Virus record (IMG/VR): IMGVR_UViG_3300043331_001436
Coordinates: 1-29,648 of that record
Source: a virus
Length of the DNA: 29,648 bases
Reading direction: 5' to 3' (one strand)
The notes beneath the pieces are model-generated. The model ran no database searches and was not told where the DNA came from. It saw nothing but the letters and a program-made list of their open reading frames with translations. Positions 1 through 29,648 of the stretch are shown here, in pieces. Both the position numbers and the translations under genes were made by a program. Within the stretch, counting starts at the first letter, position 1, and each line of letters begins with the position of its first letter.

Positions 1-24
1 TCAGAACCTGATCCCTACTTAGTC

Positions 25-369
25 TCATGGGTGTCTCGAGTAAGAAGCAGCTCTTGTTCCTCTAACGGCTTTCTCGGTCGACGGTCTCCATGGTTTCTTG
101 TCCTCTCCACCAGGTTCTGCAAAGCCCCATTTTCCAAGACAGTGGGAAACAAAACCTGAGGCAGCTCCTCGAGGCATTCCAAAGAGGGTGAATTCGTACT
201 CGAGTTCACCCCTCATAACCCACTTACTCCCGTAAGTCATCGCCCAGTGCATCAGGGCTGTTCTCCTATTCCTGGATTTGAAACGCTCGGAGAGAGTCTT
301 GAAGTTGTGAACTATAGAAGACCGAAGTCGGATGAAGTGGAAGCCATAAATCCTTTTATCATATTTCAT
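25..369 (-). CDS. Hypothetical protein, last visible gene of the nucleotide operon
   Basis: Encodes 114 residues of unknown function. The first half is basic and rich in Arg, His and aromatic residues; a stretch around residues 57-85 (YEFTLFGMPRG, then LGKWGFAE) could be a small winged-helix-like fold, but this is only an impression. The ATG at 369 follows a GGAGG ribosome site by about 10 bases and overlaps the end of the upstream TS-family gene by 11 bases, so it is probably translationally coupled. A second minus-strand frame (15-209) covers its 3' half; either could be coding there, and a frameshift between them cannot be excluded. No family recognised. Confidence 0.55.
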   Translation of the reverse strand: MKYDKRIYGFHFIRLRSSIVHNFKTLSERFKSRNRRTALMHWAMTYGSKWVMRGELEYEFTLFGMPRGAASGFVSHCLGKWGFAEPGGEDKKPWRPSTEKAVRGTRAASYSRHP

Positions 370-1147
370 GGAAGAGTTTCCTCCAATCGTTGATGAAGCA
401 ATGCATCGAGACGCAGTGGAAGCTGAAGATACTGGGACTGACCTTGTTCCACTTCTGGTCCTTCCGCCTTAATTCCTGAAGGAGCCAGAGGGTGAGGCGC
501 GCCGTGAGGTATAGATCATCCCGGAAATGACGAAAGAAATCACAGGACCTGATGTAGTAGGTCGTGTGGAGATTCTCTCCTCGAAGAATCCAATGATAAC
601 CGAGCGTACATGGAACCCGGCCTCCATGGACAACGCCAGTATCCTCGGGGAACCAAATGGGGAGGTAGGCCTGTCTGGTGAATGGATCGCGAAGCAGCTG
701 CTCGATGACATCATTGAGATCTCCGTATGGATACCTGATTCCAAAGTTCATATCACACCCTGGAATCGCCTGATAGCCGGCCTGCTTCGGCCAGTACCTT
801 TCCATGTAGGTATGGGTGAACTTATCGCCTTCGGTCCGGTGAGCATCAGCTGCGAGAGCCCAGGGCCAGTTCTTCCAGGTTTCGCCAGGGTTGAGTGGCT
901 CTCCACCGACCCTTTCCTCGAAGTGCTGATCAGCCCAGGGCAGATTCGGTTGGATATCATCTCTGAGCAGCTGGAGATCCTCGACCAGAGCAACCTGGAA
1001 GCTGATGTTCAGGACCTCCTTCATTGCTGCTTCGGGTCGCTTGGAGACATCCAATCCCTGCCATCGGCCTGGGCCTACATCGTGTGCCTGGTAGTGGAGA
1101 CGATCACCGATGCAGTCGATGGCGAGTCGGAACGTGGGGTATGTCAT
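359..1147 (-). CDS. Thymidylate synthase-family pyrimidine C5-modifying enzyme (possible dCMP-type)
   Basis: A 262-residue divergent member of the ThyA fold, which transfers a one-carbon unit from methylene-tetrahydrofolate to C5 of a pyrimidine deoxynucleotide. Visible marks: catalytic Cys180 in VPCTLGYHW; exactly 20 residues later the phosphate-binding R200-S201-C202-D203; and an H244-x-x-S-x-H249 segment matching HLYSNH of E. coli TS, with Val at the Tyr209 position. Counting ungapped from RSCD, the site equivalent to Asn177, which recognises the uracil ring, is Asp211. T4 dCMP hydroxymethylase and the L. casei N229D mutant also carry Asp there and use dCMP. The ATG at 1147 overlaps the upstream stop (TGATG). 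I infer a dCMP methylase or hydroxymethylase; dUMP as substrate remains possible. Confidence 0.82.
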   Translation of the reverse strand: MTYPTFRLAIDCIGDRLHYQAHDVGPGRWQGLDVSKRPEAAMKEVLNISFQVALVEDLQLLRDDIQPNLPWADQHFEERVGGEPLNPGETWKNWPWALAADAHRTEGDKFTHTYMERYWPKQAGYQAIPGCDMNFGIRYPYGDLNDVIEQLLRDPFTRQAYLPIWFPEDTGVVHGGRVPCTLGYHWILRGENLHTTYYIRSCDFFRHFRDDLYLTARLTLWLLQELRRKDQKWNKVSPSIFSFHCVSMHCFINDWRKLFHEI

Positions 1148-1920
1148 CAAAGGTATTGCTCCAGGTACTCGTTGATCTCCGGCATCCTTTCAGGGTAGTG
1201 CTTCCAAGCGTAGATGTGTTGCTGCTTCTCAGGTGCGTACGGGAACTCGTGCTCCTGCTTACGTACACTCCGCCTCAGGAATCTGGTGGCCACAACAAAC
1301 AACTTCGGCTCCTCTATTCTTATCTTCTCCAGGAACACGATTGGATCCCACCACCTGAACAGCGTCGGGAAGAAGACTCCACTGAGGTAAGCGTGAGTGA
1401 AGTAAAACTTCACGATGTCCGGCTTCACTTCAAGGCGGTCGAAGACCACTGGCAAGAAGGCTAGGTCGGCACTGTGTTTCTTGATTACCTCAGTGGAGCG
1501 GTACAGTACCTCCACCGTCGTGGTCTTCTTGGTCAGTCCAATGACCATGGATTCCATGCAGTGACCCATCGAGCGTGAGTCCTTTGCGCCTGCCCTGAAC
1601 GAATAGGCGAGCGCTGAGAAGGCCTGGTCAGCGCGTCGCGTCAGTAACGCACGAACTCGAGTCGCCTCTTCAGGATTGTAGTACATTCTCTCAAGATTCT
1701 TCATCTTGACTTTGGGGTTGTATCCGACCGCTTCAAGATCGACTTCAGGAATCTTCGGTAGGCTGAACCCGACGGACTGGACGATCTTACGAGCTCCATT
1801 GTACTCCAGAACAGGAGCACTAAGGCAAGCGCGAACAGCTTCATAGGAAGGGAAAGCGGTTCCGTCATACCCCAGTAGAGATCCGTTGCTGATTGATCTC
1901 AGCTTTCTTAAAGTAGCCAT
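1147..1920 (-). CDS. Second, highly divergent thymidylate-synthase-fold protein
   Basis: 257 residues. It is not obviously a TS, but the active-site skeleton is recognisable: Cys121 is followed exactly 20 residues later by R141-S142-T143-E144 (TS: Cys146 to R166-S-C-D169), then an amphipathic helix with Asp152 at the Asn177 position, then a beta segment with H176-A-Y178 matching the His207-x-Tyr209 ribose-binding pair. The C-terminal part is rich in basic and aromatic residues. The ATG at 1920 has a weak AGGA site about 11 bases upstream; a longer frame up to 1986 exists but would overlap the upstream gene by 122 bases. It sits between the pyrophosphatase and the other TS-family gene, suggesting a second step or partner in the same pathway. 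It could also be a catalytically altered or structural homologue. The fold assignment rests on motif spacing only. Confidence 0.65.
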   Translation of the reverse strand: MATLRKLRSISNGSLLGYDGTAFPSYEAVRACLSAPVLEYNGARKIVQSVGFSLPKIPEVDLEAVGYNPKVKMKNLERMYYNPEEATRVRALLTRRADQAFSALAYSFRAGAKDSRSMGHCMESMVIGLTKKTTTVEVLYRSTEVIKKHSADLAFLPVVFDRLEVKPDIVKFYFTHAYLSGVFFPTLFRWWDPIVFLEKIRIEEPKLFVVATRFLRRSVRKQEHEFPYAPEKQQHIYAWKHYPERMPEINEYLEQYL

Positions 1921-2404
1921 TGAGTAGTTGTTCCTCGCTGTAACCACATTCATTGACATGATCCAGGTACGAGGCGAAGAGTTCAACCACTGCCGTCCTG
2001 ATCATGAACAAGTCTGCCGTCAGCTTCTTCTGCTTCCAAGGCCTCAGCCTCAAACTGTGGAGGAGTCGTCCCATTGCAGATCCCATCATCCCGGGAACCG
2101 CCAAATTCTGGTTGGCGTACAGGCTCTGAGCGCTGACACCGGCTCGTAGGCAGATCTCAGCGAGGAAGTGCAGGGCATCACAAAGTTCCTCGAGATCAGC
2201 TGTCCCCTCGAGAGCGTGGGCTTCCCACATTTCCTCAGAGAAGTAGGTAATGAACAGGCGGATTACGGCCTGTCCCTGATAGGAATCGAGATCAGCTGGG
2301 ATCGAATGATTCAGGTTCGAGAGATTCGTTTGCTCGATCAACGAGAACTGATTGGCTAGGATCAGCTGATGGTTGAGTAGCTCTCGTATCTGCTCCAGTG
2401 TCAC
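1865..2404 (-). CDS. All-alpha NTP pyrophosphatase (dUTPase_2 / dCTPase / MazG type)
   Basis: 179 residues from a GTG at 2404. The metal-binding pattern of the all-alpha pyrophosphatases is present: E57-E58-x-x-E61, then E73-L-C-D76 in ELCDALHF. The segment after it (AEICLRAGVSAQSLYANQN) resembles the region following ELVDIFHF in T4 gp56. Such enzymes hydrolyse dNTPs to dNMP and pyrophosphate, which in T4 removes dCTP and dUTP and supplies dCMP and dUMP. The GTG is preceded by GGGAG at 7 bases; an upstream TTG (2461) would add 19 low-complexity residues. It overlaps the kinase gene by 113 bases and the next gene by 56 bases, unusually large for this phage. Substrate choice among dUTP, dCTP and others cannot be read from the sequence. 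Confidence 0.75.
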   Translation of the reverse strand: MTLEQIRELLNHQLILANQFSLIEQTNLSNLNHSIPADLDSYQGQAVIRLFITYFSEEMWEAHALEGTADLEELCDALHFLAEICLRAGVSAQSLYANQNLAVPGMMGSAMGRLLHSLRLRPWKQKKLTADLFMIRTAVVELFASYLDHVNECGYSEEQLLNGYFKKAEINQQRISTGV

Positions 2405-2918
2405 TTTGGCTCTCCCACATGCGGTCGATGATGTTGTTGAGCTCGTCTCCATCTCGATCAAAGTCGTAGTGGTAGACTCGCTTGTAAAGACTCAGTTCGG
2501 TCATCAACGAATCATAGGCTGTGATGATTTTATCGATGAGATCGGGCACGCCTTCCATCTGAGGTGTGATTCGAGTGTTGAGACGAATCCGATCCTTCGA
2601 CGGTCGGCAGTAGATGATCATCGACACTCCGCCCAACAAAGCTCGAGTAGCTTTCGCTCCCTCGAACTCGGCTAAGTGATTGATTCCACGGAAAATTGGT
2701 CCGTAGATTTGTTCGCTGATGGCAGGGTGTCGGTCGAAGAGGAGATCGAGTTTTTCAGGTCTGGACGTAATCCATCGGAGAGTTCGGAGGATTTCTGGTT
2801 TCGAGGTTGGCGGCCTCGATGGTCTCATGATCCAGAAGTAGCGATCAGATCTTGCTCGAATTTGATGGATGAGTGTTGTCTTTCCGGCTCCATCTGGGCC
2901 TTCAACAATCACGATCAT
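2292..2918 (-). CDS. P-loop deoxynucleotide kinase (thymidylate kinase-like)
   Basis: 208 residues. A Walker A loop opens the protein (GPDGAGKTT, residues 7-15), followed by a TMP-kinase-like D62-R63-H64 motif in FDRHPAISEQIYGP and a probable LID at about residues 103-115 (YCRPSKDRIRLN). The kinase domain ends near residue 171; the remaining 37 residues are Ser/Thr/Asp/Pro-rich and lie over the start of the pyrophosphatase gene, so the tail may be non-essential. It begins with ATG at 2918, with GAGGAG about 8 bases upstream, and is the first gene of the leftward operon. Likely role: phosphorylating a normal or modified deoxynucleoside monophosphate (compare T4 gp1). A 5-hydroxymethyl-dU DNA kinase acting on polymer is an alternative, because those phage kinases also belong to the P-loop class. 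Confidence 0.78.
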   Translation of the reverse strand: MIVIVEGPDGAGKTTLIHQIRARSDRYFWIMRPSRPPTSKPEILRTLRWITSRPEKLDLLFDRHPAISEQIYGPIFRGINHLAEFEGAKATRALLGGVSMIIYCRPSKDRIRLNTRITPQMEGVPDLIDKIITAYDSLMTELSLYKRVYHYDFDRDGDELNNIIDRMWESQSDTGADTRATQPSADPSQSVLVDRANESLEPESFDPS

Positions 2919-2960
2919 CCTACGATCTCCTCTGACGTTATTCTATGAATCGAATAGCGT

Positions 2961-2988
2961 ATATTACGTTAATCGGAAATCTTTGTAA
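2961..2988 (-). promoter_or_regulatory. Candidate promoter for the leftward nucleotide operon
   Basis: On the minus strand TTACAA (2983-2988) lies 16 bases upstream of TAATAT (2961-2966), placing transcription start near 2954 and leaving a leader of about 35 bases before the kinase ATG. The match to a sigma70-type promoter is moderate. The position, between divergent genes, supports it. Confidence 0.4.
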
Positions 2989-3011
2989 TTCTCTTGAACT
3001 CTTTACTCGTG

Positions 3012-3042
3012 AAAAAAATGGCACTGCTTGTTAGGCAGTGCC
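3012..3042 (-). terminator. Leftward-facing intrinsic terminator-like hairpin
   Basis: GGCACTGC (3020-3027) and GCAGTGCC (3035-3042) form a perfect 8-bp stem with a 7-base loop. Read on the minus strand the stem is followed by A and then seven T residues (3012-3018), the classic intrinsic terminator layout. It would stop leftward transcription coming through the plus-strand primase gene. On the plus strand it lies in the probable leader of the primase mRNA, without a T tract. Confidence 0.65.
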
Positions 3043-3073
3043 GAGTTGTGACGTTCAGTAGGAGATCGAACGC

Positions 3074-5206
3074 ATGGCGAATCGTAAGGCAGATGCGCCC
3101 GGAAGTAAACACTATGATGCCAGAAGCATCGCTAGAGAATGGCTTAAGGACGGAATCATGCCAGTACCACTCGGTCCTTCGTCAAAGAAACCGAGTGGTG
3201 GAGAGGGGTGGAACCTGCTTCGAGTTACTCCGGAGACTATTGACATTCACTTCTCTCCAGAGGACAACGTCGGGGCTTTATGGGGCTCTCCCAGTGGGTG
3301 GGTCGTTGATATCGATCTGGACTGGGACGAGTCCGTCAAGGTTGCGCAGCGCCTGTTACCACGTACCAGAGTGTACGGGCGTGCCAATCGCCCCCGATCA
3401 CATTACTTGTTTAAGTGCCAGGACATTAAGACTGGCAAGTGGCTAGCTCCGCCGCCTAACGGCACGAACATCGTTGAGATTCGTTCAACAGGTAGTCAGT
3501 CAGTACTTCCTCCCTCCCGTCACCCTGAGGGGGATCTCTATCAGATCGATGACAACTGTCCTCCATCAGAGACGACACCGAAGCAGCTTGAGCGGTGGGT
3601 CAACAAGATTGCCGCGGCCTCGATTCTAGCGCGTCACTACCCTGACGAAGGGGGGCGACACGACTTCATCCATGCCATCACCGGTGGACTCCTTCAGTTA
3701 CACTGGCAAGATGACGCCGTCATCGATTTCACCTGGGCTATCCTCGACGCAGTAGAAGAGATCGAAGACGACCGACCTCAGCGTGAACGAACCATACACA
3801 ATACAATCAAGAGTTTCCACTCTGGGGGGAAGGTATACGGTTTCAAGACCCTGCTGCAATGGGTCACTCCCGAGGTTAGGGATCGACTCAATCGCTGGCT
3901 CGAGAGGGACGCTCGATATAGAGTGAACTTCAGTGAAGTTCCCACCCGAGTCGATCATGGTATCAAGCAAGAGAATTCTATTCAACCATGGCTACTCGAA
4001 GTGCCAGGGTTGGTCGGCGAGATAGCCAAGTGGGCTGGCGCGCGATCCTACGTAAAGCAACCGTTGTTCGATCTGGCTGCTGGTCTAATGAGCACAGCTC
4101 TGCTGAGTGGGAACCGGTTCGTTGTGGATGTCTGGAATACACCGCTACAACCATACTTCATGATCCTCGCACCGACTGCCTGTGGTAAGGAATCTGCGCT
4201 GAACTCGGTTGCTGATTTCGCTCACAGGATGGAACTGGCTGATTCAGTGTTCCAGGGGTTTCAATCCTACCACGCGATGCTCGATCAACTATTGAAGCCA
4301 CCAAACATGGCGTGCTGGTTGTGGGACGAGGCAGGACGTAAGCTGAGACAGGCTGGGAAATCGACCGCTAGTCCTGAGGGTCAGGTGGTAACCTGGCTAC
4401 TCTCTCTGTACGGACGAGCAAATTCCTACTCTCCTGCTTTCCCTGGCCGACAACAAACCATCCCACGAATCGATCATCCATACCTGATCACGTTGGCAGC
4501 TAGTCAGCCAACGATCCTGGTCGAAGCGATCACAACCTCTGATCTCAGTACAGGTCTGATTAATCGGTTCATTCTCATCGATGCCGGGGACAATCCACCT
4601 GAAGATAACTTTAATAGGGTAGATCTATTCCCAGTGAAACTCGCAGAGTCAGCTCGACGGTTCAGTCAGGTTCATATGAATGGGACGTTTATCACCATTC
4701 CTTTTGACTCGACGGCAACGTATAATGTGTTCAAGAACTTTCAAGTGGAGTCTCGGAAACGAGCTGCGATGGAAGGATCTAACGAGATGTGGGGCAGAGC
4801 AACTCAGAACGCTCTGATCTTAGCGGGGATTATCTCCGTTGGCGTTGACCCACTTCATCCACAAATTACTAAACCCGTTGCCGAATGGTCTGTCGAGTTC
4901 AGTCGCTGGAGCTTCGTCCAGTGGAACAACAGGCTTGGAGATTTAGGATCACGCTCGCGAGTGGAGGAACACTCAAAGCAAGTCGAACGAATCATCATGA
5001 ATCCCCGGGTGTATATGGAACGTTTCCAGAAGCGAGCCAATCTGGTCAAGCTTCTATCTGAGGGACTCATGCCGAGATCCGTTCTAACCCGATTGTGTAG
5101 GAACCTAACCTCTCGGGAATTGGATGAGGTTCTAGCAAGCTTGATGCAGGCAGAGCTAATCGCTGGCGGGGATCGAGGCGATTGTGAGGTCTACTGGTCT
5201 AAGTAG
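3074..5206 (+). CDS. Primase-polymerase / ATPase replication protein
   Basis: 710 residues with two modules. The N-terminal third looks like a bifunctional primase-polymerase (Prim-Pol) domain: D79-I-D81 in VVDIDLDW as metal ligands, S109-H110 in PRSHYLF, and IRSTGSQSVLPPSRH near residue 140. The C-terminal part resembles DUF3987-type helicase/ATPase domains, with a P-loop APTACGKES (about 366-374) and a Walker B-like WLWDE (D418, E419). Such proteins prime and unwind DNA during phage or plasmid replication. The start is ATG with AGGAG about 9 bases upstream. It is transcribed divergently from the nucleotide operon, which fits a shared role in DNA synthesis. The residue roles are assigned by motif only. 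Confidence 0.8.
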   Translation: MANRKADAPGSKHYDARSIAREWLKDGIMPVPLGPSSKKPSGGEGWNLLRVTPETIDIHFSPEDNVGALWGSPSGWVVDIDLDWDESVKVAQRLLPRTRVYGRANRPRSHYLFKCQDIKTGKWLAPPPNGTNIVEIRSTGSQSVLPPSRHPEGDLYQIDDNCPPSETTPKQLERWVNKIAAASILARHYPDEGGRHDFIHAITGGLLQLHWQDDAVIDFTWAILDAVEEIEDDRPQRERTIHNTIKSFHSGGKVYGFKTLLQWVTPEVRDRLNRWLERDARYRVNFSEVPTRVDHGIKQENSIQPWLLEVPGLVGEIAKWAGARSYVKQPLFDLAAGLMSTALLSGNRFVVDVWNTPLQPYFMILAPTACGKESALNSVADFAHRMELADSVFQGFQSYHAMLDQLLKPPNMACWLWDEAGRKLRQAGKSTASPEGQVVTWLLSLYGRANSYSPAFPGRQQTIPRIDHPYLITLAASQPTILVEAITTSDLSTGLINRFILIDAGDNPPEDNFNRVDLFPVKLAESARRFSQVHMNGTFITIPFDSTATYNVFKNFQVESRKRAAMEGSNEMWGRATQNALILAGIISVGVDPLHPQITKPVAEWSVEFSRWSFVQWNNRLGDLGSRSRVEEHSKQVERIIMNPRVYMERFQKRANLVKLLSEGLMPRSVLTRLCRNLTSRELDEVLASLMQAELIAGGDRGDCEVYWSK

Positions 5207-5555
5207 CTGCGATCTCTGCAGTCTTTTCTTAATCTGGGATCCTTTCCTTCGTCAGTATACTCATCTCAACACAGGTCTGGTGGCCTGTGGTCCAGGGTGG
5301 AAGTATCCAGGGATATATGCTGAGCATGGTGTAGGAGATGGCAAGATCCCACGTGGGGGACATCAGGTCAGAATCTACTCACACCGAGTGCGAGGTCCTA
5401 ACAAACATCAAGGACCAATTCTGATCGAGCATCAAGGGAAGATGCTCCCGATAGCTGTAGTAGCTCGGCTCACGGGAATTCCGTATGGGACTCTCTACAA
5501 ACGATGGATCAGGGAGCAGGAGGAAGGGCCGTCCGTGGCCCATGATCCGCTTTAG
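5184..5555 (+). CDS. Small protein with C-terminal helix-turn-helix-like segment (start uncertain)
   Basis: The plus frame after the primase stop is open to 5555. Its C-terminal 45 residues read GKMLPIAVVARLTGIPYGTLYKRW, a pattern typical of short phage DNA-binding segments of the kind often attached to HNH-type proteins. The N-terminal half is not recognisable, and the only far-upstream start (GTG at 5184) overlaps the primase by 23 bases. A shorter product starting near 5390 is possible. It ends head-on against the leftward accessory cluster with a 4-base overlap. It may be a remnant of a mobile HNH endonuclease or a small regulator. Confidence 0.45.
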   Translation: MRSTGLSSCDLCSLFLIWDPFLRQYTHLNTGLVACGPGWKYPGIYAEHGVGDGKIPRGGHQVRIYSHRVRGPNKHQGPILIEHQGKMLPIAVVARLTGIPYGTLYKRWIREQEEGPSVAHDPL

Positions 5556-5986
5556 CAGTATGCGTTCAAGTACGACGCTGTTCGTGTGTCGATCACGACA
5601 TAGTCCCACAGTCCATCTGAACGCTTTTTCCCTGTGAGAGTATGCTCACCATCCCACCAGCCTTCGCCACAAGGCCAATCCAATGAATTGGTTGGAGCGT
5701 GTCCCGGAGAATGAGTGGCGTGCATCGACTCATCCCAATTGAACCACTCCGCTCCATACGCCTCAGGGTTGTTATTGTGCAGCGACCACCACGAAGTGCA
5801 GTCATTCGTGACGTGTGAATAAACCAGATACTCCGTTCCGGTATATCCGTACTGACATCGCGCGCGGACATAGCCGCTTCCAAGAGGCTGAGTCTGCACG
5901 GTAATGCAGATCGAAGCCCAATACGCACTTGCTGGTGTCGCCACTGCAAACATAGCAAGTGCAAGAGCTATGAGAAAGTTCTTCAC
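5552..5986 (-). CDS. Exported aromatic- and Cys-containing protein of unknown function
   Basis: 144 residues with a clear Sec signal peptide (MKNFLIALALAMFAVATPASA, then YWAS), predicting export to the periplasm or outside. The mature part is rich in Trp, Tyr and Asn with about five Cys residues, compatible with a small disulfide-bonded domain. Start is GTG at 5986 with AAGGGG upstream; it overlaps the previous stop as GTGA. It is the last gene of the leftward accessory operon. No family recognised. An exported product made inside the host suggests a role at the cell envelope, such as superinfection exclusion or lysis support, but this is inference. Confidence 0.65.
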   Translation of the reverse strand: MKNFLIALALAMFAVATPASAYWASICITVQTQPLGSGYVRARCQYGYTGTEYLVYSHVTNDCTSWWSLHNNNPEAYGAEWFNWDESMHATHSPGHAPTNSLDWPCGEGWWDGEHTLTGKKRSDGLWDYVVIDTRTASYLNAYC

Positions 5987-6483
5987 GGTGTACCCCTTGG
6001 TGCGTCACACGAAAGTTGGATGACGAGTTCTGCCGACAGCGTTCCATCGCGTATCATCTGAGCCGCGTCCGTTTCTCTGACTACGGTAGGCGTGTCGTTC
6101 TTGAAAGCCTCCCAAGTCGCTTGATCCGCAGCATTGAGAAGCGTCTTGATCTTGTCGATCTGTTCACCCCTCAACTTCACAGCCGCATCCTGCATTTCCT
6201 GCACGAGCGCCGCAATCTTCTTGGCGCTTTTATCAGAGGAACTGCACACCTTGGCATACCCACGGAACGTTTCAGCGTCGAGTTCCGCGTTGCTGGTCTT
6301 GTAGTGTGCAATCAACTTGTTGGTCCCGTCATGCGAGAATCCGTGGAGATGAAAGTGATCCTCGGTATCGACTTCGCATGATGCCAACACTGTCAACTGT
6401 CCCCACTCAGATTGCTGTGCAGCATTCTGAGCAAGTGCAGTTCCTGAGAACAAAAGTATCGTTATCAACGCTAACATCTTCAT
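5983..6483 (-). CDS. Exported helical protein of unknown function
   Basis: 166 residues. The ATG at 6483 is chosen over the upstream start at 6516 because a strong GAGGAGG lies 6-7 bases before it and it places the signal peptide (MKMLALITILLFSGTALAQ) at the very N-terminus. The mature protein has a mainly helical, charged middle (SSSDKSAKKIAALVQEM and following) and two Cys residues. Coupled by a 4-base overlap to the next exported gene. No domain recognised; presumably periplasmic. Confidence 0.68.
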   Translation of the reverse strand: MKMLALITILLFSGTALAQNAAQQSEWGQLTVLASCEVDTEDHFHLHGFSHDGTNKLIAHYKTSNAELDAETFRGYAKVCSSSDKSAKKIAALVQEMQDAAVKLRGEQIDKIKTLLNAADQATWEAFKNDTPTVVRETDAAQMIRDGTLSAELVIQLSCDAPRGTP

Positions 6484-6512
6484 CTTCGTCCTCCTCTGTG
6501 GTTTATCGAACT

Positions 6513-7361
6513 TCAAGGGGGTGCGGGGTTGATATTCACTGGTGGGCAGGCCAATGGCCCAACCTTCGAATAGTCCCCGTTGTCAACGCAGATATGAGTT
6601 ACGCTTGGGTCAGGTGTAGCCAGCCAGGCGTCTGCGTCAGTCTGAGTCTTACACAGGACCAGTACGCGGCGCTTGTTCGGCACTCCATAAGGTCGCTGCG
6701 CCTGCTTCAGTTGATAGGCGTTGGGTGCGTGGTGCTCGATGCACCGGCCGTTGACGAACTCCTCACCGCGGCGTGCCCACCCGTCGCCCCAGGAATTGTT
6801 GTTCATGATGATGAAGCCTGGGTTGAGCTCATCGACAGCTGCACGGCAGCGTTGAACTATGTCGATGTTGCCCATGATCCAGAGATTCTGCTCCCATACA
6901 GGCCAGTTCCAGGTGGATGTAGCTGAGTCCCACCCGAACTTCTTGTTCCAGGCATGCTCACCAACGCAGTCGAGAAAGACCCCGTCAACTCGACGCTCGA
7001 TCATCAGATTGGCAATATAGTCTACGAATCTGAGGATGGTATCACTGCCTGGATAGAGGTCGATGATCGGGCAGTACTGCTTCATGTCAGGATCGTAGTA
7101 ACTGCAGCGTTGAGCTCCGTTGGCATCCTTGTACCGCCACAGCTTGGCTGATTTGTACCAACCTGCATCCAGAGACCCCGTGAATCGAATGGGCATGTCC
7201 GTCGGGTTCAGGTACGCAAGGATTTCTGCCCCTTTCTTGCGTGCCTGATGGAATTCATCTTCGTACCTGTTCTCTCTGCCTGTCACGAGCATTGTCGTGA
7301 AGGCACCGTACATATCTACGCCCGTCTCTTTCGAGTAGGCCAACCCTGCTGGATTCTTCAT
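6513..7361 (-). CDS. Putative glycoside hydrolase-like TIM-barrel protein
   Basis: 282 residues, largest gene of the leftward accessory cluster. Segments typical of a (beta/alpha)8 glycosidase-like barrel of the GH114/polygalactosaminidase type are visible: EILAYLNPTD (46-55), D126-G-V-F-L-D131 as a putative catalytic strand end, PGFIIMNNNSW (181-191), and VNGRCIEH with E209. There is no signal peptide, although two neighbours downstream are exported. Start is ATG with AAGGAGG a few bases upstream. It could process a host polysaccharide, act as a lytic or depolymerising enzyme, or be a catalytically inactive barrel. Family assignment is tentative. Confidence 0.5.
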   Translation of the reverse strand: MKNPAGLAYSKETGVDMYGAFTTMLVTGRENRYEDEFHQARKKGAEILAYLNPTDMPIRFTGSLDAGWYKSAKLWRYKDANGAQRCSYYDPDMKQYCPIIDLYPGSDTILRFVDYIANLMIERRVDGVFLDCVGEHAWNKKFGWDSATSTWNWPVWEQNLWIMGNIDIVQRCRAAVDELNPGFIIMNNNSWGDGWARRGEEFVNGRCIEHHAPNAYQLKQAQRPYGVPNKRRVLVLCKTQTDADAWLATPDPSVTHICVDNGDYSKVGPLACPPVNINPAPP

Positions 7362-7371
7362 AAACCCCTCC

Positions 7372-7659
7372 TTAGTGCAACGTGTGGTTTCCTAGAAGTC
7401 TCTCAGCTGCATCCGTAATAAACGCATGCATCACCACCGCCGAAAGCTCTGGGTCCATTGGAACTTGGTAGTAACCGAAATCACCGATGTAAATCAATCT
7501 TACCTCGATGACATGAAAGCCGAGATCGTATGAGAGGCAGCACAGCATGCCGTCCTCAGGAATGCAGCAGGGACACACTGGCGGCAGGCAGTCAACCTGA
7601 CGCTGTGTCATCTCAAGGAGTTCGTGACCGACGGGAACTTGGGTTCTCAGTCTGAGCAC
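7372..7659 (-). CDS. Hypothetical Cys-rich small protein
   Basis: 95 residues with a central Cys cluster (C24, C29, C31, C32, C40, C41) that could bind a metal. The last part is ordinary mixed alpha/beta. Start GTG at 7659 with GGAGAG 8 bases upstream. It overlaps the preceding gene by 47 bases. No family recognised. Confidence 0.55.
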   Translation of the reverse strand: MLRLRTQVPVGHELLEMTQRQVDCLPPVCPCCIPEDGMLCCLSYDLGFHVIEVRLIYIGDFGYYQVPMDPELSAVVMHAFITDAAERLLGNHTLH

Positions 7660-7852
7660 TAGCCCATCTCTCCAGTTGATCGGGTGAGAGACCAGGGGGA
7701 GGCTCGTGGTCTTTGATGAACTGCCACTTACGAGCCTCCTTCAGCCAGTGGCCGATAGACAGCCACAGCATCGCCCCGCCAGGGTTGAGCTTTGATTTAG
7801 CCGCGAGCCACTCGAGGCACGCGTTGATGCTTAATGGTTGGATGCTTAACAT
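7613..7852 (-). CDS. Hypothetical small protein
   Basis: 79 residues. The N-terminal 45 residues look like a folded helical segment (INACLEWLAAKSKLNPGG, then WLSIGHWLKEA); the C-terminus is Pro/Ser/Arg-rich and probably disordered. It overlaps its upstream neighbour by 56 bases and the downstream one by 47. The ribosome site is poorly placed, so expression probably depends on coupling. Function unknown. Confidence 0.5.
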   Translation of the reverse strand: MLSIQPLSINACLEWLAAKSKLNPGGAMLWLSIGHWLKEARKWQFIKDHEPPPGLSPDQLERWASAQTENPSSRRSRTP

Positions 7853-8006
7853 GCTCCACCCTGACTTCTATTCGTTCTTTCCAGAGTTCTCTCGACCGTC
7901 GCTTGGCGGCGTTGATGGACTCATACGACTCCACCTTCGCGCCATCCAAGAAGAAGTTCTTCCCCCTTCGAACGTAGATCAAGTTACTGTCACCCAGTCC
8001 ATGCAC
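7797..8006 (-). CDS. Hypothetical small basic protein (start uncertain)
   Basis: 69 residues from GTG at 8006. A TTG at 7982 that overlaps the previous stop as TTGA is an equally good start and would give about 61 residues. The core (IYVRRGKNFFLDGAKVESYESINAAKRRSREL) reads as a short beta hairpin plus a basic helix. Possibly nucleic-acid binding, given many Arg and Lys, but no family is recognised. Confidence 0.5.
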   Translation of the reverse strand: MHGLGDSNLIYVRRGKNFFLDGAKVESYESINAAKRRSRELWKERIEVRVEHVKHPTIKHQRVPRVARG

Positions 8007-8179
8007 GTCGCAAGCAGGTTATTATAATCGCCTGAACGTGCCTGTCTTGTAAACTCTTCGATCTCGTGCTTTGGAACGACCATGGAACGCTTCATGGCTT
8101 TCTGAACTGCGCCTATGATGGCGTAAGCGTTGCCGTCTTCGCCGATCAGCTTGACTTCGATGGTTGGATACTTACACAT
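7979..8179 (-). CDS. Conserved phage small protein (LIGEDGNAY type)
   Basis: 66 residues. The sequence pattern (VKLIGEDGNAYAIIGAVQKAMK, then EIEEFTRQARSGDYNNLL) is one I associate with a widespread family of small phage proteins of unknown function. Start ATG at 8179 with GGAGG 10 bases upstream. Overlaps the preceding gene by 34 bases. Probably an early accessory protein; role unknown. Confidence 0.65.
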   Translation of the reverse strand: MCKYPTIEVKLIGEDGNAYAIIGAVQKAMKRSMVVPKHEIEEFTRQARSGDYNNLLATCMDWVTVT

Positions 8180-8415
8180 GGCTCAGTGACCTCCGCGTCT
8201 GAGACTAGTATGTACACTGATCCCCGACGCTTCGATAGGATCAGTGCTTGCGTTGGTGTAAGCTGAGAGTGACACAGCTTACGAAAGGTGTAGCCTCTGA
8301 ACCGTATGTAGTTCGGTGGAGGCCACTCTAGACTCACGTCCCTGAGATCGAACTCGACTGCACTCCCATCACTGAAGTGCAATCGAGCGAAGTCGTCCTT
8401 CTCCGGCGTAGTCAA
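8146..8415 (-). CDS. Hypothetical small protein
   Basis: 89 residues from a TTG that overlaps the preceding stop (TTGA). The N-terminal half has a beta-rich pattern (ARLHFSDGSAVEFDLRDVSLEWPPP). The C-terminal half contains LTPTQALILSKRRGSVYILV. No domain recognised. Its tail overlaps the next gene by 34 bases, so the last residues may be little constrained. Confidence 0.5.
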   Translation of the reverse strand: MTTPEKDDFARLHFSDGSAVEFDLRDVSLEWPPPNYIRFRGYTFRKLCHSQLTPTQALILSKRRGSVYILVSDAEVTEPCVSIQPSKSS

Positions 8416-8588
8416 GGCCGGGTCTTTCCCTGATAGGTGCAGACTCGATTCGGATTCCGAGTCCTCGTGCTCTCGCAGTTGTACACTGCCACCTGCCCCG
8501 TATTGACTTCGACGGGGCGTGACGGGATCTCAGCACGCTGCCAAGCGCAGCCTGATAACAAGAACACAGTCAGCAGCATCGTCTTCAT
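8412..8588 (-). CDS. Small lipoprotein
   Basis: 58 residues. The ATG at 8588 is supported by GGGAGG 5 bases upstream and by an ATGA overlap with the previous gene. The N-terminus is a lipoprotein signal with lipobox LLSGC (Cys17 or so, after MKTMLLTVFLLSG). The mature peptide is about 41 residues with two further Cys. Small phage lipoproteins can be outer-membrane spanin subunits or superinfection-exclusion factors; with no companion inner-membrane spanin visible nearby I cannot decide. Confidence 0.65.
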   Translation of the reverse strand: MKTMLLTVFLLSGCAWQRAEIPSRPVEVNTGQVAVYNCESTRTRNPNRVCTYQGKTRP

Positions 8589-8944
8589 GGTTGCCTCCCA
8601 TAGGCTCGTTTCAAACACTCATCGCTACCGCAGGTTTGCTCTCGTGGGCTCACCTTCGGCTTATCACAGAATTCGCATTTCCCGTGTCTCTCCACGAGCT
8701 GGAACAGAGCGTCTTGCCAGACGTCAGAGTCCTGATCGCTGGGGAGCATGCACTCCCACCACAGATCAACGAACTCGTTACAGAACTTGTCGCTGGGTTC
8801 AGGGACGCTGGGGTAGTTCGGTTCTTCGTCTTCGCCGGTCAGTTCGGCGATCTCGATTCTGATCTCTTCACGAGTCCAGAACTGACGCTTGGATACAAAG
8901 ACTTCGACGTCTTTGCCTTGGTCATCAATGTGTAGCAATTTCAT
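8585..8944 (-). CDS. Hypothetical protein with C-terminal zinc-ribbon-like Cys motif
   Basis: 119 residues. The first two thirds are acidic and helical; the C-terminus holds C90-x2-C93 and C105-x4-C110, a four-Cys arrangement suited to one zinc ion. Start ATG at 8944 with AAGGAG 5 bases upstream. Preceded by a 96-base gap containing a strong hairpin. Function unknown; perhaps a regulator or a host-protein binder. Confidence 0.6.
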   Translation of the reverse strand: MKLLHIDDQGKDVEVFVSKRQFWTREEIRIEIAELTGEDEEPNYPSVPEPSDKFCNEFVDLWWECMLPSDQDSDVWQDALFQLVERHGKCEFCDKPKVSPREQTCGSDECLKRAYGRQP

Positions 8945-8964
8945 AAAATCTCCTTAAGGCAGTC

Positions 8965-9007
8965 GGGTATCAGGAGTATGAGCATGGTACTGAGGCTCCT
9001 GATACCC
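8965..9007. other. Perfect 12-bp stem-loop in the leftward operon
   Basis: GGGTATCAGGAG (8965-8976) pairs perfectly with CTCCTGATACCC (8996-9007), leaving a 19-base loop. No T tract follows on either strand, so it is not a standard intrinsic terminator. It lies in the only sizeable gap of the leftward cluster, just upstream of the ribosome site of the next gene. It may be an RNA-processing or mRNA-stability element, or a protein-binding site. Confidence 0.6.
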
Positions 9008-9040
9008 TTTAGGGCGCTGCTCCCCACCCTGGAGATTCCC

Positions 9041-9385
9041 TCAGTCCCGGACCTCCGTGATCACCATTGGACCAGCGATTAGGTCCCATGATATGTTCAT
9101 GAACTTTACGAGCTCCGTGATCGGCTCGTTCAGATCCTGCAGTTCTTGCAGGTTACTGCCTCCAAACGCTGCGTGGTACAGAGCTGTGGCCTTCGGATTG
9201 AAGGGCATATTCTTAAGCTTGCCCTCCTCGTTTACGTAGGCCTCATACCTCCGACCCTTGTACTTGACGTGGACGAGTTCTATGTACCCGCCCACCAGCT
9301 TCTGGAGCTGTTCTAGGCTGAGCTCTTTCTTCTTGGTTTCTTTCTGCTCGTAGGTGCCGTCAGGCTGAATGACCAGGTATTTCAT
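9041..9385 (-). CDS. DUF3846 domain protein
   Basis: 114 residues. The family pattern is visible: MKYLVIQPDGTYE at the start, LQKLVGGYIELVHV in the middle, and YVNEEGKLKNMPFNPKAT, with a C-terminal DLIAGPMVIT. DUF3846 proteins are common in phages, plasmids and mobile elements and have no established function that I can state. Start overlaps the previous stop (ATGA). It is the last gene before the hairpin gap. Confidence 0.75.
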   Translation of the reverse strand: MKYLVIQPDGTYEQKETKKKELSLEQLQKLVGGYIELVHVKYKGRRYEAYVNEEGKLKNMPFNPKATALYHAAFGGSNLQELQDLNEPITELVKFMNISWDLIAGPMVITEVRD

Positions 9386-9564
9386 GACCCCGCTCCCAGG
9401 AATTCATGCCAGCACTTGTCGGAGCAAATGCCTGTAATCAGTTGCTCTCGCTCCTCGTCGGTCGCGTTGGGGAACTCCTGCTGTATGAGCAGGTCCGGAC
9501 GCTTACGCTCGCCCAGGACAGGTTCGTAAACCTTCCCGCAAGCTGGGCACTGTGTTTGACTCAT
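9382..9564 (-). CDS. Small zinc-ribbon-like phage protein
   Basis: 60 residues with C6-x2-C9 near the N-terminus and C47-x3-C51 near the C-terminus, a likely zinc site bracketing a helical middle (DLLIQQEFPNATDEEREQL). This layout is familiar from small phage proteins of unknown role. Overlaps both neighbours by 4 bases, so it is part of one tightly coupled translation unit. Confidence 0.65.
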   Translation of the reverse strand: MSQTQCPACGKVYEPVLGERKRPDLLIQQEFPNATDEEREQLITGICSDKCWHEFLGAGS

Positions 9565-9821
9565 TGTGATTCTCCGTGTATGCCTTCAGGGTTTTCCTGA
9601 GTGGGGTCGGTCGGTTCGCATCCCTCTTTGAACCAATCGAACATGCACGTGAAGCTGCAGAAGTCCATATCTGCGCCGCCCTTTTCCTCGAGGTAGTTAG
9701 ACTCAGTCCTCATCGATACCTCGGCATTGCACAGATCGAAATGGATCCAACCTGGCTCTCTCTTCCGATTGTCCACGCGCTTGCCGCAGCGGTCGCATTG
9801 ACTGATTTTAATGGTTGTCAT
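9561..9821 (-). CDS. Small zinc-finger-like protein
   Basis: 86 residues. C9-x2-C12 and C55-x3-C59, with a further Cys31, suggest a metal-binding mini-domain; DFCSFTCMFDWF is a typical zinc-knuckle end. The C-terminal 20 residues are Pro/Glu-rich and probably disordered. ATGA-type overlaps on both sides. Function unknown. Confidence 0.62.
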   Translation of the reverse strand: MTTIKISQCDRCGKRVDNRKREPGWIHFDLCNAEVSMRTESNYLEEKGGADMDFCSFTCMFDWFKEGCEPTDPTQENPEGIHGESQ

Positions 9822-10120
9822 TCCATCTCCGTGATCATGTCCTGAAGGTCTTTGATTGGAAAGTTCGCTCGAATGGTCGAGATGATGTTTTCGAGGTTCA
9901 GGCGCTGGTTGTGTTCTCGATCGAGCTTGTCCACGAGGTCGCTCAGGATCTGCAGGATTTCGTCTTTCTGAGCATCGAGCTCTTTCGGACTCTGACCTTC
10001 GTTGCCGGTGAGTTTCTCCAGGAGGTCGTACACGCGATCCTCTTCAGGCGTGGGATCGCGCGCATCGTTGCCCGGGATATCGCTTGGGTTGCATCCCGGG
10101 GGCATGTTATAACCCGTCAT
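9818..10120 (-). CDS. Conserved small phage protein (NMPPGC...DIPG type), coiled-coil C-terminus
   Basis: 100 residues from ATG at 10120, chosen over a farther upstream frame start at 10252 because GAGG lies about 9 bases before it and the extension would overlap the preceding gene by 146 bases. The N-terminus MTGYNMPPGCNPSDIPGND matches a recurring phage motif; the rest is a charged helix likely to form a coiled coil (about residues 40-95). Role unknown; coiled coil suggests oligomerisation or partner binding. Confidence 0.65.
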   Translation of the reverse strand: MTGYNMPPGCNPSDIPGNDARDPTPEEDRVYDLLEKLTGNEGQSPKELDAQKDEILQILSDLVDKLDREHNQRLNLENIISTIRANFPIKDLQDMITEME

Positions 10121-10313
10121 CGTAGCGATCCTCGAAGTCTGGGCTGTAGCGCTTCCGTGTGCAGGTTCTGCAGATGCTGCTCGTGGCTTTCTTCGGCAAT
10201 TTTTTACCGCACAGCACGCAGTTGAAGCGTCCGCTGCTATCAGGGCATCCACCGCCGTCGCCTAGTGGGGGCGGGCCGTGTCCACAGCAGGGGTAGTCTT
10301 CGCATCTGTTCAT
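10107..10313 (-). CDS. Small Cys-rich zinc-binding-like protein
   Basis: 68 residues from ATG at 10313 (GAGG 5 bases upstream). It contains an N-terminal C4/C9/C10/H12 cluster and C32-x2-C35 with C48-x2-C51, so one or two zinc sites are likely. The opening MNRCEDYPCCGHG recurs in small phage proteins. Overlaps the next gene by 14 bases. Function unknown. Confidence 0.6.
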   Translation of the reverse strand: MNRCEDYPCCGHGPPPLGDGGGCPDSSGRFNCVLCGKKLPKKATSSICRTCTRKRYSPDFEDRYDDGL

Positions 10314-10513
10314 ACGTGCCTCGGCTGGCAATCGCAGGTTCTTTCCATATCCCTGATGTGGTAGTCGAGTCTGGCTTTTTCAAGCTTCAACTCGGCTTCC
10401 AGAACCGGGACGACTTCAGGATCGCCCCCGCCTTTTTCAGCTTCTCGTATGGCGGCGACTTTGTAGAGCTCGATTAAAGCTCGCAGGCGCCTCCACTGAT
10501 TTCTGTTGCTCAT
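10310..10513 (-). CDS. Hypothetical small helical protein
   Basis: 67 residues from the ATG at 10513, which overlaps the upstream stop as ATGA; the longer frame up to 10684 would lie almost entirely across the preceding gene. Predicted nearly all helix and highly charged (RRLRALIELYKVAAIREAEKG), with C-terminal CDC. Possibly a small DNA- or protein-binding helix bundle. No family recognised. Confidence 0.55.
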   Translation of the reverse strand: MSNRNQWRRLRALIELYKVAAIREAEKGGGDPEVVPVLEAELKLEKARLDYHIRDMERTCDCQPRHV

Positions 10514-10758
10514 GGCGCCAGCACTCCGTGCAGGATGCAGTGGCGAATCACTCGCCACCTTTCCTTGTCGTCCACGCTGTGTTCCTGGTCGATTGTGCCG
10601 CCAGGACCTTCTTCGCGCGTTATTAAGGACGGAGTTCTTTCGACGAGGAGTGATTGCTGGGAGCCTCCCCAGTGGGGAAAGCATTCTCCCGGGTTCAGGA
10701 TGTAAACGCTGATGGTTCTGCCATCAGGCGTATTGATTGTGAGTATGGGTGCTCTCAT
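10510..10758 (-). CDS. Hypothetical protein, first gene of the leftward accessory operon
   Basis: 82 residues, beta-rich at the start (MRAPILTINTPDGRTISVYILN) and helical at the end. ATG at 10758 has the leader GGAGATCAAC, identical to the leader of the leftward gene starting at 12501. A TATAAT box lies about 30 bases upstream, so this is the promoter-proximal gene of the 10758-5552 cluster. Function unknown. Confidence 0.6.
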   Translation of the reverse strand: MRAPILTINTPDGRTISVYILNPGECFPHWGGSQQSLLVERTPSLITREEGPGGTIDQEHSVDDKERWRVIRHCILHGVLAP

Positions 10759-10786
10759 GTTGATCTCCGGTTTATTCGACAGTCCT

Positions 10787-10792
10787 ATTATA
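10787..10792 (-). promoter_or_regulatory. Candidate -10 box for the leftward accessory operon
   Basis: A perfect TATAAT on the minus strand about 30 bases upstream of the first gene start gives an mRNA leader of roughly 20 bases. No good -35 hexamer lies at 17 bases; a TTCAAT lies about 20 bases upstream, so activation by another factor is possible. Confidence 0.5.
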
Positions 10793-11003
10793 CGCCTCTG
10801 ATGACTGTGGAGATTGAACCTTATTCTACCTTAGTGTGACTGTGATTTCCGGTACGTTAACTATAACGAAAGTTTTGGTTGTGTGTTGTTTTGGTTGGTT
10901 GGTATGTTGTTTTCGCAAACCAACACTTGACTTGTAATCCGCTTCCCATACTTTCAGGAAGCCAAAAATACTGTAAGTCGCTGATTCGCAAGGCTGGATT
11001 GAC

Positions 11004-11129
11004 CGACTTGTCGACTTGTACGACTTGCGTAATACGAACGTATACGAGAGAGGAAGAAAGTATGAAGAAAGGGAGATATAACGCGCGTACGAACGTTCGT
11101 ATTAACAAGTTATACAAGTCGACAAGTTG
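11004..11129. repeat. Long imperfect inverted repeat with iteron-like direct repeats
   Basis: Left arm 11006-11046 and right arm 11086-11127. The outer 15 bases (11006-11020 with 11113-11127) pair perfectly; then 5 bp (11023-11027 with 11106-11110), then 12 bp (11030-11041 with 11093-11104) after small mismatches. Each arm contains three copies of the pentamer ACTTG or its complement CAAGT, spaced 8-9 bases apart. The right arm also holds the perfect palindrome ACGAACGTTCGT (11089-11100). The loop is purine-rich on the plus strand. The layout fits a replication origin or a multi-site operator. Confidence 0.75.
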
Positions 11130-11173
11130 ACCATTACTGAGTAACAAAATGAACGACTTAGGTTATTTTCAAG

Positions 11174-11191
11174 TTCCCGTAAAGACGGGAA
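11174..11191. other. Short GC hairpin upstream of small terminase
   Basis: TTCCCGT (11174-11180) pairs with ACGGGAA (11185-11191) around the loop AAAG. No T tract follows on either strand. It lies between the large inverted repeat and the terminase promoter; possible minor regulatory role. Confidence 0.45.
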
Positions 11192-11227
11192 GCCGTACAA
11201 GCCATTTCTTTCATACAACCAACAGTA

Positions 11228-11233
11228 TATAAT
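11228..11233 (+). promoter_or_regulatory. TATAAT box abutting the small terminase start
   Basis: A perfect -10 hexamer ends 6 bases before the ATG at 11240, so transcription would begin at or next to the start codon. No Shine-Dalgarno sequence is present upstream. This suggests a leaderless mRNA, unless a more distal promoter reads through. Confidence 0.5.
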
Positions 11234-11239
11234 CGTCGC

Positions 11240-11815
11240 ATGGCTCGCAAACGACGTGTCATCATACCTACTCGTCATACTTTCTCTCGGTATGCTCCTG
11301 AGTATTTGGATGAAGTCTATCTCTTGGCGTCAGCTGGGATGACTGATGAGGATATCTGTAAGGTCTTCGGGATTAGTGCTGGGAAGATGGCGATATGGAG
11401 GGAGAGATATCCATCCCTGGATGAAGCCATTCTGAAGGGCCGCCTACAACCTGACATGCGTGTCTTACAGAGCGCGTATCTCCGAGCTGTCGGGTATGAG
11501 GTACCGACGACTACGAAGACTGTGTCCACTGATTCTGATGGCAATATCCGCACTGAGGTTAAGGAATCGATCACTCATATTGCTGGTGACCCTGGGATGA
11601 TTAAGTTCCTACTCCAGAATAGGTTGCCTGATCAGTTCAAGGATAAGACTGAGATCGAGTTGAAGGTAGAGTTGGGGGATAGGCTAGCGAAGGCCTTGGC
11701 ACGGACGGCTGTACCTTCGCAGCCTGAGGGGACTGTTATCGACGTCTCACCTGCATCTGGGAATACGGCTGAGGCTGAGCTCGCCGACGCTGCTCTTCCC
11801 GAACCCAGCCCTTGA
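11240..11815 (+). CDS. terS: Small terminase subunit-like DNA-binding protein
   Basis: 191 residues. A helix-turn-helix is visible at about residues 22-57 (VYLLASAGMTDEDICKVFGIS, then MAIWRERYPSLDEAI), followed by a linker and LQNRLPDQFKD, features typical of phage small terminases that recognise packaging sites. The C-terminus is Ala/Pro-rich. The start has no ribosome site (see promoter entry), but the basic N-terminus MARKRRVIIP is a plausible start. It lies 1.1 kb upstream of the large terminase, with a minus-strand gene islet between them; its 3' end overlaps the last gene of that islet by 80 bases. Confidence 0.7.
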   Translation: MARKRRVIIPTRHTFSRYAPEYLDEVYLLASAGMTDEDICKVFGISAGKMAIWRERYPSLDEAILKGRLQPDMRVLQSAYLRAVGYEVPTTTKTVSTDSDGNIRTEVKESITHIAGDPGMIKFLLQNRLPDQFKDKTEIELKVELGDRLAKALARTAVPSQPEGTVIDVSPASGNTAEAELADAALPEPSP

Positions 11816-11903
11816 TTATCTCCAGGTGCTCTGTCAGGGTGTGCTTCTGATCGGTCTTGCAGAAGCCACACCTGTTGTCGAAGTGGATGTTTGGTGTGCT
11901 CAT
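11736..11903 (-). CDS. Small basic protein with CxxC motif
   Basis: 55 residues. ATG at 11903 overlaps the upstream stop (TAATG), suggesting coupled translation. It has C12-x2-C15 (RCGFCKTDQKHT) and then a helix and an Arg/Gln-rich tail. Its last 80 bases lie over the 3' end of the small terminase on the other strand, so the tail may be constrained by that gene. Function unknown. Confidence 0.5.
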   Translation of the reverse strand: MSTPNIHFDNRCGFCKTDQKHTLTEHLEIIKGWVREEQRRRAQPQPYSQMQVRRR

Positions 11904-12124
11904 TAGTTGGAATCCTCCAGGTCGTCTGGAATTGGGAACAGGACTCTGGTGCCGAATCCGTCCCTGAAGTGGAAGTCTGAGTCGTCGGAGCCGATCTCCA
12001 TCTGGAAATGGTTGCCGTCGACATTGACCCACAGTATTTCGTCCTCCGAATCACTGAACTCCACAACCTGAGCGTTGGGGAATACCGCGCGGAAGACGGC
12101 CTCAACGTAAGCTTTCGGCGTCAT
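11903..12124 (-). CDS. Hypothetical acidic small protein
   Basis: 73 residues, strongly acidic (VVEFSDSEDEILWVNVDGN, then EIGSDDSDFHFRDG), with an alternating beta pattern in the second half. Start ATG at 12124 with GGAG 6 bases upstream. The acidic surface recalls DNA-mimic or inhibitor proteins of phages, but no family is recognised and this is speculation. Part of a four-gene leftward islet between the terminase genes. Confidence 0.55.
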   Translation of the reverse strand: MTPKAYVEAVFRAVFPNAQVVEFSDSEDEILWVNVDGNHFQMEIGSDDSDFHFRDGFGTRVLFPIPDDLEDSN

Positions 12125-12127
12125 ACG

Positions 12128-12202
12128 CTACTCCATCAGCAGTGCGGCCGCGAATATGAAAAGCCATACGCACAGCCAGCCTGCCTGAATTGCTTCGATC
12201 AT
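12128..12202 (-). CDS. 24-residue single-pass membrane peptide
   Basis: A very small frame, MIEAIQAGWLCVWLFIFAAALLME, almost all hydrophobic, so a single transmembrane helix. It has a good ribosome site (AGGAG, 6-7 bases before ATG) and ends 3 bases before the next gene start, consistent with its operon. Could be a tiny holin-like or membrane-regulatory peptide. The evidence is context plus composition only. Confidence 0.45.
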   Translation of the reverse strand: MIEAIQAGWLCVWLFIFAAALLME

Positions 12203-12255
12203 ATCGATCTCCTGACGCACGTCTGCCGCCATCCGTGGCAGCAGTGCGTGGTTGG

Positions 12256-12501
12256 TTAGTGCTTCGCCGGGCTCAGGATCGCGCGAATCTGCTTCGCGTA
12301 GGCCTCGTCCCCGGACCAGCGGTTGCGCAGGGTGTGCGCGAGGTCGCTGTCCTGTTTGCGCCAGTACGCGCGGAGCTTGCGACGGGCGGTTTTCGGATCG
12401 ATCTTGAGCTCCTGGCAGATCCGCTTGAGCGGTGTCTCGTTGCTCTCGACCGGTGCTTCGGCAGTTGCCACGGGCGTGGCGGTTGCAGTTTGCGTTTTCA
12501 C
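12256..12501 (-). CDS. Small HTH-like DNA-binding protein
   Basis: 81 residues. The N-terminal 24 residues are Thr/Ala/Glu-rich and likely disordered; residues 25-49 (LKRICQELKIDPKTARRKLRAYWRK) look like a helix-turn-helix, followed by a basic helix. Start is GTG with GGAGATCAAC upstream. It is the first gene of the leftward islet and is adjacent to the repeat-rich 12502-12918 region, so it is a candidate to bind operators there. Target unknown. Confidence 0.6.
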   Translation of the reverse strand: MKTQTATATPVATAEAPVESNETPLKRICQELKIDPKTARRKLRAYWRKQDSDLAHTLRNRWSGDEAYAKQIRAILSPAKH

Positions 12502-12918
12502 GTTGATCTCCGTTTATCAGTTGTGGTCGTCGCGCCCGAAATGGAACGCGATTCGACGTTGGTAACGATACGCGCGTTCGACCCGAATTGAAAAGAATTA
12601 ATTTTCATACAACGCGCGTTCGTTATAACCAAAAATCATACAACGCGCGTATCAAGGAATGCGCCTGCGCGCGACGCGCGCGTATCTTCCAACGCACGCG
12701 AGCACGCGACGCGCGCGCGATTCTGCAGCGCAGCACGTACTGCAGTGCAGCATTTGACGCAGCGCAGCTGAACGCGCGCGCCCGCCTGCGCGTGGGTGCG
12801 TGCACGCGTGTGTACGCGCCCGCGATAACATCGCGCGCTTGCGTTATGATCACGCACGCCCATAGCGCGCTTGTGTGACCCCGCCGTGTGATGGAGCATC
12901 CGATACCGGTAGAGAGAC
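12502..12918. other. CGCG-rich non-coding region upstream of large terminase
   Basis: 417 bases without a credible gene; the long plus-strand frame across it codes only for Arg/Ala/Cys-rich low-complexity sequence. From about 12655 to 12870 it is packed with GCGC/CGCG runs. The segment 12796-12819 is a perfect 24-base purine/pyrimidine alternation, and CTGCAG/GCGCAGC elements recur around 12722-12772. Base composition is unlike anything else in the window. The position suggests a packaging site, a replication or structural element, or a promoter region for the late genes. Confidence 0.6.
12605..12650 (+). repeat. Direct repeat pair containing ACGCGCGT palindromes
   Basis: The 15-mer TCATACAACGCGCGT occurs at 12605-12619 and 12636-12650, a period of 31 bases or about three helical turns. 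A partial third copy (ACGCGCGTTCG) lies near 12569, and the core AACGCGCGT also occurs at 11080-11088 inside the other control region. This looks like a repeated protein-binding site. Confidence 0.6.
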
Positions 12919-14415
12919 ATGAACCAAGAACACCTGCTAATCGAAAAGATCGCAGACTTCAAACAAGACCCTCTCGGTTTTATACTCTTCATCTTCCCTT
13001 GGGGCGAAGAAGGAGAGCTCGAGAAAGAGCGCCTTCGCGATTGGCAAATCAAGCTTCTCCGCGATTGTGGAGAGCTCCTAAAAAATAACTCTCTTAGAGG
13101 TTCGGCCGATGTAATTCAATATGCTGTTGCTTCAGGCCACGGTGTTGGTAAATCCGCCCTAGTGGCCATGCTGATATACTGGGCTATGTCAACCTGCGTC
13201 GATTGCAACGGCGTCATCACTGCGAACACCGAAAACCAGCTGATGACGAAGACGTGGCCTCAGTTAGCGAAGTGGCATCGCCTAGCCTTAAACAGACATT
13301 GGTTCCATCACACTGCCACTCGATTCTATTCCGTCGATCCGAAACACGAGAGGACGTGGCGTATCGACATGATCCCCTGGAGCGAAGAGAACACCGAGGC
13401 GTTCGCGGGCCTGCACAACAAGGGTCGCCGAATCTTACTAATCTTCGATGAGGCCTCAGCTATCCCTGATAAGATCTGGGAAGTAGCCGAAGGAGCATTA
13501 ACCGATGAAGACACTGAGATCCTGTGGTTCGTTTTCGGCAATCCTACGAGGAATAGCGGTCGCTTCTTTGATTGCTTCAATCGTCTTGCTCATCGTTGGC
13601 ATCCTCAGAGGGTAGATGCACGTACGGTGCCAGGCACCAACAAGAAACAAATACAACGATGGCTTGAGGATTATGGTGAGGATTCAGACTTCTTCAGGGT
13701 TCGTGTACGAGGTCTGCATCCTCGAGCATCGGACCTGCAATTCATTCCTCAGGACTGGGTATACGCCGCACAACATCGCGAGTTCTACGTAACTGCGCAA
13801 GACCCTCTGGTAATAGGAATCGACCTCGCCAGAGGAGGCTCCGATTTAACTGTAATCCAATACCGTCGAGGGCCTGATTGCAGAACTGTGCCGCAGATCG
13901 TTATCCCGGGCTTCGAATCCAGAGACACGACTCCACTCGTAGCTAAGATAACTGACCTCGCCCTTACCACTGATAGGTTCATGAGACCGGACGCAGTATT
14001 CCTCGATGGCACGGGAGTCGGGGGGCCGCTCGTGGATCGACTACGCCAGCTCGGGGTACCGGTTTCCGAGGTCCAAGGCAAGTGGCGGGCCAACGATCCG
14101 AAGTACGGGAACTTTCGCACCGAGATGTGGGCGAAGATGCGGGAGGCATTGCGGGAAACGCTCGCCTTACCAAACGACCCGAGCCTCGAAGCTGATCTGT
14201 GCAGCGTGGAGTATACGCATAATATGAAGGATCAGCTGATACTCGAAACCAAGGAAGATCTCAAAGCACGTATAGGACGCTCTCCTGACAAAGGCGATGC
14301 GCTGGCCTTTACCTTCGCTTTCCCGGTGGAACGCAGAGAAGAGACGGAATTTTTACGCGGGCCAGGCATGGTAAACCGGGCCGAAACCGATTATGATCCG
14401 TATTCGCGAGCATGA
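12919..14415 (+). CDS. terL: Terminase large subunit
   Basis: 498 residues, the packaging motor that cuts and pumps DNA into the prohead. ATPase domain: Walker A G73-H-G-V-G-K-S79, Walker B LLIFDEA with D177-E178, and a coupling-type segment WFVFGNPTR (203-211). RNase H-like nuclease domain: D302 in GIDLARGG, D363 in FLDGTGVGG, and D457/D460 in SPDKGDALAF. The start ATG has only a weak GAGAGA upstream. The stop overlaps the next gene (ATGA). First gene of the long rightward structural operon. Confidence 0.95.
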   Translation: MNQEHLLIEKIADFKQDPLGFILFIFPWGEEGELEKERLRDWQIKLLRDCGELLKNNSLRGSADVIQYAVASGHGVGKSALVAMLIYWAMSTCVDCNGVITANTENQLMTKTWPQLAKWHRLALNRHWFHHTATRFYSVDPKHERTWRIDMIPWSEENTEAFAGLHNKGRRILLIFDEASAIPDKIWEVAEGALTDEDTEILWFVFGNPTRNSGRFFDCFNRLAHRWHPQRVDARTVPGTNKKQIQRWLEDYGEDSDFFRVRVRGLHPRASDLQFIPQDWVYAAQHREFYVTAQDPLVIGIDLARGGSDLTVIQYRRGPDCRTVPQIVIPGFESRDTTPLVAKITDLALTTDRFMRPDAVFLDGTGVGGPLVDRLRQLGVPVSEVQGKWRANDPKYGNFRTEMWAKMREALRETLALPNDPSLEADLCSVEYTHNMKDQLILETKEDLKARIGRSPDKGDALAFTFAFPVERREETEFLRGPGMVNRAETDYDPYSRA

Positions 14416-14660
14416 GCCTCACAAACAAAATCAAGTCGATGCGAGCGGGCCTTCAAGGGAGTCAACCTGCAGCGGGTCCTTACGACTTTACGCTCCCCTC
14501 GCAGCAACCTGGGTTCGTCGCTCCCGGACCAGTTCGATTCCCGACCTTAAGATACAACCCGTTTCAGCAGACACTCGACTCCTACGCGAGGTTTCGACAG
14601 CTTCGACGTGGAAACACCCTGCTGACTGATACTACGGGCCAAACACTCCTAGGGGGATAG
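14412..14660 (+). CDS. Small protein with C-terminal LLG motif, copy 1
   Basis: 82 residues. N-terminus basic, middle Pro/Gly-rich and probably disordered; it ends in NTLLTDTTGQTLLGG. The next gene ends in a similar way (STILT, then KTLLGA). Small proteins with this ending are commonly found between terminase and portal genes in podoviruses. Starts in a 4-base overlap with terL. Role unknown, perhaps a portal- or core-associated minor virion protein. Confidence 0.6.
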   Translation: MSLTNKIKSMRAGLQGSQPAAGPYDFTLPSQQPGFVAPGPVRFPTLRYNPFQQTLDSYARFRQLRRGNTLLTDTTGQTLLGG

Positions 14661-14864
14661 ATGAGCTTCAAGAAGCCAAAGATTCCTGCAGCGCCACCAG
14701 TGATGGCGCCGTCCTTTATATCCGGCGAGACAGGAATCACTGGAGCAGGAGCTCGAATGAAGAGGAGGATGCAGGCGATGTTCGGGAGGCAGTCCACAAT
14801 CCTGACTGGTGGTGGAGGGGTGTACTCCCCTACCGCCCCAACGAAGACGCTCCTCGGAGCGTAA
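14661..14864 (+). CDS. Small protein with QSTILTGG...TLLG motif, copy 2
   Basis: 67 residues. It has a Pro-rich start (KKPKIPAAPPVMAPS), a basic centre (RMKRRMQAMFGRQ) and a C-terminal STILTGGGG and KTLLGA. I recognise this pattern from small podovirus proteins encoded just before the portal. It begins immediately after the previous stop, with GGGGG a few bases upstream. Probably a paralogue of its neighbour. Function unknown. Confidence 0.68.
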   Translation: MSFKKPKIPAAPPVMAPSFISGETGITGAGARMKRRMQAMFGRQSTILTGGGGVYSPTAPTKTLLGA

Positions 14865-14865
14865 C

Positions 14866-16563
14866 GTGGCGAAATCAAAAGCTGATCTACTGACGAGATG
14901 GGGAGCTCTTCAGACGGAACAGAGCTCGTGGACCTCTCACTGGCGTGATCTGAGCGATCACTTTACTCCACGCCGGGGTCGAGCCTTATATGAGAAAAAG
15001 AACTCCTCGAACAAAGGCGAGAAGCAGAACAAGAAGCTTATCGATACCACGCCTCGATACGCGGTCAGAACCCTGGCCTCAGGGATGATGGCCGGTCTTA
15101 CAAGTCCTGCTCGGCCGTGGTTTCGACTGATCACCCCTGACCCTGATTTCATGGAGTTCGCGCCGGTACGCCGGTGGCTCTACATCTGCGAACTGAGATT
15201 GCGGGAGGTCTTCTCGAAGTCGAACTTCTACAACGTCCTCTTCACCACATATCAGGATCTCGGCGTGATCGGCACCCACGCGATGACCATGCTCGAGGAT
15301 CTGAAGGACACCCTGCGATGCTATCCTTATACGCCAGGTCGGTACGCGATTGCTACCGATGATCGAGGCGTTGTGGATACAGTTTACAGAGAAGTCCCGA
15401 TGCAGGTACGACAAGCTGTCATGGCCTTTGGGATCGAGAACGTCAGTACTCGAACTAAGAACCTGTACAATGGAAAAGGCAAAGATCAGTGGATTGATAT
15501 TCTCCACTCGATTCAACCGAACATGGACGCTGAGTACGGGAAGGCGGATAACAGGAACCTTCCTTATTACAGCTGCTACTTCGAGGCTGATCAGCCGGAC
15601 GACACGAAATTCCTAAAGGAGGGAGGCTTCTACGAATTCCCAGGGCTCTGCCCGCGCTGGGATCTGGCCGAGAGTGAGGACATCTACGGCTCATCCCCTG
15701 CGATGGATGCCCTCGGCGACGCGAGAGCACTGCAGCTTCAGCAGAAGCGAAAGGCTCAAGCAATCGACAAGCATGTCGATCCGCCGATGGTTGCTCACCC
15801 AGACCTGAAGCATCAGCGGACGTCACTGTTGCCCGGTGATGTTACGTATGCGGCTTTTTCCAACACTGGTGGGGCTCCGGGATTCCAACCCGCCTACCTG
15901 ATCAAACCTGAGATCACCGCACTGCGCGAAGACATTGGAGAGATTCAAGATCGAATTCGCCGAGCGATGTATGAGGATCTGTTCCTCATGCTGACCCTGA
16001 GTGATCGACGCGAAATCACTGCGGAGGAGATTCGCGAGCGCCACGAAGAGAAGCTCTTGATGCTGGGTCCCGTACTCGAGCGCTTGAATGATGAGCTGCT
16101 CGATCCTGCAATTGATCGGGCCTTCGCCATATGTCTGCGCGCTGGACTGATTCCTGAAGCCCCTCCTGAAATTCAGGGTGTGGACCTGCGCGTTGAATAT
16201 ATCAGCGTCCTGGCGCAGGCACAGAGGCTCGTAGCGACGCAAGGTCTGGAACGCCTGACGACTTACGTGGGCGTAGTCGCCAAGGCGCAAGCAGATTCTC
16301 AGCAACCAATTTCGATCATGGACAAGATCGACTTCGATGAAGCCATCGATGAGTACGGATATGCACTCGGAGTTCCACCGAAGATCATTCGGTCGAAGGA
16401 AGAAGTCGAAGCACTGAGAGCTGAACGAGCTCAACAGCAACAGGCTGAGATGGCCGCTGCAGCTGCGAAGCCAGTCTCTGATTACGCCAAGGCTGCTCAG
16501 ACCCTGAGCGAGACTCAGGTCAATGGAACGAATGCTCTTGAAGCGGTTGTTGGTGCTCAGTGA
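14866..16563 (+). CDS. Portal / head-to-tail connector protein
   Basis: 565 residues from GTG at 14866, with CGGAG 6-7 bases upstream; a longer frame exists but overlaps the previous gene. It resembles T7 gp8-type connectors: SHWRDLSDHFTPRRG at the start, LASGMMAGLTSPARPWF (about 70-86), a conserved wing region with RYAIATDDRGVVDTVYRE, IYGSSPAMDALGDARALQ and ALREDIGEIQDRIRRAM, and a Gln/Ala-rich C-terminal helix. It forms the dodecameric vertex through which DNA enters and leaves. Overlaps the next gene as GTGA. Confidence 0.92.
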   Translation: MAKSKADLLTRWGALQTEQSSWTSHWRDLSDHFTPRRGRALYEKKNSSNKGEKQNKKLIDTTPRYAVRTLASGMMAGLTSPARPWFRLITPDPDFMEFAPVRRWLYICELRLREVFSKSNFYNVLFTTYQDLGVIGTHAMTMLEDLKDTLRCYPYTPGRYAIATDDRGVVDTVYREVPMQVRQAVMAFGIENVSTRTKNLYNGKGKDQWIDILHSIQPNMDAEYGKADNRNLPYYSCYFEADQPDDTKFLKEGGFYEFPGLCPRWDLAESEDIYGSSPAMDALGDARALQLQQKRKAQAIDKHVDPPMVAHPDLKHQRTSLLPGDVTYAAFSNTGGAPGFQPAYLIKPEITALREDIGEIQDRIRRAMYEDLFLMLTLSDRREITAEEIRERHEEKLLMLGPVLERLNDELLDPAIDRAFAICLRAGLIPEAPPEIQGVDLRVEYISVLAQAQRLVATQGLERLTTYVGVVAKAQADSQQPISIMDKIDFDEAIDEYGYALGVPPKIIRSKEEVEALRAERAQQQQAEMAAAAAKPVSDYAKAAQTLSETQVNGTNALEAVVGAQ

Positions 16564-16862
16564 AGCCCTACAACGCTGGCGATCCCGCACAAGTCAGAGA
16601 ACGCTCTGAGAGAATCAAGAGCGTTGAGAAGCTCGAGCTGACTGACTTCAAAGCTGTTCTTGACACGCCTGAGGGTCGCAGAGTTCTCTGGCGACTTCTA
16701 ACCTTCTGCCACATCTACGAGAGTTCGTTTCACCCGAGTTCTCAGATCTACTTCAACGAAGGCGTTAGAAGCGTGGGGTTGAAGATCCTCGCGGATATTC
16801 AAGCCGTCGATCCAGAGAAATACTTGCAAATGATGAGAGAAAACTATTCCAAAGAGGAATAA
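16560..16862 (+). CDS. Bbp19-like phage protein
   Basis: 100 residues. The signature TPEGRRVLWRLLTFCHIYESSF, then YFNEGVRSVGLKILADI and YLQMMREN, matches the Bbp19-like family of podovirus structural-operon proteins. Start GTG overlaps the portal stop. Its exact function is not established to my knowledge; the position between portal and scaffold suggests a head-assembly role. Confidence 0.82.
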   Translation: MKPYNAGDPAQVRERSERIKSVEKLELTDFKAVLDTPEGRRVLWRLLTFCHIYESSFHPSSQIYFNEGVRSVGLKILADIQAVDPEKYLQMMRENYSKEE

Positions 16863-16899
16863 TTTGGCGTAGTATAAGCCCGCTGAGAGGAGTTAGCAA

Positions 16900-17547
16900 A
16901 TGTCCAATGACAACCCCGCTCCACAAGGTCCACCTGCTCCGGGCGGGAGTCCAGCTCCATCACCAGCACCTGCACCGGCCCCTTCGCCAGGACCAGCCCC
17001 AGCACCCGCGCCAGCTGGCCCGTCGGCACCGCCGCCCACAGAGACGAAGCCCAAAGTTCCCGATGAGTACAAGTTCGAGCTGAAGGACCCCGAGGGCAAT
17101 GCTCTCGAGATCGATGCTGAGATCGTCAAGGCCTTCTCACCCCTGCTGAAGAAGCATGGGATTACGCAAGAAGGCGCCAACGAGCTCGCACAAGCCTTCA
17201 TGGCTGAGCTTACCCGTCAGGACAACGTGCTTTCCGAACTTTATGTCGGACAGCGCGATTCCTGGGCCACCTCTGCCAAGGCTGACAAGGAGTTTGGAGG
17301 TCAGAACTTCGATGCCAATGTTGCAGTCGCTCGAAGGGCGATTGCTCGGTTCGGCAACGACGGTCTGAAGAGCCTTCTGAACGAGACCGGTCTGGGGAAT
17401 CACCCCGAGGTGCTGAGATTCTTCTGGAAAGTTGGACAGAAAATCTCTGAGGATTCTCACGTGCCTGGCGGAAACGCAGGGGCAGGATCTGAGGGAGATA
17501 TCGCTGCGAAGCTCTTCAATCACCCAACTTCCAAAGCATTGAGCTAA
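16900..17547 (+). CDS. Capsid scaffolding protein
   Basis: 215 residues. The first 45 are an unusual Pro/Ala low-complexity arm (APAPAPSPGPAPAPAPAGP). After it come VPDEYKFELKDPEGNALEID, a long helical region (LLKKHGITQEGANELAQAFM) and EFGGQNFDANVAVARRAIARFG, then LGNHPEVLRFFWKVGQKI, a pattern shared by scaffolds encoded just before capsid genes. It directs prohead assembly and is expelled or cleaved. The ribosome site is GAGGAG, 7 bases before ATG. It lies 10 bases before the capsid gene. Confidence 0.85.
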   Translation: MSNDNPAPQGPPAPGGSPAPSPAPAPAPSPGPAPAPAPAGPSAPPPTETKPKVPDEYKFELKDPEGNALEIDAEIVKAFSPLLKKHGITQEGANELAQAFMAELTRQDNVLSELYVGQRDSWATSAKADKEFGGQNFDANVAVARRAIARFGNDGLKSLLNETGLGNHPEVLRFFWKVGQKISEDSHVPGGNAGAGSEGDIAAKLFNHPTSKALS

Positions 17548-17556
17548 GGAGCAGAG

Positions 17557-18552
17557 ATGGCAACGATTGGCAATACGGTCCTGACACTCGCCGACTGGGC
17601 GAAGCGTCTGGACCCGGACGGCCAGGTTCCCATGATCGTTGAGCTGCTTTCGCAGACCAACGAGATCATCCAGGACCAACTCTGGATGGAAGGCAACCTG
17701 CCGACCGGGCACCGCGTTACGGTGCGAACCTCCCTTCCGACCGTTCAGTGGAGACTGCTCAACCAGGGCGTCACGCCCAGCAAGAGCACCTCGGCGCAGG
17801 TCGATGAGCAGGCGGGTATGCTCGAAGCGTTCTCCGAGGTCGACAAGGACCTCTGCGAACTCAACGGCAACTCTGCCGCTTTCCGCCTCAGCGAGGCACA
17901 GGCGTTCCTGGAGTCCATGAATCAGGAATTCGCGCAGACTTTGTTCTACGGGAACAATGGCCTGGCCCCCGAGGAATTCACCGGTCTCTCACCGAGGTAC
18001 GCTCTCTCCTCAGGTGGGACCGGTCAGAACGTGGTCCGAGCCGGAGGCTCTGGCTCTGACAACTCGAGCGTCTGGCTGATCGCCTGGGGCGCGAGCACGG
18101 TCTTCGGCGTCTTCCCGAAGGGTTCCAAGGCGGGTCTGATCCATGAGGATCTGGGTCTCGAAACTGTGCAGACTGGCACCGGTATCGGGACTGGCCGCAT
18201 GCGCGCCTACCGTGACCACTGGCAGTGGAAGGCAGGTCTGACGGTCAAGGACTGGCGTTACGCGGTCCGCATCTGCAACATCGACATCTCGAACCTCGTC
18301 ACTGAGTCGAGTGCCGCCGACCTGATCAAGGTCATGCTGCGTGCGATCCACCGCCTGCCGTCTCAGTCCCTGGGACGTCCAGTCTTCTACGCGAACCGGA
18401 CGATTCTGGAGATGCTCGACATCCAGGCGATGTCGAAGACCAATCTCTATCTGACGGTTGGCAACGAGGAGGGCAATCGGAAGGTGTCGCTCAGAGGCAT
18501 CCCGATTCGCCTGTGCGATCAGCTCCTCGAAACCGAAGCCACAGTGGCTTAA
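17557..18552 (+). CDS. Major capsid protein (epsilon15 gp7-like)
   Basis: 331 residues, placed after the scaffold and before the cement protein. Features of the gp7-like capsid family: MATIGNTVLTLADWAKRLDPDG at the start, a mutated-looking but typical E-loop region (TVRTSLPTVQWRLLNQGV), WLIAWGASTVFGVFPKG near residue 170, and the C-terminal VSLRGIPIRLCDQLLETEA. Forms the icosahedral shell with an HK97-type fold. Strong AAGGAG ribosome site. Codon choice here is more biased to C/G third positions than in neighbouring genes, consistent with high expression. Confidence 0.93.
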   Translation: MATIGNTVLTLADWAKRLDPDGQVPMIVELLSQTNEIIQDQLWMEGNLPTGHRVTVRTSLPTVQWRLLNQGVTPSKSTSAQVDEQAGMLEAFSEVDKDLCELNGNSAAFRLSEAQAFLESMNQEFAQTLFYGNNGLAPEEFTGLSPRYALSSGGTGQNVVRAGGSGSDNSSVWLIAWGASTVFGVFPKGSKAGLIHEDLGLETVQTGTGIGTGRMRAYRDHWQWKAGLTVKDWRYAVRICNIDISNLVTESSAADLIKVMLRAIHRLPSQSLGRPVFYANRTILEMLDIQAMSKTNLYLTVGNEEGNRKVSLRGIPIRLCDQLLETEATVA

Positions 18553-18564
18553 GGAGCAGCACAC

Positions 18565-19038
18565 ATGATTCTCGATGCACAAAACCAGTTCTCTGACAGC
18601 CAGGCCGTCACTGCCGACGCTGTGGGGACCAACGTCATCGACCTGTCGGTTGCCCGAAGCATCGGCAACGGGGAGCCGCTCTGCGTGCTCTTCAATGTCG
18701 AGGTAGCGGCCGATCAGACCACGGGCGACGAAGACTACACATTCGATGTGGAGTATGCGTCAAACGCGGCTCAGACGACAGGTCGCCAGCTGATTGGACG
18801 GCGCGTCTTCGAGTCCGGTACTCCGACAGCGCCAGCTCAGGATGCTGATCTGTTGGTGGCGGGCTTCAAGTTCGTCATCCCCATTCCGCCGACGCTTCTC
18901 TCGGAAGATGAGGGATTCCTCGGCATCCGGTACGACGTGACTGGCACTACGCCCTCGATCACCGTTTCAGCACACCTCGTGCCGATGTCGATGATCGACC
19001 AGTTCAACGCCTATCCGGACGGGTTCACCATCTCGTAA
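18565..19038 (+). CDS. Bbp16-like capsid cement protein
   Basis: 157 residues. MILDAQNQFSDSQAVTADAVG, then NVIDLSVARSIGNGEPLCVLF and a beta-rich C-terminus match the Bbp16-like family, which decorates and stabilises the shell in BPP-1-type phages. AAGGAG precedes the ATG. Only 12 bases separate it from the capsid gene, fitting co-expression. Confidence 0.85.
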   Translation: MILDAQNQFSDSQAVTADAVGTNVIDLSVARSIGNGEPLCVLFNVEVAADQTTGDEDYTFDVEYASNAAQTTGRQLIGRRVFESGTPTAPAQDADLLVAGFKFVIPIPPTLLSEDEGFLGIRYDVTGTTPSITVSAHLVPMSMIDQFNAYPDGFTIS

Positions 19039-19048
19039 GGGGTGACGT

Positions 19049-19213
19049 ATGGCGAGCAAGGTCAGAGCCAAGGTCCCCGGCTACTACGGCGGCATCTACC
19101 GATCCAAGGGGGATGTTTTCATCCTTTCGGATGACAAGCATTTCTCAGCTCGGTGGATGGACAAAGTGGTCACCGAGAGACCGAGGCCACAAGCTCCGAA
19201 ACAGGAGAAGTGA
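19049..19213 (+). CDS. Small GYYGG protein, likely SH3-like, copy 1
   Basis: 54 residues: GYYGGIYRSKGDVFILSD, then HFSARWMDKV. The ATG at 19049 has AAGGGG upstream. The pattern of GYY, a basic turn, GD-x-F, and FS-x-RWM is shared with the next gene, suggesting tandem paralogues. Small proteins of this type occur in many phage head operons; role unknown. Confidence 0.65.
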   Translation: MASKVRAKVPGYYGGIYRSKGDVFILSDDKHFSARWMDKVVTERPRPQAPKQEK

Positions 19214-19215
19214 TC

Positions 19216-19563
19216 ATGGAACTTCGAGTTCGAGCGACCATCGGCATGGAACCGGGCACCGTCGTGGGGTACTACCCTTCAGACCCCAAGAAAGGCAAAC
19301 GGCGCCGTGAGGGTGAGGAGTTCGAACTCGAATCCCCTGAGCATTTCTCTCATCGGTGGATGGAGGCTCTCGGTTGGGAGCCTCCTCCTCCTTCCGGGCA
19401 GCTGTTACCACCTCCTGGGGCTCAGACGGCCGCTTTCCTCTCAGAGCAGCAATCCTTCACTGATGATGAGGATGATCCGGAAGAGAAGAAGCGTCAGCGA
19501 GCTCGGGATCGCAGGCGTCGAAAGAAAGAGTCTCAAGTCCCTCCCGAACCAACTGAGGGCTAG
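19216..19563 (+). CDS. Small structural-operon protein with GYY...FSxRWM core and charged tail, copy 2
   Basis: 115 residues. Residues 1-55 carry the same core as the preceding gene (VVGYYPSDP, GEEFELESPEHFSHRWM). Residues 56-115 are a Pro-rich then acidic then strongly basic tail (DDEDDPEEKK, RQRARDRRRRKKE), probably disordered. GGAG lies 8 bases before the ATG. The function is unknown; the basic tail could contact DNA. Confidence 0.62.
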   Translation: MELRVRATIGMEPGTVVGYYPSDPKKGKRRREGEEFELESPEHFSHRWMEALGWEPPPPSGQLLPPPGAQTAAFLSEQQSFTDDEDDPEEKKRQRARDRRRRKKESQVPPEPTEG

Positions 19564-19566
19564 TTC

Positions 19567-19851
19567 ATGGGTTCCCGGCTCTCTCCAATTGCTCAGATCA
19601 CTTCATTCCCGCCCCAAGCTGTGGCGGTTACTCCTGATGACAACGTGATCTTCGAGCAGCCTTCGACCATCTACGTGGGTGGTGCCGGAAACGTACAAGT
19701 TCTCCCGGCATACCCCACGGATGGAAATGGACAACCAAATGGATCTGCTGTAGTGTTCAGTGGACTCCCCGCCGGGTCAGTCATTCCTTGCCTGGTGTCG
19801 AGGGTTTATGCGACGAACACTACTGCTACTCTTCTGGTTCGGGTTTTCTAG
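19567..19851 (+). CDS. Spike base / virion-surface small protein
   Basis: 94 residues in a compact beta pattern: ITSFPPQAVAVTPDDNVIF, PSTIYVGGAGNVQVLPA, VVFSGLPAGSVIPCLVSRVYATNTTATLLV. This is the recognisable spike base protein family found near head-tail genes of many phages. Begins 3 bases after the previous stop; its 3' end overlaps the next gene by 44 bases. Confidence 0.75.
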   Translation: MGSRLSPIAQITSFPPQAVAVTPDDNVIFEQPSTIYVGGAGNVQVLPAYPTDGNGQPNGSAVVFSGLPAGSVIPCLVSRVYATNTTATLLVRVF

Positions 19852-21028
19852 CCTAGTTCAGGCTGAAACCAATTTCGTTTGGTCTCCGGTCGGTCAGGAT
19901 CGAAATGTAGGATCCTGGCAGTGTGCGACTGACTCTACTCCAGTCCTGAACGGACCGGACTTCAACAACAGTCGGATCATCAATTTCGGTCTGCTGACTC
20001 AGGCCGAGAATGTCTTCATCTGCTTCGCAGACCGACCAATCGGTGCTGGTGAAGGGTGTCCTGCTCCAGGGAACTACTCTCAGGAGAGGATGGCAGCGAA
20101 ATCTGAAGCTAGACTTTGTCAAGTTGAGCCACCTCCCACAATTCCTGCCCCGGTGGTGACATTTACGATTCAGCCGACAGAGTTCATACGCGGTACAGAG
20201 ACTACGGTCAATCTTGCGTGGTCAGTTCAGAACAGTCCCCTGTGCCGGTTGCTGGCTTCGCCTGATGGACTGCCGGTGAGTATCGATGAAGAAGTTCCGG
20301 TCGTCAGTACTCGCACCGTGATGGCAAATGCGACCGGCATTCAATTCTCACTCTCGTGCGATGCGCTCCCCGGAGCGCCTCCTGGCATTATTGAAGTTCG
20401 TTACCTCACTGCGCTCAATCCGTTTGTTGCGCCTGGGCCTCCACCGTGCTGGCCAACAGCGGAGTCTGGAATCCCACTCTACGAGGCTACCACGGTCGAT
20501 GGACATTCGGTGAAGGTATGGCCATGCGACATGGCAGACGGGTTTGTCTGGCGCCCTGTTGGATATGACCCGTCGCTACTCAGCGCACGCCTCAACTGCA
20601 TCCCTTCGATTCTGTACGAAGTGATCACTGCTCAGTCGCTCGCGGCCGCTTGGACGGCTTGTGTCGACCGGCCGTTGTCTCCCACTGAAAAGGTCGTGGC
20701 TGATGTTCTTACGCAAAAATGGAAACCACGTTTCGAGGTCAGTGGAACGAGTACCATCACCCGTCGTCCAGTCTATACTCGTAACGCTGATGGCACCCGT
20801 GGCGTGCAGCTACGGATCAGCGGGGTGCTACAATACATCCTGGTTCGTGAGCCTTGTGATGGATCGAAGCGGCTGTTGGGAATCTCGACCAGATACCACT
20901 CAGTCACTGGAAGAACCTCCCAGCAAGGACAAACACTGCCAGACGAGAGTTTCGCTCAGTGTCAACGACTCAACCCGCCAGCGACGGGGTGGAATGGCAC
21001 GTCGCTCATCCAAGCTAGTCTCAAGTGA
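19808..21028 (+). CDS. Exported or virion-associated protein with signal peptide and internal duplication
   Basis: 406 residues from ATG at 19808 (GAGGG upstream). An N-terminal Sec signal (MRRTLLLLFWFGFSSLVQA, then ETNF) is followed by FVWSPVGQDRNVGSWQC and, about 230 residues later, FVWRPVGYDPSLLSARLNC, each followed by a segment ending in ACVDRP or CFADRP; this looks like a duplicated domain. Between them is an Ig-like stretch (PVVTFTIQPTEF, TVNLAWSVQNSPLCRL). The Cys pairs suggest disulfides and hence extracytoplasmic folding. It lies within the tail/appendage block. It could be an envelope protein modifying the host surface or an injected or attached virion protein. Confidence 0.65.
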   Translation: MRRTLLLLFWFGFSSLVQAETNFVWSPVGQDRNVGSWQCATDSTPVLNGPDFNNSRIINFGLLTQAENVFICFADRPIGAGEGCPAPGNYSQERMAAKSEARLCQVEPPPTIPAPVVTFTIQPTEFIRGTETTVNLAWSVQNSPLCRLLASPDGLPVSIDEEVPVVSTRTVMANATGIQFSLSCDALPGAPPGIIEVRYLTALNPFVAPGPPPCWPTAESGIPLYEATTVDGHSVKVWPCDMADGFVWRPVGYDPSLLSARLNCIPSILYEVITAQSLAAAWTACVDRPLSPTEKVVADVLTQKWKPRFEVSGTSTITRRPVYTRNADGTRGVQLRISGVLQYILVREPCDGSKRLLGISTRYHSVTGRTSQQGQTLPDESFAQCQRLNPPATGWNGTSLIQASLK

Positions 21029-21819
21029 ACGCAGTTATCATCCGAGTACCCGCAGTCGTTGAACAGGCTGTAGGATCCTTCAACACCCCTGGTGGAGCTA
21101 GTACCTCCAACTCTGGAGCCGTTAGGATCATGAGGACTGGCGGCGCCAATGTTGGAGACGCTGAGTTCACCATCGAGTTGTGGATTCGACCAAGTGCAAC
21201 TGATGTTGATAACGGTCAAGAGGGTCAGGTCACTGCAGGAGCCAACTACTCCGGCACGAATGGGAATATCATCTGGGATTCTGATGGATTCAGTACGGGT
21301 CAAGGATGGATCTTTGGTCTCGACACAGGAAGGGCATATCTGAGTGTTGTTGCCAACGGTGGTGGAGGTGGAAACATCAGGACTGTGCTGGGAACTACAG
21401 ATCTTCGGGATGGTCTGTGGCATCACGTAGCTTTTTATCGGAATGCCTCTACCGGGCTGATGGAGATCTTTGTTGATGGAGCTCGAGAAGCTACGGTGAC
21501 TGGTCCTACTGGTGACTGCTCCTACCCAGGAGGTGGCGCTGCTACTGATGACGAGCATGTCATTGGAAAGGAGAAATTGAATCTGGCTTTTGGTTTTGAT
21601 GGGGATCCTTCCGAGATTCGGATCTCGGTCAATCGCAGGTACAACGGGGCGACCTACACTGTTCCCACTGCCCCCTTCGAGGATGACGTGAACACTGTTG
21701 GTTTGTACCATGCTGATCAGGGGTCAGGAACTCAGTTGACCGATTACTCGAGCGAAGGAAATCATGGAACTTTGATCGGGAATCCAGTACCGACCTGGTC
21801 AACGGATGACCCATTCTGA
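21025..21819 (+). CDS. LamG/concanavalin-like lectin domain protein
   Basis: 264 residues. FTIELWIRPSATDVD (about 48-62), GLWHHVAFYRNASTGLMEIFVDG, and EIRISVNRRYNG are hallmarks of the LamG_3-type jelly-roll, a carbohydrate-binding fold. Ends with GLYHADQGSG, typical of such domains. GTG start overlaps the upstream stop (GTGA) and the gene ends overlapping the next (TGATG). Likely a virion appendage or receptor-binding protein. Confidence 0.8.
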   Translation: MNAVIIRVPAVVEQAVGSFNTPGGASTSNSGAVRIMRTGGANVGDAEFTIELWIRPSATDVDNGQEGQVTAGANYSGTNGNIIWDSDGFSTGQGWIFGLDTGRAYLSVVANGGGGGNIRTVLGTTDLRDGLWHHVAFYRNASTGLMEIFVDGAREATVTGPTGDCSYPGGGAATDDEHVIGKEKLNLAFGFDGDPSEIRISVNRRYNGATYTVPTAPFEDDVNTVGLYHADQGSGTQLTDYSSEGNHGTLIGNPVPTWSTDDPF

Positions 21820-22334
21820 TGTTTGAATCTCTACAACAATACGCTCGAATCGTGGTCTCTGGTCCGCATCGATCAGGCACCACCATCTGTGGAGAGATGA
21901 TCGCCCAGGATACAGGCTATCAGTCACTGAGGGAAGAAGCTTTTGGTTGGTCAGACGAAGGTCGTTTCCTTGAGTGTCTTACTCGAGAGAAAGTTGTTCT
22001 TCAGGCTCCGTTCCTTGCCCATATGCTCCATTACCTGAAGGAGTATGTCGACGAGAATAGTCTCTGCGTTGTGATGATGAAGAGACCAGTTGAGGAGATT
22101 CTCGCTTCTCAACAGAGGATGTTCGAGCAATTCAAGACTGGGTCTGGGATTTGGGCCTATCGACTTCGAAAGTTCCATGCACTAACTCCAATGCCTGAGG
22201 TGGTCTACGAGACCTGGGAGTACCAGCAGACTAGAATCAAATACTGGATGGAAGTTCAGTACTCTGACCTGAAGAGGAACAAGTTGTGGGTCGAGGATCG
22301 CTCGCAGTTTCACTTTCGTCAGACCTCGCGCTAG
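21819..22334 (+). CDS. Sulfotransferase-like P-loop protein
   Basis: 171 residues. G15-P-H-R-S-G-T-T22 corresponds to the 5'-phosphosulfate loop of PAPS-dependent sulfotransferases, and MMKRPVEEILASQQ (about 86-99) to the 3'-phosphate motif (R-x-P...S). It is shorter than usual sulfotransferases (about 250-300 residues), so the acceptor-binding part is reduced. Enclosed by tail genes with overlaps on both sides, so it is co-transcribed with the virion proteins. It could sulfate a tail protein, a host glycan or a small molecule; a nucleotide-kinase-like role is the alternative. Confidence 0.65.
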   Translation: MFESLQQYARIVVSGPHRSGTTICGEMIAQDTGYQSLREEAFGWSDEGRFLECLTREKVVLQAPFLAHMLHYLKEYVDENSLCVVMMKRPVEEILASQQRMFEQFKTGSGIWAYRLRKFHALTPMPEVVYETWEYQQTRIKYWMEVQYSDLKRNKLWVEDRSQFHFRQTSR

Positions 22335-23644
22335 CATGGTCTGAGAGAGTTGACCTACGCACGCCAACCGCGCGCGTATGGCAGAATCTGTTCAACTGGA
22401 ACAGGTTCTACTGCGTTGTCAGGATGTCTACACATTGCTTCGGCCCCGGATTGGGGCGAGTCATTGACTATCGGCTCAAATGGAGCAAAGGTCAATGGGA
22501 GCCTCGGTCGAGCCCATTCCCAGTCTCTCTTCAGAGACACGGTGAGAGAATCAGCATCGCTGGTACTGAGCTTGAGCTGATTGACTTTGGAGCCTCAAAA
22601 AGTGGGAGATGGACATCACTGCTCCACTTAGATGGATCAAAGCTGAAGATTAGCTCACGATGTGCTCCATACCGTATCGATCCTACCTGGCATGCCTCTT
22701 GGCTTGATGGTCAAGTAGCTCCCGGGGTTCAGTTTCACTCTACTCTCTCACCCAAAGGCTACAGTCGAGAGCTCCGATTTTCTAGAGCTGTTCAGACTCA
22801 CTGGTTCAGCAAACTGAGTGATTACGAGTTCTTTGGGTTTAAGTATCGAGTTCGAGGGTCTCTGGAACAGGGGTGGCTTTACACAAGGCCCCGAATGTTC
22901 GTAAGACGACGTGGAGGCCAAGCAGAGGGGTTCTACAGGCAAGATGGCGAATTCTTGTATATCCTGTTTCCTCGAAATCAGCTAGATCGACTCCTTCCTG
23001 GAGAATGGATAGTCGATCCCGCAATCACCCAAGAATCAATCGTGGCGAATTCGGACGATTGCTACGACGACAACACGGGGGGCACCAACAACCTGAACGG
23101 CTATGCCGGTCGCATGTACATGGGCACCTATGGGGGTGGCAATACGCCGCTTGGTTGCGGCCTACGGTTCCAGAGTATCCCGATCCCGGCCGACGCGACT
23201 GGCATGAATTCAGCCTCGATTCAGGTCTTCCGGGAAGCGATCAATAATACCCCTAATTTGATCATTACAGCTGATGACGTAGACAACGCTGGTACATGGA
23301 CTGCGGGGGCAACGACCAATCGTCCTCAAGGCTCTGGTTTCACACCGACCACTGCGAATACAGTGTGGAACGCCAGCTTTGGGTCCAATGGAGCTTACGT
23401 TACCACACCTGACATCGCAGCAGTGGTAGATGAGGTGATTCAGAGAGCAGGATGGGCGAATAACAACGCAATCCGTTTTCGGATCATCCGAAACGTAGCT
23501 ACCTCGAATCTGTGGATTGCGGTGAATGATTTCAATAATAACTCAACAACTGAAGAAGCTCTTTTCGATGCAGATTACATAGCGGCTGGTGGTGGGGGCC
23601 CCCCGCCGATTTTCAACTTACTCCAAATAGGAGTTGGACGATGA
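22286..23644 (+). CDS. Tail/appendage protein with C-terminal beta-sandwich
   Basis: 452 residues from GTG at 22286, supported by AGAGGAA 7-8 bases upstream and overlapping the sulfotransferase-like gene by 49 bases; an internal ATG at about 22424 is another option. The first 250 residues are beta-rich with many aromatics and no recognised family. The C-terminal 190 (LRFQSIPIPADATGMNSASIQV, then PDIAAVVDEVIQRAGWANNNAI) resemble DNRLRE/CBM-like galactose-binding sandwiches. It ends in a Gly/Pro linker (GGGGPPPIF). Likely part of the receptor-binding apparatus. Confidence 0.65.
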   Translation: MGRGSLAVSLSSDLALAWSERVDLRTPTARVWQNLFNWNRFYCVVRMSTHCFGPGLGRVIDYRLKWSKGQWEPRSSPFPVSLQRHGERISIAGTELELIDFGASKSGRWTSLLHLDGSKLKISSRCAPYRIDPTWHASWLDGQVAPGVQFHSTLSPKGYSRELRFSRAVQTHWFSKLSDYEFFGFKYRVRGSLEQGWLYTRPRMFVRRRGGQAEGFYRQDGEFLYILFPRNQLDRLLPGEWIVDPAITQESIVANSDDCYDDNTGGTNNLNGYAGRMYMGTYGGGNTPLGCGLRFQSIPIPADATGMNSASIQVFREAINNTPNLIITADDVDNAGTWTAGATTNRPQGSGFTPTTANTVWNASFGSNGAYVTTPDIAAVVDEVIQRAGWANNNAIRFRIIRNVATSNLWIAVNDFNNNSTTEEALFDADYIAAGGGGPPPIFNLLQIGVGR

Positions 23645-23913
23645 GGTCTATCTACGAATTCAAAAGAGCCGATGGATCAGTCTGGGCTGATTTCTCCCTC
23701 CCGGATTCTGACGTCACAATTCTCAATGAGTGGACGGTGGATACTTGGGAAGAGATCAACGACGTGATCCACTCAACTACTGGTCGAGTTCAGGCTTTGG
23801 CTGAACGAGCTCTCAACGAGAAACTCGCTGAGACTCCTCGATTGGATCCAACACCAGTGACTGAGGATCGGGGATTTCTTGGGAGGCTGAAGTACCTCTT
23901 CACGGGAAAGTAA
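23641..23913 (+). CDS. Hypothetical tail-operon protein
   Basis: 90 residues; ATG overlaps the preceding stop. The N-terminal MRSIYEFKRADGSVWADFSLP is beta-like; the middle is helical and the C-terminus is basic (GRLKYLFTGK). Located immediately before the repeat fibre, so possibly a chaperone or adaptor. No family recognised. Confidence 0.62.
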   Translation: MRSIYEFKRADGSVWADFSLPDSDVTILNEWTVDTWEEINDVIHSTTGRVQALAERALNEKLAETPRLDPTPVTEDRGFLGRLKYLFTGK

Positions 23914-23914
23914 C

Positions 23915-26158
23915 ATGCCATCAAATGTCACACTGAACGCTGGCGCTGGTGGAGCAAATGCTGCCACTGCACAGATCTCTCACGATGGGGATACTGCACA
24001 GCTTCAGTTGGTCGGGATCATGGGCATCTCAGGAACTGAGGATGCCTACACGGTCGCGAAGATCAATGGTGACGCAACCAACGGGTTGGATGTAGACGTC
24101 ACTCGAGTAATACCTGGAGCCACTGCAACGGCTCTTGGAAAAGCTGAGGATGCTGCTCACACGACTGGGGACGTGGGTGTCATGTCTCTAGCCGTTAGGC
24201 AGGATACTGCTGCTCAGCTAGCAGGGACAGATGGAGACTACTCTCCTCTGATCACTGATGCCAACGGGAGACTACACGTCAACCCGGGCACTGTGACGAT
24301 TGCTTCCATCCCGGCAGGAAGCAACAACATCGGGGACGTGGATGTTCTGACTCTCCCAGCTCTACCCGCTGGTACCAACAACATCGGCGATGTCGATGTA
24401 CTGACCTTACCCGCTCTACCAGCAGGAACGAACAACATAGGTGATGTCGATGTGCTCACGCTCCCGGCACTCCCTGCTGGTACGAACAACATTGGTGACG
24501 TGGATGTTGTTACTCTACCAGCTTTGCCAGCTGGTACGAACAACATTGGAGACGTCGATGTCCTCACAGCGCCCGGAACCTTCGCAGAGGACTCAGCCCA
24601 CGTTACCGCTGATCTGGGTTACCAGGTTCTGGGTGTCCGAAGAGACGCCAATACTTCATTGGTTGGAACTGACGGGGACTACGCTCCCCTTCAGGTATCT
24701 GCCAACGGAGCTCTGAAGGTTGCCATCACCGAAGGTGCTGGATCAGGTGGAGCTTCTGCTACTGATGATGCTGCCTTCACTGTAGGATCCGGGTCGGGAA
24801 ATCCGATCATGGGTCTGGCCGACGAGACCACCCCTGACTCTGTAGATGAGGGAGACGTCGGTGTAGTTCGAATGACTCTAGCCCGAGGTCTTCATGTTCA
24901 CCTCCGAGATTCAGTGGGAGACTCTGTTACTGATGACGCGAACAACGCAGTCAGAGTCAACGTAGTAGCTGGAGCTCTTCAGGGCCAGACTGACGATTCA
25001 GCTTTTACTCCTGCCTCGGGAGTCGGTCTCGTCTTCATGGCGATGGCTGATGAGACCACACCAGATTCAGTAGATGAGGGAGATGCTGGCGCCGTCAGGA
25101 TGACACTCGCTCGAGGTCTGCACGTCAATCTTCGTGACGATGCTGGCGACTCAGTCATGGATGGAGGCAACAACGCAGTTCGTGTCAACATCGTCGCCGG
25201 TGCTGGTTCTGGTGGAACAGCCATGGCTGATGACTCAGCCTTTACGCCGGCTACTACGCAGGGTACTCCAGCCTTTGCGATGTTCGATGATACAACCCCT
25301 GACTCAGTGGATGAGGGGGACGGTGGCATTCTGAGAATGTCAGCCAATCGAAATCTCTATACTACGATCAGAGATGCGGCTGGCAATGAACGAGGAGTCA
25401 ACGTCACTGCTGGGAATCGACTTCAGACCTCAACAACCATCGATGCTGCGATTCCGGCAGGTACAAACAACATCGGTGATGTTGATGTTCTATCGGTGGT
25501 TCCGGGAACTGGTGCTAATGATCTAGGTAAGGCAGAAGACGCTGCTCATGCTTCGGCTGATGTTGGGGTAATGGCTCTGGCAGTTCGCCGAGATACCGTG
25601 GCTGTAGGATCAGGAACCGATGGAGACTATTCATCGATCAACGTTGACGCTTCAGGGAGAGTATACGTCAATGCTCAGGGACCAGCTGCAGCTGATGCGG
25701 CTGTGGCTGGAAACCCAGTACGAATTGGTCTCCGAGCCTCGGTAGATGAGCCGACTGCTGTCAGTGCTGATGGGGACGTAGTCGATCCTTGGTCGGATCG
25801 AATCGGTAGACAGGTGGTTCTGTTGGGGCATGCTGACCCCGAGCCCCCTCTTACGGTGAATGCCACAGCCTCTGGGGACAACACTGTTATCGGGGCTCCA
25901 GGGGCTAACGTCTCCATCGTACTTTGCAAAGGATCAGTCCACAATCGAGACACCACTAACCGTCGAGTGTCTCTCCAGGATGGTGCAGCTGGTACTATTC
26001 GATGGACAGCTGAGCTCGCAGCCGAGGGCGGCGGTTCTCTCTTCGATTTCGGGTCAAGGGGTTGGGTTCTGACTGCGAATACGCTTCTCAACGCAGAGCT
26101 GGACGCAGCTGGAAGTATAGATGTCAACGTAACTGAGTACTACCTGCTGGCTGTATGA
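23915..26158 (+). CDS. Tail fibre/spike built of nested repeats
   Basis: 747 residues. From the start: a short cap; repeat A (GKAEDAAHTTGDVGVMSLAVR to GRLHV, about residues 75-124); five back-to-back GTNNIGDVDV units of 18 residues (about 132-218); a second A repeat; three B repeats beginning DD[AS]AFT and containing TPDSVDEGD (residues 284, 360, 439); another GTNNIGDVDV unit (about 513); a third A repeat (about 538); and a C-terminal beta domain. Gly/Asp/Val-rich repeats suggest an extended trimeric fibre. No catalytic motif. It ends overlapping the next gene as ATGA. Confidence 0.82.
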   Translation: MPSNVTLNAGAGGANAATAQISHDGDTAQLQLVGIMGISGTEDAYTVAKINGDATNGLDVDVTRVIPGATATALGKAEDAAHTTGDVGVMSLAVRQDTAAQLAGTDGDYSPLITDANGRLHVNPGTVTIASIPAGSNNIGDVDVLTLPALPAGTNNIGDVDVLTLPALPAGTNNIGDVDVLTLPALPAGTNNIGDVDVVTLPALPAGTNNIGDVDVLTAPGTFAEDSAHVTADLGYQVLGVRRDANTSLVGTDGDYAPLQVSANGALKVAITEGAGSGGASATDDAAFTVGSGSGNPIMGLADETTPDSVDEGDVGVVRMTLARGLHVHLRDSVGDSVTDDANNAVRVNVVAGALQGQTDDSAFTPASGVGLVFMAMADETTPDSVDEGDAGAVRMTLARGLHVNLRDDAGDSVMDGGNNAVRVNIVAGAGSGGTAMADDSAFTPATTQGTPAFAMFDDTTPDSVDEGDGGILRMSANRNLYTTIRDAAGNERGVNVTAGNRLQTSTTIDAAIPAGTNNIGDVDVLSVVPGTGANDLGKAEDAAHASADVGVMALAVRRDTVAVGSGTDGDYSSINVDASGRVYVNAQGPAAADAAVAGNPVRIGLRASVDEPTAVSADGDVVDPWSDRIGRQVVLLGHADPEPPLTVNATASGDNTVIGAPGANVSIVLCKGSVHNRDTTNRRVSLQDGAAGTIRWTAELAAEGGGSLFDFGSRGWVLTANTLLNAELDAAGSIDVNVTEYYLLAV
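24308..24568 (+). repeat. Tandem 54-bp coding repeats in the tail fibre
   Basis: One 45-bp and four 54-bp units encode PAG[ST]NNIGDVDV. They are nearly identical as protein but vary at many third positions. A sixth, isolated unit is at 25451-25492. Confidence 0.85.
24764..25417 (+). repeat. Three long B-type coding repeats in the tail fibre
   Basis: Units begin at 24764, 24992 and 25229, each about 190-235 bp, coding DD[AS]AFT, then TPDSVDEGD, then a basic beta strand and an AVRVN or GVNV end. The third is shortened and diverged. They are flanked by A-type repeats near 24137, 24586 and 25526. Confidence 0.8.
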
Positions 26159-26304
26159 CCATCTTGATGATAATGAATCTGGATTTCGCCTGGGGTCAAC
26201 AGGCTGGAGGTCCAGTGACTCCCGGTGATGTCTACGACCGGAGAACACTCGGGTTCGGTTACGGTGTCAAATTCATCTTTCTGGTGGCCCTATGCCTTCT
26301 CTAG
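26155..26304 (+). CDS. Small protein with C-terminal membrane-like segment
   Basis: 49 residues. ATG at 26155 overlaps the fibre stop (ATGA) and its 3' end overlaps the next gene start by 13 bases, which suits the packing style of this operon. It ends in VKFIFLVALCLL, a short hydrophobic helix, with a Gly/Pro-containing middle. No ribosome site is obvious, so coupling would be required. May be spurious. Confidence 0.4.
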   Translation: MTILMIMNLDFAWGQQAGGPVTPGDVYDRRTLGFGYGVKFIFLVALCLL

Positions 26305-26936
26305 TTGATATCTACAATCTCGCTCTTCCCCGAGTCGGGGTCAGCATGGAGATTGAGTCGCTCACCGAGAAGACCAAGTTTGCTCGGGTTTGCAACCGCC
26401 TCTTCCCACTCGTCCGTGACTTCGTTCTCAGAGATTTCCCATGGCCCTTCGCTCGTAGGATCGTGGCTCTGGCTCTGATCAACAACGAGACCCAACCAGG
26501 CTGGGAATTCTCATACGACTACCCTGATGACTGCGTGGCCATGCGTCAGGTCGTTGATTCAGCAGGAGCTCGTCTTCTGGGAAGAGCTCTTTTCGATGGT
26601 CTCGAAGACCTGATGTTCCGGATCCCTAAGATCCCGTTTCAGATTTCTCTCAACAACGCTGGAGACGCTCGAGTGGTCTTGACTGACCTAGTGGATGCCT
26701 ACGGAATCTACACTCGACAAATCAATGATCCAGATTCCTTCGATGCCGGATTCATCGATGCTCTAGCCTGGAGATTGGCCGGTGAGATTGGCCCCACTCT
26801 CCAGGCTGAGAAGAGCTACATTGGGCACTGCTTCGAGCAATACGAGATCTATCGACAGCGTGCAGGAGCGCAAGCCTTGAACGAGTCTTCGCCGGATCCT
26901 GAGGCTGAGTCACCGTCGATCACCATCCGTGGCTAG
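26292..26936 (+). CDS. Tail tubular protein A-like (T7 gp11-type) adaptor
   Basis: 214 residues. MPSLVDIYNLALPRVG, then RLFPLVRDFVLRDFPWPFARR, a YDYPDDCVAMRQV segment, and a C-terminal ALAWRLAGEIGPTLQ with YEIYRQRAGAQALNE are the recognisable pattern of podovirus gp11-type proteins that sit between portal and nozzle. It precedes the gp12-like gene, the normal order. Start ATG at 26292. Confidence 0.88.
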   Translation: MPSLVDIYNLALPRVGVSMEIESLTEKTKFARVCNRLFPLVRDFVLRDFPWPFARRIVALALINNETQPGWEFSYDYPDDCVAMRQVVDSAGARLLGRALFDGLEDLMFRIPKIPFQISLNNAGDARVVLTDLVDAYGIYTRQINDPDSFDAGFIDALAWRLAGEIGPTLQAEKSYIGHCFEQYEIYRQRAGAQALNESSPDPEAESPSITIRG

Positions 26937-29648
26937 CCTACCACAAGTCAGCTTCGCAGCTGGCGTAGTCTCAAGAGCTCTCTACCCTCGAGTGGATCTG
27001 GCTCGATATGCAACTGGTCTTAGACAGTGCAGAGAATTCATTGTTCGACCTCAAGGAGGTGCCTGCAATCGACCGGGGACTCAATTCATCGCTCGGGCCA
27101 ACGTACGTACTTCAAGGACTAGGCTGGTTCCCTTTGTCTTCTCACAGGAGCAATCCTACATCCTGGAGTTTGGTCACAACTCTCTTGTGATCTACACCAA
27201 TGGAGCTCCCCTTTCTGGGAGTCCCGGGGCAGCGATCACAAGCGTCACTGATGGTATCGTAGGGTTCTTTCCACGGAGAACAATCACCACAGCAACAGCT
27301 CACGGCCTGAGTGATGGACAACAGGCGGTGATCTCAGGAGTAGTTGCCACAGGCAGTTACGATGTCAATGGAATCTGGACTGTTCTCGAAGTTCAGTCTC
27401 CCACAGTGTTCCGGGTCATCGGTAGTGGTGACCCGAACGGCTCATACATCAGTGGGGGAGTTGTTGGAGTTTACATCTCCCTGAGCACTCCATACTCAGC
27501 TGATGAGCTGGCTGACCTCTCATACACTCAGTCAGCTGATGTTCTGACAGTCACCCACCCGGATCATCCACCCTATGAATTTCGTCGGGCTGGTCCACTG
27601 AGCTTCGATTTCATCCAGGCCCCCTTCGATGCTGGTCCATTCGAAGACATCAACCCTGACGTAACGTTCTTCATGCACGTCAACGCGGCCTTTGGGAACA
27701 CAACCCTGGTAGCTACTCAGGATATCTTCACGGCGGATCACGTTGGATCCTTGGTCTACATCGAACAGCAAGATGGTCACGAGATCCCGCCCTGGGAACC
27801 GGGTAGGAGACTCGTGGGAACTGGCTCGAACACCTTCGGCTTGCTGAGATCCTCTGATGGAAAGAACTACCGTTGCGCGACTGTTTTCCAACCCGCAACC
27901 AATGAGTGCGTTACGGGAACAATCCGCCCGACCCACGACTTCGGGGTGGAGTCTGATGGACCGGGGCTCGGGATCACTGGTGGAGCCGAGCGCGCCGGAG
28001 TGGATTGGGAATACCTTGACTCAACCTTCGGAATCGCTCGAATCACAGGCTTCACGAGTGCTACTCAAGTCAGCGTTCAAATCCTGAGAAGGATGCCGTT
28101 GTCGGTCGTAGGAGGCGTAACGACCGCTCAGGGGCCCTGGACGATGACTGGCGATGGGGTCGATACGACGCTTACCACCACTGGAGCTACGAGTGGCAAC
28201 AAGTATGACTACGAAGTGACTTTCTCAGGAGTCATTCAAGATCCTGCTGGTTACTCTGTGGATCCAATCGCGGACGTACTCACCTTTGCAGTCGCTCCGC
28301 CGAACGGGACCAGTGTCTCAGCTCGACAGCTCGGACCCAATCGGAGAAGCAATAACTGGGCTCTGGGGGCTTGGTCTGACGTGAATGGCTATCCATCAGA
28401 GGTTGAGTACTTTGGTGATCGTATAGTTTTTGCAGGATCTAGGAAGTATCCTCAGACCCTGTGGATGAGCAGAGTCGGCGACTATAAGACCTTCGTTACA
28501 TCCCGTCCTCTGGTTGATGACGACAACGTCACTGCCACACTGAATGCTCGGGAACTGAATCCGATCAACGAACTGGTTCCACTGGATGACCTCCTCGCTC
28601 TGACAGCCTCTGGTGAGTGGAAGGTCGAAGGAGATGAGAATGGAGTGATCACTCCTACATCCATCGGATTCCGTCCTCAGTCATATCGAGGAGCCAAGGG
28701 CATATATGCCCCCTCGATTGAGGAGTCAGCTGTATTCGTTGGGTTCACTGGGAAGCAAGTCTTTGATCTGACCTTCGCAGTCGAGGTCGATGGGTATGCT
28801 GGAACGAATCTGTCGGTCACAGCTGAGGATTTGTTCGAGCACAATCCAATCGTGGATGCTACCTACCAAAAGTACCCCCTGAGCGCGCTGTGGTTGGTTC
28901 GAGAGGACGGCACTTTGGCTAGTCTAACCTACTCGAAAGAGCACCAGGTCTACGGCTGGGCCGAGCATGATGTTGGAGGTCAGGTCGAGAGCGTTTGCTG
29001 CGTGCCCGAGAACGGTAAGTCAGTTCTCTACATGATTGTGATTCGAGATGATCCTTTCATGGGAGCCGGTCAGACGAGCCGATGCCTCGAACGACTCACT
29101 GATCGGTTCGTGAATGACCCACTGGAGAGGATCTTCTTGGATTCAGCTCTTTCCTATGATGGTAGGAACACCACCGCAACGACGGTGATTCTGTCTTCCC
29201 CCAGTGGAACCTGGACGGTCAACGATGAACTGACCTTGACTGCATCAAATCCAATCTTCAACGCTGGTAACGTTGGTGACATCATAGTTATAAGATCGGA
29301 ACTCGACTTCCTTGAGCCACTGAGGTTAAAGATCATACAGTTCGTGAGCACAATCTCGGTCAAGGTGAACCCTCTGACTGATGTACCTGATGTTAGCTTC
29401 ATGAATTTCGCCACTACGAACTGGGACTTCGCTAAGGACACCTTCGGTGGATTGACTCATTTGATGGGGCAGACTGTTGGAATTCTTTCAGATGGTGCGG
29501 TTCTTCCTCAACAACAAGTGGACTCGAATGGGGTGGTTACGGTCCCGACTCCTGGAGTCCGGGTTCACATCGGACTACCATACACACCTGTCATTGAGAC
29601 CCTGGACATCGTAGTTCCTGGCGGTGAGTCAGTTCGAGAGAAGTCCAA
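26929..29648 (+). CDS. Tail tubular protein B-like (T7 gp12-type) nozzle, 3' end beyond window
   Basis: The frame opened by GTG at 26929 overlaps the previous stop by 8 bases and stays open to the end of the window (906 codons so far). MASLPQVSFAAGVVSRALYPRVDLARYATGL and FIVRPQGGACNRPGTQFIA are the family's N-terminal hallmark. An insert at about residues 119-165 (TTATAHGLSDGQQAVISG, SYDVNGIWTV) resembles an E1-FCCH domain. Later NGYPSEVEYFGDRIVFAGS and LWMSRVGDYKTF are the typical central motifs. It forms the tail nozzle through which DNA leaves. C-terminus not seen. Confidence 0.88.
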   Translation, partial: MASLPQVSFAAGVVSRALYPRVDLARYATGLRQCREFIVRPQGGACNRPGTQFIARANVRTSRTRLVPFVFSQEQSYILEFGHNSLVIYTNGAPLSGSPGAAITSVTDGIVGFFPRRTITTATAHGLSDGQQAVISGVVATGSYDVNGIWTVLEVQSPTVFRVIGSGDPNGSYISGGVVGVYISLSTPYSADELADLSYTQSADVLTVTHPDHPPYEFRRAGPLSFDFIQAPFDAGPFEDINPDVTFFMHVNAAFGNTTLVATQDIFTADHVGSLVYIEQQDGHEIPPWEPGRRLVGTGSNTFGLLRSSDGKNYRCATVFQPATNECVTGTIRPTHDFGVESDGPGLGITGGAERAGVDWEYLDSTFGIARITGFTSATQVSVQILRRMPLSVVGGVTTAQGPWTMTGDGVDTTLTTTGATSGNKYDYEVTFSGVIQDPAGYSVDPIADVLTFAVAPPNGTSVSARQLGPNRRSNNWALGAWSDVNGYPSEVEYFGDRIVFAGSRKYPQTLWMSRVGDYKTFVTSRPLVDDDNVTATLNARELNPINELVPLDDLLALTASGEWKVEGDENGVITPTSIGFRPQSYRGAKGIYAPSIEESAVFVGFTGKQVFDLTFAVEVDGYAGTNLSVTAEDLFEHNPIVDATYQKYPLSALWLVREDGTLASLTYSKEHQVYGWAEHDVGGQVESVCCVPENGKSVLYMIVIRDDPFMGAGQTSRCLERLTDRFVNDPLERIFLDSALSYDGRNTTATTVILSSPSGTWTVNDELTLTASNPIFNAGNVGDIIVIRSELDFLEPLRLKIIQFVSTISVKVNPLTDVPDVSFMNFATTNWDFAKDTFGGLTHLMGQTVGILSDGAVLPQQQVDSNGVVTVPTPGVRVHIGLPYTPVIETLDIVVPGGESVREKS

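Follow-up and report, generated by a model that had tools for sequence, protein, structure and literature searches.

A recurrent phage cassette with two thymidylate synthase-fold proteins that probably serves cytosine replacement

The cytosine-replacement set of phage T4 comprises the dCTPase/dUTPase gp56, the dCMP hydroxymethylase gp42, the dNMP kinase gp1 and a dCMP deaminase. Xanthomonas phage Xp12 replaces cytosine by 5-methylcytosine, and AfhB of phage HY126 and p048 of RB69 are flavin-dependent dCMP hydroxylases. Thymidylate synthase (TS) enzymes form dimers whose subunits share their active sites, and an Asp at TS position 177 switches specificity to cytosine. The locus described here very probably belongs to a phage-specific, widespread and uncharacterised cassette for T4-type cytosine replacement with two distantly related TS-fold members.

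The window, the whole stretch of DNA analysed, is a 29.6-kb virus fragment, and the contig end cuts the cassette. Four overlapping genes lie on the minus strand in the order kinase (K), pyrophosphatase (D), P3 and P4. The features are as follows.

2292..2918, minus strand: K, P-loop nucleotide kinase of the dNMP kinase type (PHROG 761, 8e-16; Walker A GPDGAGKT)
1865..2404, minus strand: D, all-alpha NTP pyrophosphatase of the dUTPase_2 family (Pfam PF08761, 8e-10; GTG start)
1147..1920, minus strand: P3, divergent TS-fold protein by structure prediction, 257 aa (AlphaFold pLDDT 91.8, pTM 0.87; VIA Z scores)
1558..1560, minus strand: P3 Cys121, matching catalytic Cys146 of TS (the same residue in all 79 P3 sequences)
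1465..1467, minus strand: P3 Asp152, at the spacing of TS position 177, Arg141 + 11 (invariant in 79 P3 sequences)
359..1147, minus strand: P4, TS-family enzyme with a cytosine-type specificity residue, 262 aa (PHROG, 3e-27; AlphaFold pLDDT 94.6)
617..619, minus strand: P4 Arg177, three ahead of the Cys, at the place of the essential Asp145 in T4 dCMP hydroxymethylase (Arg in 131/131 and 82/82)
608..610, minus strand: P4 Cys180, corresponding to catalytic Cys146 of E. coli TS (131/131 relatives)
515..517, minus strand: P4 Asp211, the cytosine-specificity residue at E. coli TS (EcTS) position 177 (Asp in 131/131 relatives)
25..369, minus strand: P5, small ORF overlapping the end of P4 (no relatives found)
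3074..5206, plus strand: Prim-Pol primase-helicase, divergent neighbour outside the pathway itself (Pfam PF09250, 3e-12; PHROG DNA primase, 1e-42)

All four cassette genes lie where the sequence-only reading had placed them, on the strand it gave, with corrected starts. The best starts are ATG 2918 for the kinase, GTG 2404 for the pyrophosphatase, ATG 1920 for P3 and ATG 1147 for P4; GTG 2404, preceded by the Shine-Dalgarno sequence GGGAG, replaced an earlier start at TTG 2461. The P-loop kinase and the all-alpha pyrophosphatase of that reading were borne out by the matches listed above, and its divergent replication gene proved to be the Prim-Pol primase. Its overlapping operon was likewise recovered, with 113, 56 and 1 nt shared between successive neighbours; the 1-nt P3/P4 overlap reads TGATG. 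The P5 frame shares 11 nt with the end of P4, and a search among the fetched loci yielded no relatives of it. Because the window is a fragment, a dCMP deaminase and a DNA polymerase I are expected beyond base 1.

The order K-D-P3-P4-dCMP deaminase-DNA polymerase I is repeated in 89 loci plus variants, about 100 phage loci in all, so the cassette is not a chance arrangement. The four-gene set is present in more than 100 phage sequences. Carriers include phages of Gordonia, Mycobacterium, Microbacterium, Streptomyces, Curtobacterium, Pseudomonas, Serratia, Yersinia and Brevundimonas, and some of them lack one cassette member. The kinase accompanies P3 and P4 in 118 of 138 loci. Up to 150 INPHARED records match P4 at E<=1e-3, some of them only distant relatives. 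A prokaryote genome collection gave only eight matches, all on metagenome-assembled contigs, which argues for a phage function. In a quick tree, 19 contigs of large phages form a clade that has P4 but no P3, and P4 stands alone in others too. Neither P3 nor P4 matched any defence-system family in PADLOC, and DNA modification is not mentioned in the carrier literature consulted (P744; the Knuthellervirus paper).

The window holds a dCTPase-family pyrophosphatase and a kinase, to which relatives add a dCMP deaminase, all with predicted substrates. T4 gp56 matches the Pfam family of D, and K-D fusions exist. The PHROG family matched by K is annotated as thymidylate kinase; the Pfam matches of K are sub-threshold only. 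A search near the cassette gave no DHFR and no relative of the T4 beta-GT.

P4 matches the thymidylate synthase PHROG. Structure prediction had been named beforehand as the analysis that could refute the TS folds, and for P4 the AlphaFold model, searched with Foldseek and VIA, showed one, with VIA Z scores of 19.5 for MilA, 19.5 for AfhB and 19.0 for E. coli ThyA. Positions 147 and 177 are the best separators of modified-cytosine from unmodified phage contigs (PMC8670742); in P4 the former is Thr or Ser and the latter Asp in 131/131 sequences. A Ser and an Arg mark deoxyribose-type substrates (PMC5175136), and P4 has Ser201 in 129/131 and Arg158 in 131/131. Because of Asp177 and these deoxyribose-type residues, dCMP rather than dUMP is the likely substrate, as judged from sequence. 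The catalytic Cys and cytosine-type Asp of the T4 enzyme (Cys148, Asp179) are found in 131/131. Where ThyA has Asn177, His147 and a C-terminal tail, P4 has Asp, Thr/Ser and no tail; T4 dCMP hydroxymethylase lacks the tail as well. Canonical dTMP synthesis by P4 was considered and rejected on account of Asp177 and because several relatives carry ThyX (seven loci) or canonical ThyA (locus L017) besides P4.

The signature of pyrimidine hydroxymethylases consists of an acidic residue at the third position ahead of the Cys (T4 Asp145) and a Ser/Thr two before the YG tyrosine (T4 Ser94) (PMC6400193). P4 departs from this published rule. Arg, not Asp or Glu, stands three before the Cys in 131/131, and there is no Ser two before the tyrosine, where column 139 is mostly Tyr/Phe in a region of moderate alignment. 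The TS catalytic Glu58 (T4 Glu60) aligns with Asn68 of P4 in 68/82, an unsure alignment; the helix is broken there in the model, and a conserved Glu78 lies near in sequence.

P3 had no match in Pfam, NCBIfam or PDB by sequence, the sole match being PHROG 34294, 'unknown'. TS sequence profiles, which usually recognise known members although membership does not depend on it, missed P3, and profile-profile comparison with TS gave nothing conclusive (hhalign P 5e-4). Nevertheless, its AlphaFold model, the analysis that the sequence-only reading had called for, has a TS fold, and only TS-superfamily chains appeared among the 50 entries listed in the structure search (Z 9.2-11.4), including AfhB at 11.4 and 11.0, MilA at 10.3 and ThyA at about 9.7. 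Judged by the model, the P3 family (PHROGs 34294 and 13667, 'unknown function') has the TS fold and has so far been overlooked. Retention of Cys121, Arg141, Glu144 and Asp152 in 79/79 sequences suggests that selection maintains an active site. C121, R141 and D152 preserve the TS spacing of Cys146, Arg166 and residue 177 (C+20, R+11). No conserved His was seen at the strand expected for the sugar-binding TS His207, where the alignment is unsure.

The earlier proposal, that the phage eliminates one canonical dNTP and produces a C5-modified one in its place, is supported by the observed gene set, the TS folds of P3 and P4, their conservation and their active-site residues. The Asp at EcTS 177 in every relative narrows the modified pyrimidine to most likely cytosine, not thymine. 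In our reading, to which we assign a probability of about 0.7, the cassette removes the ordinary cytosine nucleotide and makes a C5-modified deoxycytidine that replaces cytosine, on the T4 plan. We infer each reaction, the direction of flow and the presence of the modified base in DNA. D would hydrolyse dCTP (and dUTP), yielding the monophosphate; the polymerase would thereby be deprived of normal cytosine and dCMP would become available. Cys180 of P4 would attack C6 of dCMP, with Asp211 recognising the cytosine ring, and a one-carbon unit would pass from methylene-tetrahydrofolate to C5. P3 may help P4 or act on the cytosine nucleotide in a second step. K would phosphorylate the modified dCMP, a host kinase would yield the triphosphate and the phage polymerase would incorporate it. 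The adjoining dCMP deaminase of relatives would supply dUMP for thymine.

The most likely product of P4 is 5-hydroxymethyl-dCMP, at rather less than even odds; otherwise it would be a 5-methyl, 5-hydroxy or CH2-X group. It is only a best guess because P4 lacks the hydroxymethylase signature. The missing acid before the Cys would suit a dCMP methylase, which would turn cytosine to 5-methylcytosine with a hydride from tetrahydrofolate. Consistent with this are the absence of transferase genes for a further group (no glycosyl- or carbamoyltransferase annotation in Serbin and PMBT14; carbamoyltransferase in 0 of 40 contigs) and of C5-cytosine DNA methylases (above the Pfam cut-off in 0/40 P3 contigs), the latter an absence without a baseline. 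The missing signature and transferases, and Asn68 at the place of Glu58 if that alignment holds, also count against our main reading. We nonetheless consider a methylase unlikely: P4 has no TS C-terminal tail, Arg replaces the Leu of TS three before the Cys, and no DHFR was found in the P4 loci. 5-Hydroxycytosine, made by P3 or P4 as an AfhB-like flavin-dependent dCMP hydroxylase, appears highly unlikely. Among the structural matches of P3, AfhB ranks first, but its lead over MilA is about 1 Z unit, a near tie, and RB69 p048 has Glu where P4 has Arg. Sugar genes adjoin P4 in the large P4-only contig L172, but none is annotated in the small phages Serbin and PMBT14, whose whole annotation was covered. 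More speculatively, though still doubtful, P3 and P4 might perform a new C5 reaction on dCMP, in which the methylene intermediate is captured by neither water nor hydride and the second TS-fold enzyme finishes the base, giving an unknown cytosine derivative in widespread phages. Arg177 might then bind an acidic co-substrate where hydroxymethylases have their water-activating Asp.

As to the role of P3, an obligate TS-like heterodimer, in which P3 and P4 complete each other's active sites, would agree with cytosine replacement and with the shared sites of TS dimers. P4 is present in 73 of 75 P3 loci, and the two frames overlap or abut in 58/93. Yet P4 stands alone in the clade described above, no P3-P4 fusions were found in a search although K-D fusions exist, and mirror-tree distances were uncorrelated beyond background (partial r -0.08). 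The heteromeric enzyme suggested earlier is therefore unsupported so far, and we regard it as a tentative option. Ordinary nucleotide-pool management with unmodified DNA, P3 regulating P4 or blocking host TS, would explain the greater divergence of P3 (median identity 26%, vs 47% for P4), a pattern that fits a host-facing or regulatory role; the invariant P3 residues and the cytosine-type residues of P4 make this distinctly unlikely. Least probable is a route that modifies or makes thymine, with P4 as a dUMP hydroxymethylase or divergent TS. The dCMP deaminase and dUTPase-family gene could feed it with dUMP and K resembles thymidylate kinases, but Asp177 is invariant and some carriers also have ThyX or ThyA.

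If cytosine replacement holds, it takes place, so far unrecognised, in many sequenced isolates and in metagenomic phages by the hundred, and it matters for their restriction, for Type IV defence and CRISPR use, and for sequencing them. Cultured carriers exist, among them Serratia phage Serbin, Pseudomonas phage PMBT14 and Gordonia phage Survivors, and the question is directly testable.

Among described systems, the TS-domain proteins of MetaGPA modified-cytosine contigs (PMC8670742) share mostly Asp177, a distinctive position 147 and neighbouring dCMP deaminase and pyrophosphohydrolase genes; carbamoyltransferase is a frequent partner there, whereas none was found with the present cassette (40 contigs), which has P3. 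The Xp12 dCMP methylase (named in PMC5175136) is likewise a TS-family phage enzyme acting on dCMP, likened here by description only. AfhB and RB69 p048 (PDB 9iqc, 9iqu) apply the TS fold to dCMP and are close to both proteins in structure, with about 18% identity to P4 and 9% to P3, but have Glu three before the Cys. MilA, a CMP hydroxymethylase (PDB 5jnh, 5b6d), shares first place among the structural matches of P4 with AfhB and TS, and has the same Cys-Thr motif and Asp177 as P4. CMP is the preferred substrate of MilA, and an Asp precedes its Cys by three residues; P4 carries Arg at that position, besides the Ser and Arg of the deoxyribose type. T4 shares with the cassette the Pfam family of the pyrophosphatase, a TS-fold enzyme with a cytosine-type Asp, a P-loop kinase and, in relatives, a dCMP deaminase. 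P4 shares about 18% identity with gp42 and has Arg where gp42 has Asp145, and the cassette differs from the T4 set in forming one compact operon with an extra TS-fold protein, P3.

At the left edge of the window, a 29,648-base entire virus record that is a fragment without end repeats and carries podovirus-like genes (terminase, head-to-tail connector, capsid, tail), four overlapping genes run on the minus strand from 2918 to 359. Gene starts were re-assigned from homology and Shine-Dalgarno sequences.

2918-2292, minus: kinase K, thymidylate-kinase-like (PHROG 761, 8e-16)
2404-1865, minus: pyrophosphatase D, GTG start (Pfam dUTPase_2, 8e-10)
1920-1147, minus: P3, no sequence match in Pfam, NCBIfam or PDB
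1147-359, minus: P4, thymidylate synthase (TS) family (PHROG match, 3e-27)
3074-5206, plus: Prim-Pol primase, divergent from the cassette

Overlaps between K/D, D/P3 and P3/P4 are 113, 56 and 1 nt, and the calls bear out the overlapping cassette and divergent replication gene of the sequence-only reading. T4 gp56 (dCTPase/dUTPase) falls in the Pfam family of D. A small ORF with a good ribosome-binding site (25-369, minus) overlaps the P4 stop; it is an orphan, with no relatives among the fetched loci. Amid the tail genes, 21819-22334 encodes a small sulfotransferase-like P-loop protein (Pfam sub-threshold, 2e-3).

The proposal of two TS-fold proteins was upheld by structure comparison. P3, modeled with AlphaFold from 79 natural P3 sequences (mean pLDDT 91.8, pTM 0.87), matched TS-family enzymes in Foldseek (E about 1e-5, probability 1.0). 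VIA-align placed it against the phage dCMP hydroxylase AfhB with Z of 11.4 and 11.0 (3.4 Å over 169 residues), MilA (10.3) and ThyA (about 9.7), the differences being near the tie limit. The chain finishes with a helical region particular to P3. Some GenBank records already label P3 relatives "pyrimidine hmase synthase". The P4 model (pLDDT 94.6) gave Z of 19.5 with MilA (2.4 Å over 217 residues), 19.5 with AfhB and 19.0 with E. coli ThyA.

Asp at TS position 177 (E. coli numbering) is a known switch from uracil to cytosine specificity. P4 has Asp177 and Thr or Ser147 in 131/131 sequences and Ser167 in 129; equivalents of the catalytic Cys, Arg166, His207 and Arg126 are invariant (131/131). 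Modified-cytosine and unmodified contigs are told apart best by positions 177 and 147 (PMC8670742), and Ser167 with Arg126 indicates a preference for deoxyribose (PMC5175136). Together with a separate ThyX or ThyA in some carriers, these residues make dCMP the likely substrate. A different phage TS with Asp177, in Pseudomonas phage phiH1 (L025 5584-6944), adjoins dCMP deaminase and DHFR; it may be an Xp12-type dCMP methylase.

T4 dCMP hydroxymethylase depends on Asp145, three residues before the Cys, together with Ser94 for positioning water at the methylene intermediate; TS carries Leu in place of Asp145 (PMC6400193). In P4 the residue matching Asp145 is Arg in all sequences, and Ser is missing at the Ser94 position, where the alignment is moderate. 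As in the T4 enzyme, the TS C-terminal tail is missing; TS Glu58 aligned to Asn, in an unsure alignment. On its residues, P4 thus passes for a cytosine-nucleotide TS-family enzyme, yet fails the published hydroxymethylase signature, and for this reason a hydroxymethyl product is given a probability of about 40%.

Cys121, Arg141, Glu144 and Asp152 of P3 are kept in 79/79 sequences with TS spacing, so an active site looks to be under selection. P4 lacks a P3 partner in a 19-contig clade and in a few further contigs; five P4-only contigs checked end to end held no P3. One large P4 contig (L172) has sugar genes beside P4 (GT34, epimerase, UDP-glucose dehydrogenase). In four contigs a variant C5-cytosine DNA methylase, with HPECG or QPKCGGFS where PCQ is usual, takes the place of P3 immediately upstream of P4 (L003 2964-5126, L112 3345-4703, L117 3884-5002, L127 2915-4135); the L003 copy contains an intein. 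This replacement hints, with caution, that P3 too acts on cytosine C5. A P3–P4 heteromer, raised from the sequence, is possible but not favored: with the other cassette genes partialled out, the P3–P4 distance correlation was −0.08, i.e. none, and no P3–P4 fusion was found among the loci, whereas K and D are fused in single ORFs in some contigs (L088 3-830, L081 2322-3353, L059 3935-5020; 7 ORFs matched both HMMs). L149 (3444-5765) carries a tandem pair of P4-like ORFs downstream of P3.

Searches by tblastn hit P3 in 18 phage records and P4 in 150; IMG/VR gave 75 P3 loci, 73 with P4 in the same locus, and 380 matches to P4, 80 of them retained. Of the 138 loci that carry both genes, some being duplicates of one contig, 118 had K, 118 had D, 131 had dCMP deaminase and 130 had polymerase I, and 89 had the strict order K-D-P3-P4-deaminase-polymerase. 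P3 and P4 share a strand in 104/104 non-redundant loci. Actinophages keep this gene order, with a P3 that is highly divergent yet homologous (hhalign E 2e-7). Directly after the cassette, L001 (6918-9377) fuses a uracil-DNA glycosylase domain to a family A DNA polymerase (Pfam UDG 2e-34, DNA_pol_A 1e-57). A search of 84,980 prokaryote genomes returned only 8 matches, all on metagenome-assembled contigs; the cassette is therefore a phage system.

The pathway is widespread among phages and so far uncharacterized. It is probably a T4-like cytosine-replacement pathway, whose reactions and DNA content we infer. It differs from that of T4 in its compact operon, the extra TS-fold protein P3 and the unusual TS-like enzyme P4.

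Follow-up and report, generated by a model that had tools for sequence, protein, structure and literature searches.

Gene content of the locus

The window, by which we mean the whole 29,648-nucleotide stretch of viral DNA analysed here, begins with an overlapping run of minus-strand genes for a kinase-like protein, a gp56-like pyrophosphatase, and two proteins that we call TS2 and TS1. TS1 (positions 359-1147, minus strand) is a protein of 262 amino acids, read from an ATG at 1147 to a TGA at 361-359, and its translation together with Pfam, PHROG, AlphaFold and PDB comparisons points to a thymidylate synthase (TS)-superfamily enzyme with a cytosine-type active site. The Pfam model PF00303 matches it at 23.1 bits, slightly below the cut-off of 24.3, and PHROG 160 matches with an E value of 2.8e-27. 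Immediately upstream, TS2 (1147-1920, minus strand; 257 amino acids from an ATG at 1920) appears to be a cryptic second TS-fold paralogue, as judged from PHROG 34294, AlphaFold, PDB and hhalign comparisons; its stop codon overlaps the start of TS1 in the sequence TGATG. The pyrophosphatase (1865-2461, minus strand; start codon uncertain) is an all-alpha NTP pyrophosphatase of the dUTPase_2 or T4 gp56 (dCTPase-dUTPase) type (PF08761, 8.3e-10), and an HMM of its family matches T4 gp56 at 23 bits. The first gene of the run (2292-2918, minus strand) encodes a P-loop (deoxy)nucleoside monophosphate kinase-like protein that matches PHROG 761, "thymidylate kinase" (8e-16). A 114-residue reading frame with no family in Pfam or PHROG directly follows TS1 and overlaps its end (25-369, minus strand) at the window edge, and a primase-polymerase/helicase-like replication protein (3074-5206, plus strand; PF09250, 3.2e-12; PHROG 3022, 1.3e-42) is the divergent neighbour. 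Elsewhere in the window, a reading frame at 23915-26158 contains repeated 'PAGTNNIGDVDVLTLPAL' units.

The window ends before the next gene of the module. In the closest relative among those kept (L001, TS1 65% identical), a dCMP deaminase (PF00383) and then a polymerase lie past TS1. We collected 111 unique TS1 loci, of which 91 have genes of the module no more than 6 kb away and 20 lie outside the module. The deaminase is present in 90 of the 91, the polymerase in 85, the pyrophosphatase in 82, TS2 in 79, and the kinase in 75; the TS2 count is inflated because 54 loci entered through the TS2 search, and among the 68 unique viral loci that came from the TS1 search, 41 have TS2. The neighbourhood of kinase, gp56-like pyrophosphatase, TS1, dCMP deaminase and polymerase fits a dCMP-modification cassette.

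The TS1/TS2 pair occurs widely among phages and in some is joined by a third paralogue. TS1 is found in named phages of Serratia, Pseudomonas, Yersinia, Brevundimonas, Streptomyces, Microbacterium and Gordonia and in mycobacteriophage Muddy; nine of the 13 named phages have a recognisable TS2, and in the four actinophages a gene without an assigned family occupies the TS2 slot. A scan of genome contigs returned seven MAG contigs, which are probably phage sequence. Around the TS1 copies outside the module, Pfam scans found NT5C, IMPDH, glycosyltransferase and other domains in no consistent pattern. At one such copy, TS1 is adjoined by an NT5C-type deoxyribonucleotidase (L053:7071-7613; PF06941), a family that includes the dTMP phosphatase used by phage PBS1 for its dU-DNA. 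Another locus (L002:1937-4977) lacks TS2; ahead of its TS1 lie a putative C5-methyltransferase-like gene that apparently contains an inserted element, a second methyltransferase-like gene and an asparagine-synthase-like gene, all named by eye.

Active-site register and conservation of TS1

The first-pass annotation had aligned TS1 with E. coli TS by counting residues, and comparison with the MG1655 ThyA sequence bears this out exactly: Cys180, R200-S-C-D203 and Asp211 have the spacing of Cys146, R166-S-C-D169 and Asn177, with 20 residues from Cys180 to Arg200 and 11 from Arg200 to Asp211. On the minus strand, the corresponding codons are 608-610 for the nucleophile Cys180, 605-607 for Thr181 (the E. 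coli His147 site), 548-550 for Arg200 (Arg166), 515-517 for Asp211 (Asn177), and 617-619 for Arg177, which lies three residues before the Cys at the position of Asp145 in T4 dCMP hydroxymethylase. The annotation's second premise, that the T4 enzyme gp42 carries Asp at the Asn177 site, also held in the sequence that we retrieved, where Asp falls 11 residues after the Arg as in TS1. The SPO1 dUMP hydroxymethylase has one residue more in this stretch, with its Asn at Arg plus 12. As this exception demonstrates, residue counting can mislead, and the TS1 register was therefore checked by hhalign, MAFFT and AlphaFold/PDB comparison. Alignment of TS1 with E. coli ThyA by hhalign (Prob 99.2 local, 99.5 global) gave the same register, as did MAFFT for Asp211. 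In the structure-based comparison that the annotation had proposed as a check, with the residue register taken from hhalign, Asp211 stays at the Asn177 site. Thus, TS1 has both the TS fold and the Cys-20-Arg-11-Asn/Asp register of the superfamily. We rejected the residue before Gly136 as the counterpart of Tyr94, an assignment in which the Tyr would have been lost, because in both the hhalign and the MAFFT alignments the invariant Tyr114 falls at that position. The catalytic Glu58 has no clear TS1 counterpart in either alignment.

Conservation was assessed in an alignment of 86 nonredundant viral TS1 sequences (A3; E ≤ 1e-80, at least 230 amino acids, at most 88% identity), built from a search that retained the 80 best of its 396 TS1 places. 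The named phages, together with the window itself (L003-L018, with the window as L003), lie outside this alignment by design. Our search patterns included Cys180 and Thr/Ser181 and never residue 211. Asp211 is Asp in 86 of 86 sequences, always 11 residues after the Arg, while the neighbouring position 210 varies (78 Asp, 8 Asn), which argues that the register at Asp211 is not due to chance; Asp211 is also kept in all 16 sequences of a separate alignment holding the 13 named phages. Cys180, Arg200, Arg158, Gln159, Arg177, Tyr114, Glu78 and His249 are each invariant (86/86), Asp203 is present in 85, and His112, two residues before the Tyr that both aligners pair with the catalytic Tyr, is His in 84. 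Position 181, partly selected by the search pattern, is Thr in 60 and Ser in 26 and never His, and position 251 (E. coli 209) is Phe in 81 and Trp in 5. Conservation of the nucleophile, Arg200, Asp203, Tyr114 and His249 argues against TS1 being a dead enzyme.

Two unusual loci came to light among the relatives. At L060:5304-5999, a diverged tandem TS1 paralogue that falls below the E cut-off of the alignment adjoins an intact TS1; it has Thr in place of the catalytic Cys and Asn at the 177 site and is probably a noncatalytic partner. At L137:3440-4699, TS1 is broken in frame by an inserted stretch with what we take to be a LAGLIDADG-like endonuclease motif, an arrangement that recalls mobile elements in other TS genes; we removed this sequence from the alignment by hand.

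Predicted structure of TS1

The AlphaFold model of TS1, built from 86 sequences, has a mean pLDDT of 93.1, and a Foldseek search with it returned TS-superfamily PDB matches. Among the matches listed, the highest Z scores belong to AfhB (9iqc, 19.3), MilA (19.2) and human TS (19.1), with E. coli TS at about 18.6. The nearest solved structures are thus the phage dCMP hydroxylase AfhB and MilA, with human and bacterial ThyAs within one Z unit (18.3-19.3). Profile searches of PDB sequences gave AfhB (32.8 bits), MilA (32.5 bits) and the L. casei TS variant N229D (32.1 bits) as top scores, and this variant scores above its wild type (31.0 bits; E 5.9e-4 vs 1.8e-3). The C-terminal folate lid of ThyA is absent: the TS1 sequence stops shortly past its His249-Cys-Phe251 motif, and the model aligns with E. 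coli residues 1-218/219 only. The Asn177 that defines a canonical ThyA is replaced by Asp in all 86 aligned TS1 sequences.

TS2, a second TS-fold paralogue

TS2 has no Pfam match, and its family corresponds to PHROG 34294, "unknown function," which 52 of 59 members match. Its AlphaFold model (mean pLDDT 91.8; 59 sequences) aligns with the TS fold across residues 22-192, with VIA Z scores of 11.3 for 9iqu/9iqc, 10.4 for MilA and about 9.5 for ThyAs, and Foldseek matches it to T4 dCMP hydroxymethylase at an E value of 1.1e-5. Against a reference TS alignment, hhalign scores TS2 at 32.7, compared with 15.2 for the reversed template and no more than 17.6 in any of 99 shuffles, at a Prob of only 28%. 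This alignment pairs Cys121 with Cys146, Arg141 with Arg166, Glu144 with Asp169, and Asp152 with Asn177, and thereby places the Cys, Arg and Asp in superfamily register. All four TS2 residues are present in 59 of 59 sequences, in each of which Asp152 lies 11 residues after the Arg; our search pattern selected for Arg141 and Glu144 and not for Cys121 (codon 1558-1560, minus strand) or Asp152 (codon 1465-1467, minus strand). Direct profile comparison of TS1 with TS2 gave no significant match (Prob 0.1), and the TS2 profile found no match among PDB sequences. A strict C-20-R-11-D pattern occurs in 8 of 1748 background reading frames and in only 29 TS2 reading frames. The pattern misses many TS2 proteins because their Cys-to-Arg spacing ranges from 20 to 28 and equals 20 in 21 of 59; alone, it is weak evidence.

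By its predicted fold and the shuffle control, TS2 is a TS-superfamily member, which places in this superfamily a protein for which PHROGs and Pfam gave no function. Two GenBank records name it "pyrimidine hmase synthase." We think that it is either a partner subunit of TS1 or the enzyme of the next step. A third short TS-like family lies between TS1 and the deaminase at L026:7353-7919, L033:7047-7580, L088:6930-7484 and L089:6846-7481; these TS2-like paralogues have the Cys, a YRS-x-E motif and Asp at Arg plus 11 ('GDFCLVGG...YRSLELIGGF.YD'). Throughout the tandem TS set, Asp occupies the cytosine site in all except the Cys-less TS1 copy.

Substrate of TS1

The first-pass annotation had suggested a cytosine rather than a uracil substrate. 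This suggestion is supported by Asp211, by Thr or Ser at the 147 site, by the nearest structures, and by the presence of separate dTMP synthases in some TS1 genomes; on these sequence and model comparisons, TS1 probably uses dCMP. Both residues expected of a cytosine-type enzyme, Asp at the 177 site and a residue other than His at the 147 site, are found in TS1. Asp is likewise at the 177 site of T4 gp42, RB69 ORF048, AXL3 gp28, MW202510 and DoCa6 (AXL3 gp28, MW202510 and DoCa6 being classed as cytosine-type by residue and context only), as well as MilA in the PDB alignment, and Thr is at the 147 site of T4 gp42, RB69 ORF048, AXL3 gp28 and MilA. In the uracil enzymes, namely E. coli ThyA, the dUMP hydroxymethylase gp29 of SPO1 and Huwbert gp68, the residue at the 177 site is Asn. 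The MetaGPA study describes positions 177 and 147 as those that best separate the TS proteins of cytosine-modified contigs from others, with mostly Asp at 177 in modified contigs, and cites methylation of dCMP by L. casei N229D (PMC8670742). The same role is reported for MilA Asp186 (PMC5175136) and T4 Asp179 (PMC6400193).

A separate dTMP synthase, ThyX or ThyA, is present in 23 of 63 records and none is seen in 40, although IMG/VR records may be fragments. ThyX was found in 22 of the 63 (18 of 50 IMG/VR records, four of them weak at 25-39 bits, and 4 of 13 named phages). Canonical ThyA was found in none of the 50 IMG/VR records, where PF00303 matches reach at most 37 bits, one per record. 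In the Microbacterium phage Huwbert, gene 68 (L013:6801-7604), directly after TS1, encodes a full canonical ThyA (403.6 bits); here a ThyA with Asn177 and a C-terminal tail adjoins an Asp-type TS1, forming a natural side-by-side control. Genes for DHFR were found in 1 of 50 TS1 records and in all eight Pamexviruses.

Alternatively, TS1 may tolerate the Asp and act on dUMP supplied by the adjoining dCMP deaminase, yielding dTMP or hydroxymethyl-dUMP. The deaminase is nearly constant in the module and would supply dUMP, GenBank labels TS1 a thymidylate synthase, and in the 40 records with neither ThyX nor canonical ThyA, TS1 could be the source of dTMP. Yet the deaminase does not count against a cytosine product, because AXL3, Thanatos and T4 have one and because the MetaGPA study reports that a deaminase domain co-occurs with TS in modified contigs (PMC8670742). 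The invariance of Asp211, the Thr or Ser at the 147 site, the missing lid in the TS1 model, and the retention of TS1 alongside ThyX or a full ThyA all speak against dUMP, as does published work on T4 D179N and on Asn-to-Asp variants of the L. casei and E. coli enzymes (PMC8670742, PMC5175136, PMC6400193). We therefore regard a dUMP substrate as unlikely and TS1 as probably a TS-superfamily enzyme by which the phage modifies deoxycytidylate at C5, rather than a thymidylate synthase. The phages that carry it probably make modified cytosine for their own DNA; literature text searches returned no description of the DNA chemistry of any TS1-carrying phage.

Product of TS1

In the pathway that we envisage, the gp56-like pyrophosphatase would convert dCTP (and dUTP) to monophosphates, and Cys180 of TS1 would add to C6 of dCMP. 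Asp211 would recognise the cytosine ring and protonate N3, as reported for T4 Asp179, so that C5 would turn nucleophilic and accept a substituent. The module kinase would then phosphorylate the modified dCMP on its way to a triphosphate that the phage polymerase can use; we infer both the order of these steps and the incorporation into DNA. Because the ThyA lid is absent, hydride transfer to give a methyl group is unlikely, and a hydroxymethyl, hydroxy or other C5 adduct is expected. Given dCMP as the substrate, hydroxymethyl is a tentative first choice, a substituent outside the three named here is possible, hydroxy is somewhat doubtful, and methyl is improbable.

A T4-type dCMP 5-hydroxymethylase would account for the shared Asp and Thr sites, the missing lid, and the adjoining gp56-like pyrophosphatase and kinase. 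T4-type hydroxymethylation has a reported signature of Asp145 (Asp or Glu, three residues before the Cys) and Ser94 (Ser or Thr, two residues before Tyr96), and T4 D145N and Y96F are described as inactive (PMC6400193). At these two sites, TS1 has Arg in all 86 aligned sequences and His in 84, RB69/AfhB has Glu and Thr, and E. coli ThyA has Leu and Pro, leaving the Arg/His pair peculiar to TS1 among the proteins compared. With Arg at the Asp145 position, the T4 analogy of the first-pass annotation does not extend to the product. By this signature, TS1 lies outside the T4-type class, although it may work similarly with another water-activating residue, and we consider a T4-type activity rather doubtful. 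A 5-hydroxy-dCMP synthase like the flavin-dependent RB69 ORF048/AfhB, perhaps with later glycosylation of the 5-hydroxycytosine, seems less probable still. AfhB (9iqu/9iqc) is among the best PDB matches by sequence and structure and has in common with TS1 the Thr147 and Asp177 sites, Phe at the Tyr209 site and the lack of a long C-terminal tail, and such an activity is described for the superfamily (PMC13390438). However, the AfhB, MilA and ThyA scores are tied, TS1 differs from AfhB/RB69 both at the Asp169 site (Asp against Asn) and three residues ahead of the Cys (Arg against Glu), a glycosyltransferase was not seen among the module genes examined, and the flavin use is taken from the title of PDB entry 9iqc only. 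Least probable, and very much so, is a dCMP methylase of the kind that the TS-like protein of the 5-methylcytosine phage Xp12 may be. The Xp12 relative DoCa6 has Asp at the 177 site and the L. casei N229D enzyme methylates dCMP (cited in PMC8670742), but TS1 is without the C-terminal tail for hydride transfer, and the near absence of DHFR from TS1 records differs from its presence in every Pamexvirus.

The TS1 variant matches no described product class among those compared. A more speculative possibility, which we put forward tentatively, is that tandem TS1 and TS2, sometimes with the third paralogue or a Cys-less TS1 copy, jointly build a cytosine modification outside the T4 and RB69 routes, either as heteromers or in successive steps through one C6-Cys adduct. 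Arg177 and His112 might then let another nucleophile react in place of water, and TS2 might exchange or extend the C5 substituent.

Implications

Our findings suggest that a large family of phage proteins now labelled thymidylate synthase, among them those of Muddy and of many Gordonia phages, probably consists of cytosine-modifying enzymes, in which case the thymine-synthesis annotations in those genomes are likely wrong. These phages may have modified DNA, with effects on restriction, CRISPR and sequencing. In addition, TS2 turns from a family without a function into a testable enzyme, and the Arg-for-Asp replacement at the hydroxymethylation site of TS1 offers a direct test of the residues that set the product in the TS superfamily.

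Comparison with known systems

Canonical ThyA shares with TS1 the fold and the core catalytic residues, whereas its Asn177, His147, Tyr209 and C-terminal lid are all absent from TS1. T4 gp42 is closer in kind, with the TS fold, the Cys/Arg/Asp register, Asp at 177, Thr after the Cys and no C-terminal tail, and T4, like the TS1 module, encodes a pyrophosphatase (gp56) and a dCMP deaminase; yet TS1 is only about 14% identical to gp42 and has Arg for Asp145, His for Ser94 and Phe for Tyr at 209. RB69-type phages are reported to use a TS-superfamily 5-hydroxy-dCMP synthase (PMC13390438). RB69 ORF048, whose sequence matches a stretch of AfhB (9iqu), is with AfhB (9iqu, 9iqc) the nearest solved relative of TS1 by profile score and Z, on a par with MilA and the ThyAs, and shares Thr147, Asp177 and Phe209; it differs from TS1 in Glu rather than Arg before the Cys and Asn rather than Asp at 169, at about 16-18% identity. 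The CMP hydroxymethylase MilA, the tied nearest structure, also has the Asp (Asp186) and Thr after the Cys but is a ribonucleotide enzyme with Ala176 and Lys133, where TS1 has Ser201 and Arg158 as in deoxyribonucleotide enzymes. AXL3 gp28 and Xp12-type proteins resemble TS1 in Asp at the 177 site and a nearby deaminase, and AXL3 also encodes a kinase, a pyrophosphatase and ThyX; the DNA of AXL3 and AXL1 is resistant to enzymes with G/C sites. Unlike TS1, these proteins have Asp or Asn before the Cys, are distant in sequence, and have no TS2 annotated or noticed nearby.
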